Shown here: positions 1 to 64,000 of the stretch, one piece after another
Layout: every line of letters begins with the position of its first letter
How positions within the stretch are numbered: the stretch's first letter is position 1
Assembly (NCBI GenBank): GCA_024693365.1
Contig: JAILLF010000031.1
Coordinates: forward strand, 113,917-177,916
Source of the DNA: Acetatifactor sp.
GTDB lineage: Bacteria; Bacillota; Clostridia; Lachnospirales; Lachnospiraceae
Reading direction: 5' to 3'
DNA length: 64,000 nt
Program-made: the position numbers and the translations under genes
Notes under the pieces: model-generated
Databases searched by the model: none
What the model was told of the DNA's origin: nothing
Seen by the model: the letters and a program-made list of their open reading frames with translations, nothing else

Positions 1-2
1 AG

Positions 3-71
3 CTTGATGCAGCTGGATATCAGAAGGTTCTTGCTGAGTTCCAGAAGCAGTATGACGCATGGAAGAAGTAA
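3..71 (+). CDS. C-terminal end of an extracellular solute-binding protein (partial)
   Basis: Frame 3 from the window edge reads LDAAGYQKVLAEFQKQYDAWKK*, like the C-termini of sugar/peptide ABC substrate-binding lipoproteins; followed by a terminator. Confidence 0.5.
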   Translation, partial: LDAAGYQKVLAEFQKQYDAWKK

Positions 72-110
72 TTTCGGCAACGTGCTGAGATTGACATTCT
101 GACGTTACGG

Positions 111-142
111 ACCGGCGCGGAATCCTCCGCGCCGGTTTTTTT
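111..142 (+). terminator. Rho-independent terminator
   Basis: accggcgcgg-aatcct-ccgcgccggttttttt: GC-rich perfect stem plus T tract. Confidence 0.9.
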
Positions 143-153
143 AGGAGGGACGT

Positions 154-324
154 ATGCCGACGGTAATTGTTTTGCTCGGCCTGGCATGCATCGTTGTTTT
201 GATTTTGCGGAGCATGAGAAAGGCAAAGAAGGAAGGAAAATCCCTGCAGTGTTGCATGGATTGCAGCAAATGCAACGGCCCGTGCCAACTTGGGGATTTA
301 GAAAAATCAAATAAGAAGGAATGA
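154..324 (+). CDS. Small membrane protein, FeoB-associated Cys-rich type
   Basis: RBS ggaggga; MPTVIVLLGLACIVVLILRSMRKAKKEGKSLQCCMDCSKCNGPCQLGDLEKSNKKE*: one TM helix followed by a CC-x2-C-x2-C-x3-C cluster. Confidence 0.6.
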   Translation: MPTVIVLLGLACIVVLILRSMRKAKKEGKSLQCCMDCSKCNGPCQLGDLEKSNKKE

Positions 325-326
325 AA

Positions 327-356
327 ACGTGTCAGGAGAACCGTCCCCGTGACACG
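327..356 (+). repeat. Dispersed GTGTC/GACAC palindromic repeat (terminator-like copy)
   Basis: acgtgtcaggagaaccgtccccgtgacacgttttttg; related to copies at 1421-1687 and 47619-47684. Confidence 0.75.
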
Positions 357-426
357 TTTTTTGTTGCATATTTTGGGGACGGGTTCATATATTGTGGAGA
401 AGGCTGGACAAGGGGAGGGCGTGAGG

Positions 427-586
427 ATGCGGGAACTGGTCCGGATATTTCCGAAGGAGGAGCAAGGATTTTGGGGCAGGGTGTTGACGAAGGACCTGAC
501 GGAGCTAAGGCTTCGGGCGATGAAACCGGCCATGGTGAACAGAGGCGGAAGGGAATGGTACTTGGATGAAGGGCAGGGAGGAAGAA
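427..586 (+). pseudogene. spoIIIAA: Probable spoIIIAA N-terminal fragment
   Basis: MRELVRIFPKEEQGFWGRVLTKDLTELRLRAMKPAMVNRGGREWYLDEGQG resembles the SpoIIIAA N-terminus (ExRLRxxKP...GxExxL); the frame then runs directly into spoIIIAH sequence, with no ATPase domain. Confidence 0.5.
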
Positions 587-589
587 GAA

Positions 590-1398
590 TTGAAAAACGT
601 TTTCAAAAAAAACCAGCTGATGATCACGGCTCTCGCGATCATGATAGCCATTGCAGGGTATTTGCAATTTGCGGAGAATACCATAAAAGAGGAGCCGGGA
701 GAAACCTTGAAGGCCGTGGATTCCGGTAAGGTGATCACCGAGAATTACGTGGCGGGCGATCTGAAAAAGGATGCGCAAAAGCAGGAGGCTGCGGATACGA
801 TCTTGGAGCTTTCGGAAGAGGATTTGTTATTGCTTGGTTAGGCGACGGACGGGGGAGAGCTTTTGGAGTATCAAAGCTTAGACGCTTAGACGGTGATGAC
901 GGGGAACTTACGCTGAACTACTTGGAAGATGGCATGGACCTTGTCTATGAACGCCCGGGAAATGGCGGAGAAGAGGACGAACCCGCAACTGCCATGCCAA
1001 AGGAGGGTGAGATCCCGGGAGAGGCCGTTTTCACTTCTGCAGGCGCATGGATTGTTTCTGACGCCAAGCTTCTCAAGGAGCAAACCAGGGCAAAGAACAA
1101 GGCAACGCTTCTCGACGTGATCGGCAGCGAGCACCTGAGCGACGAGCAAAAGCAGCAGGCCGTCAATAGCATGGTGGAGATGACGCAGATCGCGGAAAAA
1201 GAGGCGGCAGCAGAGATCCTGCTGGAGGCCAAGGGATTTTCTGACGTGGTGGTCAGCATCGCTGCAGGCGGCGTAGACGTGGTGGTTAATGCGGCAACTC
1301 TTACCGACGCCCAGCGCGCGCAGATCGAAGACATCGTCCAGCGCAAGACGGGAGTCGCGCCGGAAAGCATCATCATCAGCACCGTCGTACGCGACTAA
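590..1398 (+). pseudogene. spoIIIAH: Stage III sporulation protein AH, disrupted
   Basis: Frame 2 (TTG 590): LKNVFKKNQLMITALAIMIAIAGYLQF...LSEEDLLLLG then TAG 839-841; frame 1: SDAKLLKEQTRAKNKATLLDVIGSEHLSDEQKQQAVNSM...AAAEILLEAKGFSDVVVSI...AQIEDIVQRKTG. Tandem cttagacg x2 at 877-892; removing one copy rejoins the frames. Confidence 0.8.
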
Positions 1399-1420
1399 CC
1401 ACACCATCACCCCACCGGTT

Positions 1421-1687
1421 CACGGGGACGTGTCTATTGACACATTAATAAACCCGATAGACTCGGGGCTGAGGCTTGATAGTATTCCTCAGGCACGCTC
1501 GCGCTATACTTGCAGCGTATCGGTACTAAGGTGCCGCGAACAGATTCATCACAAGTGATGTCTCTGTTCGCATACGCCACCTAAGTACCGACGCTTGGCA
1601 AATATGCCTGAGGGATACTATTCAAGCCATCCCCTCGAGCATGTCGCAAGCCGGGGCTCTCAATGTGTCAATAGACACGTCCCCGTG
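1421..1687. mobile_element. Fold-back / MITE-like element with 26-bp perfect terminal inverted repeats
   Basis: 1421-1446 cacggggacgtgtctattgacacatt and 1662-1687 aatgtgtcaatagacacgtccccgtg are exact reverse complements; the interior is an imperfect hairpin with apex near 1553. Confidence 0.8.
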
Positions 1688-1736
1688 ACACAATTTGATT
1701 TAGCAGAAAAAAGTATACACGAGAGAAGATACGTGG

Positions 1737-1742
1737 TATAAT
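1737..1742 (+). promoter_or_regulatory. Putative -10 box upstream of deoB
   Basis: TATAAT about 40 nt upstream of the deoB ATG; the -35 (tataca) is weak. Confidence 0.4.
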
Positions 1743-1780
1743 ATCTGCGAATTTGTACGCAAACAGGATGAGGAGTACCC

Positions 1781-2941
1781 ATGAAGAGAGTATTTTTGAT
1801 TGTTTTGGATAGCTTTGGAATTGGAGAAGAGCCGGACGCAGCGGCTTTTGGGGACGTGGACGTCAACACCTTGCGAAGTGTTGCGGGCAGTCCCTTTTTC
1901 CGCGTGCCGAATTTACAAAAACTGGGTCTTTTTAACATAGACGGCGTGTCCGTGGGCGAAAAGAGCAAATCACCCCTGGCGGCCGTTGCGAGACTTCGCG
2001 AGAAGTCCATGGGAAAGGATACCACCATTGGACATTGGGAGATTGCCGGCGTGGTATCGCCCAAGCCGTTGCCAACTTATCCCAATGGATTTCCGCAGGA
2101 AGTGTTGGATGAGTTTACCAGACGGACCGGCAGGGGCGTTCTGTGCAACAAACCTTATTCCGGCACGGCCGTGATTCAGGAATATGGCAAGGAGCATCTG
2201 GAAACGGGAGCGCTTATTGTTTACACTTCCGCAGACAGTGTTTTCCAGATTGCTGCGCACGAGGAACTTGTGCCTCCGGAAAAGCTGTATGAGTATTGCC
2301 GCATTGCAAGGGAGATCCTGCAGGGAGAGCACGGCGTTGGACGCGTGATCGCCAGACCTTTTATCGGTCCCGTGGACGGCAAGTTTGTCAGGACGTCGCA
2401 CAGGCATGATTTTTCGTTGCTTCCCCCGAAGGCAACGATGCTGGATCATCTCAAGGCGGCAGGAAAGGAAGTACTGGCCGTTGGAAAGATCCAGGACATC
2501 TTTGTCGGACAGGGCATTACGGAATATGTTTACACCTCCGGCAACGAGGAAGGAATTGCAAAGACCATCGAGTGGATGGACCGGGATTTTGAAGGCCTTT
2601 GTTTTGTGAATTTAGTGGATTATGACATGTTGTACGGCCATCGCAGGGACGTGGACGGTTATGCGAAGGCCCTGACTTATTTTGACGAAAAACTCCCTGA
2701 GATTATGGGGAAGCTGCGTGAGGGAGACGTGCTGATGCTGACGGCAGATCACGGCTGCGATCCAGCATATCTGGCGACGACCGATCACACGAGGGAGTAC
2801 GTTCCGTTCCTTGCTTACGGACCGGGAATCCGCCCGGAAAATTATGGGACGAGGGAGACCTTTGCCGACGTTGCGGCGACGGTGCTGGATCTATTGGGAG
2901 TACCGGGCGAGACTGCCGGAAAGAGCATGTTCCATTTGTGA
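1781..2941 (+). CDS. deoB: Phosphopentomutase
   Basis: MKRVFLIVLDSFGIGEEPDA...TADHGCDPAYLATTDHTREYVPFLAYGPGI; full-length alkaline-phosphatase-superfamily mutase. Confidence 0.95.
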   Translation: MKRVFLIVLDSFGIGEEPDAAAFGDVDVNTLRSVAGSPFFRVPNLQKLGLFNIDGVSVGEKSKSPLAAVARLREKSMGKDTTIGHWEIAGVVSPKPLPTYPNGFPQEVLDEFTRRTGRGVLCNKPYSGTAVIQEYGKEHLETGALIVYTSADSVFQIAAHEELVPPEKLYEYCRIAREILQGEHGVGRVIARPFIGPVDGKFVRTSHRHDFSLLPPKATMLDHLKAAGKEVLAVGKIQDIFVGQGITEYVYTSGNEEGIAKTIEWMDRDFEGLCFVNLVDYDMLYGHRRDVDGYAKALTYFDEKLPEIMGKLREGDVLMLTADHGCDPAYLATTDHTREYVPFLAYGPGIRPENYGTRETFADVAATVLDLLGVPGETAGKSMFHL

Positions 2942-3001
2942 CGACGCTGCGGAATCTAAGGAACTTGCAAAATCTAACAAATGGAAATGAGGTAAAGGAA
3001 A

Positions 3002-4597
3002 GTGAATAAAGAAGTACAAGAAATCAACAGGCGGAGAACCTTCGCCATTATATCCCACCCCGATGCGGGAAAAACGACTCTGACGGAGAAGTTTTTGCTT
3101 TACGGCGGCGCCATTAACCTGGCGGGCAGCGTTAAGGGAAAGGCGACGGCAAGACATGCGGTCTCCGACTGGATGGAAATAGAAAAGGAGAGAGGTATTT
3201 CCGTAACCTCCTCCGTGTTACAGTTTGAATATGACGGTTATTGCATTAACATTTTGGACACGCCGGGACACCAGGATTTCTCAGAGGACACCTATCGTAC
3301 TTTAATGGCTGCGGATTCTGCAGTCATGGTCATCGACGCGTCCAAGGGCGTGGAGGCTCAGACCAGAAAGCTGTTCAAGGTCTGCGGCATGCGTGGCATT
3401 CCCATCTTTACGTTTATCAACAAGCTCGACAGGGATGCCAATGATACGTTTGACCTTTTGGATGACATTGAGAAGGAACTTGGAATTGCAACCTGTCCCG
3501 TGAACTGGCCGATTGGTTCCGGTAAGGAATTTAAGGGCGTATATGATCGCGAAAAACAATGCGTGATTTCTTATTCCGATACGGAAAAGGGTACCAAGGA
3601 AGGCGTTGCGACGGAGATTCCCATTCAGGATGAAGAGCATCTTCGCGGACTCATTGGCGATGCGGCCGCAGATAAGCTTCTCGGAGAGATTGAACTTCTC
3701 GACGGTGCCAGCGCAGAGTTTGACATAGAGGAAGTACGCGCTGGAAGATTGACCCCCGTGTGTTTTGGTTCCGCACTGACGAACTTTGGCGTGGAAATCT
3801 TTTTGAAGCATTTTCTTAACATGACGACGCCCCCGCTCCCAAGAATGGCAGACATAGGTCTGATCAAACCTACGGAGCATGAGTTCTCGGCCTTTGTCTT
3901 TAAGATTCAGGCAAACATGAATAAGGCACATCGCGACAGGATCGCGTTCATGCGCATTTGCTCCGGCAAGTTTGACGCCCAGATGGAGGTGCGTCACGTA
4001 CAGGGCAATAAGGTAATGCGTCTTTCCCAGCCGCAGCAGATCATGGCGGATGAGAGAAAGATTCTTTCTGAGGCCTATGCCGGTGACATCATCGGCGTGT
4101 TTGATCCCGGCGTTTTCTCCATCGGTGACACGATCTGCATGCCCAAGGACAAGCTAACGTATGAGGGGATTCCCACGTTCGCGCCCGAGCACTTTGCACG
4201 CGTCCGCCAGATCGACACCATGAAGAGAAAGCAATTTGTAAAAGGCATTGAGCAGATCGCCCAGGAGGGCGCCATCCAGATCTTTACGGAGATGACTGCC
4301 GGCATGGAGGAAGTCATTGTCGGCGTTGTGGGCGTGCTCCAATTTGACGTGCTGAAATATCGTCTGGAAAATGAATATAACGTGGAAATCCGTCTTGAGA
4401 ACCTTCCCTATGAGCACATCCGCTGGATCGAGAATAAGGAAGAGGTGAATCTGGAGAAATTGATCGGAACCTCCGACATGAAAAAGGTAAAGGACATGAA
4501 GGGGAATCCGCTTCTTCTCTTCGTCAATTCCTGGAGCATCGGCATGACGTTAGACCGCAACAAGGGTTTGGTTTTGACGGAATTTAGCAGAAACTAA
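3002..4597 (+). CDS. prfC: Peptide chain release factor 3
   Basis: GTG start; RRTFAIISHPDAGKTTLTEKFLLYGGAI, NILDTPGHQDFSEDTYRTL; translational GTPase. Confidence 0.95.
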   Translation: MNKEVQEINRRRTFAIISHPDAGKTTLTEKFLLYGGAINLAGSVKGKATARHAVSDWMEIEKERGISVTSSVLQFEYDGYCINILDTPGHQDFSEDTYRTLMAADSAVMVIDASKGVEAQTRKLFKVCGMRGIPIFTFINKLDRDANDTFDLLDDIEKELGIATCPVNWPIGSGKEFKGVYDREKQCVISYSDTEKGTKEGVATEIPIQDEEHLRGLIGDAAADKLLGEIELLDGASAEFDIEEVRAGRLTPVCFGSALTNFGVEIFLKHFLNMTTPPLPRMADIGLIKPTEHEFSAFVFKIQANMNKAHRDRIAFMRICSGKFDAQMEVRHVQGNKVMRLSQPQQIMADERKILSEAYAGDIIGVFDPGVFSIGDTICMPKDKLTYEGIPTFAPEHFARVRQIDTMKRKQFVKGIEQIAQEGAIQIFTEMTAGMEEVIVGVVGVLQFDVLKYRLENEYNVEIRLENLPYEHIRWIENKEEVNLEKLIGTSDMKKVKDMKGNPLLLFVNSWSIGMTLDRNKGLVLTEFSRN

Positions 4598-4614
4598 AGT
4601 AAAGTCTTGACTTA

Positions 4615-5862
4615 ATGAAGTTTAATGGTTATGAGAGGACTTGGAAATTGAGATTACGAAAGAGCGGCAAGTTGCTTTGGATCATAATGCTCGCGGCAAC
4701 GCTGACGTTTGGCGGATGCGCGTCGTTGTCAGACGCATTTCCAATCGGCAGGGAAGATAGCGAGTCTTACGAAGAAGGCAGCGGCAAAAAAGCGAAGGGA
4801 AAAAATCAAAAGGAATATGATGATCATTTCCTTCAAAAGGGCAGCAGATATGCCCGCAAAAGACTGAACAGCGCGCAAAAGCTTTGGTATGACGACATAG
4901 AGCATATCCTGGGCAGCATGGAGGTGGACGGAGAGCTTTCCGTGGAAGGCATAGAAGAAGGGCTGACGGAGAAGGATCTGGAACTTGTGTTTAATTGTGT
5001 TTGCATGGATCATCCGGAGCTCTTCTACGTGGATGGATACAGTTACGTGACGCACGTGGTTGGCGAGTCCGTTGTGGGATATGTTTTTTCGGGAAGTTAT
5101 GGTATTGACAAGGACGTGGCACTTCGCAGGAAAAAAGAGATCCGGCAGGCCGCAAATGCGTTCCTGGAAGGGCTTCCCGACGGCGGAAAGAATCTTGATG
5201 ACTATGAAAAGATCAAGTATGTTTATGAAAAACTGATTCTTGAGACAGAGTACTCCCTTGATGCGCAAGACAATCAGACCATCTATTCAGTTCTTGTGGG
5301 AAAAGAATCCGTGTGTCAGGGATACTCAAAGGCCCTGCAATATCTGTTAAACGAACTCGGAGTTGAATGCACGCTGGTTCAGGGCGTGGCACAGGGCCAG
5401 CCTCACGGATGGAATTTGGTGAAGGCAGACGGAGAATATTATTACGTCGACGTTACTTGGGGAGACAATTCCTACCATCCAAACGTTGGCTCCATGGCGG
5501 CACCGGAAATTTTGTACGATTATCTGTTGGTAACAACGGATGAAATCTCCGTGGGCCGGAAAATAGACGAGGTAGTTTCTCTGCCTGCCTGCACTGCAAC
5601 GGCTGACAATTATTTTGTCCGGGAGGATGCCTACTTTGAATCATTGGATCAGGCAGGGCTCCAAATGCTCTTTACAATGGCAACCCCGGAGAATGCATGG
5701 CAGGTTTCCATTAAGTGCGCGGACAAGGAATGCTATGACGAAGTGAAGGATTTTCTTCTGAGAAAAAATAAGATTTTTGATTACTATCCGGTAGGCGGAA
5801 ATCAGATTTCATACTATCAAAACGAGGAATTGCATTGCCTGACATTTTGGGTGACAAATTGA
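4615..5862 (+). CDS. Transglutaminase-like domain lipoprotein
   Basis: Lipobox LTFGGCAS; core ESVCQGYSKALQYLLNELGVECTLVQG...HGWNLVKADGEYYYVDVTWGD contains the Cys-His-Asp triad. Confidence 0.8.
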   Translation: MKFNGYERTWKLRLRKSGKLLWIIMLAATLTFGGCASLSDAFPIGREDSESYEEGSGKKAKGKNQKEYDDHFLQKGSRYARKRLNSAQKLWYDDIEHILGSMEVDGELSVEGIEEGLTEKDLELVFNCVCMDHPELFYVDGYSYVTHVVGESVVGYVFSGSYGIDKDVALRRKKEIRQAANAFLEGLPDGGKNLDDYEKIKYVYEKLILETEYSLDAQDNQTIYSVLVGKESVCQGYSKALQYLLNELGVECTLVQGVAQGQPHGWNLVKADGEYYYVDVTWGDNSYHPNVGSMAAPEILYDYLLVTTDEISVGRKIDEVVSLPACTATADNYFVREDAYFESLDQAGLQMLFTMATPENAWQVSIKCADKECYDEVKDFLLRKNKIFDYYPVGGNQISYYQNEELHCLTFWVTN

Positions 5863-5910
5863 CGCGGAAATGCTATAATAGATTTAATCTGAGATTAGGA
5901 GGGACAGGAC

Positions 5911-6252
5911 ATGGAGAAAGAGCAGAATGCAGTTGTGCTAAAGGAAGAAGAATCCGTTGGATCGGTGCGGATTGCCGATACGGTAGTGGCGAACGTGGCA
6001 ACCATCGCGGCGGCTGAAGTAGAGGGCGCATCCATTCCGGCAGGAACCGTTTCCAAGGTGTCCAAGGGCGTTAAGGTAGAGATTAAGAATGGTACCGTAA
6101 AGGTTGACATGGCGGTAAATGTTAAATACGGCTATAACATTCCGGAAGTGAGCCAGCAGCTTCAGAGCAAGGTAAAGAGTGCCATCGAGAACATGACCGG
6201 ACTGACCTGCAGCAGCGTAAACATTCGCTTCGCGAGCGTTATCATTAAGTAA
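5911..6252 (+). CDS. Asp23/Gls24 family (YloU-like) protein
   Basis: VRIADTVVANVATIAAAEVEGA...VKVDMAVNVKYGYNIPEVSQQLQSKVKSAIENMTGL. Confidence 0.9.
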   Translation: MEKEQNAVVLKEEESVGSVRIADTVVANVATIAAAEVEGASIPAGTVSKVSKGVKVEIKNGTVKVDMAVNVKYGYNIPEVSQQLQSKVKSAIENMTGLTCSSVNIRFASVIIK

Positions 6253-6270
6253 AGGCAGAGAGAAAGATCA

Positions 6271-6690
6271 ATGGGACGACACGAACAAAGAGAACAGCTA
6301 TTTATGCTTTTGTTCCGGGTGGAGTTTAATTCGCTCGAAGACATGCCGGAGCAGGTAAAGCTCTTCTTTGAAGATGAAGAGAGAAGTGATGCGGGCGAAT
6401 TTGCCGCGGCCATCACGGAAAAATATGAAAAGATCGTGGAAAAGCTTCCGGAACTGGATGCCCTTCTGAACGAAAAGACGGAAAAATGGAATACTAAGCG
6501 AATTGGCAAGGTAGAGCTGACGGTGCTTCGCCTGGCTTTGTATGAGATTATGTTCGACGAGGAGATTCCCGAGGGCGTGGCCATTGACGAAGCAGTTACC
6601 ATCGCAAAGAAATACGGACAGGACAGCTCTGGTGCTTTTGTCAACGGAGTTTTGGCTAAATTTGTAAAAAAGGGTGATCAAAATTCGTAG
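6271..6690 (+). CDS. nusB: Transcription antitermination factor NusB
   Basis: MGRHEQREQLFMLLFRVEF...EEIPEGVAIDEAVTIAKKYGQDSSGAFVNGVLAKF. Confidence 0.95.
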   Translation: MGRHEQREQLFMLLFRVEFNSLEDMPEQVKLFFEDEERSDAGEFAAAITEKYEKIVEKLPELDALLNEKTEKWNTKRIGKVELTVLRLALYEIMFDEEIPEGVAIDEAVTIAKKYGQDSSGAFVNGVLAKFVKKGDQNS

Positions 6691-7903
6691 CGTATATACC
6701 GTTGGGCAGATCAATGCCTACGTAAAAAACATGTTCACGCAGGATTACCTCTTACAGTCCGTTTTTGTGAAGGGAGAGGTCAGTAACTGCAAGTATCACA
6801 GTTCGGGGCATATCTATTTCACTTTGAAGGATCCTAAAGGAACCATCAGCTGCGTTATGTTTGCGGGGAACCGGAAGGGTCTTTCTTTTCGCATGCAAGA
6901 CGGACAACAGGTAATCGTCGGCGGAACGGTTGACGTCTATGAGAGAGACGGAAAGTATCAGCTTTACGCGAGGCAGATTATCTTAGACGGTGCGGGAAGG
7001 CTCTATGAAGAGTATGAGCGCCTAAAGAGGGAATTGGAAGAACTGGGGATGTTTGCAAAGGAGTATAAGCAGCCAATCCCCAAGTATGTTAGGACCCTTG
7101 GCGTCGTGACGGCGCGCACGGGTGCGGCAGTACGGGACGTGATACAAATTGCAAAGCGCAGAAATCCTTACGTCCAGATTATTCTATATCCCGCGATCGT
7201 ACAGGGAGAGGAAGCCGTTCCAAGCATTGTCAACGGCATTCACGCGTTGGAGGCGATGAACGTCGACGTAATGATCGTGGGACGGGGCGGAGGCTCCATT
7301 GAGGATTTGTGGGCCTTTAACGAAAGGGCGGTTGCGGAGGCGGTATTTCACTGTAGCGTTCCCATTATTTCGGCCGTGGGACATGAGACGGATACAACGA
7401 TCATTGATTTTGTGTCCGACCTTCGGGCACCGACGCCATCCGCGGCGGCAGAGCTTGCTACGTGGGACGTGCGGGAGCTGACGGAGAGGATGGCATCTTA
7501 CGGGATGGCACTGAATTCTGGAATCAATCGCGCCATTGACAGAAAGAGAAGCATTTTGGAAAGGCTAAAGCGCCAGATTGGCATGGTGAATCCGGCAGCG
7601 AGGATCCGCGGATACCGTCAGCATCACGTTCAGTTGCAGGACAGGCTAAATGGCGAGATGCGAAAGCTTCTCACGGCGAAAAGACATGCACTTGAGCTGT
7701 ACGTGACAAAAATGAAGGGGCTTTCCCCGCTGGAAAAGCTGTCAAGCGGTTATTCTTACGTAGAGAATGCAGGGGGCAGAAACGTGCGGTCCGTCTCCCA
7801 AGTGCAAAAGGGGGATCTGATCAGGATCAACGTAAGGGACGGAAAGATCGAGGCCAAGGTGACGGACGTGACGTGCGCCGGACTCACAAATGAGAAGGCC
7901 TAA
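6674..7903 (+). CDS. xseA: Exodeoxyribonuclease VII large subunit
   Basis: YTVGQINAYVKNMF...GVVTARTGAAVRDVIQIAKRRNP...DVMIVGRGGGSIEDLWAFNERAVAEA. Confidence 0.95.
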   Translation: MIKIRSVYTVGQINAYVKNMFTQDYLLQSVFVKGEVSNCKYHSSGHIYFTLKDPKGTISCVMFAGNRKGLSFRMQDGQQVIVGGTVDVYERDGKYQLYARQIILDGAGRLYEEYERLKRELEELGMFAKEYKQPIPKYVRTLGVVTARTGAAVRDVIQIAKRRNPYVQIILYPAIVQGEEAVPSIVNGIHALEAMNVDVMIVGRGGGSIEDLWAFNERAVAEAVFHCSVPIISAVGHETDTTIIDFVSDLRAPTPSAAAELATWDVRELTERMASYGMALNSGINRAIDRKRSILERLKRQIGMVNPAARIRGYRQHHVQLQDRLNGEMRKLLTAKRHALELYVTKMKGLSPLEKLSSGYSYVENAGGRNVRSVSQVQKGDLIRINVRDGKIEAKVTDVTCAGLTNEKA

Positions 7904-7920
7904 ACCATAGGGAGATTGGT

Positions 7921-8154
7921 ATGGAAGAAAAGAAAGAAGTCAGTCTGGAAGAAAATTTTGATAAATTGGAAGAACTGATCGGGGTTCTGGCGGACGCGGA
8001 CGTCTCTTTGGAGGATGCCTTTCACGCCTACAGTGAGGGAGTATCGCTCCTGAAACAGTGCAACGATCAGATAGACCGCGTCGAAAAGAAGGTTCTGGTT
8101 CTGAGTGGTGACGGTGAGCTTGAGGAACTGGACGCAGACGACCTGGAGGCATAA
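7921..8154 (+). CDS. xseB: Exodeoxyribonuclease VII small subunit
   Basis: LEENFDKLEELIGVLADADVSLEDAFHAYSEGVSLLKQCNDQIDRVEKKV; adjacent to xseA. Confidence 0.93.
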   Translation: MEEKKEVSLEENFDKLEELIGVLADADVSLEDAFHAYSEGVSLLKQCNDQIDRVEKKVLVLSGDGELEELDADDLEA

Positions 8155-8158
8155 AGGA

Positions 8159-9112
8159 ATGGAAGAAAAAAGCTTTCAGGAAATGCTTGGGGAAAAAACG
8201 GCAGAAGTGCAACAAGTGATTTCCGAGGTGTTGGAACGATACTTAAAAGAAAAATATGAGCTTCCTTACGTACATACGATCTTGGAAGCCATGGAATATA
8301 GTTTTATGGCGGGAGGAAAACGCCTCCGTCCCCTGTTGATGCGGGAGACGCATCAGCTCCTTTGCGGGGAAGAAAAAAGAGGGCAAGCCTCCCTCGGGGA
8401 ATTTATGACGGCGCTGGAGATGATCCACACCTATTCCCTGGTGCATGATGACCTGCCGGCCATGGATAATGACGAATATCGCAGGGGAAAAGAGACGACA
8501 TGGAAAGTCTATGGAGACGGCATGGCGGTTCTCACGGGAGACGCCCTGATGAACAGTGCGTTTGAAATCGCTTTTTCCGAGATCGGCAGGACCCTTTCTT
8601 CCGATAAATCCCTTGAGGAAAAAGGCAGGATCGCGGGATGTGGCGAAATGCTGGCAAAGAAGGCAGGCATAGACGGCATGCTTGGCGGGCAGGTTGCTGA
8701 CGTGGAGGCGGAGAAGAAAAATCTGCCAATGGACATGGACAAGATTCTGTTCATTCACGAGAAGAAGACCGCGGCCCTGATCGAAGCGGCCATGGGAATT
8801 GGCGCAATGCTTTCCGGTGCCGGTGACGATGAGATTAAAAAGGTTCTGCTGATCGCAAGAAAGGTGGGCATTGCTTTCCAGATCCAGGATGACGTGCTTG
8901 ACGTGATCGGGGACAGCAAGGAGCTTGGAAAGAGCGTGGGAAGCGACGCGCAGAGCGGCAAGGAAACCTACGTGACGCTTTGCGGACTTGAGAAGTCAAA
9001 GCAGGAAGTTGCAAGACTCTCCGAGGAGGCAGCAGCGCTTCTGCATGAGCTTCCGGGTGATCACGCCTTTCTGGAGGAGCTGATCCTACACCTGATCTAC
9101 AGAAAAAAATAG
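8159..9112 (+). CDS. ispA: Polyprenyl (farnesyl/geranyl) diphosphate synthase
   Basis: MEEKSFQEML...GGKRLRPLL...YSLVHDDLPAMDNDEYRRGKETTW...FQIQDDVLDV: first and second Asp-rich motifs. Confidence 0.93.
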   Translation: MEEKSFQEMLGEKTAEVQQVISEVLERYLKEKYELPYVHTILEAMEYSFMAGGKRLRPLLMRETHQLLCGEEKRGQASLGEFMTALEMIHTYSLVHDDLPAMDNDEYRRGKETTWKVYGDGMAVLTGDALMNSAFEIAFSEIGRTLSSDKSLEEKGRIAGCGEMLAKKAGIDGMLGGQVADVEAEKKNLPMDMDKILFIHEKKTAALIEAAMGIGAMLSGAGDDEIKKVLLIARKVGIAFQIQDDVLDVIGDSKELGKSVGSDAQSGKETYVTLCGLEKSKQEVARLSEEAAALLHELPGDHAFLEELILHLIYRKK

Positions 9113-9136
9113 TGTTGTAAAAGAGGTTTTTTGGTA

Positions 9137-10996
9137 ATGTACCTGGAGAAAATAGAGAACGTCAATGACATAAAGAAGATCGATCCGGCGGATTATCCGG
9201 CGCTCGCGCAGGAGATCCGGGATTTTCTGATCCAAAAGATCAGCGTGACGGGCGGACATCTTGGCTCAAATCTTGGAGCCGTGGAGCTGACCATGGCGCT
9301 GCATCTTGCGTTGGACCTGCCGCAGGATAAGATTATCTGGGACGTGGGCCATCAGGCTTACACGCATAAGATTCTGTCAGGTCGCAAGGAAGGATTTGAC
9401 GCACTTAGACAATATCATGGAATGAGCGGGTTCCCAAAGCGGAAGGAGAGCTGCTGTGACTGCTTTGACACGGGACACAGTTCTACGTCCATTTCCGCAG
9501 GCCTGGGTCTTGTCATGGCGAGGGATCACCGGGGAGAGAAACAAACGATTGTTTCCGTGATCGGTGACGGATCCCTTACGGGAGGCATGGCGTATGAAGC
9601 CCTGAACAATGCCTCGAAACTGGAGACAAACTTTATCGTCATCCTGAATGACAACAATATGTCCATCTCTGAGAACGTGGGTGGAGTGAGCAAATATCTA
9701 AACAATATCCGAACCGCGGATGGGTATCTTGACCTAAAGGAAGGCATTTACAACGCATTGCTCGGAAGTGCCAAGGGTAATCAGGTGATCAAGGGCATCC
9801 GGAGATTGAAAAGCAGTTTAAAAACATTGGTGATTCCCGGAATGTTCTTTGAGGACATGGGCATCAAGTACCTTGGACCAGTGGACGGACATGACGTGCA
9901 GGCCATGGTGAACGTGATCCGCGCGGCGCAGAGGGTAGAAGGTCCCGTGCTCATTCACGCCATTACGAAAAAAGGAAAGGGATTCCTTCCTGCGGAGAAA
10001 CATCCGGCCAGATTTCACGGCACGGAGCCATTTGACGTTGAAACGGGGAAGCTGTTGAGGCAAAAGACCGAGCCTTGCTATACGGACGTTTTTTCCACCA
10101 TGATCTGTTCTCTTGCTGAGAGACATTCCAACCTGGTGGCCATTACGGCAGCCATGCCGGACGGAACGGGACTGAAGCGTTTTCGCTCAGAATTCCCGGA
10201 TCGCTTTTATGACGTGGGAATTGCGGAGCAACATGCGGTGACCTTTGCGGCAGGCCTTGCCGTAGGCGGCATGAAGCCCGTTGTCGCAGTGTATTCCTCC
10301 TTCCTGCAAAGGGCATATGATCAGATTCTGCACGACGTTTGCTTACAGAATCTGCCCGTTGTCTTTGCCATAGACCGTGCCGGCCTGGTAGGCAGTGACG
10401 GTGAGACGCATCAGGGCATCTTTGACCTGACTTATTTGACTGGCATTCCCAACATGCACGTGTGTGCTCCCAAGAATAAATGGGAACTCGCCGACATGAT
10501 GCAGTTTGCCGTAAATTTTGACGGCCCGATTGCGATCCGCTATCCGCGAGGTACGGCATACGCAGGGCTGGAAGAGCATCGCGCACCGATCGTGCTGGGC
10601 AAAGCAGAATGGATTTTCCGTGAGGACGGCGTTGCCATCTTTGCATTGGGCGGCATGGTGGAAGAAGCCGTGAAGGTGCGGGAATTGTTAAAGGAGCGGG
10701 GCGTTCGCGTGAGTCTGATCAATGCAAGGTTTGCAAAGCCCATAGACGAAGAAGCACTATTAGAGGCAGCGAAGAGTCATTCTCTGATCGTAACAATGGA
10801 GGAAAACGTTGCGTGCGGCGGTTTCGGAGAAAAAATTCTGGAGACGGCGAACACCCGTGGATTAAAGAATAAGATTTTACCCATTGCGTTGCCGGATGCT
10901 TACGTGGAGCATGGTAACGTAGAAATCTTGAAGCAAAAGCTTGGCGTAGATCCCAAGGGGATCTGTGATCGGATCTGGGAGGCATTGAACACATGA
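9137..10996 (+). CDS. dxs: 1-deoxy-D-xylulose-5-phosphate synthase
   Basis: GGHLGSNLGAVELTMALH...DVGHQAYTHKILSGRK...FDTGHSSTSISAGLG; TPP-dependent enzyme. Confidence 0.96.
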   Translation: MYLEKIENVNDIKKIDPADYPALAQEIRDFLIQKISVTGGHLGSNLGAVELTMALHLALDLPQDKIIWDVGHQAYTHKILSGRKEGFDALRQYHGMSGFPKRKESCCDCFDTGHSSTSISAGLGLVMARDHRGEKQTIVSVIGDGSLTGGMAYEALNNASKLETNFIVILNDNNMSISENVGGVSKYLNNIRTADGYLDLKEGIYNALLGSAKGNQVIKGIRRLKSSLKTLVIPGMFFEDMGIKYLGPVDGHDVQAMVNVIRAAQRVEGPVLIHAITKKGKGFLPAEKHPARFHGTEPFDVETGKLLRQKTEPCYTDVFSTMICSLAERHSNLVAITAAMPDGTGLKRFRSEFPDRFYDVGIAEQHAVTFAAGLAVGGMKPVVAVYSSFLQRAYDQILHDVCLQNLPVVFAIDRAGLVGSDGETHQGIFDLTYLTGIPNMHVCAPKNKWELADMMQFAVNFDGPIAIRYPRGTAYAGLEEHRAPIVLGKAEWIFREDGVAIFALGGMVEEAVKVRELLKERGVRVSLINARFAKPIDEEALLEAAKSHSLIVTMEENVACGGFGEKILETANTRGLKNKILPIALPDAYVEHGNVEILKQKLGVDPKGICDRIWEALNT

Positions 10997-11874
10997 AGGA
11001 GCGACTTGACGTAATCCTGGTGGAACAAGGTTATGCATCCTCAAGGGAAAAGGCGAAGGCCATTATCATGTCGGGCAACGTTTACGTCAATGGACAAAAG
11101 GAAGATAAGGCAGGCACGACCTTTGATCTTACAAAATGTAAGCTGGAGGTGCGGGGGAATACCCTAAAATACGTAAGCCGCGGAGGCTTAAAGCTTGAGA
11201 AAGCCATGCAAACCTGGAAATTTCCTCTGGAGGGAAAGATCTGCATGGACGTGGGTGCATCCACGGGAGGCTTTACCGACTGCATGTTGCAAAATGGTGC
11301 AAGCCGCGTTTATTCCGTGGACGTGGGCCATGGACAGCTGGATTGGAAGCTTCGCAACGACGAACGGGTCGTCTGCATGGAACAGACAAACTTCCGGTAC
11401 CTAAAGCCTGAGAACGTGCCGGAAAGACTTGATTTTGTCAGCGTGGACGTAAGCTTTATCTCACTGACGAAGATCCTGATTCCCGCGCGTAATCTGTTGA
11501 AGGCCGGGGGAGAGATGGTTTGCCTGATCAAGCCGCAGTTTGAGGCGGGACGCGAGAAGGTTGGAAAGAATGGCGTTGTCCGTGAACTTTCCACGCATCG
11601 CGAGGTTATCGAAAAGGTGATTGACTTTGCGAACCTGACGGGCTTTTCCGTAATGGGCTTGGAGTATTCGCCCATCAAGGGACCGGAAGGAAACATAGAA
11701 TATTTGGTTTATCTGAAAAAAGAGGCGGAGCCGGAAGAAAGCGTCTCTTCGCTCACGGAGCGGGAGGCGGAGGAGCTTCTTGCAACGGTGATCTCAGAAA
11801 AAAAGGGGCTTTCCGCATCTGAACAATGGAAGCAGATCATTGCCGGGATCGTGGAGAATTCGCATGCGCTATAG
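10993..11874 (+). CDS. tlyA: TlyA family RNA methyltransferase / hemolysin A
   Basis: S4 domain RLDVILVEQGYASSREKAKAIIMSGNVYVNGQ, then FtsJ-like MDVGASTGGFTDCML; ATGA overlap with dxs. Confidence 0.93.
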   Translation: MKERLDVILVEQGYASSREKAKAIIMSGNVYVNGQKEDKAGTTFDLTKCKLEVRGNTLKYVSRGGLKLEKAMQTWKFPLEGKICMDVGASTGGFTDCMLQNGASRVYSVDVGHGQLDWKLRNDERVVCMEQTNFRYLKPENVPERLDFVSVDVSFISLTKILIPARNLLKAGGEMVCLIKPQFEAGREKVGKNGVVRELSTHREVIEKVIDFANLTGFSVMGLEYSPIKGPEGNIEYLVYLKKEAEPEESVSSLTEREAEELLATVISEKKGLSASEQWKQIIAGIVENSHAL

Positions 11875-11913
11875 AAAATGACTGACGTGGGGCCCTGCGA
11901 AAAGGAGTGAACC

Positions 11914-12768
11914 ATGGGAAAACGATTTTTGATCTATTCAAATAAATTTAAGGATCCGCAACTGCGGGCAACCTACCGGATCAAGGACTATTTGGAGTCT
12001 AAGGGACAGGAGGTCAGCCTTCTGATCGTGGACAAGGACTGGAAAAGCGGGGAATGCCTGGAATCCTCTATTCCGGAAAACGTTGACCTGATCCTTGTGC
12101 TTGGCGGAGACGGAACCGTTTTACAGGCAGCCAGGGAAACCATTCACGTTCACGTGCCTCTGATCGGCGTGAACCTGGGAACGCTGGGATTTATGACGCA
12201 GATCGAAATGGCAAGCTTTGAGCCTGCGCTGGATCGTCTGATCGAGGGAGATTTCCGGAAGGAGAGCCGAATGCTGCTCCATGGGAAAGCGATGCTTCAT
12301 GACGGTGAAATCAGGGAAGGCTTGGCATTAAATGACGTCGTGATCTCCAGAAGCGGTCCCCTGCGGGTGATTCTGCTTCGCATTTACGTCAATGGTTCTT
12401 TCTTGCATGAATACCAGGCGGACGGCATGATCGTGACGACGCCTACGGGTTCCACGGGGTATAATTTGTCTGCGGGCGGTCCGTTGGTAGAGCCGGGAGC
12501 AAAGCTATTGATGCTAACGCCCATTTGTCCGCATTCGCTGAATCAAAGAAGCATTATTCTTTCTTCAGAAGATGAGATCGAGATTGAAATCCCGATGGGA
12601 AGGGAAGGAAAGGAACAAACGGTTATGGCTACCCTGGACGGTGCCAATTCCTTTTTTATGACGACGGGAGACCGCATCACCATCCGTAAAAGCGCGGAGA
12701 GTGCGGAATTCATTCAATTGAGCAAGGTAAGCTTTCTGGACGCGTTGCATCAGAAGATGAAGGATTGA
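11914..12768 (+). CDS. nadK: NAD(+) kinase
   Basis: LILVLGGDGTVLQAAR...GVNLGTLGFMTQIE...TPTGSTGYNLSAGGPLV. Confidence 0.95.
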   Translation: MGKRFLIYSNKFKDPQLRATYRIKDYLESKGQEVSLLIVDKDWKSGECLESSIPENVDLILVLGGDGTVLQAARETIHVHVPLIGVNLGTLGFMTQIEMASFEPALDRLIEGDFRKESRMLLHGKAMLHDGEIREGLALNDVVISRSGPLRVILLRIYVNGSFLHEYQADGMIVTTPTGSTGYNLSAGGPLVEPGAKLLMLTPICPHSLNQRSIILSSEDEIEIEIPMGREGKEQTVMATLDGANSFFMTTGDRITIRKSAESAEFIQLSKVSFLDALHQKMKD

Positions 12769-12787
12769 TACAAATCAAGAGGGAAAC

Positions 12788-13249
12788 ATGAAAAAGATCA
12801 GACAACGAAGAATTTTGGAAATCATAGAGAAGTATGAGGTGGAAACCCAGGAACAGCTTCGGGATTACCTCGCTCAGGAGGGAATCCAGGTCACGCAGGC
12901 GACGCTCTCCCGTGACATACGGGAATTAAAGCTTTCCAAGCTTTCCGTGGACGGAATGGCGGGCGGTAAGCAGCGTTACGTTGCCTTTCACCGCGAAGGC
13001 GGGGAGCGTGCAAATGAGAAGTTTGTGAGGGTTTTAAGGGATGGCTTTGTCTCCATGGACATGGCGCAGAACATCCTTGTCATAAAAACGGTTTCTGGAA
13101 TGGCCATGGCCGTAGCCATGGCGATCGACGCCCTACAATTTCCGGAGGTGGTGGGATGCATCGCCGGGGATGACACCATCATGGTGGCAGTCAGGACCGT
13201 GGAAGAAACCAGACAACTGATGAATCAGATGAACGAGATCATGGGTTAA
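12788..13249 (+). CDS. argR: Arginine repressor
   Basis: RQRRILEIIEKYEVETQEQLRDYLAQEGIQVTQATLSRDIRELKLSK...; located between nadK and recN. Confidence 0.94.
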   Translation: MKKIRQRRILEIIEKYEVETQEQLRDYLAQEGIQVTQATLSRDIRELKLSKLSVDGMAGGKQRYVAFHREGGERANEKFVRVLRDGFVSMDMAQNILVIKTVSGMAMAVAMAIDALQFPEVVGCIAGDDTIMVAVRTVEETRQLMNQMNEIMG

Positions 13250-13289
13250 GTAATTAGGGGATTCAAAGAAGGCGGCAGAAGGAGGAAAC

Positions 13290-14966
13290 ATGTTACAAAG
13301 CTTACACGTGAAAAATCTGGCGCTGATGGAGGAAACGGAAGTGACCTTTGGGGAGGGACTCAACGTCCTGACCGGTGAAACCGGCGCGGGAAAGTCTCTG
13401 CTTCTTGGGTCCGTGAATCTTGCCCTAGGGGCGAAATTTGAAAAGGAAATGCTGCGCAAAGGCGCGGAGCAGGCCTTGGTGGAACTTAGCTTTTCCGGTA
13501 ACGAAAACGTGACGCGCCGGCTGCAGGCCATGGAACTGGAATCCCAAGAGGACGACAGCGTCCTGATCAGCCGCAAGATGCAGGTTGGAAAAAGCGTTTT
13601 CAGGATCAATGGCGAGGTGGTCACCGCAAAACAGGTGAAGGAGCTGGCTGAGGTATTGATCGACGTGCACGGGCAGCATGAACACCAATCCCTGCTCCAT
13701 AAGAAAAAGCATTTAGAGATTTTGGATGCCTTTGGAGGCAAGGATGCCGAGGAGGCGGGAGCTGACGTGGCAAAGGCTTATCAGGAATGGAAGGCCACGG
13801 AGAAAAAGCTGGGTGAAGAAAAGCTTGACGAAAAGGAGCGGGTCAGAGAGCAGGCGCTCGCGGAATATGAGGTCCGGGAGATCGAGGATGCAAATCTTCG
13901 CATCGGGGAAGATGAAGAACTGGAAGAGAATTACCGCCGCATGGTCAACGGCCAAAAGATCATGGAGGCACTGGGCGAGAGTTATTCCTTTACGGGAAGT
14001 GACGGCGCGGGCAGCGCGCTCAGCAGGGGGCTTAGGGCCCTTGGCAGCGTTACGGGGTATGACAAACGCCTTGCAGAACTGGAGGAACAGCTTGCGGAGG
14101 TGGACAGCCTTCTGGCAGATTATAACAGGGATCTGGCAGACTACATGGAGGATGCCACCTTCGACGAAGAAGCCTTTCATGAGACGGAGGAGAGGCTGAA
14201 TCTGATCAACAGACTCAAGGAAAAATACGGGAATTCCTTAGAGGACGTGATCGCGTACGGCGAGAAGAGACGGGAATATTTAGATAAATTGGCAGACTAT
14301 GACGCCTATCTGGCCGGATTGACTGCGAAGCTCGCCGCCGAACGTAAAAAGCTCGGGGAAGCCTGCGAAAAGCTTACGAAAATCCGCAAAAAGAACGCCA
14401 AGACACTGACGGGCCTTCTCACGGAAGCCTTGGAGCAATTGAATTTCCTCAAGGTAGATTTTGAGATTCACCTGGAAGCTTTGGAGGAGCCAACGCAGAA
14501 GGGCAGCGACGACGTGGAGTTTTTGATCTCCACGAATCCGGGAGAGGAGAGGCGCCCCCTTGGCATGGTGGCAAGCGGCGGCGAGCTTTCGAGGATCATG
14601 CTTGCGATCAAAACCGTTCTTGCAAAGCGGGATGAGGTAGATGCTTTGATCTTCGACGAGATTGATGCCGGCATCAGCGGCAGGACGGCATGGCAGGTGT
14701 CGAAACAGCTGGGAAAGGTATCCGGTGCGCATCAGGTGATCTGCATTACGCATCTTCCGCAGATTGCCGCCATGGCAGATTCGCACTATCTGATCGAAAA
14801 GAATACGGACGGAAACAGTACGGTGACGGACGTGCGTCTACTTACGGATCAGGAAGCCATTGGTGAACTTGCAAGGCTGCTTGGCAGTGACGGGCTTTCC
14901 GAAGCGGCGGTTTCCAATGCGGTTGAAATGCGTAAACAGGCGATGGAACAAAAAGAAGAAAAGTGA
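13290..14966 (+). CDS. recN: DNA repair protein RecN
   Basis: MLQSLHVKNLALMEETEVTFGEGLNVLTGETGAGKSLLLGSVNLALG...FDEIDAGISGRTAWQVSKQL. Confidence 0.96.
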   Translation: MLQSLHVKNLALMEETEVTFGEGLNVLTGETGAGKSLLLGSVNLALGAKFEKEMLRKGAEQALVELSFSGNENVTRRLQAMELESQEDDSVLISRKMQVGKSVFRINGEVVTAKQVKELAEVLIDVHGQHEHQSLLHKKKHLEILDAFGGKDAEEAGADVAKAYQEWKATEKKLGEEKLDEKERVREQALAEYEVREIEDANLRIGEDEELEENYRRMVNGQKIMEALGESYSFTGSDGAGSALSRGLRALGSVTGYDKRLAELEEQLAEVDSLLADYNRDLADYMEDATFDEEAFHETEERLNLINRLKEKYGNSLEDVIAYGEKRREYLDKLADYDAYLAGLTAKLAAERKKLGEACEKLTKIRKKNAKTLTGLLTEALEQLNFLKVDFEIHLEALEEPTQKGSDDVEFLISTNPGEERRPLGMVASGGELSRIMLAIKTVLAKRDEVDALIFDEIDAGISGRTAWQVSKQLGKVSGAHQVICITHLPQIAAMADSHYLIEKNTDGNSTVTDVRLLTDQEAIGELARLLGSDGLSEAAVSNAVEMRKQAMEQKEEK

Positions 14967-15008
14967 TTTTCTTAAGTGAATAAAAACGAAGGATACGGTA
15001 ATACTGAG

Positions 15009-15039
15009 AAGGACGCGAATACGGCGTCCTTCTTTTTTA
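15009..15039 (+). terminator. Rho-independent terminator after recN
   Basis: aaggacgc-gaatacg-gcgtccttctttttt. Confidence 0.85.
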
Positions 15040-15061
15040 TTGCATGGATGGGAGGTTAAGG

Positions 15062-16372
15062 ATGTTTGGAAAGGGCAACGTGAAGCATGTGAAAACCAAA
15101 AAGACGAAGAAATGGAGAATGACTTTTAGGGGTATTTTGACATTCGCGGGGCTGGCATTTGCCTGCATCATGTTTTGGAACGTTACTGCGCGCATCCCTT
15201 CAACCCTTTACTTTCGCGCAGATCAAATCCAAAGGATTGATCTGGGGGTTCCGGCAACGGGAGAGGTGAGGGCAGCTTTTTTTGGATGGAATGAAAGTGA
15301 GGATTCGGAGGATATCGTGGCATTGGATCTTTCAAGACCCGTTACGATGCGTCCGGCGGGGCAAGACAGGTATGACATGGAGGTAAGACTTTTTGGATTT
15401 ATTCCATTAAAGAAAGTCGACCTTCGCGTCATAGGCGATGAGGAAGTGATTCCCATGGGAATCCCGATTGGCGTGTACTTGCAGGGAAAGGGCGTGCTTG
15501 TTGTGGGAACGGCAGAATTTATTACGGAAAATGACGAAAAGGCGGAACCGGCGAAAGACCTTGTGAAAGCGGGAGATTACCTAATGGCGATTGACGGCGT
15601 GGCATTGAAGGGGAAGGACGATCTTATCAAACGGATTGAAGAATCTAATGGAAAAACATTGACTGTCACCGTTGAGAGAGAAGGAAACAAACGGGAAGTG
15701 GAGATCACGCCCGTCCGAAACCAGGGGCATAAATATAAGGCAGGAATCTGGGTGAGGGATAACCTGCAAGGCGTCGGAACGTTGACTTACGTTGATGCGG
15801 ACGGGAAATTCGGGGCGTTAGGGCACGGCATAGCGGACGTGGATACTGGCACGGTCATGCAGGTTAAAGGAGGAACACTCTATCAGACAAAGATTGTAAA
15901 GCTTCGCAGAGGAAAGCACGGCGATCCCGGTGAAATAACGGGAAGGATTATTTATGACGAAGGATTTGCGCTGGGAGAGATCAGTGAAAACAGTGACCTG
16001 GGAGTATACGGCGTCTGTAATGACGCGGGGAAAAGTCTGGCAACGGCAGATGCCGTTCCCATAGGCTTAAAGCAAGAAATTGAACTTGGCCCCGCACAAG
16101 TTCTTTGTACCTTAGAGGATCACGTCGAAACCTTTGAGATTGAAATCACAAAGGTGCGCCTAAAGCAGGATGGCAAGGGACGCGGCATAGAATTAAGAGT
16201 GACGGATACGGAGCTTCTTCGTCGCACGGGCGGGATCATACAGGGAATGAGTGGATCGCCTATTTTACAAAACGGGAAGATCATCGGTGCCGTGACGCAC
16301 GTTCTGGTAAGTTCTCCGGAAAAGGGATACGGAATCTTTATAAAAAGCATGTTGGAAGAGGGAAGCTCATAA
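15062..16372 (+). CDS. spoIVB: SpoIVB-like S55 peptidase
   Basis: PDZ-like segment (VGTAEFITENDEKAEPAKDLVKAGDYLMAIDG); FGALGHGIADVDTG (catalytic His region) and GGIIQGMSGSPILQNGKIIGAVTHVLV (catalytic Ser region). Confidence 0.9.
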   Translation: MFGKGNVKHVKTKKTKKWRMTFRGILTFAGLAFACIMFWNVTARIPSTLYFRADQIQRIDLGVPATGEVRAAFFGWNESEDSEDIVALDLSRPVTMRPAGQDRYDMEVRLFGFIPLKKVDLRVIGDEEVIPMGIPIGVYLQGKGVLVVGTAEFITENDEKAEPAKDLVKAGDYLMAIDGVALKGKDDLIKRIEESNGKTLTVTVEREGNKREVEITPVRNQGHKYKAGIWVRDNLQGVGTLTYVDADGKFGALGHGIADVDTGTVMQVKGGTLYQTKIVKLRRGKHGDPGEITGRIIYDEGFALGEISENSDLGVYGVCNDAGKSLATADAVPIGLKQEIELGPAQVLCTLEDHVETFEIEITKVRLKQDGKGRGIELRVTDTELLRRTGGIIQGMSGSPILQNGKIIGAVTHVLVSSPEKGYGIFIKSMLEEGSS

Positions 16373-16394
16373 TGGAGAGTTTCCCTCATTTTCA
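16358..16394 (+). terminator. Putative terminator after spoIVB
   Basis: gagggaa...ttccctc followed by attttcatt. Confidence 0.55.
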
Positions 16395-16445
16395 TTGACT
16401 TATGAATGGAATGAAACTACAATAGAGGAAGAATGGGGGATAAAA

Positions 16446-17519
16446 ATGAAACGATATCAAGTATCAAAATATTTTACCCTGACGTTAATCGCATTTATGA
16501 TTTCCTTAGGGTTTTGGACGGTATATTTTATTGGGGACGTGCATCTTCGTTTGGCGAGACCACTGCTTGGACAGGATTATGGAACGCTGAAGGACGGAAC
16601 CTACGTAAGAATCGACGTGGATACGTATCTGACAGGCGAGTATGGTAACGTGTGCGCAGCCAGCGTACGCGGTCTTAAAACCTATCAATATTATACCGTT
16701 TTGATCGGAAAAAATCAGTGGGTCAGATTTGGCGCGTCGGAGAAGGATACGCTCGAGAAATTGGGAAAATACGTGCATGGGAAGGGAAAAGAAATGCATT
16801 TAACCGCACGGGTTGACCGGGACTTGATCATGGGACTGGATTGGTATCAAAAAAGCGCAAAAAATTTTGATACAAATGTGCTGATTAAGGATTTTGTGCT
16901 TAGCGAGGCGTCCATTCATGATTATGCCACGGTACAGATTCTTGCGAACGTATTTTTGATCGCGGCGGCGATTCTGTTTATCACAATTGGCGGAATCCGC
17001 AGAGTTTACGTACGGCCCTTTGAAGATACTCAAAGATATAAGGACTGCTTTTTCGGAAGGGGATTTGACTTGGATAAGCAGTTGGAAAAGGAGAAGGAAA
17101 ACCTAAAGCGCTATCAGGAGGAACAGAAAAATTCCTGGAAGTCTTACGGAATTGGAGCTGCGCTTTTGCTGGGAGGCATCTTTCTCATTGGATTTAGCGT
17201 TCTTTTATCAATGTTTACCATGATCCAAGTCTTATTTATTGGAGGCCCCCTGGGAATTTACATGATTTCAATGAGCTTTTATTGGTTTGTGAGCGGGTTC
17301 GTCAATTCGGATTCTGAATTTGCCCATAAGATCTCGGACACGTTCCTGCTTCGAACGACGTCCGTAAAGATTGAGGAATGCTATAAAATGATTCAAGTCT
17401 TGAAGAAACACGTTGAGAAGAATGAGACTGCGTTGGAAAAGGTAAAAATGTGGTATGGCCCAGGTGCCTGGGAAGAAGAGGAGGGTGACTCCGGCAATGA
17501 GAGTGACGCTGCTGAATGA
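16446..17519 (+). CDS. Uncharacterised membrane protein (DUF6709-like)
   Basis: N-terminal TM, extracytoplasmic domain, three further hydrophobic segments; resembles uncharacterised Lachnospiraceae membrane proteins. Family number from memory. Confidence 0.55.
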   Translation: MKRYQVSKYFTLTLIAFMISLGFWTVYFIGDVHLRLARPLLGQDYGTLKDGTYVRIDVDTYLTGEYGNVCAASVRGLKTYQYYTVLIGKNQWVRFGASEKDTLEKLGKYVHGKGKEMHLTARVDRDLIMGLDWYQKSAKNFDTNVLIKDFVLSEASIHDYATVQILANVFLIAAAILFITIGGIRRVYVRPFEDTQRYKDCFFGRGFDLDKQLEKEKENLKRYQEEQKNSWKSYGIGAALLLGGIFLIGFSVLLSMFTMIQVLFIGGPLGIYMISMSFYWFVSGFVNSDSEFAHKISDTFLLRTTSVKIEECYKMIQVLKKHVEKNETALEKVKMWYGPGAWEEEEGDSGNESDAAE

Positions 17520-19056
17520 TTCGTTTCCGCCCGTGATTGACGGTGTGGTGAACGTTGTAATGAATTATGCCAGGATTATGAAGGAACAAGGGCTGGCGGA
17601 GCCCATGGTGGGCACGCCGCGATATCCCAATGAAACCTATGACAAGTATCCTTATCCGGTCATTCCGTACCAGAGCATTGATACCACGGGCATTGTCAGC
17701 GGATATCGCGCGGGAAATCCTTTTGCCTCCGGTGCGGTGGAGGACATGAAGGCGTTCCGGCCCGACGTGATCCACAGTCACTGCCCGGTTTCCTCAACTT
17801 TGATGGCCAGAATGCTGCGGGAAGAGACGGATGCGCCCATCATTTTCACGTATCACACGAAATTTGACGTGGACATCGCGAGGGCAGTCAAGGCGAAGTT
17901 TATCCAAAAAGAGAGCATCAAAACGCTGGTGGACAATATTTCCGCCTGTGATGAAATATGGGTGGTGAGTAACGGTGCCGGAGAGAATCTGAAGTCTCTT
18001 GGCTATGAGGGACGCTATCGCGTCATGCCAAACGGCGTGGATTTCGAGAAGGGAAGAGTCGATGACGCGGGCGTGCGAGAGGCAACTAGGGAGTATGACC
18101 TGCCGGAGGGCGTGCCGGTCTTTTTATTTGTCGGAAGAATTATAAAATATAAAGGGTTGCCGCTGATTCTGGATTGCATGAAGCTCCTAAAGGAAGAGGA
18201 CATGGACTTTCGCATGGTTTTCGTGGGAAATGGACCGGATGCGGAAGAATTAAAGGAAAAGACCAAGGAACTTGGGTTGGAGAACCGAGCATTCTTTACT
18301 GGAGCCATCTATGACAGAAACGTGCTTCGCGCATGGAATACCAGGGCAGATCTTTTCCTGTTTCCGTCCACCTATGACACGAACGGGCTTGTGGTACGTG
18401 AGGCGGCGGCCTGCGGAATTGCAAGCGTTTTGATCAAGGGCTCCTGCGCCGCAGAGGGCATCACGGATCTGCACAATGGATATCTGATCGATGAGAATGC
18501 CGGGAGCATGGCGGAATGTCTTCGTGAGGCTTGCAAGGATTTGGACCGCGTGCGTCAGGTGGGACAGAATGCAATGGATGAGATTTATCTCTCATGGGAG
18601 AGCGCGGTGAGAACCGCCGTGGATCGTTACGGCGAGGTGATCGAGCTCCATAAGAGTTGTTCCATGACGGAACGCAAGTACCAGACCTCTGACCATTTCC
18701 TGAACGTGGCGGCAGGACTCGTTGCCACGACGGAAAAGGTATTCCATGCACCGAGGCGATGGTATGAAGGTATGCTGGAGAACGTGTCGGAGGCAAAGGA
18801 CAACGTCACGGAGACGAAGGACATGTTGGTCGCAGGCGTCAGGGAGACGAAAGAAAGCATCGCGGACCGCGTGCACGAGGCGAAGGAAAGCATTGCCGAC
18901 CGCATGCAGGAAGCAAAGGACAATTTTACGGACCGCGTACAGGAAGCAAAGGACAATTTTACGGACCGCGTACAGGAAGCAAAGGAAAGCCTGGCGGATC
19001 AACTGCATGAGGCAAAGGAGAACGTAAAGTCCTGGATGCAGGACGTTACAAAATAA
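17497..19056 (+). CDS. GT4-type glycosyltransferase with C-terminal 11-mer repeat tail
   Basis: MRVTLLNDSFPPVIDGVVNVVMNYARIM...HSHCPVSSTLMARML...VPVFLFVGRIIKYKGLPLIL...FLFPSTYDTNGLVVREAAACG; repeat tail from about 18790. Confidence 0.9.
   Translation: MRVTLLNDSFPPVIDGVVNVVMNYARIMKEQGLAEPMVGTPRYPNETYDKYPYPVIPYQSIDTTGIVSGYRAGNPFASGAVEDMKAFRPDVIHSHCPVSSTLMARMLREETDAPIIFTYHTKFDVDIARAVKAKFIQKESIKTLVDNISACDEIWVVSNGAGENLKSLGYEGRYRVMPNGVDFEKGRVDDAGVREATREYDLPEGVPVFLFVGRIIKYKGLPLILDCMKLLKEEDMDFRMVFVGNGPDAEELKEKTKELGLENRAFFTGAIYDRNVLRAWNTRADLFLFPSTYDTNGLVVREAAACGIASVLIKGSCAAEGITDLHNGYLIDENAGSMAECLREACKDLDRVRQVGQNAMDEIYLSWESAVRTAVDRYGEVIELHKSCSMTERKYQTSDHFLNVAAGLVATTEKVFHAPRRWYEGMLENVSEAKDNVTETKDMLVAGVRETKESIADRVHEAKESIADRMQEAKDNFTDRVQEAKDNFTDRVQEAKESLADQLHEAKENVKSWMQDVTK
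18850..19020 (+). repeat. 33-bp (11-aa) tandem repeats in the glycosyltransferase tail
   Basis: Two identical 33-mers gaagcaaaggacaattttacggaccgcgtacag at 18910-18942 and 18943-18975, flanked by degenerate units (ADRVHEAKESI / ADRMQEAKDNF / TDRVQEAKDNF / TDRVQEAKESL / ADQLHEAKENV). Confidence 0.95.
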
Positions 19057-19078
19057 AATTCAAAAGAAGGTGTTTGAA

Positions 19079-20752
19079 ATGAGTAGCGATTGGTATAAGG
19101 AGAAATCCTTTTATCAAATATGGATCAGAAGCTTTAAAGATGGGAATGGAGACGGGATCGGAGACTTATACGGCGTTTATGAGAAATTAGAGTATATTAA
19201 GTCCCTCGGCGTGGACGGTATATGGTTTTCGCCCATCTATCCTTCTCCCAATGCTGATTTTGGCTATGACATTTCTGATTACAAGAACATACACCCAGAT
19301 TACGGCGATTTGGAGCAGTTTAAGAAAGTGTTGGCCAAAGCGCATGAACTGGGTCTCAAGGTGATCATGGATCTTGTGGTAAACCATACGTCCGACGAGC
19401 ATCCGTGGTTCCGGGAGAGCCGCAAGGGGAAAGATAATCCCTACAGTGACTATTACATATGGCGTGACAAACCGAACAACTGGGACTCCCTGTTTGAAGG
19501 AAAGGCCTGGGAGTATGACAAGGTTCGAAAGCAATACTATCTTCACATTTTTGCGAAAAAACAACCAGACCTCAACATGGACAACCCCAAAGTCCGCGAG
19601 GAAGTCAAGGGAATCCTTAGATTTTGGCTGGACTTGGGCGTGGATGGCTTCCGCGAGGATGTGATCAATTTTATTTCCAAGCATGAGAAGCTTCCGAACG
19701 GACTGCCGTTTTTGCCGGCGGTAAACGGACTGCCGTATTATAAGGACGGCCCGCATATTTATGAGTACATGGAGGAATTCCGCGAGGTCTGCAGCCAGTA
19801 TGACTGTTTCCAGCTCGGCGAAGGACCGCTCACCACGGTGAAGTCTGCACTGAAATATCTTACGGGGCCAAAGAAAAGTCTCGACATGATGTTTTCCTTT
19901 GACCATATGATGGCGGATTGCATTTATACGGAATACGTGCACAGGCCATTCTCGCTTGTGAAACTGAAAAAGGCCTTTACGAAATGGCAGAAAGCCTTAA
20001 ATGGCAGGGCGTGGAATGCCTTGTATCTGGAAAATCACGATCATCCCAGGGTGATCAGCCGTTACGGTGATGAAAAGTATTGGCGCGCCAGCGGTACGAT
20101 GCTGGCGATGAGCTATCTGTTCCAGCAGGGAACTCCCTTCGTTTACCAAGGACAGGAGATCGGCATGATGAACATCCGGCTGAAATCCATCAGCGATTAC
20201 ATTGACGTCAGCTCCCTGACCAATTTTAACCGTTATCACTTAAAGGATTCCATCGAGAAAAGGCTGGAGCGCATCTGGCATTCCAGCAGGGATTCTTCCA
20301 GAACGCCCATGCAATGGACTGGCGGGAAAAATGCCGGTTTCTCTGAGAAGGAACCATGGTTTTACGTTAACCCCAATTATGAAAATGGAGTGAACGTTGA
20401 AGCGGAGGAAAAGGATCAATACAGCATATTGAATTTTTACCGAAAATGTCTGGCGCTGCGAAAGACCAGCAACGTCCTTTTATGGGGAAGCTATCGGGAA
20501 TTCTTCCCTAATGATCCGCACGTTTACGTTTATGAGCGCAGATTATGCGACGTAAGCTGCCTAATCATCTGCTCCTTCTCTGATAAGCCCGTAAGGGTTA
20601 GGCTTCCCAAGGAATACGTAGGGGAAAAGCGAAAGCTCCTTTTATGCAATTATCCTCGCGGAAGTCATGCGGCCGGAAGGCTGGACGGATTGCCGGAGGG
20701 CGAGCAGGGGTGGTTTCGGCCTTATGAAGCGAGGATTTACCGGGTGCAATAA
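19079..20752 (+). CDS. GH13 alpha-glucosidase (oligo-1,6-glucosidase-like)
   Basis: SDWYKEKSFYQIWIRSFKDGNGDGIGDLYG...VMDLVVNHTSDEHPWF...DGFREDVINFI...LENHDHPR. Confidence 0.93.
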   Translation: MSSDWYKEKSFYQIWIRSFKDGNGDGIGDLYGVYEKLEYIKSLGVDGIWFSPIYPSPNADFGYDISDYKNIHPDYGDLEQFKKVLAKAHELGLKVIMDLVVNHTSDEHPWFRESRKGKDNPYSDYYIWRDKPNNWDSLFEGKAWEYDKVRKQYYLHIFAKKQPDLNMDNPKVREEVKGILRFWLDLGVDGFREDVINFISKHEKLPNGLPFLPAVNGLPYYKDGPHIYEYMEEFREVCSQYDCFQLGEGPLTTVKSALKYLTGPKKSLDMMFSFDHMMADCIYTEYVHRPFSLVKLKKAFTKWQKALNGRAWNALYLENHDHPRVISRYGDEKYWRASGTMLAMSYLFQQGTPFVYQGQEIGMMNIRLKSISDYIDVSSLTNFNRYHLKDSIEKRLERIWHSSRDSSRTPMQWTGGKNAGFSEKEPWFYVNPNYENGVNVEAEEKDQYSILNFYRKCLALRKTSNVLLWGSYREFFPNDPHVYVYERRLCDVSCLIICSFSDKPVRVRLPKEYVGEKRKLLLCNYPRGSHAAGRLDGLPEGEQGWFRPYEARIYRVQ

Positions 20753-20801
20753 ATTCAAAAGCGAATGCGGCAGTCAAAATAGATTCATTATGGAGTAAAT
20801 C

Positions 20802-21932
20802 ATGTCAGAAAAAATGAAGCCCGGAAGCGGACCGGGAATTTCAAAACAACAATCATCGCAGCTTCAAGGCTTGGCAATCCTTCTGCTGATTTATCATCAT
20901 TTTTTTAATAATCCTGCGATCTACGGGGAGAGACTTGCCTTTTGGAGTCCTTTCTGGGTCGCCAGATTTGCCTGGTTTGGAAAGATTTGCGTGGGTATTT
21001 TTGCCTTCGTCACCGGCTATGGAATGTGCAGGGTGATGGAGAGAAAGGAAGGCGCTGCGATTGTAACCTGCCTAAGACAGATTCTGCAGTTTTTGATCCG
21101 TTATTGGTTCATCTTCCTGCTTTTTATGGGGTGTCTGTTTTCCTTGGGCAGGAGATCGTTTGAATTCAGGGAGTTTCTGCAGAATTTTTTCTGCATCAGC
21201 AGTACCTATAACGGTGCTTTCTGGTACGCGCAACAGTATGTGCTGATGCTGCTTTTTTTGGCGATGGCGGAGGCTTTCTTGCGATTCCTGAAGGCAATAT
21301 GGAAAAGGGAGAAGAAGGGAAGCGTGCTTGGAAAGGGATGGCTGGATGCGGCGGAACGGATTGCTTCGGTGCTTTTGGCATTGACAGGCGGTATCTTTGC
21401 AATCGCGGCCATTGTTTCTCCAAACGCAAGATCGGTATTTCATCAGTTCCTTGACGTGATCCGGATTGCATTTGTGCTGACTTGTTTTATGGGTTATTTT
21501 GCGGCAAAGCTAAGTGCGTTTGAGCGGATCTTCGCGAAGCTAAACTCCCTGCGGTACGTATTTAGGCTGTTCATCGGCATCTGTTTGATAGTCCTCACAG
21601 GTGCTTTCAGAATATGGCTTGCGGATTCGCCGGCTTACGCAAAGCATGATTTTTTGTTTGTTCCCGTCTTTATCACGGGCGTACTTCTTTGTCTGAATGG
21701 CGTGAAATGGTTGGAAATGCCATTGGAACGCCTGGGAAGGACGTCAGTTTACGTTTGGTTAACCCATATTTTTGTGTTTGAACTGACAAATGCGTTTGTA
21801 CTGCGATTCGTGCATTTCCATTTCCTGTTTTATCTTGCGGAGGCGGTTCTTTGCATTTTTGTTGGTAGCACCTGTCTCTTTGCGGAACGCGGCATAAAGG
21901 ATTTCCCCAAAATTTTTCAAAAAAAGAAATAG
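20802..21932 (+). CDS. Acyltransferase-3-like integral membrane protein
   Basis: SSQLQGLAILLLIYHHFF...VGIFAFVTGYGMCRV; about 10 hydrophobic segments. Confidence 0.75.
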   Translation: MSEKMKPGSGPGISKQQSSQLQGLAILLLIYHHFFNNPAIYGERLAFWSPFWVARFAWFGKICVGIFAFVTGYGMCRVMERKEGAAIVTCLRQILQFLIRYWFIFLLFMGCLFSLGRRSFEFREFLQNFFCISSTYNGAFWYAQQYVLMLLFLAMAEAFLRFLKAIWKREKKGSVLGKGWLDAAERIASVLLALTGGIFAIAAIVSPNARSVFHQFLDVIRIAFVLTCFMGYFAAKLSAFERIFAKLNSLRYVFRLFIGICLIVLTGAFRIWLADSPAYAKHDFLFVPVFITGVLLCLNGVKWLEMPLERLGRTSVYVWLTHIFVFELTNAFVLRFVHFHFLFYLAEAVLCIFVGSTCLFAERGIKDFPKIFQKKK

Positions 21933-21965
21933 GCCAAAGGACGATTTCGTCCTCTGGCCTATTAT
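21929..21965. terminator. Bidirectional terminator between convergent genes
   Basis: aataggccaaaggacg-atttc-gtcctctggcctattatttt. Confidence 0.88.
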
Positions 21966-21974
21966 TTTGTCAAG

Positions 21975-23807
21975 TTATTTTTTGAAGCTTGCACGCTTGC
22001 GGAGCGTGGGATCCAATATTTTCTTTCTGATCCGAAGATTCTTGGGAGTTACCTCCAGCAGTTCGTCAGTGTCGATGAAGTCGAGTGCCTGCTCCAGGGA
22101 TAGAATCTTGGGCGGAACAAGGCGAAGGGCTTCGTCGGCGGAAGAGGAACGAGTGTTGGTGAGCTGCTTTTTCTTGCAGACGTTGATCTCGATGTCCTCG
22201 CTGCGGCCGGTCTGTCCAACGACCATGCCGGAATAAACCTTTTCTCCGGGTCCAATGAAGAGGAGGCCACGCTCCTGTGCATTGAAGAGGCCGTAAGTAA
22301 TGGCTTCGCCTGCTTCGAATGCGATGAGGCTTCCTTGCTTTCTGTACTGGATGTCACCCTTGTAAGGAGCATAACCGTCATATACGGTGTTCAAAATGCC
22401 GTTGCCCTTGGTGTCGGTCAGGAATTCACCGCGGTAGCCAATCAGGCCTCTTGCGGGAATGGAAAACTCGAGTCTGGTGTAGGTGCCGCCGGTAATGCTT
22501 CCCATGTTGCGAAGCTCACCCTTTCTCTGGCCGAGCTTTTCGATCACGGCGCCGGCATAGTCATTGGGAACGTCAATGTAGGCAAGCTCCATGGGCTCCA
22601 AAAGCTTTCCCTTTTCGTCCTGATGATAGAGAACCTCTGCCTTACTTACTGCGAATTCAAAGCCTTCACGGCGCATGTTTTCGATCAAAACGGACAGGTG
22701 AAGCTCGCCGCGGCCACTCACCTTAAAGCAATCCGTATCCTCGGTTTCCTCCACTCGAAGGGAAACGTCGGTATTGAGCTCCTTGAAGAGACGCTCGCGA
22801 AGGTGACGGCTGGTAACGTACTTACCCTCCTGGCCTGCCAGCGGGGAGTCATTTACCATGAAATGCATGGCAATCGTTGGCTCGCTGATCTTCTGGAAGG
22901 GGATGGGCAATACACTTTCGGGAGAGCAAAGAGTATCACCGATGTGAATGTCAGAGATGCCGGAGATGGCAACGATGGATCCGATGCCTGCCTCTTTGAC
23001 TTCCACCTTATTCAGACCATCAAACTCATAGAGCTTGCTGACCTTCACCTTGATCTGCTTGTCGGGCTCATGGTGGTTACAGATGACAACCTCCTGGTTC
23101 ACTTTGATGGAACCGTTGTCTACCTTGCCTACGCCGATACGTCCAACATATTCATTGTAATCAATGGTGCTGATGAGCACCTGGGTACCCGCGTCCGGAT
23201 CTCCCTCGGGAGCGGGAATGTAATTTAAGATGGTCTCAAACAGTGGCTCCATGCTGGTGCCGGGCGTCTCAGCCTCGAGGGAGGCGATGCCGGCCTTTGC
23301 GGAAGCGAAGACGAAGGGACAGTCAAGCTGGGAATCATCCGCATCCAACTCTAAGAAAAGCTCAAGAACCTCGTCCACAACCTCGTCAGGACGAGCCTCG
23401 GGACGGTCAATCTTATTGATGCAGACGATCACGGGAAGCTTTAATTCCAATGCCTTGCGAAGCACGAACTTTGTCTGGGGCATGGCACCCTCAAAGGCAT
23501 CCACCACGAGGATAACGCCGTTTACCATCTTCAGCACGCGTTCCACCTCGCCGCCAAAATCTGCGTGGCCGGGGGTGTCGATAATGTTGATTTTGGTTCC
23601 CTTATAGGTAACCGCCGTGTTCTTTGACAGGATGGTAATGCCGCGTTCACGCTCGATGTCGTTGGAATCCATGACGCGCTCGGCAACTTCCTGACCGGCA
23701 CGGAACACGCCGCTTTGCTTTAACAGTTCATCCACCAAAGTGGTCTTGCCGTGATCGACGTGGGCAATGATCGCTATGTTTCTGACGTCTTCTCTTTTTT
23801 GTTTCAT
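21975..23807 (-). CDS. typA: Translational GTPase TypA/BipA
   Basis: [33 protein letters not shown]...[19 protein letters not shown]. Start set at MKQK rather than the longer 23966 start. Confidence 0.96.
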
Positions 23808-24137
23808 AAATTCAAATCCTTTCATCTCCGGGCTCCTGGAAGGAGCTAACAAATCCCTAAAAATGGCACTTTTTTCAAACTGTATCAGTATAGCACTATT
23901 TTTTTTCGGATTCAAGCATGAAATATAGAAATTTTTCGGAAGGGGATTTTTGACGGCATGCGTCAAGATTTTTAAAAAGACGTGGAGGGAAGGACACGTA
24001 TTGGCGATTTACGTCAGGATAATGCGACGGGATTCAGTTTTATCACCAGGGAAAGTAGTGTATAAATAATATTGTAAAACAAAAACGCACGGAGATAATC
24101 CGTAAAAAGCAATGCGAGGAAGAAGGGAGAAACAACG

Positions 24138-24794
24138 TTGACGGATAAGGTAATTGAAAACAACCAGGTGACGGTGATGGGCGAGATCGTAAGTGATTTT
24201 ACCTTTAGCCATGAGATTTTTGGAGAAGGATTCTACGTGATGGACGTGAAGGTACAAATGCTGAGTGATAGTTATGACGTGATTCCGGTGATGACTTCTG
24301 AGAGATTGATTGACGTAAATGCGGATTACAAGGGGGCGCTAATATGCGTCACGGGACAGTTCCGGTCTTATAACAGACACGAAGAGAGAAGGAACAGGCT
24401 TGTGCTTTCCGTGTTTGCAAGGGAAATGAAGTTTGTGGATGAAGTAGAGGAGAGCGCGAAGAGCAATCAGATCTTTTTGGATGGTTACGTGTGTAAGCCG
24501 CCCATCTACAGAAAGACGCCGCTGGGAAGAGAAATTGCAGACGTGCTTTTGGCCGTGAACAGGCCTTATGGAAAATCAGATTACATTCCATGTATCTGTT
24601 GGGGGAGAAATGCAAGGTATGCCGGGGGATTTCAGGTGGGTGACCGTTGCATGATCTGGGGAAGGATCCAGAGCAGGGAATACGTAAAAAAGCTGGATGA
24701 GGAAACCGTGGAAAAACGAGTGGCGTTTGAAGTTACCGTAAGTAAGCTCGAATTATGCATGCGTGAGCAGGTTGACGGCGGGGAACTCTCGTAA
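24138..24794 (+). CDS. SSB-like (OB-fold) single-stranded DNA-binding protein
   Basis: TTG start; NNQVTVMGEIVSDFTFSHEIFGEGFYVMDVKV and NQIFLDGYVCKPPIYRKTPLGREIADVLLAVNRPYGKSDYIPCICWGRNA: two OB-like halves. Confidence 0.75.
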   Translation: MTDKVIENNQVTVMGEIVSDFTFSHEIFGEGFYVMDVKVQMLSDSYDVIPVMTSERLIDVNADYKGALICVTGQFRSYNRHEERRNRLVLSVFAREMKFVDEVEESAKSNQIFLDGYVCKPPIYRKTPLGREIADVLLAVNRPYGKSDYIPCICWGRNARYAGGFQVGDRCMIWGRIQSREYVKKLDEETVEKRVAFEVTVSKLELCMREQVDGGELS

Positions 24795-24889
24795 ATCGTT
24801 TTGGGTTGCAAATCGTGAGATAGTTTGGTATAATGCAGACGTGCACGTTGTTTGGAATCTGATCGACGGTCAGTAGAATGCGAGGGTAC

Positions 24890-25387
24890 ATGAGTAAAGG
24901 TTTGGTAACGATATTTACGGGAGAAGGACGCGGGAAGACGTCGGCAGCCATTGGCAGGGCCATTCAGGCGGCTGATTCCGGTAAGCGCGTGGTGATCATA
25001 CAGTTTTTGAAGGGCAAGGGGTTGAAGAGCTCACAGTTCGTAAAACGTCTTGAGCCGGAAGTTATGCTGTTTTGCTTCGAAAAATCGGACCAAAGCTTTG
25101 AAAACCTGTCGGAGGAGCAAAAACAGGAAGAGTGCAGGAACATACGGAACGGGTTGAATTACGCCAAAAAGGTTCTTTGTACGGGCGAATGTGATCTGCT
25201 GATCTTGGACGAGGTGCTTGGTCTTGTGGAAAATGAGATCATTACCGTCGAAGAATTGATTACGCTGATCGATGCCAGGGAGGAGACCAGCATAATCCTG
25301 ACGGGGATCAATCTCAAGGATGAGATCTGTTTTAAGGCGGATGAGGTATCCAAGATCGAAACCATCAAATTCAAGATCTGGGAGTAA
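24890..25387 (+). CDS. CobO/BtuR-type corrinoid adenosyltransferase
   Basis: MSKGLVTIFTGEGRGKTSAAIGRAIQAADSGKRVVIIQFLKG...LLILDEV; P-loop family. Confidence 0.85.
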   Translation: MSKGLVTIFTGEGRGKTSAAIGRAIQAADSGKRVVIIQFLKGKGLKSSQFVKRLEPEVMLFCFEKSDQSFENLSEEQKQEECRNIRNGLNYAKKVLCTGECDLLILDEVLGLVENEIITVEELITLIDAREETSIILTGINLKDEICFKADEVSKIETIKFKIWE

Positions 25388-25410
25388 GAAATTCAAGATC
25401 TGGGAGTAAG
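25367..25410 (+). repeat. Perfect 22-bp tandem duplication spanning a stop codon
   Basis: aaattcaagatctgggagtaag at 25367-25388 and again at 25389-25410. Confidence 0.97.
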
Positions 25411-25417
25411 AAATAGG

Positions 25418-25446
25418 TTGACGTAAGAAAAAGTTGGTGTTATGAT
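25418..25446 (+). promoter_or_regulatory. Sigma-A-type promoter for the lysine-riboswitch transcript
   Basis: TTGACG (25418-25423), 17-nt spacer, TATGAT (25441-25446). Confidence 0.7.
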
Positions 25447-25460
25447 ACACGTGTATTGAT

Positions 25461-25627
25461 GATAGAGGTTGCATTTTTTATCAGTAGCTCTTTGGATGCG
25501 GCAGGCGCAGGTGAAGAGGAGGGAAAGGAAAAAATGCCGAAAGGGTGGATCTCCTGAGGGTCCAGGCCTTGGGCACGAGGTTAAGAGCCGCGTGACTGTC
25601 ATCCGTGAATGCGGATGGGGCGCTATC
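25461..25627 (+). ncRNA. Lysine riboswitch (L-box)
   Basis: gatagaggttgca...cagtagctctttgg...gaggagggaaaggaaaaaatgccgaaaggg...gactgtcatccgtgaatgcggatggggcgctatc; P1 gatag/ctatc; upstream of dapA. Confidence 0.9.
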
Positions 25628-25663
25628 GGGTAAAAAAGTAGATTTTTATTATGCTTTTATTTC

Positions 25664-25697
25664 ACCTGTCGGCGCTTTTACGCCTACAGGTTTTTTG
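25664..25697 (+). terminator. Riboswitch-controlled terminator
   Basis: acctgtcggcg-ctttta-cgcctacaggttttttg. Confidence 0.85.
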
Positions 25698-25798
25698 TTT
25701 TAAACCGTAAGCGCAAAGCATGACGAGCCATCATATAATACGAAAAGAAACGTTGTATGGCACAGATGCCTGAGGAATCAGGCAAGAAGGAGGAAAAA

Positions 25799-26683
25799 AT
25801 GGCAATTTTTAAAGGAGCTGCAGTTGCAATCGTTACGCCCATGCATCAGGATGGAAGCGTAAATTATGAGGAATTCCGAAAGCTCATCGAATTCCAGATT
25901 GAGAATGGTACGGACGCGATCGTCGTATGCGGTACCACTGGTGAGGCATCCACGCTTTCTCATGAGGAGCATTTGGATGTGATCAAGTATTGTGCGGAGG
26001 TAGTGAATCACCGCATCCCCGTGATCGCGGGAACAGGTTCTAACAGCACCGAGACGGCAATCTATCTTTCCACCGAAGCTGAGAAGTACGGGGTTGACGG
26101 ATTGCTTTTGGTAACTCCTTATTACAATAAGGCGACGCAGAATGGCTTGTACGCACATTTCAAGGCAATCGCTGATACCGTAAAGATTCCCGTTATTTTG
26201 TATAACGTTCCCGGAAGAACGGGCTGCAACCTGATGCCGGACACCATCGTTAGACTCTGCAAGGACGTGGAGAACATTGTCGGCGTGAAGGAAGCAAGCG
26301 GAAACATCAGCCAGATCGCACAGCTTGCAGCGAAGGCAAACGGATGCGTTGACATTTATTCCGGCAATGACGATCAGATCGTTCCCATCATGGCACTTGG
26401 CGGACTTGGCGTTATCTCCGTTCTTTCCAACGTAGCACCCAGACAGACCCATGACATCTGCGCAAAATTCCTGGAAGGCGACGTGAAAGAGAGCTGCAGA
26501 CTCCAGCTGGAGGCTTTGGATCTTTGCGGATCCCTCTTCTGCGAGGTGAATCCCATCCCCGTAAAGAAGGCAGTTTCCATGATTGGTTTTGAGGCTGGTC
26601 CCCTGCGCATGCCGCTTTCTGAGATCGAGCCTAAGAACGAGGAGAGACTTCGCGAGTCCATGAAGAATTACGGACTGATCTAA
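25799..26683 (+). CDS. dapA: 4-hydroxy-tetrahydrodipicolinate synthase
   Basis: MAIFKGAAVAIVTPMHQDGSVNYEEF...VVCGTTGEASTLSHEEH...YNVPGRTGCNL; RBS ggagg. Confidence 0.96.
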   Translation: MAIFKGAAVAIVTPMHQDGSVNYEEFRKLIEFQIENGTDAIVVCGTTGEASTLSHEEHLDVIKYCAEVVNHRIPVIAGTGSNSTETAIYLSTEAEKYGVDGLLLVTPYYNKATQNGLYAHFKAIADTVKIPVILYNVPGRTGCNLMPDTIVRLCKDVENIVGVKEASGNISQIAQLAAKANGCVDIYSGNDDQIVPIMALGGLGVISVLSNVAPRQTHDICAKFLEGDVKESCRLQLEALDLCGSLFCEVNPIPVKKAVSMIGFEAGPLRMPLSEIEPKNEERLRESMKNYGLI

Positions 26684-26738
26684 TTGTTTTCAGGGACGTC
26701 CCTGCGGGGATGCATTGTTACGAGAGAGAGGAACGAAT

Positions 26739-27506
26739 ATGGTACGAATCATAATGCGCGGCTGTAACGGCAAAATGGGTCAGAGCATCAGCGGCATCGT
26801 TGCTGCGGATCCTGAGACGGAAATGGTTGCGGGAATTGACTTGAGAGATGAAGGAAGAAATCCCTATCCGGTATTCCCAAAGGTTTGGGATTGTGACGTA
26901 GAGGCGGATTGCCTGATTGATTTTGCCAGTCCCATGGATGTGGAGGACATGTTGGACTACTGCATTGAGAAGAATCTTCCCTGCGTGCTTTGCACGACGG
27001 GACTTAGTCAGAGTCAGTTGGCAAAGGTGGAGGAAGCTTCCAAGAAGGTGGCGATCCTTAAGTCAGCAAACATGTCCCTTGGAATCAACCTGCTTTTGAA
27101 GATGCTGAAGGACGCGGCAAGTGTTCTTGCACCTGCAGGCTTCGACATTGAGATTGTGGAAAAACATCACAATTTGAAGCTGGACGCACCCAGCGGCACG
27201 GCACTTGCGCTGGCGGATTCCATCAACGAGGAGCTTAATAACGAGTATGAATATGTCTATGACAGAAGCTCCAGAAGACAAAAGCGCCCGCAGAAAGAGA
27301 TCGGCATCAGTGCGGTTCGCGGCGGCACCATCGTTGGTGATCACGACGTGATCTTCGCGGGTGAGGATGAAGTCATTACGTTCTCCCATTCCGCTTATTC
27401 CAAGGCCGTGTTTGGAAAGGGAGCCGTACAGGCTGCTAAATTCCTGGCAGGTAAGGGCCCTGGTTTCTACAACATGGGCGACGTGATCGAAGGAATTCTT
27501 TCTTAA
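26739..27506 (+). CDS. dapB: 4-hydroxy-tetrahydrodipicolinate reductase
   Basis: MVRIIMRGCNGKMGQSISGIV...EKHHNLKLDAPSGTALALADSI. Confidence 0.95.
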   Translation: MVRIIMRGCNGKMGQSISGIVAADPETEMVAGIDLRDEGRNPYPVFPKVWDCDVEADCLIDFASPMDVEDMLDYCIEKNLPCVLCTTGLSQSQLAKVEEASKKVAILKSANMSLGINLLLKMLKDAASVLAPAGFDIEIVEKHHNLKLDAPSGTALALADSINEELNNEYEYVYDRSSRRQKRPQKEIGISAVRGGTIVGDHDVIFAGEDEVITFSHSAYSKAVFGKGAVQAAKFLAGKGPGFYNMGDVIEGILS

Positions 27507-27522
27507 AGCGAATAATGACTTA

Positions 27523-27562
27523 TAAAAGGAGGCTGGCATGAACTTGCGTGGCCTCCTTTTTT
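27523..27562 (+). terminator. Terminator after dapB
   Basis: aaaaggaggc...gcctccttttttt. Confidence 0.75.
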
Positions 27563-27582
27563 TGAGCCGGTCCCGCGAATGG

Positions 27583-27957
27583 CTAACGGGCGTTTGTACC
27601 CGCCGAATGACCGGTGGTACCGCCGAGACTATCAATGTCGTCAAAGGCATCACTGGCGTCATGAATCAGATCTTCGGCACCGCTTTTGAGGTCCTCGCCC
27701 AGGTCACTGATCGCACCGTCGTCGGTATCCAGCAAAAGGGTCTCTGAGGGAAGCGTTACGTCGGGATTGACAATGGAAATATTATCGGTGGGATTGGCAC
27801 CGCCTTTGTCAAGATAGTCGTTCCCCGGCAGGGGAGAGTGCGTTCCTGCCAGGTCTCCGGAGGTTGTTCCGCCGTCTGCATCGCCAGTCGTGCATGCGCC
27901 TGCAAAGCACAAAAAGCATAACGTCAGACCAAGGATGAGTAATCTTTTCTTTTTCAT
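27583..27957 (-). CDS. Small lipoprotein
   Basis: MKKKRLLILGLTLCFLCFAGACTTGDADGG: signal peptide plus lipobox AGAC; low-complexity Asp/Gly-rich mature part. Confidence 0.6.
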   Translation of the reverse strand: MKKKRLLILGLTLCFLCFAGACTTGDADGGTTSGDLAGTHSPLPGNDYLDKGGANPTDNISIVNPDVTLPSETLLLDTDDGAISDLGEDLKSGAEDLIHDASDAFDDIDSLGGTTGHSAGTNAR

Positions 27958-28147
27958 AATCTGTTTTCCTCGTTTCTGCATCACTTTTCATGGACGTAAG
28001 TGAAACTGCGGCCTGCGAAAGTGATGCTGACGCAGGTCTTTATGCTAGTATGCAATGATTTACGTAAAGTATACGTAGATTTCGTTCTTTTCAAAAACGA
28101 CGTTATTTGGTATAATAAAATCGTTTTATAAAAGGGAGGATCATTCA

Positions 28148-28939
28148 GTGGAATTTAGGCCATGCATTGACGTACATAACGGAAAGGTGAAGCAGATCGT
28201 AGGCTCGAGTCTGCAGGATCAGGGGGATCAGGCGGCGGAGAATTTTGTTGCCACGCAGGATGCGGATTATTACGCAAAGCTTTATCGGGAGGCGAACGTC
28301 CGGGGCGGACACGTGATCTTGTTAAATGCCGTTGGCAGCGAGTACTATGAGGCGACGAAGGCGCAGGCAAAGAAGGCGCTTTCCGCGTGGCCTGGAGGAC
28401 TTCAGGTTGGCGGCGGCATCCGGAGCGACAATGCAAAAGAGTTTTTGGATGCGGGTGCATCCCACGTGATCGTAACCTCCTACGTTTTTCAGGACGGCGT
28501 GATCCGGTATGACAGGCTGGAGGAACTGAAAAAGGTCGTGGGAAAACAAAGACTGGTATTGGACGTCAGCTGTCGCAGGGTCGGGGACGAGTATTTTGTC
28601 GTGACGGACCGATGGCAGAAACTGACGAAAGAGAAGGTTTCGACGGAGCTATTAGACCGGCTCTCTGCATATTGCGATGAGTTTTTGATCCACGCAGTTG
28701 ACGTGGAGGGAAAAAACGGCGGAATTGAGCAGGATCTGGCGAAGATGCTTGGACAGTATGAAGGGATTCCCATGACGTACGCTGGCGGCGTGCATTCTTA
28801 TGAGGACGTCCGGCTGTTGGGGGAATTGGCAAACGGACGGTTGAACGTGACGGTTGGCAGTGCCTTGGATCTGTTTGGAGGAAAACTGTCATGGAAGAAA
28901 ATACTAAAAGAATGTAAGAAATTTGCCGATAAAAATTAG
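28148..28939 (+). CDS. hisA: ProFAR isomerase HisA, eukaryotic (HIS6) type
   Basis: FRPCIDVHNGKVKQIVGSSL...YAKLYREANVRGGHVILL...LQVGGGI...RLVLDVSCRR...DEFLIHAVDVEGKNGGIE...TVGSALDLFGGKL matches the yeast HIS6 motif order. Confidence 0.9.
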   Translation: MEFRPCIDVHNGKVKQIVGSSLQDQGDQAAENFVATQDADYYAKLYREANVRGGHVILLNAVGSEYYEATKAQAKKALSAWPGGLQVGGGIRSDNAKEFLDAGASHVIVTSYVFQDGVIRYDRLEELKKVVGKQRLVLDVSCRRVGDEYFVVTDRWQKLTKEKVSTELLDRLSAYCDEFLIHAVDVEGKNGGIEQDLAKMLGQYEGIPMTYAGGVHSYEDVRLLGELANGRLNVTVGSALDLFGGKLSWKKILKECKKFADKN

Positions 28940-28983
28940 ATAAGGATATTTATCTTGATAGCTTGTCGGCAGGAGGAAAACAA

Positions 28984-29733
28984 ATGGAAGGAAGTAAGCG
29001 GAAGAAGACGACGAACCACGTGATCATCGTGACTTCAGATGCCGTAGGCGCAAACGTACGACAATTTAAGATCCGCACCTGGGTCTTAGGTTTGATCATG
29101 ATCGTCCTTTTTGCGGCTTTTGGCGCATTACTCGGTTATTTGTTTTATGAGGAAAGAATCTGGCAGGCTGCCATAGACAAAAGCAATCAGCAGCTTCATG
29201 CGATGGAAGAACTGACGGCGGAAAAGGACCGGGTGAAGGCTGCAATGGAACATAAGGAGCAGCAACTCAATCAGGAGATTCAGACGCTGGAGAATGAAGT
29301 CGAGGTTTTGTCCACGACGTTAAATGAAAAGGTGGAGAGTGAAAAGAAGTTGACGGAGGAGCTTGAGAAGCTCAGCGTTCCCACGGGATTTCCCATCAAT
29401 GGTTCCGCTACGGACATTGAAACAACGGGGATTGACAGGCCATCCGCAAAGATCACCGCGCTTCCGGGCACCATGGTGATTGCTTCCGCAAGAGGAACCG
29501 TCATTGCGGTGAATGATGACGTTGAATACGGTCACAACGTTTGGGTGGATCACGGGAATGGATACGTTACCATTTACCGCAATCAGGGTACGCCCTTCGT
29601 AAAGCGCGGAGATGAGGTTTTTCTGGGAACGGCACTCTTCTTGATCGATGAAAAAGGGACCAGCGTTGGATATCAGATCATGTTGGACGGAAACTACGTA
29701 AATCCGCTGGACTTGATCGAGATCAAAGGCTGA
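28984..29733 (+). CDS. Membrane-anchored coiled-coil protein with degenerate LytM/M23-like domain
   Basis: TM helix, coiled coil, then GTVIAVNDDVEYGHNVWVDHGNGYVTIYRNQ...VKRGDEVFLGT...VGYQIMLDGNYVNPLDLI; catalytic HxH replaced. Confidence 0.75.
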   Translation: MEGSKRKKTTNHVIIVTSDAVGANVRQFKIRTWVLGLIMIVLFAAFGALLGYLFYEERIWQAAIDKSNQQLHAMEELTAEKDRVKAAMEHKEQQLNQEIQTLENEVEVLSTTLNEKVESEKKLTEELEKLSVPTGFPINGSATDIETTGIDRPSAKITALPGTMVIASARGTVIAVNDDVEYGHNVWVDHGNGYVTIYRNQGTPFVKRGDEVFLGTALFLIDEKGTSVGYQIMLDGNYVNPLDLIEIKG

Positions 29734-29771
29734 TCCTTTCGAAAAGGAACTATATAAAGATTTACAAATTC

Positions 29772-30062
29772 TTATTTTTGGGGCAGGCGGTTGAAAACAA
29801 GTTCATATCCGTCATTGCCATAGTTTAAGGAACGATTTACGCGGCTGATGGTGGCGGTGGAAGCGCCCGTTTTCTCGGCAATGTCCAGATAGGTCTTGTG
29901 ATCCCGGAGCATGGATGCAACTTCGAAGCGCTGGGACAGGGAGAGCAATTCATTCACCGTGCAAAGATCCTCAAAAAAGGCATAGCATTCGTTTCTGTCC
30001 TTTAAGGTTAAAATGGCATCAAATAATGAATCAACGGCTTCCGTTTTGATTTTCTTATTCAT
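29772..30062 (-). CDS. YerC/YecD family TrpR-related regulator
   Basis: LFDAILTLKDRNECYAFFEDLCTVNELLSLSQRFEVASML...TYLDIAEKTGASTATISRVNRSLNYGNDGY. Confidence 0.92.
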   Translation of the reverse strand: MNKKIKTEAVDSLFDAILTLKDRNECYAFFEDLCTVNELLSLSQRFEVASMLRDHKTYLDIAEKTGASTATISRVNRSLNYGNDGYELVFNRLPQK

Positions 30063-30234
30063 GGTTTTTCCTCCAAAGCTTCGCTTTGATACTGTAAAGT
30101 TTTACATAACTGTATTTTAGCATACTAAAGTCTGAAAGTAAAGACCTAACTGATGCGGAAAAAGGAAAAAAGAAAAACAAAATTCTTGCCACGTCGTTTC
30201 GAATACTATATAATACATGTGGGAGGTGCCCACT

Positions 30235-30861
30235 ATGACAATCAATGGAGATGACCTGCTGGGCAGCATTCTTGCCAGCTTAGAGAGAATAACATACATC
30301 GAACCGGAGGACATTCCGGGGATTGACCTATACATGGATCAGGTGACAAGCTTTATGGACAAGCGTCTTCGTGCCACGGTAAGAACCCCGGGAGACGACA
30401 GAATCCTGACGAAGACCATGATCAACAATTATGCCAAGAATGATTTGATCCCGCCGCCGATCAAGAAGAAGTATTCGAAGGAACACATTCTGCTCTTGAT
30501 TTTTATTTACTATTACAAAGGCATTCTTTCCATAGGCGACATTCAAAAGCTTCTGGATCCCATTACGAGGGATTACTTTGACTGCGGGGAAGAATTTAAC
30601 TTAGAGAGCGTTTACCGGGAGGTTTTGCGTTTAGAGAAGGGACAGCTCGACGGACTGAAGGAGGATGTGATCCGTAAGTTTCACGAGGCGGAGACGACGT
30701 TCGGAGATGCTCCGGAGGGTGGAAGGGAATTCCTTCAGAAATTTGCCTTCATCTGCATGCTCAGCTATGACGTCTACGTAAAGAAGCTTATGATTGAAAA
30801 GATGATCGATGAGCTCTCGAAACATGGGGAAACGAAGAAAGAACCGAAAAAAACAAATTAA
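30235..30861 (+). CDS. DUF1836 domain-containing protein
   Basis: LTKTMINNYAKNDLIPPPIKKKYSKEHILLLIFIYYYKGILSIGDIQKLL. Confidence 0.85.
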   Translation: MTINGDDLLGSILASLERITYIEPEDIPGIDLYMDQVTSFMDKRLRATVRTPGDDRILTKTMINNYAKNDLIPPPIKKKYSKEHILLLIFIYYYKGILSIGDIQKLLDPITRDYFDCGEEFNLESVYREVLRLEKGQLDGLKEDVIRKFHEAETTFGDAPEGGREFLQKFAFICMLSYDVYVKKLMIEKMIDELSKHGETKKEPKKTN

Positions 30862-30867
30862 AAACAA

Positions 30868-30900
30868 AAGAGTGACCGAAACCGGTCACTCTTTAATTTT
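30868..30900. terminator. Bidirectional terminator
   Basis: aaagagtgaccg-aaa-ccggtcactctttaatttt. Confidence 0.85.
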
Positions 30901-31374
30901 AATGTTTTTCATTGCCCAGAGTTTCAAGGCATTAGCGTTTGCACTGATCTTGTCAAGAGAGTCGAGGATGCCTTGGAAATCCTTGCGTTCCCATTCCTGA
31001 ACAACGCCATCCTCGGAAATGGAGATTAAGGTGGCGCGGATGTTTTCGATATCCTTTAGGGAGCCAAGTACCTTCAGCGCCAAACGGTCAAAATCATCAA
31101 TTTCGACCTCATGAACGGTTCCCTTGCCGAGAGGACACTCTCTGGCACAATAGGAATTGCAGAGCTCCGGCGTGTTATAAGCTTCGGACATCGCCTTCAC
31201 CTCTTCAGGATAAGGCATGATCGCGTCCAATTCAATTCTTGCAAGCCGGGTCCTGTCAATGCCAATCAGTTCCGCAGCCTTCTCGCGGCTGGAATAATCC
31301 TCATTCTTTTCGGCCGCTTCGCATCTGGCCTGATAATACATGTTGTCAGCAGCTTTCGTAGCTTTCTTTCCCAT
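30886..31374 (-). CDS. XRE-family HTH regulator
   Basis: SSREKAAELIGIDRTRLARIELDAIMPYPEEVKAMSEAYNTPELCNSYCARECPLG; start at MGKKATKAADN, with an RBS. Confidence 0.75.
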   Translation of the reverse strand: MGKKATKAADNMYYQARCEAAEKNEDYSSREKAAELIGIDRTRLARIELDAIMPYPEEVKAMSEAYNTPELCNSYCARECPLGKGTVHEVEIDDFDRLALKVLGSLKDIENIRATLISISEDGVVQEWERKDFQGILDSLDKISANANALKLWAMKNIKIKE

Positions 31375-31544
31375 TCTCCCTCGTAACCTCCGCCCATAAA
31401 AGGATTTTCGATAATCACAATCACTTATCATTTTACCTTGAATTCGAAAACTTGTAAATACGTAATTAGCATAATTTTAGGATTGTGCTATATTGAAAAA
31501 AATGATAATATAATCTGTGATTTTGATAAAAAATCCAGGAGGAA

Positions 31545-33008
31545 ATGACATTGGAAAATACGAAGGATACGCTGATAGAATTAAAGCACGTAAAAAAGGT
31601 GTTCGAGGATGGCGTGACGGTAATTGAGGATCTGAGCCTGGAGATCAAAAAAGGAGAGTTTGTAACGCTCCTTGGTCCTTCCGGTTGTGGCAAGACGACG
31701 ATCCTTCGCATGATCGGCGGCTTTGAAAAACCGACTTCCGGCGAGTTGCTTTTGAATGGCAAGGACATTAGCAACCTGCCGCCCAATGAAAGACCGATCA
31801 ACACGGTCTTTCAGAAGTATGCCCTGTTTCCTCATCTGAACGTATATGACAACATTACCTTTGGTCTGAAGATCAAGGGCGTGGATAAGAAAACCCAGGA
31901 TGAAAAGGTAAAGAAGGTTCTGGAGATGGTTGATTTGGAGGGCTTTGAAAAGCGCAGCATCAGCACGCTTTCCGGCGGCCAGCAGCAGAGAATCGCCATT
32001 GCGCGCGCCATCGTCAATGAACCGGAGGTATTACTTTTGGACGAGTCCCTGAGCGCCCTGGACGCCAAGATGCGCAAGGAGATGCAGATCGAACTGAAGG
32101 AGATGCACAAGAAGCTGGGCATCACGTTTATTTTCGTTACGCATGACCAGGAAGAAGCTCTGACCATGTCTGACAAGGTCGTGGTCATGTCTGACGGTGA
32201 CGTGCAGCAGATCGGCACGCCGGAGGACATTTACAATGAGCCCAAGAACCTGTTTGTCGCGGACTTTATCGGTGAGAGTAACATCTTCAACGGGAAGATG
32301 GTAGGAAAGAAGCTGGTGGAGTTTGGCGGCGCCGTGTTTGAATGCGTGGACGATTATGCGGTGGATACCGTGATAGATGCAGTTGTCCGCCCAGAGGACG
32401 TGGAGATCACGAAGCCAGGTGAGGGAAGAATTCAGGGAGAGGTTTTGTCCTGCGACTTCAAGGGGATTTTTTACGTGACAAACGTAAAGACGGACAAGGC
32501 GGAGATCGAGATCCATAACCTAAAATCTTTCCAGATTGGCGAGAAGGTTGGGCTTGATCTGGCACCCGACGGCATTCACATCATCCCTTACGATACCTCG
32601 ATCAACCATTACGAAGGGGAGATCGTGGAATGCGAACCCGAAATCGGACTTCGCGTCGTATTCGAGGACTTTTCGCTTAGAGTTCCTGCAGCTCAGATTT
32701 TCCAGGGATGCAAGACGGAAAACGGAAAGCTTCTGGATGCGGAAGGCAAGGAGATCTCATGGGAGGGCAGAAAGGTCATTGCTTCCTTTGCACCCGAGGA
32801 TGCCACGCTCAGTGATGATGCGGAGGCAGGCTTTGTCGCAGGAGACATCTTTAACTTTATTTACATGGATGACCATTATCGTTACCGCGTTAGAAGTGAA
32901 TCCGAGGAGGATTACATTGTCAATGACGAGTATCTGTGGAATAACGAGGATCACGTCAGCATCAGCGTTCCCATGGAGAAGTTTAGCTTTGAGCTAAAGA
33001 AAGCGTAA
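31545..33008 (+). CDS. potA: Spermidine/putrescine ABC transporter ATP-binding protein
   Basis: LLGPSGCGKTTILRMIGGFEKPTSGELLLNGKDISNLPPNERPINTVFQKYALFPHL...LSGGQQQRIAIARAI. Confidence 0.92.
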   Translation: MTLENTKDTLIELKHVKKVFEDGVTVIEDLSLEIKKGEFVTLLGPSGCGKTTILRMIGGFEKPTSGELLLNGKDISNLPPNERPINTVFQKYALFPHLNVYDNITFGLKIKGVDKKTQDEKVKKVLEMVDLEGFEKRSISTLSGGQQQRIAIARAIVNEPEVLLLDESLSALDAKMRKEMQIELKEMHKKLGITFIFVTHDQEEALTMSDKVVVMSDGDVQQIGTPEDIYNEPKNLFVADFIGESNIFNGKMVGKKLVEFGGAVFECVDDYAVDTVIDAVVRPEDVEITKPGEGRIQGEVLSCDFKGIFYVTNVKTDKAEIEIHNLKSFQIGEKVGLDLAPDGIHIIPYDTSINHYEGEIVECEPEIGLRVVFEDFSLRVPAAQIFQGCKTENGKLLDAEGKEISWEGRKVIASFAPEDATLSDDAEAGFVAGDIFNFIYMDDHYRYRVRSESEEDYIVNDEYLWNNEDHVSISVPMEKFSFELKKA

Positions 33009-33024
33009 GCCGGAGGATAAGAGG

Positions 33025-33828
33025 TTGAAACAAAAACATGGTTTTCAAAGAAAACATTTGGCGATCCCGTACGCCATATTCTTACTCCTGTTTGTGATCC
33101 TGCCGCTGTTGGTGGTTGTATTTTATGCGTTCACAAATGAGGATGGTCATTTCTCCCTGGCAAATTACGTCGCGTTTTTCCGGAGCGGTAAGACGGTTGG
33201 CACATTGCTTTACAGCATTGTCATTGCGTTGGTGACCACGGTGATCTGTCTTTTAATCGCGTATCCAACGGCATACGTATTGTCCAAGACGGGGCTGAAA
33301 TCTGGAGACGCGCTCCTTTTGCTCTTTGTGCTTCCCATGTGGATCAATTTTACGCTTAGGATCACGGCGCTCAAGGAAATACTGACCCTGATTGAGGGGA
33401 ATCTGGCGTTTCATCCCTTCACAAACACCATCATCTGCATGGTGTATGACTTTTTGCCCTTTATGATCATGCCGCTTTACAATACGCTTACGAAGCTGGA
33501 TGACAGCTTCATTGAGGCGGCGCAGGACCTTGGCGCAAAGAAACTTCACGTTTTCCTGAAGGTGATTCTGCCACTTTCCGTGCCGGGCATAGTCAGCGGC
33601 GTGACCATGGTGTTTTTGCCTTCCATGACCAACTACGTCGTGCTTGACATGGTATACAACAGCACGTTTATCATGGGAAGCCTGATCGGAAGCTATTTCA
33701 GCGCATATGACTGGCACAACGGATCCGTGATTTCCATCATTCTGTTACTGATCATTTGCCTGATTACCGCATTGTCGAGCCGCTACACGGAAGGGGAGAC
33801 GAATGGCAGAGTGGGCGCGATGAAATAA
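33025..33828 (+). CDS. potB: Spermidine/putrescine ABC transporter permease
   Basis: EAAQDLGAKKLHVFLKVILPLSVPGIVSGVTMVFLPSM: permease EAA loop; operon context. Confidence 0.9.
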   Translation: MKQKHGFQRKHLAIPYAIFLLLFVILPLLVVVFYAFTNEDGHFSLANYVAFFRSGKTVGTLLYSIVIALVTTVICLLIAYPTAYVLSKTGLKSGDALLLLFVLPMWINFTLRITALKEILTLIEGNLAFHPFTNTIICMVYDFLPFMIMPLYNTLTKLDDSFIEAAQDLGAKKLHVFLKVILPLSVPGIVSGVTMVFLPSMTNYVVLDMVYNSTFIMGSLIGSYFSAYDWHNGSVISIILLLIICLITALSSRYTEGETNGRVGAMK

Positions 33829-33874
33829 GAGAGGCGCAATTAGACTGACGAAGTATGGTTCGGAGGAGAAATAG

Positions 33875-34663
33875 ATGAAAAAAGCGATTCGAAACATCTG
33901 GATCTGGTTGGTTTTGGCGTTTTTGTACGCGCCGATCTTGATCCTTGCATTTTATAGCTTTACCAGCGCGACCATGATCGGAACCGTCAGAGAGTTTTCC
34001 CTGGAGAATTATAAGACACTCTTTACGACGCCGGAGCTGACGGGCATGATCATTGGAACGTTAATTCTGGCGTTTGGAGTGGCACTTTTGTCCACCCTCC
34101 TTGGAACGGTGGGAGCCATAGGAAGTTTTTATTCCCATAAGCGGGTTCGCAAGGCGATCGAACTGAGCAATCAAGTGCCGGTTGTCAATGCAGACGTGGT
34201 GACGGGTTTTTCCGTATGTATTCTCATGATCGTGATCTTTCACGTTAGGAAGGATACCTTTATTCCCCTAGTGATCGGTCAGACGGCGCTCTGCGTACCG
34301 TTTGTATACCTTTCCGTGATTCCCCGACTGAAAAAGATGGATCACAATCTGTACGAGGCAGCCATGGATCTGGGCTGTACGCAGGCACAGGCCCTTTGGA
34401 AGGTGACGATCCCGCAGATCGTGCCGGGAATTACGTCGGGCTTTATGACGGCGATCACGCTGTCCTTGGATGACTATTTCATCGCAACGTACACGAAGCC
34501 GGCAACCTTTGATACGATCAGTACCTACGTGGTGAACGCGACGAAGGGGTCGCAGACCTCGATCAAAACGGCATTGTGGGCGCTTTCCGCCATTATTTTT
34601 GTAGTCGTGGTTTTGATCGTTGTTCTTGCAAACCGCGTGGGCAACAAGGAAGAGAGCCGATAG
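33875..34663 (+). CDS. potC: Spermidine/putrescine ABC transporter permease
   Basis: EAAMDLGCTQAQALWKVTIPQIVPGITSGFMTAITLSLDDYFIATY. Confidence 0.9.
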   Translation: MKKAIRNIWIWLVLAFLYAPILILAFYSFTSATMIGTVREFSLENYKTLFTTPELTGMIIGTLILAFGVALLSTLLGTVGAIGSFYSHKRVRKAIELSNQVPVVNADVVTGFSVCILMIVIFHVRKDTFIPLVIGQTALCVPFVYLSVIPRLKKMDHNLYEAAMDLGCTQAQALWKVTIPQIVPGITSGFMTAITLSLDDYFIATYTKPATFDTISTYVVNATKGSQTSIKTALWALSAIIFVVVVLIVVLANRVGNKEESR

Positions 34664-34718
34664 TAACGTATCGCCCGAACGGCTGAATGCCGGCCGGGCT
34701 GATGGGAAGGATGAAACC

Positions 34719-36170
34719 GTGAAAAGAACAAAAGTTCATTTGATAAAAAGAATGCTTGGGACGGGCATTGCGCTCACGCTGGCAATGGGCATGACGGTTG
34801 GCCTTTCGGGGTGTGACGGTGCAAGTGACGCAGACGTTGTGGTTTTGCGCGTGGCAAACTGGGAGGAATACATTGATGAGGGGGATTGGGACGAAGAAGA
34901 CGGCATTGAGTTTTCTGACGGAACGATCCTTTGCCCCGAGAGCAGTCTTGTTGAGGATTTTGAGACTTGGTATTATGAAACCTACGGCCAAAAGGTGAAG
35001 GTGGAGTATTCGACCTTTGGCACAAATGAGGAACTGTATAATCAGATCACGATCGGTGACGTCTATGACTTGGTTTGTCCCTCGGAGTACATGATCATGA
35101 AAATGCTCCGCGAGGGAATGCTAGAGCCTTATTCCGAAGGATTTCATGACAAGGATAAGGAAGAGAATTACTATGAGAACGGCGTGTCCCCGTTCATCGC
35201 GGAGGTCTATGACGGTCTGGCAATTGACGGACATAAGCTGAACGAATATGCGGCAGGTTACATGTGGGGGACGCTTGGCATCGTATATAATCCGGAGGAA
35301 GTGACGGAGGAACAGGCGTCTTCCTGGAAGATTTTGTTGGATAAGAGCTTAAACAAGCGCATCACCATCAAGGACAGCGTCCGTGATGCGTTCTTTGCGG
35401 CGGTGAGCATCCAGTATTATGATGAGATCACGGAGCGGGGTTTTCTTGAGAAAGAGGATTATTCGGATGCATTGTATGCATGCTTAAACCGCACGGATCA
35501 GGAGACCGTGGATGCCACGGAAGAGATCCTAAGTGCCATCAAGCGCAACGTTTATTCCTTTGAGACCGACAGCGGCAAGGCGGACATGGTGACGGGAAAG
35601 GTGGTTGCAAACCAGCAGTGGTCCGGAGATGCCGTTTACACCATGGATCAGGCGGAGGAAGATGAGGTTGAGCTGTGTTATGCCGTTCCTGAAGAGTCCA
35701 CAAACCTTTGGTTTGACGGCTGGGTGATGTTGAAGAAGGGAATTAGCGAAGATTCCAGAAAACAGCAGGCAGCGGAAGCCTTTGTGAATTTTGTTTCCAT
35801 GCCGGAAAACGCAGTCCGCAACATGACGTACATAGGCTATACGTCCGTGATTTCCGGGGGCGACAGCGACGTGGTTCTTGAGTTTGTGGAAGACACGTAC
35901 GGCGCAGATCCCGAGGAGGAAGATCCTGAGGATCTTGTGGAATATGACGTGACGTACTTCTTTGGCGAGGATAAGGAAGCCGTGATCCTGACGACGGAGG
36001 ATCAGACACGCAGGCAATTGTATGCGCAGTATCCCAGTCAGGACGTGGTGGATCGCAGCGCCGTCATGGCATGCTTTGACAATGAGGGAAACGAGCGGAT
36101 CAACCGCATGTGGACCAACGTCCGCTGCTTTGATCTCCAGAACTGGCTTCACGAAACGTTTGATAAGTAA
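34719..36170 (+). CDS. potD: Spermidine/putrescine ABC transporter substrate-binding lipoprotein
   Basis: GTG start with RBS gggaagg; lipobox VGLSGCDG; LRVANWEEYIDEGDWDEE...VCPSEYMIMKMLREGMLEP...GYMWGTLGIVYNPE. Confidence 0.88.
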   Translation: MKRTKVHLIKRMLGTGIALTLAMGMTVGLSGCDGASDADVVVLRVANWEEYIDEGDWDEEDGIEFSDGTILCPESSLVEDFETWYYETYGQKVKVEYSTFGTNEELYNQITIGDVYDLVCPSEYMIMKMLREGMLEPYSEGFHDKDKEENYYENGVSPFIAEVYDGLAIDGHKLNEYAAGYMWGTLGIVYNPEEVTEEQASSWKILLDKSLNKRITIKDSVRDAFFAAVSIQYYDEITERGFLEKEDYSDALYACLNRTDQETVDATEEILSAIKRNVYSFETDSGKADMVTGKVVANQQWSGDAVYTMDQAEEDEVELCYAVPEESTNLWFDGWVMLKKGISEDSRKQQAAEAFVNFVSMPENAVRNMTYIGYTSVISGGDSDVVLEFVEDTYGADPEEEDPEDLVEYDVTYFFGEDKEAVILTTEDQTRRQLYAQYPSQDVVDRSAVMACFDNEGNERINRMWTNVRCFDLQNWLHETFDK

Positions 36171-36191
36171 CAAAGATAGGAAAGATTTAGA

Positions 36192-38525
36192 ATGAGCATT
36201 TATGACACCTTAAATCCACAGCAGAAGGAGGCTGTCCAGACTACGGACGGCCCCCTTTTGATTCTGGCGGGGGCGGGCTCCGGAAAGACCCGCGTTTTGA
36301 CGCACCGCATCGTATACCTCATCGAAGAGATGGGAGTGAATCCGTGGAACATTCTTGCCATAACCTTTACAAATAAGGCGGCCGGGGAAATGCGGGAGAG
36401 GGTTGACAAGCTGGTTGGCTTTGGCGCAGACCAGATTTGGGTCAGCACCTTTCACTCCACTTGTGTCAGAATCCTGCGCAGATTTATTGACAGATTGGGA
36501 TTTGGCACGAATTTTACCATCTATGACGCGGACGATCAGAAGACGGTAATGAAGGGGATTTGCAAACGCCTGAACGTCGATACGAAACAGCTTTCGGAAA
36601 AAACGCTCCTGAATTATATTTCTTCTGCGAAGGACGAGCTAATTAGCGTCAGGGAATATGAAACAACGGCCGTGGGAGATTTCCGGAAAACCACCATTGC
36701 CAAAGTCTACCGGGAATATCAGGAAAGCCTGAAGTCGAGCAACGCGTTGGATTTTGACGACATCATCGTGATGACCGTGGAACTGTTTAAGACGCAACCT
36801 GAGGTGCTGAAGTATTACCAGGATCGTTTTAAATATATTATGGTCGATGAATACCAGGATACCAACACTGCGCAGTTTGAACTGATCAGGCTTCTTGCGG
36901 ATCGTGACAGAAATCTTTGCGTGGTGGGCGATGACGACCAGAGCATCTATAAGTTCCGGGGCGCTAACATCCGTAACATATTGGATTTTGAATTTCATTA
37001 TCCCGAGGCGACGGTCATCAAACTGGAGCAGAATTATCGTTCGACGCAAAACATTTTGGACGCGGCAAATGCCGTCATACGCAATAACGTGGGAAGAAAG
37101 AGCAAGGCGCTTTGGACCAGCGAAGGTCCGGGAGCCCAAGTTCATTTCCGTCAATTGGAAAACGCTTATGAGGAAGCGGAATTCATCGCGGACGACGTGG
37201 TGAGAAGGATCCGGAAGGACGGCGCGTCTTACGGCGATTTTGCGATCCTGTACCGGACCAATGCGCAGTCGAGACTTTTGGAAGAACGCATGGTCGTGGA
37301 GGGCATTCCTTATAACGTCGTGGGCGGCGTGAACTTTTATTCCAGAGCCGAGATCAAGGACGTATTGGCATACTTAAAAACGATCGACAACGGACGGGAT
37401 GAGGTGGCGCTAAGGCGCATTATCAACGTGCCAAAGCGGAGTATTGGAGCGGCCAGTTTGGAAAAGGTTGCAACTTACGCGCAGTCCATGGGACTAACGC
37501 TCTTTGACGCCATGTGCGAAGCGGACCGGATCCCGGGGCTTGGAAAGGCTGCAGGGAAAATCCGGGAGTTTGTCAACATGATCCGGGTGCTTCGGTCCGG
37601 ACAGGAATCCTATGGGATTGTTGACCTAATCAGTGCCGTCATGGAGCGGACGAATTATGCGGAATATCTGATGGAGCAGGATGAGGAGAGTGCGGAGGAT
37701 CGTCTTGCCAACATTGATGAACTGATCTCAAAGGCGACGGGATATGAAGAGACCCATGACGAAATCCTGCTTTCGGAATTCCTTGAAGAGATTGCGTTGG
37801 TGACGGATCTGGACAACGTAGAGGATGCGGAAAACCGCGTGCTTCTCATGACGCTGCACGGGGCAAAGGGACTGGAATTTCCCTACGTGTACCTTGCAGG
37901 CATGGAGGATGGCCTCTTTCCAAGCTATATGACCATCACTTCGGATGACAATGAGGATCTGGAGGAGGAGAGGCGACTGGCCTACGTGGGGATTACCCGG
38001 GCCATGCGGGAATTGACGCTGACCTGCGCAAAATCCAGGATGATCCGCGGAGAGACGCAGTACAACCCCTTAAGCCGTTTTGTCAGGGAAATCCCAAGGG
38101 AACTTTTAGACCAGGAGACACCGGCAAGTTCAAGGCGCGTAGACCCTGAAACGTTTGGAATTTCCGTCGGCAGGGGAAGCCGCAGTGATCAATTCGGCGG
38201 CCGGGCGGGATATGGCGGCAGCCAGCTTGGCGAAAGACCGTGGGCTTCCTCGAAACCCAGAAAGACGCCAAACGAAGTAAAGCCCTTTATCGCGCAACAA
38301 TCCAACAAATTAAGTGCTCTGTCGGGACTGAAGAAGGGAATGGATCCTGCGGCGAAGGAGACACCGGAATATAGCGTCGGGGATCGCGTAAAACACGTGA
38401 AATACGGCGAAGGAACCGTGAAGGCCATCGTGGAGGAGCCCAGAGATTACAAGGTGACCGTGGATTTTGACGGCGCGGGGGAGCGCGTGATGTATGCCTC
38501 TTTTGCAAAATTAAAGTTATCTTAA
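36192..38525 (+). CDS. pcrA: ATP-dependent DNA helicase PcrA/UvrD
   Basis: LNPQQKEAVQTTDGPLLILAGAGSGKTRVLTHRI...VDEYQDTNTAQFELI...VGDDDQSIYKFRGANI. Confidence 0.96.
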   Translation: MSIYDTLNPQQKEAVQTTDGPLLILAGAGSGKTRVLTHRIVYLIEEMGVNPWNILAITFTNKAAGEMRERVDKLVGFGADQIWVSTFHSTCVRILRRFIDRLGFGTNFTIYDADDQKTVMKGICKRLNVDTKQLSEKTLLNYISSAKDELISVREYETTAVGDFRKTTIAKVYREYQESLKSSNALDFDDIIVMTVELFKTQPEVLKYYQDRFKYIMVDEYQDTNTAQFELIRLLADRDRNLCVVGDDDQSIYKFRGANIRNILDFEFHYPEATVIKLEQNYRSTQNILDAANAVIRNNVGRKSKALWTSEGPGAQVHFRQLENAYEEAEFIADDVVRRIRKDGASYGDFAILYRTNAQSRLLEERMVVEGIPYNVVGGVNFYSRAEIKDVLAYLKTIDNGRDEVALRRIINVPKRSIGAASLEKVATYAQSMGLTLFDAMCEADRIPGLGKAAGKIREFVNMIRVLRSGQESYGIVDLISAVMERTNYAEYLMEQDEESAEDRLANIDELISKATGYEETHDEILLSEFLEEIALVTDLDNVEDAENRVLLMTLHGAKGLEFPYVYLAGMEDGLFPSYMTITSDDNEDLEEERRLAYVGITRAMRELTLTCAKSRMIRGETQYNPLSRFVREIPRELLDQETPASSRRVDPETFGISVGRGSRSDQFGGRAGYGGSQLGERPWASSKPRKTPNEVKPFIAQQSNKLSALSGLKKGMDPAAKETPEYSVGDRVKHVKYGEGTVKAIVEEPRDYKVTVDFDGAGERVMYASFAKLKLS

Positions 38526-38655
38526 GAAATATATGGAATTTTTTTTGAAAACGTGTTAAAATATCCTTGATTGTGGGATTGCTATTATTTGGGGTGAGAA
38601 TTGGTTCCGCGTTCTCTCCGGAAAAGAGAAAAATACAAGAAAGGACGAGAGTGTT

Positions 38656-38985
38656 ATGAACAGATTTGAGAAATTCGTTGACAAGCAGAAAATTGAAGCG
38701 CTTCTTGCTAAGAAGGATGAAGAGCTTGCAAAGCTTTATAAGCTCCTTGGAAAGAAAGTAGCCGTGAAGGAGGAAGAAGAGGAGGAAAAGAAGTTTAACG
38801 TTTTGCTCTGGGTTCTTGCCATCATCGGCGTTGTTGCAGCCGTAGCAGGCATTTGCTATGCCATTTACCGTTATTTCACTCCCGATTATCTGGATGATTT
38901 TGATGATGATTTCGATGAGGAATTTGACGAAATCGAGGCAGAAGAAGACGAGGACGATGATTCCCTTTACGAGGATGAGGAGTAA
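38656..38985 (+). CDS. Single-TM protein with acidic Asp/Glu-rich tail
   Basis: N-terminal helix, TM VLLWVLAIIGVVAAVAGICYAIY, tail DDFDDDFDEEFDEIEAEEDEDDDSLYEDEE. Confidence 0.7.
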   Translation: MNRFEKFVDKQKIEALLAKKDEELAKLYKLLGKKVAVKEEEEEEKKFNVLLWVLAIIGVVAAVAGICYAIYRYFTPDYLDDFDDDFDEEFDEIEAEEDEDDDSLYEDEE

Positions 38986-39041
38986 GGAGAGCACGGCTTA
39001 GTTTTCGCGGCTAAGTTTTAAGTTTTGCGCGAAAAAGAAGG

Positions 39042-39081
39042 AAGCCTGATTTTGACCTTATGGCCGGAATCAGGCTTTTTT
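39042..39081 (+). terminator. Rho-independent terminator
   Basis: agcctgattttg...ggaatcaggcttttttg. Confidence 0.75.
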
Positions 39082-39107
39082 GAGTATGTTGGCAGGAGGA
39101 GTCTGGC

Positions 39108-40553
39108 TTGAAGAAGGGGACGATCTTTGAAGGAACCGTCGAGCGGGTAAAGTACCCCAATAAGGGCATTGTGAGAACGGAGGAAGGATTAGTTACGATC
39201 AAAAACGTCCTTCCCGGCCAGAAGATAAGGGGGAGCATCACGAAGTCCGGGAAGGACCGGATGGAAGGAAGGCTCTTGGAGGTCCTTGAGAGATCACCGC
39301 TAGAGACGGGAAAGGTTTGCGAGCGGTTTGGCATTTGCGGCGGATGTACGTATCTCTCCCTGGAATATGAATCGCAGAAGGCCATCAAGGAGGAGCAGGT
39401 AAAGAGTGCGCTGGATCAGGCGCTGGCAGGACAGGGCACGGAGTATTTGTTTGAAGGCGTGCAGGACAGTCCTTGTCATTATGAGTACCGAAACAAGATG
39501 GAGTTTACCTTCGGAAATGAGTATAAGGATGGGCCGCTGACGCTTGGCATGCATAAGCGGGGCAGCTTTTTTGACGTTGTGCCCGTGGAGGACTGCCTCA
39601 TCGTAGACGGGGATTATCGTTTGATACTTCGGACTGTCCGGGAATATTTCGCTGAGAAAGGGACGTCCTTCTTTCACCGCATGACGCACCTGGGATACCT
39701 TAGACATCTTTTGGTCAGAAAGAGCAGGGCGGAGAACGCCATTTTAGTCGCCCTAGTGACAACGACGCAGATTCCTGACGATCAAGAACTGATCCAAGGA
39801 TTTACGCAGCGGCTTTTGGCGCTGACCCAAAAGGAAGACGGAAAAGAATGCCTGGAGGGAAACTTTGCCGGCATTTTGCACGTTTTGAATGATTCGACCG
39901 CGGACGTCGTAAAGTGCGACCGCATGGAGGTGTTATATGGCTCGGACGGATTTGGGGAAAAGCTCTTGGGACTGGATTTCCAGGTGAGCACGTTTTCTTT
40001 CTTCCAGACAAATTCCACAGGTGCCGAGGTAATCTATCACACGGTGCAAAGATACGTGGAAGAGGCGGGATACTCCGCACGTGCTTTGGACGATGGCGAT
40101 CGCGAAAGAATAGATAAGCCGGTCGTGTTTGACCTTTATTCGGGAACGGGTACGATCACGCAACTGATGGCGCCCGTGGCGAAAAAGGTGATCGGCGTTG
40201 AGATTGTGGAGGAAGCCGTGGAAGCGGCCAGAAAAAGCGCCGCGGCGAACCATTTGGAGAATTGTGAGTTTATCGCGGGGGACGTTTTGAAGGTGCTTCC
40301 GGAGATTGCGGAGAAGCCGGATTTTATCATATTAGATCCGCCGAGGGAGGGCATTCATCCCAAGGCACTTCCCAGGATTTTGGATTACGGCGTGGAGCAT
40401 CTGGTCTACGTTTCCTGTAAGCTTTCGAGTCTGGTAAACGATCTCGCGTCGTTCCGCGCACGCGGTTACGAAGTTGAGCGGGCAACGGCCGTAGATCAAT
40501 TTCCGTGGACGGCCAACGTGGAGACGATTTGCCTGATCAGTAAGAAAAAATAA
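39108..40553 (+). CDS. rlmD: 23S rRNA (uracil-C5)-methyltransferase, RlmD/RumA family
   Basis: TRAM domain; CxxxxxCGGC-type cluster (CERFGICGGCTYLSLEYE); VFDLYSGTGTITQLMA...ILDPPREGIHPKAL. Confidence 0.92.
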   Translation: MKKGTIFEGTVERVKYPNKGIVRTEEGLVTIKNVLPGQKIRGSITKSGKDRMEGRLLEVLERSPLETGKVCERFGICGGCTYLSLEYESQKAIKEEQVKSALDQALAGQGTEYLFEGVQDSPCHYEYRNKMEFTFGNEYKDGPLTLGMHKRGSFFDVVPVEDCLIVDGDYRLILRTVREYFAEKGTSFFHRMTHLGYLRHLLVRKSRAENAILVALVTTTQIPDDQELIQGFTQRLLALTQKEDGKECLEGNFAGILHVLNDSTADVVKCDRMEVLYGSDGFGEKLLGLDFQVSTFSFFQTNSTGAEVIYHTVQRYVEEAGYSARALDDGDRERIDKPVVFDLYSGTGTITQLMAPVAKKVIGVEIVEEAVEAARKSAAANHLENCEFIAGDVLKVLPEIAEKPDFIILDPPREGIHPKALPRILDYGVEHLVYVSCKLSSLVNDLASFRARGYEVERATAVDQFPWTANVETICLISKKK

Positions 40554-40606
40554 ATTCGAAACAGACCATAGGGCGCAGGGAAACCGGCGCAAAGCAGGAG
40601 GAGAAA

Positions 40607-41707
40607 ATGGTCGGAAATGAAATATTAAATCAGATTCAGACCATCCGGGATTTAAAAATGGTCAAAATCTACCCGCTGTTTGAGGGTGAGACGCCTCTCA
40701 TGGGCCTGATGGTCTATTATGCGGACAAGACCATGAATTATTGCAGTGCGGACAGGTATTTTCCGGCATTGCTTGACCGGATCGCGATGGTATATGAAGA
40801 GGAGGCCGAAACGGGAGAGATCATCGTGGATGACCTGACCAAACGGATCCTTGGGGAAGCGAATGAATTTTGCAGGGATGACCTGCTGGCGCGCTTGCCG
40901 GAGTATGAAGAAAATGATGATCCAGAGTTTCTGCCAAAGGGTTTTACGCACGTCTACGTCATGCCGATCGTGACTTACGTCATGAAGGCCATGTATGGCA
41001 GAAAGGACGGAAAAATTCAATTTGATGACTTTGTGCAGCAGTGGTTTGAAAAGGGAATCCTGAGCGGCGTGATCGACGACAGGAGGCAAAGATATCCCTA
41101 CCGGATCAGCTTGACGGCCGGAGACGTCTATGACGTCACGGTCTGCAACGTGCTAAAGCCGGGAAACGTCTTAAAGGTCAACGTTTCTTTCGGAATGAGC
41201 GGGATCGCGGCGACGTATTACGATCAGTATTATTGTTATCAGGGTACCCTGAGGATCGACGTACGGGGAGATAAAATGACGTTCTCCCACGTGATGAAGG
41301 ATCAAGATCAGGCGGCGATCGAGATTCATCAGGAGCTGGAGGAAGCGCCATGGGGCGCACCGACGGAATGCGTCAGAAGGCTGACGGCCGGAGAAAACGC
41401 TGAATGGAAGGCGAGCATGATCCCATGGGGCGGATACGTCTATAAGGCGGTGGCAGACGGGAAAACATATCTGGTCTATTCGAATGACGGACTTGGCATC
41501 ACGATCAGCCGCGGAGTTTGTGTTAAAAAGCTTTCAATCCAAGGCGGTGAGGATACGTTATTTGGTCAATTTGCCTTTCGGTTCTATGAGAGGGAGGACG
41601 TCACGGAGCTGCGGTTCCTTGACATGGAATATCCCAGATCGGCAAGGTACGCGGCGGAATATGCCGACAGATGTTACGTAAGAAAACTGGAATATGCAGG
41701 GGAATAA
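40607..41707 (+). CDS. Hypothetical protein (operon gene 1)
   Basis: Long ORF with RBS aggagga; same strand and 5 nt from the next gene; no family recognised. Confidence 0.8.
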   Translation: MVGNEILNQIQTIRDLKMVKIYPLFEGETPLMGLMVYYADKTMNYCSADRYFPALLDRIAMVYEEEAETGEIIVDDLTKRILGEANEFCRDDLLARLPEYEENDDPEFLPKGFTHVYVMPIVTYVMKAMYGRKDGKIQFDDFVQQWFEKGILSGVIDDRRQRYPYRISLTAGDVYDVTVCNVLKPGNVLKVNVSFGMSGIAATYYDQYYCYQGTLRIDVRGDKMTFSHVMKDQDQAAIEIHQELEEAPWGAPTECVRRLTAGENAEWKASMIPWGGYVYKAVADGKTYLVYSNDGLGITISRGVCVKKLSIQGGEDTLFGQFAFRFYEREDVTELRFLDMEYPRSARYAAEYADRCYVRKLEYAGE

Positions 41708-41712
41708 GAGAG

Positions 41713-43977
41713 ATGGACAATTATTGGGAAAACAAAGCGGAAGCGCAAAGAAGACTGGGAAAAGTTATTGACGGTTTAAAGAGATATAAAAAGACGGAAG
41801 ACATAGAAACGCTCCTCCTTGAATTGGACAGGATCAGAGACGGGAAGAGTACGCCGGAAGTAAAGCCGCTGATGCTGTACGTGGAGATGGTCGAGTCCAT
41901 CCGGCAGGGCACGCGTCTTTTAAGTGCGTTGCCCGGGCTGATCCACAATGCGGAAGCAGTCTATAATGATCTTTTCATCTTGGGGGAAAAGACGCCTGAT
42001 TTTGACAATACGGTAGCCATCTTTAAGGGATTGATCGGCATCGACGGCCTGATCGCAAAGGAACTGTTTGACCTGGCTCTTTATTCAACCTTTAGCGATA
42101 AGAAGAATTACTTGTGCATTGCGCAGGTCATCGGTAATCTGAAGAATTCCAAGCAAATCTTTGACAAGATCCGCGTCTATGGATTGGAAGCCAGGGAATA
42201 CTTTGTGGAAGATACGGGCTATCTGGCCAATCTGTTGAAGGTGGTTGGCCGCTTGAACAAAACAAGGCTGAGCAGTTTTGACGCCGTCATGGAAGAAGAA
42301 TTGGCTAAGTTGCGTAAGAACAATGGAATCTATGACGTGGATCCCGTGAGACTGGCGGAGGTGGAGAAGAACGTCAGCAGGGCGGAGCTCACGATTGAAA
42401 ACGGTAAGAACCTGTTGGAACTCTTGGATCGCAGGTATCAGAAAATCAAGCGCATTACGGATGAATTGGACGATAAATCTAAAGTGATCCAGCAGAACAT
42501 GACGGATTATCTGGATACAAAGACGGAGAACGCAAAGTCGGCTTTGGAAGACGCCATGAGGGAATGTGAGGAGATCCAAAGAAAATCCATCCTGATGGAA
42601 AAGGATCTGTTCTTAAAGCAGATGTTCTCCGATGCGGAATCGGAACTCACGAAGTATAAATCCCAGGCGAAAGCGATCGCGGCTACGGCGTCGGCTGACG
42701 TGGCAGCCATCGGAAGAGATGCGGACGGCGTGATCAAAAGACTTCGCAAGGTGGCGGAGGATGACGACAAGATCCAGAAATTTGTGGAAAACTCCCGCAT
42801 GGACGAGGCCATCCTTCAAAAGATCGAGAAGCTGACCATGCTGAATGATTCCATGATAGAGAGATTGCAGAAGGAAGCCGTGAACGTTCAGGAAAACGAG
42901 GCACCGGCACGACTGGAGGCCGGACAGGCTCAGCCTAAGAGTGCAAGGAGCCGCTCCGAAGAGTATAAGGCGGCCGTCAGCGGGATGGGCGCGCAGACAT
43001 CCGTTCAAGTATCTTCCGCGGCCGCTGCAAAGAAGGAACAAAGAATCATCCCGCCCGTTAATATGTTTCTTGACAGAAGCATTCCGTTTACGGAGCGTTA
43101 TGCCCTGGTTCAGGCGGAGAAAAAGAGAAGAATGGATGCGGGTGAAATTTTCCACGAAGCTTTCGATGACGTGATCACGGCGGTCATGGAAAACGTCAAT
43201 CCTTATTTGATCGGACCCTCCGGCTGTGGAAAAACCTTTATGGTAAACCAGATCGGTGAAATCCTGAACTTGGATTGTTCTGATATCGGTTACATCAATG
43301 AAGAGTATGACATCCTTGGTTACGTGACGGCCATGGGGGATTACAGTGAGTCGAATTTCTATCAGTTGTATAAATACGGCGGCATCGCATTCTGCGATGA
43401 GTTGGACAATGGTAATGCCAAGGCTACCGTCAAGTTGAATTCCTTCCTGTCAAATCAGGAGCGTTCCAACTATTGCTTCCCGGGCGGTGAGCGCGTGGAA
43501 AGACATGCGAATTTCCGCGTGATCGCGGCAGGTAACACGGATGGAAGCGGAGCAGACGTCAATTACAGCACTCGTGAAAAGATCGAGGAGTCCGTTCAGC
43601 AGCGTATGATCCCCGTGTACGTCGATTATGACAACCGCGTGGAACAAGCCATTTTGGCCGACTATCCTGACTGGTTTGAGTTTGCCTGTGCCTTTCGTAA
43701 GGCGACGGACCGCTGGGAGGAAGCATGTGGCGTGCCCGCACAGGGTATCTTCACGACAAGAGACGCATTCAGAATCAAACGATATATGGATGATACGAGC
43801 TTTTCGCCGAACAAGATCATGAATTATGAGTTTGTTCAGACGAAGGAACCGGAATACCTTGGCTTCCTGAAGGAAGAGCTTGCAAAGCTGATCAAAAAAG
43901 GCGATTTGTCGTATGGCATCTATCAGATTTTTTCAGAAGAAGTGGAACGCATCAGAAAAAGAGGTAAGAGAACGTAA
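41713..43977 (+). CDS. Coiled-coil + MoxR/CobS-type AAA+ ATPase (operon gene 2)
   Basis: Long helical N-terminus, then YLIGPSGCGKTFMVNQIGEIL (Walker A), GGIAFCDELDNGNAK (Walker B), FRVIAAGNTDGSGAD (sensor 1), STREKIEESVQQRMIPVYVDYD. Confidence 0.85.
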   Translation: MDNYWENKAEAQRRLGKVIDGLKRYKKTEDIETLLLELDRIRDGKSTPEVKPLMLYVEMVESIRQGTRLLSALPGLIHNAEAVYNDLFILGEKTPDFDNTVAIFKGLIGIDGLIAKELFDLALYSTFSDKKNYLCIAQVIGNLKNSKQIFDKIRVYGLEAREYFVEDTGYLANLLKVVGRLNKTRLSSFDAVMEEELAKLRKNNGIYDVDPVRLAEVEKNVSRAELTIENGKNLLELLDRRYQKIKRITDELDDKSKVIQQNMTDYLDTKTENAKSALEDAMRECEEIQRKSILMEKDLFLKQMFSDAESELTKYKSQAKAIAATASADVAAIGRDADGVIKRLRKVAEDDDKIQKFVENSRMDEAILQKIEKLTMLNDSMIERLQKEAVNVQENEAPARLEAGQAQPKSARSRSEEYKAAVSGMGAQTSVQVSSAAAAKKEQRIIPPVNMFLDRSIPFTERYALVQAEKKRRMDAGEIFHEAFDDVITAVMENVNPYLIGPSGCGKTFMVNQIGEILNLDCSDIGYINEEYDILGYVTAMGDYSESNFYQLYKYGGIAFCDELDNGNAKATVKLNSFLSNQERSNYCFPGGERVERHANFRVIAAGNTDGSGADVNYSTREKIEESVQQRMIPVYVDYDNRVEQAILADYPDWFEFACAFRKATDRWEEACGVPAQGIFTTRDAFRIKRYMDDTSFSPNKIMNYEFVQTKEPEYLGFLKEELAKLIKKGDLSYGIYQIFSEEVERIRKRGKRT

Positions 43978-44879
43978 TGCAGGTAAGGCCTACGTACCCG
44001 TTTGTGGATGACGACAATACATATAAAGTTTATCGGGTGGATTTTCATTCCCTGACGGAATTAGAGCTTTACTTAAAGTCGGATCCGCCGGTGAATGAGC
44101 TTGTTTTTCCGTCGCAAAAGAGTCTTTACATGCCGGAGAAATTTGCCGGCGCCCCGCTGGAACAGGCAATTGCGTATTGCCACGGCGGATATGCGGAAGG
44201 TTTTCCTTTGTTCATGCAACTGAAAAAGGATCTGGAGAAGACGAACGTTAAGGCGCAGAACGTGCGAAGATCCGTTCCGGCCATCGTGGGTTCGAGGCCG
44301 AACGTGCCGAACTTTGTGGCGGGAACGCCGAAGACGATGTACCGGTTGGATAAGGCCAAGGAAAAGAAGTTTATTGACGTTTACATCAATTTGGCCTATA
44401 GCGGTGACACAACGGAGAATGAGATCCGTCACCGCGGCATATTGACGCTCAATCTGATCAGTTTGTTTGAACAGCACAGCATTGGCGTGAACCTGTACGC
44501 GTTTGAAGCCAGCAGTCTGTATAATGAGATCTTTATTGCAGACATCCAGCTGAAAAAGCCCGGAGAGGTGCTGAACGTGGGTAAATGCTATTATCCGCTC
44601 TGCGGTAAGGAATTTATCCGGCGGCTTTTGGTCAGGGTAAAGGAATCCATGCCGTTCCATGAAAAATGGGGCGTGGGTTACGGCGGCGTCCTGCCGGAGA
44701 AGCTGGTGAGAAAGTGCTTAAACATTGGAGAAGACAAGATCCTGATCCAGTCACCGCATGAAATCGGGATCCGCGGAAGGGACTTATACAGGGATGCAGA
44801 TGCATTTTTCGAATATTTGCATCTGACGAAAGAGATCAAGGTACCGAAATACTCGGATTATGCGAAGGAGTATAAATGA
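43977..44879 (+). CDS. Possible VWA-like partner of the AAA+ ATPase (operon gene 3)
   Basis: TAATG overlap with gene 2; KKFIDVYINLAYSGDTTENEIRHRGILTLNLISLFEQHSIGVNLYAFEAS has a Rossmann/VWA-like strand-helix-strand pattern without a canonical DxSxS. Confidence 0.5.
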   Translation: MQVRPTYPFVDDDNTYKVYRVDFHSLTELELYLKSDPPVNELVFPSQKSLYMPEKFAGAPLEQAIAYCHGGYAEGFPLFMQLKKDLEKTNVKAQNVRRSVPAIVGSRPNVPNFVAGTPKTMYRLDKAKEKKFIDVYINLAYSGDTTENEIRHRGILTLNLISLFEQHSIGVNLYAFEASSLYNEIFIADIQLKKPGEVLNVGKCYYPLCGKEFIRRLLVRVKESMPFHEKWGVGYGGVLPEKLVRKCLNIGEDKILIQSPHEIGIRGRDLYRDADAFFEYLHLTKEIKVPKYSDYAKEYK

Positions 44880-45631
44880 ACGGCATTGACGTAAAGGACG
44901 TATCGTCCATATTAAATTATGGGCTCAGCGTACAACAAAAAATAGCGGACCTGAATAAGGTTTCGGCAGAGATCATGAAACAGAGGGATTTTTCAGAGGT
45001 CTTTGGGTTCTTTGACGAGATTCTTGCCATGGCGAGTGACGCGGACGTACGCACGACGTTACAGATGGAACAGCGGCTGGATGAGATCCGGCGGCGTTTT
45101 TTGGAAATCCGCATCGACCTGTTGAAGGAGGGCAATCTTCTCAAGGAGCTTCGTGAAGTCAACGAGGTTTATCTTTTGGAGATTGATGGAAAGATTCAGG
45201 ATGCAGATGCGTTTTCCAAGACCGGTTTTAAGAAGACGGATCTGGAAAAGGACGCGGGGGATGCCCTGGAGAATACTTTGAAAAAGAGAGCGCAGGAGCT
45301 GAAAACGACTCAGGCCGTAGCGAGAAGCTTTTCACCGCAGCTTAAGCTAGCGGAAGACAACTGTTTTTCGATTGCCGAGAAAATCTGGAACGTGCAAATG
45401 AATCTGATCCCGCTGGTGAGCAACCGCATTTCCATGGATACGGGGCAAAAGACCGTAAACGAGACGAAGATGCTGATACGGAATAGCGTCAAGGAAATGG
45501 AAAAGCTATGTGACGGATGGGAAGACGCCGAAGATGAGCTCACGTTGGCTTTGCAGCCCGGAAACAAACGTGGTAGAATAAGTAATAATGGTTTTACCTC
45601 GCTGTTTACGGCGAGAAATCATACAAAATAA
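44876..45631 (+). CDS. Short TelA-like helical protein (operon gene 4)
   Basis: ATGA overlap with gene 3; AEDNCFSIAEKIWNVQMNLIPLVSNRISMDTGQKTVNETKMLIRNSVKEMEKL resembles the TelA (toxic anion resistance) helical core. Confidence 0.5.
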   Translation: MNGIDVKDVSSILNYGLSVQQKIADLNKVSAEIMKQRDFSEVFGFFDEILAMASDADVRTTLQMEQRLDEIRRRFLEIRIDLLKEGNLLKELREVNEVYLLEIDGKIQDADAFSKTGFKKTDLEKDAGDALENTLKKRAQELKTTQAVARSFSPQLKLAEDNCFSIAEKIWNVQMNLIPLVSNRISMDTGQKTVNETKMLIRNSVKEMEKLCDGWEDAEDELTLALQPGNKRGRISNNGFTSLFTARNHTK

Positions 45632-45650
45632 TATTGGGGGAAAACGAAGG

Positions 45651-46952
45651 ATGAAAGATCTGAATCAGTTTACTTGTCCGTGCTGTGGTGCAAAATTGGT
45701 TTATGACGGCGAAAAGGAAATGATGAAATGTCCTTATTGTGAGAATACTTTCTCCATGGAGCAGATTATTGCCGAGGAGAAGGCGAAGGAAGAGATGGCT
45801 GGCGGATCGGACATGAACTGGCAGACTTCCAGTTCTTCCTCCTCCATGATCACGGATGAAGACGGCAAGATCACGGGTTACAGCTGTCCTGATTGCGGCG
45901 CGCAGATGGTGGCTGACGAGAACACGGCAGCTACGGAATGCCCGTACTGCGGCAATTTCTCGATCATTAAGACGTCCTTTGAAGGCATGTATCGTCCGGA
46001 CGTGGTTCTCCCCTTTATTGTTACCAAGGAAAAGGCAAAGAATGCGCTGAACGAGTTCACGAAAGGAAAGGTTCTTTTGCCGGATGCCTTTGTTGACAGA
46101 AACAGGATCGATTCCATCACGGGTCTGTACGTCCCTTTCTGGCTCTATAGCTGTCATGCGGACGGAACGATTTTCTATGAGGGCGTAAAGACGCAGAACT
46201 GGGAAGATGCGCAGTACAAATATGAGAAGAAGGATCATTATCGCATGATCCGCAGCGGCGCAATGGATTTCCAGAGGATTCCGGTGGACGCATCCACGAA
46301 GATGGATGATGCAGTCATGGATTCCATTGAGCCTTTTGACTTGAGCAAGGCAGTGCAATATGACGCGGCATATTTTAGCGGATATCTTGCAGATCGTTAC
46401 GACGTGCAGGAGGTGGACGCAAGGCCCAGGGCAAACGAGCGCGTTGAGAATTCATTCCGCGACAGGCTCCGCCAGGAGGTTTCGGAATATAAGGAGGTCA
46501 AGGCAACTTCCGAAAAGATCAATTTGTCAAATGCCAGGGCGGAATATGCAATGTTGCCCGTCTGGATGATGACGACGGAATATGAGGAAAAGAAATATGT
46601 CTTTGGAATCAACGGTCAGACGGGTAAGCTGGTTGGCGCCCTGCCAATTGACAAGAAGAAGGCCGTGATACAGTTCGTTATCGCGATGGCGATTGCCCTT
46701 GTAGTTGCAAACGTAATCATTGCGATCGGCTTTGAGGGCGGAATCAACATAGTCCGTGAGATCGTAGGAATCCTGATCTCCGGCGTGATCGGAGGCATTC
46801 GCGTTGGAACCTTGGTGAGCGCCATGAATACGGTGCATCAGAAGACTACTGCAAGTGCATATATGGATAAGAATTCCGTAGTACTCGGCAGACGCGAGGA
46901 CAATTTCCTGTACAGCAAGACGGAAAAGCGGGAGAAGCCGAAGCAACAGTAA
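45651..46952 (+). CDS. TFIIB-type zinc-ribbon membrane protein (operon gene 5)
   Basis: Two zinc ribbons: CPCCGAKLVYDGEKEMMKCPYCENTF and CPDCGAQMVADENTAATECPYCG; then VLPFIVTKEKAKNALNEFTKGKVLLPDAF...GLYVPFWLYSC and C-terminal TM segments. Confidence 0.85.
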   Translation: MKDLNQFTCPCCGAKLVYDGEKEMMKCPYCENTFSMEQIIAEEKAKEEMAGGSDMNWQTSSSSSSMITDEDGKITGYSCPDCGAQMVADENTAATECPYCGNFSIIKTSFEGMYRPDVVLPFIVTKEKAKNALNEFTKGKVLLPDAFVDRNRIDSITGLYVPFWLYSCHADGTIFYEGVKTQNWEDAQYKYEKKDHYRMIRSGAMDFQRIPVDASTKMDDAVMDSIEPFDLSKAVQYDAAYFSGYLADRYDVQEVDARPRANERVENSFRDRLRQEVSEYKEVKATSEKINLSNARAEYAMLPVWMMTTEYEEKKYVFGINGQTGKLVGALPIDKKKAVIQFVIAMAIALVVANVIIAIGFEGGINIVREIVGILISGVIGGIRVGTLVSAMNTVHQKTTASAYMDKNSVVLGRREDNFLYSKTEKREKPKQQ

Positions 46953-46964
46953 GAGGATTGGAAA

Positions 46965-47609
46965 ATGAGTGGCAAAAACAAGAAGATTTTAGGGTCCGCG
47001 GTGACGGTCCTTTTGGTGCTCCTTCTGTTGTTTATCCGGTCGCCGTTGTTTGACCGGCTGATCGGAGGTGGGAGCGAATCAGACGTTGTCTCGCTTGAGA
47101 CTGCGGAGCCGGACGTTGTTAACCTCGAAACCATGGAGTCTGATGCTACGCCGGAGGAGTTGGCGAAGGCGGTGACGCCAAGGCCGGAGAAGACGGAAAA
47201 GCCGACACCTGAGCCGGCTGCAGCGGTAAAACCGACGGAGAAACCGACGGCTACGCCAAAACCGGAAAAAACGGCAAAACCAACGGCGACGCCGAAGGCA
47301 ACGGTGACCCCGAAGCCTGAGAATACGGCGACGGCAGAAACGGCATTAAAATTTCGAAGCAAGAAATTGTTAGACCAACATTACGAGAAACACGGAAAAG
47401 ACATGGGATTTGCCAACGCTAAGGATTATGAAGCGGCGGCTGCGGCAGTGGTCGCAAATCCGGACGCGCTCCATAAGATTGAAAAGGAAGACGGGGATGA
47501 CATATACTATTTGGAGGAGACCAACGAATTCGTGGTGGTTTCCACGGACGGATACCTGCGGACGTACTTCCTGCCGGACAGCGGCATAAAATACTATAAT
47601 AAGCAATAA
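46965..47609 (+). CDS. TM-anchored protein with Pro/Thr/Lys linker and toxin-like (BECR-type RNase) C-terminal domain (operon gene 6)
   Basis: N-terminal TM; TPKPEKTAKPTATPK linker; C-term FRSKKLLDQHYEKHGKDMGFANAKDYEAAAAAVVANPDALHKIEKEDGDDIYYLEETNEFVVVSTDGYLRTYFLPDSGIKYYNKQ resembles domains found at C-termini of Rhs/polymorphic toxins. Confidence 0.65.
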   Translation: MSGKNKKILGSAVTVLLVLLLLFIRSPLFDRLIGGGSESDVVSLETAEPDVVNLETMESDATPEELAKAVTPRPEKTEKPTPEPAAAVKPTEKPTATPKPEKTAKPTATPKATVTPKPENTATAETALKFRSKKLLDQHYEKHGKDMGFANAKDYEAAAAAVVANPDALHKIEKEDGDDIYYLEETNEFVVVSTDGYLRTYFLPDSGIKYYNKQ

Positions 47610-47618
47610 AAGAACAAA

Positions 47619-47684
47619 ACGTGTCAAGAGACACGTCCCCATGACACAAAAAAACGTGTCAGGAGACACGTCCCCGTGACACGT
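47619..47684 (+). repeat. Two tandem copies of the GTGTC/GACAC palindromic repeat
   Basis: acgtgtcaagagacacgtccccatgacac (47619-47647) and acgtgtcaggagacacgtccccgtgacacgt (47654-47684) followed by ttttt. Confidence 0.9.
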
Positions 47685-48174
47685 TTTTGTGGTAGAAGTG
47701 GAGTACGATGCGCTCAAGGCGGCGCTTTAGTACGATCTGGATCTCTTCCTTGGGATGGATGGGTTTTACGAGATAGGTTTCGATGCCGGCCTTTTTGGCA
47801 CCCCATACGTCCGTGAAGAGCTGATCGCCGACAAAGAGCGTGGTCTTTGGAGTGGAGCCGAGCTTTTGCATGGCGCGGAGGTAACCGGCCTGGCCTGGCT
47901 TCCCGGCTTTGTAGATATAGGTACTGCCAACGGCGTCGCTGAAGGATTTTACGCGGGGCTCCTTATTGTTGGAGAGAAGGAGCGTTCGAAAACCCAGGGA
48001 ATGAAGGGTGGCAAACAAGGCCTTGGCTCTTTCGTCCGCCGGCGCGCCGTGCGGTACCAGCGTATTGTCAACGTCGTAAATAATGGCCCGCTTGCCGTCC
48101 GCATAGTGGGCAGAATAGTCGATGGAATAAGCCGAATCCACTTCGTGATCCGGATAAAAACGTTCCAAAAACAT
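47659..48174 (-). CDS. YqeG family HAD IIIA-type phosphatase
   Basis: AIIYDVDNTLVPHGAPAD...LLLSNNKEPRVKSFSDAVGSTYIYKAGKPGQAGYLRAM...FVGDQLFTDVWGAKKAGIETYLVKPIHPKEE. C-terminal KNVSRGRVS and the stop codon come from the repeat. Confidence 0.9.
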   Translation of the reverse strand: MFLERFYPDHEVDSAYSIDYSAHYADGKRAIIYDVDNTLVPHGAPADERAKALFATLHSLGFRTLLLSNNKEPRVKSFSDAVGSTYIYKAGKPGQAGYLRAMQKLGSTPKTTLFVGDQLFTDVWGAKKAGIETYLVKPIHPKEEIQIVLKRRLERIVLHFYHKNVSRGRVS

Positions 48175-48285
48175 GGAGAATTCCTCGCTTCTAAAGAAAT
48201 ATTGTAATAATCATAGCAAAAAACAGTTGAAATCGCAAGAACAACGTGTTACAATAAGACTCGCTTATAGCTTAGGAGGTAAAAA

Positions 48286-48525
48286 ATGGGCGCGATCAGA
48301 ATTATCTTATCAATTTTATATATTTTAGTGAGTGTTGCATTGGTTATTTTGGTTTTGATGCAGGAAGGCAAGGCGCAGGGACTTGGTTCCATCAGCGGCG
48401 CGGCAGAGAGCTACTGGGGCAAGAATAAAGGGCGCTCCATGGAAGGCATGCTCGTTAAGATCACAAAGATTTTGGCGGTCTTCTTCCTGGCGTTGACGGT
48501 GGCGTTAAACCTGAACGTGATTTAA
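48286..48525 (+). CDS. secG: Preprotein translocase subunit SecG
   Basis: RIILSILYILVSVALVILVLMQEGKAQGLGSISGAAESYWGKNKGRSMEGMLVKITKILAVFF. Confidence 0.93.
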   Translation: MGAIRIILSILYILVSVALVILVLMQEGKAQGLGSISGAAESYWGKNKGRSMEGMLVKITKILAVFFLALTVALNLNVI

Positions 48526-48531
48526 GATCAT

Positions 48532-48562
48532 GAAAACACTCTTGCAAAAGGGTGTTTTTTTT
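48532..48562 (+). terminator. Terminator between secG and rnr
   Basis: aaaacactc-ttgcaaaa-gggtgtttttttt. Confidence 0.75.
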
Positions 48563-48594
48563 CGCGCTTTTTGTAGAAACATGGAGTTTGTAAA

Positions 48595-50601
48595 GTGAGT
48601 AAAATTAAGAATGGTGAATTGCTTACCGGAAAGTTTACCGCACATTTCAAGGGATTTGGATTTGTTACGGTGGAAGGGTATCCGGAAGATTTTTATATTC
48701 CCGCGGATCAGACGGGAAATGCATTTCATGAAGATACGGTGGAGATCCTTCCAGACGCAGGGGCCAAACGAGGCCAAAGGCGCACGGCGAAGGTTGTCCG
48801 GATTGTGAGTCACGGGATCACGCAGCTGATCGGAACTTTTGATCAGGCGAAAAACACGCATTTTGGATTTGTTATTCCGGATGCCGTAAGATTAAACCAG
48901 GACGTTTTTGTTCCGGGGGAGTTTTCCAAAGGGGCAGTCTCAGGGCATAAGGTTGTCGTCCAGATCACGGATTATGGCAGTCGGAATCCCAACTCGGGCT
49001 TTCGGAGTCCGGAGGGGAGGATCACCGAGATTCTGGGGCACGTAAATGATCCAGGCGTAGATATCTTATCGATTGTACGCGGACTTGACATTCCAATGGA
49101 GTTTGAGGAGGCCGTCCTGAATCAGGCCGCCAGAGTGGCAAAACCGGTCTCCGAAGCGGATTGCATGGGAAGAAGAGACCTGCGGGGATTTCGGATGGTC
49201 ACCATCGACGGCGAGGACGCAAAGGACCTTGATGATGCAGTCAGCATATCTTATGACGGAACGTATTATCATTTGGGCGTACACATTGCGGACGTGTCAA
49301 ATTACGTACAGGAGAATTCCGCACTGGATAAGGAAGCAAAGCGCCGCGGAACCAGCGTATACCTGGTGGACCGCGTGATCCCCATGTTGCCCCACGTGCT
49401 CTGTAATGGCATTTGTTCCCTGAATGCCGGGGAAGACAGGCTGGCACTGAGCTGTCTGATGAAGATTAATGAAAAGGGTGAGATCGTGGACCATGAGATC
49501 ACGGAATCCGTGATCAACGTGGACCAGAGAATGAGTTATGCGGTTGTGAAGGAGCTTCTGGCTGACGAGGGAGCCGTTTTAAGGGAAGAATACCGGAAAT
49601 ATGAATACTTGTTAGGGGATTTCCGGCTGATGGAAAAGCTCGCCGGACTGCTTCGCGCAAGGAGGCGTGAGCGCGGCGGCATTGACTTTGACCTGCCGGA
49701 GTGCCAGATTTTACTGGACGGGTCGGGAATGCCTTCCTACGTCGGACCCTATGACAGAAATGAGGCGACCAGGATTATCGAGGATTTCATGCTTGCAGCG
49801 AACGAAACCGTTGCAGAGCATTTTTACTGGATGGAGGTCCCGTTTGTCTATCGCGTGCACGGAGCACCGGAGGAAGAGCGGTTTGCCAGACTCTCCGGCA
49901 TGATCAGTAACATGGGATATTCCTTAAAGACGACGGACCGCTTTGGAAATAAGGTCGGAAGCGGGGAAATTCATCCAAAGGAGATTCAAAAGCTATTGGA
50001 TAAGATCCAGGGAACGCCGGAGGAAGCCATGATCAGCAGAATGGTTCTGCGAAGCATGCAACAGGCAAAGTACAGTGATTATTGCAGCGGGCATTTTGGA
50101 CTTGCTTGCAAGTATTATTGTCATTTCACTTCGCCAATCCGCAGATATCCGGATCTGCAGATCCATCGCATTATCCGCGACCAGCTCCGCGGGAGGCTGA
50201 CGGAAGAAAAAATGGCGCATTATCGCGAACTTCTGCCCGGCGTTGCAGAGCAATCCTCCAAATTGGAGCGGCGGGCTGACGAGGCGGAGCGCGAGGTGGA
50301 TAAGCTAAAGAAAGTACAATATATGTCGCAGAGGCTGGGAGAAGTCTTTGACGGCGTAATCTCCGGGGTTACCGGATGGGGATTGTACGTGGAACTCTTA
50401 AATACCGTTGAGGGCATGATCCACGTGGCAAAGCTTCCGGGAGATTATTATTTCTTTGAGGAAAAATCAGGTGACATGGTGGGAGAGGCGACGGGAAGAC
50501 GGTTCCAGCTTGGAATGCCCGTGAGGGTGATCGCGGATGCCTGCGACGAAGCGGCCAGGACCATTGATTTTTCGCTGTATGAAGGAGAAGAAAATGAGTA
50601 A
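48595..50601 (+). CDS. rnr: Ribonuclease R
   Basis: GTG start; [16 protein letters not shown]...[10 protein letters not shown]...[17 protein letters not shown]...[21 protein letters not shown]-terminal S1 domain. Confidence 0.95.
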
Positions 50602-51067
50602 GAAAGAGCCTAGAAAACTAATCGCAAATAATAAAAAGGCATATCATGACTACTTTATCGATGAGAAATACGAGGCAGGCATAGCATTGCACGGCACGGA
50701 AGTGAAATCCATGCGCCTTGGAAAGTGCAGCATTAAAGAGAGCTTTATACGCATTGAGAACGGAGAGGTTTACGTTTACGGCATGCACGTAAGCCCTTAT
50801 GAAAAGGGAAATCTGTTCAACAAGGATCCGCTCCGCGTAAAGAAGCTACTTTTGCACCGCGCCGAGATTGACAAATTGATGGGACGCATAAAAGAAAAGG
50901 GGTATACCCTGGTGCCTCTGGAAGTATATTTTAATAACGGCAAAGTAAAGGTTGAGATTGGATTGGCGCGAGGCAAGAAACTATACGATAAGCGCGAGAG
51001 CATTGCCAAGAAGGATCAGCTCCGTGAGGCGGAGAAGGAATTCAAGGTAAAAATGAATGGATATTGA
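50594..51067 (+). CDS. smpB: SsrA-binding protein
   Basis: [62 protein letters not shown]; overlaps the rnr end. Confidence 0.96.
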
Positions 51068-51092
51068 CGAAAAGCAGAAAAAAAGTTATACT
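51064..51092 (+). promoter_or_regulatory. Promoter for ssrA
   Basis: TTGACG (51064-51069), 17-nt spacer, TATACT (51087-51092). Confidence 0.6.
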
Positions 51093-51136
51093 AAAATAAG
51101 ATAGAAGAAGTATGCCTATCAAAATTTCATATTCAA

Positions 51137-51516
51137 GGGCTAGTAAAGGTTTCGACAGGGGTCTTGCAGCTGGAGAAGCTATCCGCACGTCATGCGTCAA
51201 ATGACAACCTAAATATAAACGCTGAAGATAATACTCAGTTAGCATTCGCGGCGTAAGCCGTGGATGACGTCGCCCTAGGGCGGCTTGTCCCGCCCATTGC
51301 ACTCACACAGTGGGGCCGGGGCATCATGATTGTGAGAAACGACGCGCGCAAAGCTTTGAACGCGCGGGCGTAACATGAAGCTACCAAGCCTGGCAGATTG
51401 TTCATTTTCTGCCTTGGGAGGGAACGGGGAACTTCGGGTTCCGGAGAAAATGAACTATGATAGTAGAAGGACAGGGAATGGGCTTTTGGACACGGGTTCG
51501 ACTCCCGTCTAGTCCA
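51137..51516 (+). ncRNA. ssrA: tmRNA
   Basis: 5' gggctagtaaaggtttcgacagggg; 3' ggacacgggttcgactcccgtctagtcca; acceptor stem GGGCUAG/CUAGUCC. Internal ORF ends NDNLNINAEDNTQLAFAA* at 51254-51256. Confidence 0.95.
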
Positions 51517-51603
51517 CTGAAGATAAATCCGTGGAGAAAAACCACCATGGATTTATCTTGATGCTATTCACCAAAGATTCAAAAGAAAGTAGGGGAAAAA
51601 AGA

Positions 51604-53562
51604 ATGTTCTGTTTAAATTGTGGAAAAGTTATTCCTGATGGAGCAAAGTTTTGTGCCGCCTGCGGAACGCCGATCCAGGCAGAGGGCGAGAATGCGCCGG
51701 AAGCAATCAAGATTTCCGAGCCCGTTATGCCTGCAGCACCCGTTGCGCCTGTAGCGCCCGTTGCTCCCGAAACACCTGCGGATGCGTATGCAGCGCCTGA
51801 AAGCTATGCGGCACCCGTTGCACCTGTGCAGGAAGCACCTGCGGCGCCCGCGCAGCCTGCGCCCGCTGCACCTTCATGGTCTCCCATTCCTGAGGAGCCT
51901 CAGCAGGGAAAGAAGGGCGGAAAGAGCCTGGGCATCGTGATCGCGGCCGTTGCAGCAATTGTTGTGCTCATTGGCGGCATTGCGTTTATGGCACGTGACA
52001 AGGTTGGTCATGCAATCCATAAGACGTTTGACAAACCCAAGGATTATTACGCATACGTAGAAAAGAAGAATCTGACGGCCCTGACCAATGGCACCGGCGC
52101 GGAGACCGTTACAAAGGTGCTCGATCAGATTAAGAGCGAGAATACGTCAATTACTGAGACGATGCGGATCAGGCTTGGTTCCCGCGGTAAGGATTTTACG
52201 GCTCTTGCAAAGTCTGCAGGCGTAGATCTGTCTTGGCTTGACAGCGTTGGCATTTCCTATACCGGTACCGTGAAGGATACCCAGATGAAGCTGGCTTTTG
52301 CTCCGATTCTGAATGACGTGACTCTTGCAAACGTAATTGCAATGCTCGACATGAAGGAAGGTCAGGCATTCCTGTCCATTCCTGAGCTTTCCGACAAGTT
52401 TGTTGGCGTTTCTTTTGGTGACGCTTACAACTACGAAGAGTTAGCTGAGCAGATGGAACAGATTTACGGCGCTTTTGAAGAGATGGCAAAGGCTTGTCCC
52501 GACGCTGAAGCGGTTGAGAAGCTGACGCTGAAGTATTACCAGATCGTTATGGATCAGGTTGAGGAAATGCAGAAGGATAAGGCTAAGCTGGAGGCAGGCG
52601 ACGTTACGCAGGATTGCACGCAGCTTACCATGGAGTTGAAGTCTAAGGACGTTCAAAAGATCGTCAGCGCCGTAATTAAGGAGCTGAAGAAGGATAAGGA
52701 CGTTAAGAAGATGCTGGAGCAGTTCTGTGAATCCATGAAGGATTACGACGACAGCATGGACAGCGAAGAAGTATACAACCGGTTCCTTGAGGAATTGGAT
52801 GAAGCAGAGGCTCACGTAGAAGAAATTGAGATCGACAAGATTGTTATTGAAGTTTACGTTGACGGAGACGGCAAGATTATTGGAAGATCCATCAACGTCA
52901 AGAAGGATGACGAAAGCGTTACCGTTAAGTATGGCGTTGCACGCAAGGGCGACAAGGTAGGCGTTGAGATTTCCTTTAAGACTCCTGATGAAGATTCTGA
53001 CGTGACCATTATTGGCAACGGTACCGAAAAGAGCAATAAGTTTAATGGCGATTACAAGTTAAAGGTTGCCGGCCAGAACGTTTTGACCGTTGACGTAGAA
53101 GATTATGACGTGAAGGCTGCAGAGAAAGGTGGTTTCTCCGGAAGCATTACCTTTAAGGCAGGCAGCGACGTAAACCTGAAGGAGTTGATCCAGCAGGCTA
53201 TGCGCGGCGGTGAAGATTCTCCCGTATATGCGTTGATTGCAAACTTAGAGCCTCAGATCCGCATCTCCGGAAACATGACGATGGATTCTCATAAGATTTC
53301 TATCTCGGTTTTGGATGCCGGAAGCGATATCATTTCCTTGGAGTTTGAAGGTTCCACTGGTAAGGGTGAGGACGTATCCATGCCTAGTTCCTACATTGCC
53401 ATCTCTGCAGACGGAGAGTATGACGAGCAGGAGCTGAAGGATTACGTAAAGAGCATGAATTATCAGGCCATCCTTGACAACCTCAGGAAGGCTAATCTTC
53501 CTGAAGAGTGGGTTACCATGGCTGAGCAGTACATTAAGCAGGCAATGGATGAAATCGACTAA
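51604..53562 (+). CDS. Zinc-ribbon protein with Ala/Pro-rich linker, TM and large extracytoplasmic domain
   Basis: MFCLNCGKVIPDGAKFCAACGTPI; APVAPVAPVAPETP linker; TM SLGIVIAAVAAIVVLIGGIAFMA. Confidence 0.8.
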   Translation: MFCLNCGKVIPDGAKFCAACGTPIQAEGENAPEAIKISEPVMPAAPVAPVAPVAPETPADAYAAPESYAAPVAPVQEAPAAPAQPAPAAPSWSPIPEEPQQGKKGGKSLGIVIAAVAAIVVLIGGIAFMARDKVGHAIHKTFDKPKDYYAYVEKKNLTALTNGTGAETVTKVLDQIKSENTSITETMRIRLGSRGKDFTALAKSAGVDLSWLDSVGISYTGTVKDTQMKLAFAPILNDVTLANVIAMLDMKEGQAFLSIPELSDKFVGVSFGDAYNYEELAEQMEQIYGAFEEMAKACPDAEAVEKLTLKYYQIVMDQVEEMQKDKAKLEAGDVTQDCTQLTMELKSKDVQKIVSAVIKELKKDKDVKKMLEQFCESMKDYDDSMDSEEVYNRFLEELDEAEAHVEEIEIDKIVIEVYVDGDGKIIGRSINVKKDDESVTVKYGVARKGDKVGVEISFKTPDEDSDVTIIGNGTEKSNKFNGDYKLKVAGQNVLTVDVEDYDVKAAEKGGFSGSITFKAGSDVNLKELIQQAMRGGEDSPVYALIANLEPQIRISGNMTMDSHKISISVLDAGSDIISLEFEGSTGKGEDVSMPSSYIAISADGEYDEQELKDYVKSMNYQAILDNLRKANLPEEWVTMAEQYIKQAMDEID

Positions 53563-53591
53563 TACTGACAGTATAGACTTTAGGATGGAAC

Positions 53592-54239
53592 ATGAAACTT
53601 GAGATCAAAGATCTTAAAAAAAAATATGGCAAGAAGCTGGTGCTTGACGGCATCAGCTTCAGTGCCGATGAAGGCACCTGCGTGGGAATCCTGGGCGGGA
53701 ACGGATGCGGAAAATCAACTCTGTTATCCATTCTTGCCGGAATTGTCCGCGCAGATTCCGGAAGCTTTGAAGTGACGGGCGGGGAAAAGAGCTGCATAGG
53801 TTACGTTCCCCAGGGAACGCCTCTTTTTGAGGAATTGTCCGCAAAGGATAATCTGAAGCTATGGTATGATTCCCAAAGCCTGAAAAAAGAGCTTGAAAGC
53901 GGTGTCCTAAAGCTTCTTGGCGTTAATGAATTCTTGACCGTACCTGTCCGGAAGATGTCTGGCGGCATGAAGAAACGCTTATCGATCGGATGCGCCGTAT
54001 CCGGTTCGCCTAAAATTCTTTTGATGGATGAACCCACGGCTGCCCTTGACATAGCGTGCAAGGAGAACATTTACGAATACATTGAGAATTTCAAGAAAAA
54101 TGGCGGGTTGATTTTATTAGCCACCCATGACGTTCATGAGATCGAGCTGTGTGACAAACGTTACGTGATCAAGGACGGAAAACTAACGGAATGGCAGTAT
54201 GACGGCGACTTGCGAAAGCTCGCTCAGTGGATTAAATGA
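53592..54239 (+). CDS. ABC transporter ATP-binding protein
   Basis: GILGGNGCGKSTLLSILAGIVRADSG...MSGGMKKRLSIGCAVSGSPKILLMDEPTAALD. Confidence 0.93.
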   Translation: MKLEIKDLKKKYGKKLVLDGISFSADEGTCVGILGGNGCGKSTLLSILAGIVRADSGSFEVTGGEKSCIGYVPQGTPLFEELSAKDNLKLWYDSQSLKKELESGVLKLLGVNEFLTVPVRKMSGGMKKRLSIGCAVSGSPKILLMDEPTAALDIACKENIYEYIENFKKNGGLILLATHDVHEIELCDKRYVIKDGKLTEWQYDGDLRKLAQWIK

Positions 54240-55462
54240 GATACCTAAAATATTTTAGCGTACAACTAAAGAGAACTTTAAGGCTTGCAGTAGGCGTATT
54301 CCCTACTGCAATGCTTTTATTTGCATGTCTCGGGGCGGCGGCATGGTTCCTTTTGAATCAAGGCCCGCTGGCGGAAAGACAGCAGAAATACCAGATTGGC
54401 GTTGTTGGGAAGATAGATGACACCTATCTGGGGTTTGGCATTTATGCCATCCAGACCTTAGACGTTTCCAGGTTTATGGTGGATTTTATCCCAATGACGG
54501 AGGAAGAGGCGCGGCAGGCCTTCCGCAATGACAAGATTGCAGCGTATATTAAGGTGCCGGAGGATTTTTTGGATTCCCTGATCTATGGCCGGAACGACGT
54601 GCCGATCTCCTACGTCGCATCGGAAGGACAGAAAGGAATCGGCGGATATTTGATGGAGGAACTTGCGGTCGTCGTCTCAAAACTGGTGACGAGCGCGCAG
54701 GGTTCCATTTATTCCTTTCAGGACGTGATCCGTGATTATGGCGACGCGTCGCAGCTTGGAGAGTGGACGGACGAGATCAATCTGCAATTGATCGAGAACG
54801 TGCTTGCAAGGACAAAGCTCGCAGAGCTTACGGAGTTGGGGCTTTCCAAAGGCCTGCTCATGCGGCAGTATTATTTCTGCGCCGTCGTGTTACTGTATTG
54901 TTTTTTGTTTGGCATTAGCAGCGCATCCTTTTTCCTAAAGAGAAATGAGGATCTTGGAAAATGGATGAAGATGAGGGGAATTGGTGCCGCCGCACAGGTA
55001 CTCTGTGAGTATGGGGTTTATCTGTTTATGATGATGGCGTGTGTTTTTCTGCCCTTAATTGGCGTTGGCATTGCCACAAAGAGCTTTGCGTTTTTGAAAA
55101 CAAAGGTCTATATGGATGAGATCTTAAAGGCGCTGGTGCCAATCTTGATCATGATCTCAGCCATGCATTTTATGATTTACGAAACGGTTCGTAATCCCGT
55201 GGCAAATCTGCTGCTTCAATTCTTGGGCGTAATTGGCATGGGATACGTGTCAGGATACATTTATCCCGCCTCTTTTTTCCCGAAGGGGATCGCTTTTGTG
55301 GGAAGCGTGTTGCCGACAGGGGTGGCCTTGGAGGGATTTTCGGGTGCCATGCTGGATGAGCGGAGCGGGATGGCGTTTGGGTTGGGATGCCTTTACGTGA
55401 CCGCGTTTTTGGTTTTGGCGGTTTTGATGAGAAAACGAATGATCGAGAGGGATAACGGATAG
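54236..55462 (+). CDS. ABC-2 type permease
   Basis: ATGA overlap with the ATPase gene; N-terminal TM, large extracytoplasmic domain, C-terminal TM cluster. Confidence 0.8.
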   Translation: MRYLKYFSVQLKRTLRLAVGVFPTAMLLFACLGAAAWFLLNQGPLAERQQKYQIGVVGKIDDTYLGFGIYAIQTLDVSRFMVDFIPMTEEEARQAFRNDKIAAYIKVPEDFLDSLIYGRNDVPISYVASEGQKGIGGYLMEELAVVVSKLVTSAQGSIYSFQDVIRDYGDASQLGEWTDEINLQLIENVLARTKLAELTELGLSKGLLMRQYYFCAVVLLYCFLFGISSASFFLKRNEDLGKWMKMRGIGAAAQVLCEYGVYLFMMMACVFLPLIGVGIATKSFAFLKTKVYMDEILKALVPILIMISAMHFMIYETVRNPVANLLLQFLGVIGMGYVSGYIYPASFFPKGIAFVGSVLPTGVALEGFSGAMLDERSGMAFGLGCLYVTAFLVLAVLMRKRMIERDNG

Positions 55463-56584
55463 ATGAGGCGAATGATGGTCTGGTGCCTTCTTACCGAAAA
55501 GAGGCTTCTGAAAAAAATAAGTTACGTCGCCGTGCTTCTGATCGTTCCGTTTTTGGTTTTTGGCCTTCGGCAGGCAGCTTCACGGGAAGCGGGAATGATG
55601 ACCATTGGACTTTATACGCCTGCGGAGGAAGGGAGCCTTTCGGATGCCTTGCTTGAGCGGTTTATGGAAGAAAAAAGCGTTCTTCGCTTTTTGCGTTACG
55701 AGACCGAAGAAGAGGCTCTGGAAGCCTTGACGGGAAAGATCGTGGATGCCGTATGGATTCTTCCGGAGGACTTGGAAGGGGAACTTGTAAAGCTTGCCGA
55801 AAAGAAGATGGTAAGGCCTGTCGCCAGGGTCGTGGAGAGGGAGGATGACGTGGCACTGACGTTTACGCGTGAGGTGCTGTGCAGCAGGATCTTTCCGGAA
55901 CTGGCATATCAGACTTACGTAGAGTACGTTGACAGAAAGCTGGACGGAAACAAGCCGGAAAAAGAAGAATTGTTAGAACGCTTTGAACGCATCCAAAGGA
56001 AAGGGAATCTGTTTCGTGCAGAGTATTTGGATGGAACGGAAGACTCCGGAGATAATTACGTTATGGCGCCGATCCGAGGATTATTGGCCATCTGGCTTGT
56101 GCTTTCCGGCTTTGCCGGCATCTTGTACCAAAAACAGGATGAGATCAATGGGCTTTTTGATGCCATACCGGAAAGAAAAAGGATCCTGTATTCTTTTGGG
56201 ATGCAGGCAGTTGTTTTGCTTAACGGCGGCGTGATTTATCTGGTGGCATGTAAGATCCTGGGCGTGTTGGATCATTTATGGCTGGAGTTGTTACTATTAC
56301 TGTTTCTTCTTCTCATGATCGCATTCTTCTGCAACGTAATCGGATTACTTGTAAAGAGGATGGAGGGGATTGGCGTTTTGATTCCCGTCATGACGCTTCT
56401 CATGATTGCGTTTTGCCCTATTTTTATCGACATCCGGAAGTATTGGGCCATGCAGAGTCTGTTGCCGCCATATTTATACTTAAAAGCCTTGCACGGCGTA
56501 GGGTACTTAAAATACATGAGCATTTACGTTGTATTTGGATTTTTCGCATGTGCGCTGCTAAATCAAATTAAATATCGCCGATAG
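55463..56584 (+). CDS. ABC-2 type permease (second subunit)
   Basis: Directly abuts the preceding gene; same TM layout. Confidence 0.78.
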   Translation: MRRMMVWCLLTEKRLLKKISYVAVLLIVPFLVFGLRQAASREAGMMTIGLYTPAEEGSLSDALLERFMEEKSVLRFLRYETEEEALEALTGKIVDAVWILPEDLEGELVKLAEKKMVRPVARVVEREDDVALTFTREVLCSRIFPELAYQTYVEYVDRKLDGNKPEKEELLERFERIQRKGNLFRAEYLDGTEDSGDNYVMAPIRGLLAIWLVLSGFAGILYQKQDEINGLFDAIPERKRILYSFGMQAVVLLNGGVIYLVACKILGVLDHLWLELLLLLFLLLMIAFFCNVIGLLVKRMEGIGVLIPVMTLLMIAFCPIFIDIRKYWAMQSLLPPYLYLKALHGVGYLKYMSIYVVFGFFACALLNQIKYRR

Positions 56585-56622
56585 AGCGTATCAGTTTTCG
56601 GTGATGAGAATGGAATGGATCA

Positions 56623-58992
56623 ATGATGACGTTAAGGGAACTGGAGATTGGAAGCACTGCTGAGATTACGGAAGTTAAGGGAGAAGGTGCGCTGCGGCAG
56701 CATCTGCTGGACATGGGCCTTCTGCCCGGCACAAAGGTGACCATTGTGAAATACGCGCCGATGGGCGATCCCGTTGAAGTGAGAGTCCATGGATACGAGC
56801 TCACGTTAAGGCTTGCTGACGCGCAGCAAATCTCCGTTACGGAGGAAAAGGGCGAAAACCAGCAGAAGCTGAACGAAAAGGCTGGCGAGCATCCGGGAAA
56901 AATGCGCAAAAAGAAGGTGGAACACCCCGGCCTTGGTGAGGGCGGAAAATATCACGTCAAAAAAGGGGAAACACCGCTTCCGGAAGGAACCGTGCTTACG
57001 TTTGCTCTGGCGGGAAACCAGAACTGTGGCAAGACAACGCTGTTCAACCAGCTTACGGGTTCTAACCAGCACGTGGGCAATTTCCCCGGCGTGACCGTGG
57101 ACCGCAAGAGTGGTGCAATCAAAGGCATGGCGAATACGGAGATCACGGATCTTCCGGGAATCTATTCCCTTTCTCCCTACAGCAGTGAGGAGATCGTAAC
57201 CAGACAGTTTGTCATTCATGAAAAGCCCACCGGCATCATTAACATCGTGGATGCCACTAACATTGAAAGAAATCTTTATCTGACCATGCAATTGATGGAG
57301 CTTGAGGTACCAATGGTGCTGGCCCTAAATATGATGGATGAGGTGCGGGGAAACGGAGGCTCCATCGACGTAAACCGCATGGAAGCAGCCCTCGGCATTC
57401 CCGTGGTACCAATCTCGGCGGCAAAAAATGAGGGCGTGGATGAGCTTGTGACGCATGCGCTTCACGTCGCAAAATATCAGGAGAAGCCCGGACGCAATGA
57501 CTTTTGTGACGCGGAGGATCACGGCGGAGCCGTGCACAGATGCCTTCACGGCATCATTCATCTGATCGAGGATCACGCCAAGATGGCGGGGATTCCCGTG
57601 AGATTTGCCGCGACAAAGCTGGTAGAGGGTGATGAGCACGTATTAAACGCATTGAAGCTTGACCAGAATGAAAAGGAAATGCTGGAGCATATTATCAGCC
57701 AGATGGAACAGGAGCGCGGTTTGGATCGCGCGGCGGCCATTGCGGACATGCGGTTTTTGTTCATAGAAAAGCTTGTGAAAGAATCCGTTGTAAAGCCTAG
57801 GGAGAGCAAGGAACACGAGCGAAGCACGAAGATTGACAAAATCCTTACGGGGAAATATACGGGCATCCCTGCCTTTGCGCTGATCATGGCATTGGTGTTT
57901 TATCTGACGTTTAACGTCATTGGCGCCTTCCTTCAGGGAATCCTGGAAAATCTGGTTGAATGGACAACAGAGGTGACCGCGGGAGCATTTGCGGCTTGGA
58001 ACGTCAATGAAACCGTGAGTTCACTGGTGCTGGATGGAATCTTTGCCGGCGTCGGAAGCGTTCTCAGCTTTCTTCCCGTGATCGTGACGTTGTTCTTCTT
58101 CCTGTCTCTCTTGGAAGACACGGGTTATATGGCGCGGGTTGCGTTTATTATGGATAAGCTGCTTCGAAAGATAGGACTCTCGGGACGAAGCATCGTGCCC
58201 ATGTTGATTGGCTTTGGCTGTACGGTGCCTGGCGTGATGGCCACCAGAACGCTTCCCTCGGAGCGTGACAGAAAGATGACTATCCTGCTTACGCCATTTA
58301 TGAGCTGCTCCGCAAAGCTTCCCATTTATGGATTCTTTACTGCAACGTTTTTCCCGAAGCATGCAGGCCTGATCATGGTGGGATTGTATTTCCTCGGAAT
58401 CCTTGTCGGCATAGTTACGGCTCTGGCGTTTAAGGGTACCCTGTTTCGGGGCGAGGCAGTGCCTTTTGTAATGGAGCTTCCCAATTACAGGCTGCCCGGG
58501 TGGAAGAACGTTATGCAACTCCTCTGGGAGAAGGCAAAGGACTTTTTGCAGAGAGCATTTACGGTGATCTTCCTTGCGACCATGGTGATCTGGTTCTTGC
58601 AGACCTTTAACTTGAGACTTAGCGTGGTGGCAGATTCCAAGGACAGCATTCTTGCGGGGATTGCGGGACTGGTTGCCCCCGTGTTTGCACCGCTTGGCTT
58701 TGGCGACTGGAGGATTTCCACGGCATTGATCAGCGGATTTATGGCAAAGGAAAGCGTGGTTTCCACGCTGACGGTATTGTTTGGCTCTGCGGAGACGCTC
58801 AGAAATCTTCTGGCATCATCCGCGGCAGGTGCGCTGCTCACGTTTTGCCTGTTGTACACGCCCTGCGTTGCAGCAGTTGCATCCGTACGGAGGGAGCTCG
58901 GCAAAAAGTGGGCGCTGTTCATGGTGCTCGCACAGTGCGGCATCGCTTGGGTCTGTGCACTTTTGATCAGAGGAATCATGATGGTTTTATAA
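56623..58992 (+). CDS. feoB: Ferrous iron transporter, FeoA-FeoB fusion
   Basis: N-term FeoA-like LRELEIGSTAEITEVKGEGALRQHLLDMGLLPGTKVTIVKYAPMGDPVEVRVHGYELTLRLADAQQI; then FALAGNQNCGKTTLFNQLTGSNQHVGNFPGVTVDRKSG and the FeoB membrane domain. Confidence 0.95.
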   Translation: MMTLRELEIGSTAEITEVKGEGALRQHLLDMGLLPGTKVTIVKYAPMGDPVEVRVHGYELTLRLADAQQISVTEEKGENQQKLNEKAGEHPGKMRKKKVEHPGLGEGGKYHVKKGETPLPEGTVLTFALAGNQNCGKTTLFNQLTGSNQHVGNFPGVTVDRKSGAIKGMANTEITDLPGIYSLSPYSSEEIVTRQFVIHEKPTGIINIVDATNIERNLYLTMQLMELEVPMVLALNMMDEVRGNGGSIDVNRMEAALGIPVVPISAAKNEGVDELVTHALHVAKYQEKPGRNDFCDAEDHGGAVHRCLHGIIHLIEDHAKMAGIPVRFAATKLVEGDEHVLNALKLDQNEKEMLEHIISQMEQERGLDRAAAIADMRFLFIEKLVKESVVKPRESKEHERSTKIDKILTGKYTGIPAFALIMALVFYLTFNVIGAFLQGILENLVEWTTEVTAGAFAAWNVNETVSSLVLDGIFAGVGSVLSFLPVIVTLFFFLSLLEDTGYMARVAFIMDKLLRKIGLSGRSIVPMLIGFGCTVPGVMATRTLPSERDRKMTILLTPFMSCSAKLPIYGFFTATFFPKHAGLIMVGLYFLGILVGIVTALAFKGTLFRGEAVPFVMELPNYRLPGWKNVMQLLWEKAKDFLQRAFTVIFLATMVIWFLQTFNLRLSVVADSKDSILAGIAGLVAPVFAPLGFGDWRISTALISGFMAKESVVSTLTVLFGSAETLRNLLASSAAGALLTFCLLYTPCVAAVASVRRELGKKWALFMVLAQCGIAWVCALLIRGIMMVL

Positions 58993-59046
58993 GGCGTCCG
59001 ACGCTAGTTTTTGAATAACGTATTTGGGGTGAAAGGGGAATGGACA

Positions 59047-59994
59047 ATGGCTGAATCAAATAAGGACGTTGCGCGCGTACGAATAAAAAAAGCCAGAAAA
59101 AGGGTTTTTGACATTATCCAGATCGGAACGCAGGTGGACGTGGTAAGCAAAGCGTTTGACATCTTTATCGTCATCATGATTGTTGCCAGCATTACCGTTA
59201 CGTTCATGCAGACCTTTGATCAGATGGATCCCTATTATTCAATCCTTCATGCGATTGAATTGTTTACGATCATCGTTTTTATCATAGAATACTTACTGCG
59301 TCTGTGGACTAGCGATTATCTGTATCCGGATAAGACAAAGAGAATGGCAGTCGTTAACTTCATATTTTCTTTTTACGGAATGGTGGACCTTTTGACAATC
59401 ATCTCGTATTTCTCCGTGATGGATTCCAACGGTTTTGTGGCCTTTCGCATGATTCGTGCCGTGAGGATACTGAAACTGTTTAAGGTCAACAACACGATCG
59501 ACGCTTTTAACGTGGTGACGGAGGTACTGCGGGAGAGAAGGAATCAAATCCTGTCCTCTATTTTTATCATTGCAATGCTGCTCATGGCTTCTTCACTTTG
59601 CATGTATGGGTTTGAACACGACGTGCAGCCGGATAAGTTTGACAATGCCTTTTCAGGAATCTGGTGGGCCATGTCAACGGTTCTTACCATTGGTTACGGG
59701 GATATTTATCCCGTTACGATCGGGGGAAGGATCATAGCCATACTCATTGGACTTTTGGGCGTTTGCGTTGTGGCGATACCTACCGGCGTTATCAGCGCGG
59801 GCTTTGTGGATTATTACGCAAGGCTCAAAAGACAGCAGGGAGAGATCCGGATTTCTCCTGACGTCAATGATTTCCTGATGCGGCAGGCTGCAAAGGCGGG
59901 GCTTCGCGCGGATACCTACGTGGAACATCTGATCCTGGAAAAGGAAAAGGAGCGGAAAGAGAAGAACGCGACAGGACGCGGAAACAAAAAATAA
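59047..59994 (+). CDS. Voltage-gated-type potassium channel
   Basis: Six-TM layout; S4-like FRMIRAVRILKLFKV; selectivity filter TVLTIGYGDIYP. Confidence 0.9.
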   Translation: MAESNKDVARVRIKKARKRVFDIIQIGTQVDVVSKAFDIFIVIMIVASITVTFMQTFDQMDPYYSILHAIELFTIIVFIIEYLLRLWTSDYLYPDKTKRMAVVNFIFSFYGMVDLLTIISYFSVMDSNGFVAFRMIRAVRILKLFKVNNTIDAFNVVTEVLRERRNQILSSIFIIAMLLMASSLCMYGFEHDVQPDKFDNAFSGIWWAMSTVLTIGYGDIYPVTIGGRIIAILIGLLGVCVVAIPTGVISAGFVDYYARLKRQQGEIRISPDVNDFLMRQAAKAGLRADTYVEHLILEKEKERKEKNATGRGNKK

Positions 59995-60036
59995 CAAAGG
60001 GATTCTGGTTTTACCGGACTTTTGGGAGGCACGTTT

Positions 60037-60714
60037 ATGGAGAATTTAAAGATCCTTGTGGTGGATGACGAGAGCAGGATGAGAAAGCTGGTACACGATT
60101 ATCTGCAGCATGCAGGTTTTAACGTGTTGGAGGCGGAGGACGGCGAGCAGGCCGTTGAGACGTTTTTCCGTGAGAAGGACGTGGCGCTTATCATTTTGGA
60201 CATTATGATGCCCAAAATGGACGGCTGGCAGGTATGCCGGGAGATCCGTGAATATTCAAAGGTGCCGATCATCCTGCTGACGGCCAGGTCTGATGAACGG
60301 GATGAATTGCTGGGATTCCAGCTTGGGGTGGATGAATACATTTCTAAGCCGTTTAGTCCGAAGATCCTTGTGGCACGCGTGGAGGCGATTCTGCGCCGTA
60401 CCAGTAAGCTGACAAAGGAAGAGACGCTGGTATGCGGACCGATCAAGTTGGACAAGGTGGCACATCAGTGCTACGTGGACGGGCAGGAAATCGAGTTGAG
60501 TTTCAAGGAATATGAGCTTCTCGCATATTTTATGGAGAATCAGGGCGTTGCGTTATCGCGCGAGACTATTTTGAATCACGTATGGAATTATGATTATTAC
60601 GGCGAGCCGCGCACCATTGACACGCACGTGAAAAAACTGCGAAGCAAGATGGGGGCGGCTGGAGATCTGATCGTAACCATCCGGGGCATGGGGTACAAGT
60701 TGGAGCAGGGGTGA
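60037..60714 (+). CDS. OmpR-family response regulator
   Basis: ILVVDDESRMRKLVHDYLQHAGF...LIILDIMMPKMDGWQVC...ILLTARSDERDELLGFQLGVDEYISKPFSP; winged-helix C-terminus. Confidence 0.93.
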   Translation: MENLKILVVDDESRMRKLVHDYLQHAGFNVLEAEDGEQAVETFFREKDVALIILDIMMPKMDGWQVCREIREYSKVPIILLTARSDERDELLGFQLGVDEYISKPFSPKILVARVEAILRRTSKLTKEETLVCGPIKLDKVAHQCYVDGQEIELSFKEYELLAYFMENQGVALSRETILNHVWNYDYYGEPRTIDTHVKKLRSKMGAAGDLIVTIRGMGYKLEQG

Positions 60715-60722
60715 TAAGGTAA

Positions 60723-62210
60723 ATGAAGCACTCGATCAAAAGGCAATTTGCATTGATCTTCATATTGCTGATGACCAGCGTGATTTTTCTCTGCTGGCTG
60801 GTCAATACGCTGTTTTTGGAAAAGTATTATCTGAGCAGGAAAACGGAGACCATTTATCAGGCGTATCTGGCCATCCGGGAAGCCGGAGAAAGCAACAGTT
60901 ATGCTTCCGAGGAGTTTCAAAAAAAGCTGGAAGACGTTTGCAACCGGAGCAATATCACCGCATACGTCATGGATGCGGATTCCCAGAAACAATATGTTTC
61001 CTCAAATGGCGGAGAGCAGCTTCAAATGCTGCTGTACGGCTACTTGCTTGGATATTATGATATCGATAAATATGAGGTAGTAAGAATGGATGAAGACTAC
61101 CGCATACATCGAAGCGTGCGAGGCGGAAGAGGTTATTTGGAAATATACGGGCGCCTAAGCTCCGGTATTTCCTTTATCATGAACACGCCGCTGGAAAGTA
61201 TCAAAGAGAGTGCATATCTTGCAACCAAATTCTTTTTTTACGTCGGAATCATCGGCGCAATCCTCGGCGGGGTCATCATTTGGCTGGTTGCCGGAAGGAT
61301 TACGAGGCCGATCTTGGGACTGAATGCTATTTCTGAAAAGATGGTGCATCTGGATTTCGACGCAAAGTATGAAGGAAAGGACAAGAATGAGATCGGAATT
61401 CTGGGAGAGAACATGAACAAGCTCTCACAGTCCCTTGAGGAGACCATTTCTGAATTAAAGTCGGCAAACAATGAGCTGCTGCGAGACATTGAAAAGAAAG
61501 ATAAAATTGATGAGATGAGAAGAGAGTTTCTTTCGAACGTGTCGCACGAGCTGAAGACGCCCATCGCGCTGATCAGGGGATATGCGGAAGGATTACAGGA
61601 GGGAATCGGTGACGATCCCGAGAGTAAGGATTTTTATTGCAGCGTGATCGTGGATGAATCGATAAAGATGAATCAGATAGTGCAAAAGCTTCTTTCCTTA
61701 AATCAGTTGGAATTTGGTCGGGAAGTTGCGCAGATGGAGCGGTTTGACTTAACGACGCTGGTCAGCAACGTGCTTTCCCAGGAAAGGATTCTTGCCCAAA
61801 AGGAGGGCATCAAGCTTGAGATGGAGGAGTGCCCGGCATATCACGTATGGGCTGACGAGTACATGACGGAAGAGGTGTTCTTGAATTATCTCTCGAATGC
61901 ATTTCATTATTGTATGGGAGAAAAGAAGATTCTTGTGACCCTGCAGAAGAGGAAAGACAAAATACGGACTTCCGTATTTAATACGGGAGATCCGATTCCG
62001 GAAGAATCCATACCGTATCTTTGGGATAAGTTTTATAAGGTTGATAAGGCGAGAACCAGGGAATATGGAGGCAGTGGCGTGGGACTGTCCATAGTGAAAG
62101 CCATCATGGAGTCCCTGAATCAGCAATATGGCGTGGAGAACCGGGAGGATGGCGTACTTTTTTGGTTTGAACTGGAATGTGCTGACGGAATGGACGGAGG
62201 AAAGGAATGA
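60723..62210 (+). CDS. Sensor histidine kinase
   Basis: Two TM, HAMP; FLSNVSHELKTPIALIRGYAEGLQEG; GGSGVGLSIVKAIM. Confidence 0.93.
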   Translation: MKHSIKRQFALIFILLMTSVIFLCWLVNTLFLEKYYLSRKTETIYQAYLAIREAGESNSYASEEFQKKLEDVCNRSNITAYVMDADSQKQYVSSNGGEQLQMLLYGYLLGYYDIDKYEVVRMDEDYRIHRSVRGGRGYLEIYGRLSSGISFIMNTPLESIKESAYLATKFFFYVGIIGAILGGVIIWLVAGRITRPILGLNAISEKMVHLDFDAKYEGKDKNEIGILGENMNKLSQSLEETISELKSANNELLRDIEKKDKIDEMRREFLSNVSHELKTPIALIRGYAEGLQEGIGDDPESKDFYCSVIVDESIKMNQIVQKLLSLNQLEFGREVAQMERFDLTTLVSNVLSQERILAQKEGIKLEMEECPAYHVWADEYMTEEVFLNYLSNAFHYCMGEKKILVTLQKRKDKIRTSVFNTGDPIPEESIPYLWDKFYKVDKARTREYGGSGVGLSIVKAIMESLNQQYGVENREDGVLFWFELECADGMDGGKE

Positions 62211-63487
62211 CGGAAGAATTTCAGGAGGAAAAACCCAGAATTATTCTGGTGGGTTTGAATCTGGGGGAACGGGAGGAGGATTTTGACCGTTCCATGAAGG
62301 AGTTAAAGAGTTTGGCTGAGGCCTGCGGAAAGCAGACGGTCGGGATCATCACGCAAAATGCGGAGACCGTAAATCAGGCTTTTTACGTGGGAACGGGCAA
62401 GGTGCGTGAGATAAAGGAGCTTGCGGACTTGCAGGATGCGGGCGAGGTGGTTTTCGACGATGCACTTTCGCCTTCCCAAATGAGGAACCTGGGGAAGGAA
62501 TTAGACCTGCCCGTAATCGACAGAACCAATTTGATTTTGGACATCTTTGCACTTCGGGCAAAGTCGAAGGAAGCAAAACTTCAGGTGGAGTCAGCGAGAC
62601 TTCAGTACATGTTGCCAAGGCTGATCGGAATGCGGGAGCAGCTGGGGCGTCAGGGCGGCGCCAGCGGCAGCCTCAGCAACAAGGGTGCCGGTGAAACGAA
62701 GCTGGAGCTTGACAGAAGAAGGATCATGCATAGGATCAGTGAGCTTCGGAAGGAACTGGCTGAGATTGAGGGAAACCGGGAGACCATGCGTAAGCGCAGG
62801 GACGATTCCCATTTGCCGCAGGTGGCACTTGTCGGATATACAAATGCGGGGAAGTCGACGATCATGAACCGCATGATCAGCCTGTATGGCGCTAAGAAGG
62901 AAAAGACGGTTCTGGAACAAAACATGTTGTTTGCCACGCTTGACGTCACCGTGCGCAGCATGGAGTTCCCGGATCACAAGTCTTTTTTGCTGACGGATAC
63001 GGTCGGATTTATCCATAAGCTGCCGACGGATCTTGTCAAGGCATTTCGTTCTACTTTGGATGAGGTGAAATATGCGGATCTGCTTTTGCACGTGGTGGAC
63101 GATTCGGACGAGAATCACAAGAAGCAGATGGAAGTGACGCAAAATACCCTTCGCGAGATCGGCGCGGGCAGCATCCCTCAGATTGTGGTATATAATAAGG
63201 CTGATCTTTTGAACATGGAAGATCTTCCCAGGGTGCAGGATGGTAAGATCTTTATGGCGGCGGCGCCGGGAATTGGCATTGAGGACCTTGCGGAGATGAT
63301 CCGGGAACAATTGTATGCCGGAAACGTGGATGCAGAGTTTTTGTTCCCTTATGATAAAGGAGGGGATGCTTCGCGGCTCATGGCAAGTGCAACGGTTCAG
63401 GGCACGGAGTACCGGCCGGATGGAATTTGGATCAAAGCGAGCTGTACAAAGAAGGAAGCTGTGAAGTACCAGAGATACGCCGTATAA
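62207..63487 (+). CDS. hflX: GTPase HflX
   Basis: LRYM-type N-domain; GGASGSLSNKGAGETKLELDRRRI; VALVGYTNAGKSTIMNRMI; LTDTVGFIHKLPTDLVKAFRSTLDEV. Confidence 0.95.
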   Translation: MTEEFQEEKPRIILVGLNLGEREEDFDRSMKELKSLAEACGKQTVGIITQNAETVNQAFYVGTGKVREIKELADLQDAGEVVFDDALSPSQMRNLGKELDLPVIDRTNLILDIFALRAKSKEAKLQVESARLQYMLPRLIGMREQLGRQGGASGSLSNKGAGETKLELDRRRIMHRISELRKELAEIEGNRETMRKRRDDSHLPQVALVGYTNAGKSTIMNRMISLYGAKKEKTVLEQNMLFATLDVTVRSMEFPDHKSFLLTDTVGFIHKLPTDLVKAFRSTLDEVKYADLLLHVVDDSDENHKKQMEVTQNTLREIGAGSIPQIVVYNKADLLNMEDLPRVQDGKIFMAAAPGIGIEDLAEMIREQLYAGNVDAEFLFPYDKGGDASRLMASATVQGTEYRPDGIWIKASCTKKEAVKYQRYAV

Positions 63488-63597
63488 CGCGGTAATGCGA
63501 TAAAGGAAGCAGACTAGATTACAAATTGAATATACAATTTGGAATATTTAGATGAAATTCTCTAAAAGATCCCATTTGCACACTGTTGCAAAAGATA

Positions 63598-63627
63598 AGA
63601 AAAGCCTTGTTTTTAAGGCTTTTTTTG
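63598..63627 (+). terminator. Terminator after hflX
   Basis: aaaagcctt-gttttt-aaggctttttttg. Confidence 0.8.
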
Positions 63628-63676
63628 TTGAATACGTAAATTGTGATATTTCGTAGAAAAATTTTGAAATTGGGTG

Positions 63677-63705
63677 TTGACATTCTGGTGGGTCGGTGAT
63701 ACAAT
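63677..63705 (+). promoter_or_regulatory. Strong sigma-A-type promoter P1
   Basis: TTGACA (63677-63682), 17-nt spacer, TACAAT (63700-63705). Confidence 0.8.
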
Positions 63706-63800
63706 CAAATTCGTCGCTGAGGCAGAGAGCTGAAAGCGAGGCTGCAAAAAGCCTTTTAGACAATGAAAAATCAGGATGAGAAATTTCTTGAAAAAAGTTG

Positions 63801-63829
63801 TTGACAAGTGCTTGCAGCGGTGGTATTAT
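63801..63829 (+). promoter_or_regulatory. Strong sigma-A-type promoter P2
   Basis: TTGACA (63801-63806), 17-nt spacer, TATTAT (63824-63829). Confidence 0.8.
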
Positions 63830-64000
63830 AACAAAGCTGTCGCAAGAAACAAAGACAGCAACGCACCTTGATAAGTAAACAACAATGCAACCCTGAAAAT
63901 TCCAGAGAAAAGGCTCTTAGGCAGCCTGATCTCCGAGATTTCAGAGAACAAATACCTAAACAAAACAGTAAAAGCCAGATTAACAATATCGTTGATCCGG

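Follow-up and report, generated by a model that had tools for sequence, protein, structure and literature searches.

Our data point toward a lineage that has recently ceased to form endospores: the spoIIIA operon is destroyed and spoIVA is broken, and from the comparison of genomes we put the probability of this whole reading at about 0.88. Spore formation has very probably stopped in this species, with the genes still whole in its closest relatives; a spore assay for the species or its sisters was not found. SpoIIIAA to SpoIIIAH form the mother-cell side of a channel that supports the engulfed forespore in Bacillus subtilis and clostridia, and the spore coat rests on a base layer of SpoIVA; without SpoIIIA and SpoIVA, mature spores are not expected. 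The window (the whole stretch of DNA analysed, 64,000 nucleotides) belongs to a draft genome, G000, of 63 contigs with 94.5% completeness and 3.2% estimated contamination. Among the 138 genomes searched in the genus, two close species stood out, G110 and G078, with identities of 90% and 89% across the region, and the scan of named genomes returned relatives only, with no second strain of the same species. These named relatives place G000 in the Lachnospiraceae.

The spoIIIAH remnant and the deleted spoIIIA operon

The following features, in window coordinates, describe the locus.

427..569, + strand: 5' remnant of spoIIIAA, ~48 codons, frame 1 (collinear with G110; tblastn)
569/570, no strand: deletion junction (base-level comparison with the sisters; left flank matches to 569, right flank from 570)
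590..838, + strand: N-terminal piece of spoIIIAH, signal-anchor helix and linker (PF12685, E 1.6e-8; alignment with G110, G078, G117 and RGIG6651)
839..841, + strand: nonsense codon TAG (Gln codon in the sisters)
877..892, + strand: perfect 8-bp tandem duplication, CTTAGACG x2 (shifts the frame; single copy in relatives)
893..1398, + strand: C-terminal, ring-forming domain of spoIIIAH, frame 1 (PF12685, E 5.6e-44)

The preliminary description had read positions 590 to 1398 as a spoIIIAH pseudogene carrying a nonsense codon and a frameshift, and its coordinates, frames and both lesions proved correct to the base; it was incomplete in that it missed a 4,050-bp operon deletion and a broken spoIVA. 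Indeed, frame 2 encodes the SpoIIIAH N terminus up to the TAG, and frame 1, open for 222 codons, encodes the C terminus downstream of the duplication (CTTAGACGCTTAGACG), up to 1398. Both pieces exceed the cut-off of the Pfam SpoIIIAH profile (30.6), the first with 35.1 bits over profile positions 1-55 and the second with 150.8 bits over positions 77-191, but they do not lie in a single uninterrupted frame. A comparison with NCBIfam found neither SpoIIIAA nor SpoIIIAH. Alignment with the SpoIIIAH of relatives, proposed earlier as a check, revealed that G110 and G078 have neither lesion: their frame is uninterrupted (266 codons in G110), the codon at the position of the TAG is CAG (Gln), and the 8 bp are present in one copy. 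G117 and RGIG6651, which are more distantly related, likewise lack the duplication, for which slippage is a plausible origin. The start codon is TTG at 590 versus GTG in the sisters, and an ATG at 566, beside the deletion junction, offers another entry into the N-terminal open frame. Programmed frameshifting or stop readthrough was ruled out, since neither signal is present in the sisters and the operon is gone.

Upstream of this remnant, 4,050 bp of G110 are missing, comprising the remainder of spoIIIAA and the entire spoIIIAB, AC, AD, AE, AF and AG genes. Window positions 1-581 match positions 5023-5603 of the G110 locus L081 at 90.6%, ending there within an intact spoIIIAA, and positions 570-3200 match 9642-12276 of the same locus. 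The spoIIIAA remnant (tblastn E 1.5e-4 against SpoIIIAA of G006; MWELVRIFPKEEQGFWGRVLTNDLTELRLRAMKPAMESRGGREWYVDD in the sister protein) is joined directly to the spoIIIAH leader, and its frame continues out of register into spoIIIAH sequence, with a stop near 729. In G110, G078 and G117, the full set of eight spoIIIA genes could be detected; SpoIIIAE, present in 54 of 61 genomes of the genus, was not found anywhere in G000. The operon of G110 and G078 lies at the same locus, with the same downstream neighbours (deoB and prfC) and ~90% DNA identity. Compared with it, the ends are preserved here, whereas seven genes are wholly or mostly deleted and the last gene is broken twice; hence, spoIIIAH no longer closes a spoIIIAA-AH operon, with 48 spoIIIAA codons as the only operon sequence upstream and AB to AG absent.

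As for the cause of the deletion, BLAST hinted at a 12-bp overlap, but base-level comparison revealed no exact microhomology at 569/570 with either sister, and recombination between exact repeats was rejected. Both flanks of the junction carry similar G-rich sequence (GCGGGGAGG and GGGCAGGGAGG). Inverted repeats flank the locus at 324-360 and 1420-1688, but they were likewise discarded as a cause because the sisters have them too and neither lies at the junction. The latter interval, between spoIIIAH and deoB, is an element of ~270 bp with nested inverted repeats and 37-bp terminal inverted repeats (TCACGGGGACGTGTCTATTGACACATT); it is also found in G110, and short related units lie at 324-360 and 47616-47688 of the window.

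spoIVA and the remaining sporulation genes

Further sporulation genes were examined family by family. SpoIVA, encoded on contig 41 (G000:C41:131600-133000), has an open frame of ~317-319 codons versus ~500-502 in both sisters, and this frame is cut off from a C-terminal remnant by a nonsense codon together with the loss of ~190 bp. The P-loop region has a Pro-to-Leu exchange at an otherwise invariant position. Only 7 of 192 otherwise invariant residues are changed, and part of the excess change in spoIVA may therefore stem from recombination. Since spoIVA, a second essential sporulation gene, is also broken, the loss concerns the sporulation pathway and not one gene alone. Open frames are kept for the Spo0A C-terminal domain, SpoVAC, SpoIVB (window 15044-16372), SpoIIGA and SigE.

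One 4-kb deletion, which fused the first codons of spoIIIAA with the leader of spoIIIAH, destroyed the operon together with the nonsense codon and the frameshifting duplication in spoIIIAH. In our model, a feeding channel of the SpoIIIA-SpoIIQ type, with its SpoIIIAA ATPase and SpoIIIAG/AH rings, can then not be made. With the channel missing and SpoIVA, the spore-coat basement protein, truncated, development would be expected to stall after engulfment. Once selection was removed, sporulation-only genes would gather damage, and pleiotropic or early genes, such as those for the Spo0A DNA-binding domain and SigE, would still be kept.

Sporulation genes have been lost elsewhere in the genus as well. 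Genome G045, with an estimated completeness of 100%, has none of the seven families examined (AH, AE, SpoIVA, Spo0A_C, SpoVAC, SpoIVB and SpoIIGA) and, judged by gene content, is an independent, complete loss of sporulation.

Selection, age of the lesions and rival explanations

Changes were counted per branch in the trio G000, G110 and G078 by simple parsimony, a count that assumes no recombination within genes. Sporulation-only genes had a ratio of nonsynonymous to synonymous changes of 95:179 on the window's branch versus 53:257 in the sisters (p 1.6e-6). The corresponding values were 5:69 versus 7:63 for the housekeeping genes tyrS and ftsZ and 8:60 versus 7:29 for sigE and spo0A together. 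The remaining spoIIIAH behaves differently. Its C-terminal part (893-1398) acquired 28 synonymous but no nonsynonymous changes on the window's branch, with none of 130 otherwise invariant residues changed, and thereby differs from the other sporulation genes of the same branch (p 3.5e-6); the N-terminal part has a ratio of 3:6. What is left of spoIIIAH is thus without the relaxed constraint by which a pseudogene is recognized, whereas its lesions are, as in a pseudogene, absent from close relatives. Three lesions in the operon without missense drift indicate that spoIIIAH was inactivated recently or that recombination has lately replaced the segment; only with very young lesions or such a recent exchange would an unrelaxed spoIIIAH fit a loss of sporulation. 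In the same trio, spoIVB has a dS of 0.12 to G110 and 0.76 to G078, against ~0.2-0.6 to both for most of the other genes examined, and was likely exchanged by recombination.

The seemingly full constraint on spoIIIAH might also be taken, together with the draft state and estimated contamination of the assembly, as a sign that the lesions arose as errors of sequencing or assembly or stem from a mixed-strain bin. We consider this unlikely. Such errors would have to explain two lesions in spoIVA on top of three at the spoIIIA locus that are unrelated to one another, with none in the 58 other orthologous open reading frames of at least 100 amino acids compared with G110 in ~78 kb. All 58 were intact (at least 85% coverage of the partner in both directions; spoIIIA pieces left out of the set), which argues against sequencing error, and among the frames and genes examined, lesions were limited to sporulation genes. 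Furthermore, the duplication is the sole perfect 8-bp tandem duplication in the window, and the deletion joins nonrepeated sites inside a contig with 19 kb of collinearity to the sister, which rules out an assembly gap as its cause. It is very unlikely, too, that cells still produce the C-terminal domain of SpoIIIAH, for instance by initiation at an internal start of frame 1, and use it outside sporulation, as the long open frame and the lack of amino acid changes could suggest: the membrane anchor is absent, the partner proteins AA to AG are deleted, no ribosome-binding site is evident by eye at the internal starts, and a recent inactivation accounts for the constraint equally well. That the domain outlived its operon and is still selected for such a use has a slimmer chance yet; if true, it would explain why the C-terminal domain alone is free of amino acid drift on a branch where other sporulation genes drift. 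Sporulation by a route that needs neither SpoIIIA nor SpoIVA would be in line with the frames that are still open, but it is scarcely credible, as both are present in 26-28 of the 29 genomes of the genus that are at least 90% complete, and faster drift on the window's branch is also seen in several sporulation-only genes that have been kept. A recent loss of sporulation is the reading that we retain.

Spo0A in the genus and comparison with former spore-formers

Spo0A_C is present in G000 without a full receiver domain, as it generally is in the genus.

G000:C60:141608-141985 (L089; further loci L086-L091 and L107-L130): main Spo0A (locus reading)

In 24 of the 25 loci read, the main Spo0A has ~175-190 amino acids, with an internally deleted receiver domain and an intact DNA-binding domain. 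At the N terminus, ~40 residues can still be aligned to the beginning of a receiver; the ~85-95 residues that are lost include the phosphoacceptor Asp, and the main Spo0A of the genus no longer matches Response_reg. The gene adjoins glgA and does not lie downstream of spoIVB. Most members of the genus have a second protein of ~125 amino acids that consists of the Spo0A C-terminal domain alone (G000:C8:58344-58652; L092 in G110). Of 119 genera surveyed in the family, ~10 had the C-terminal form of Spo0A only and ~60 had a full-length Spo0A. The genus with the shortened Spo0A nevertheless keeps spoIIIA and spoIVA. A search of the literature on receiver-deleted Spo0A yielded no paper, and its occurrence across the genus may deserve more attention than the spoIIIAH finding.

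Among gut Firmicutes, Former-Spore-Formers have lost stage III-IV genes and have more often retained early genes, and the Lachnospiraceae are among the families with repeated losses of sporulation; the genomes of this group, called by gene presence and absence, are mostly without spo0A (Browne et al. 2021, PMC8340488). Former spore-formers with pseudogenes and lost operons are already known, and the present case is a clear but ordinary example. Its value lies in an early, datable stage, a sporulation loss in progress that is polarised by intact sisters at ~10% divergence. The lesions can be read base by base in a partly decayed pathway, and hence the order and speed of loss become measurable, which gene presence/absence surveys cannot achieve.

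In sum, several sporulation-specific genes are missing or broken in G000 (spoIIIAA-AG deleted; spoIIIAH and spoIVA broken), as in Former-Spore-Formers, and in both the loss falls on stages III-IV with stage 0 genes retained. Unlike in the published genomes of that group (PMC8340488), the loss here is early and still readable, and Spo0A_C is present.
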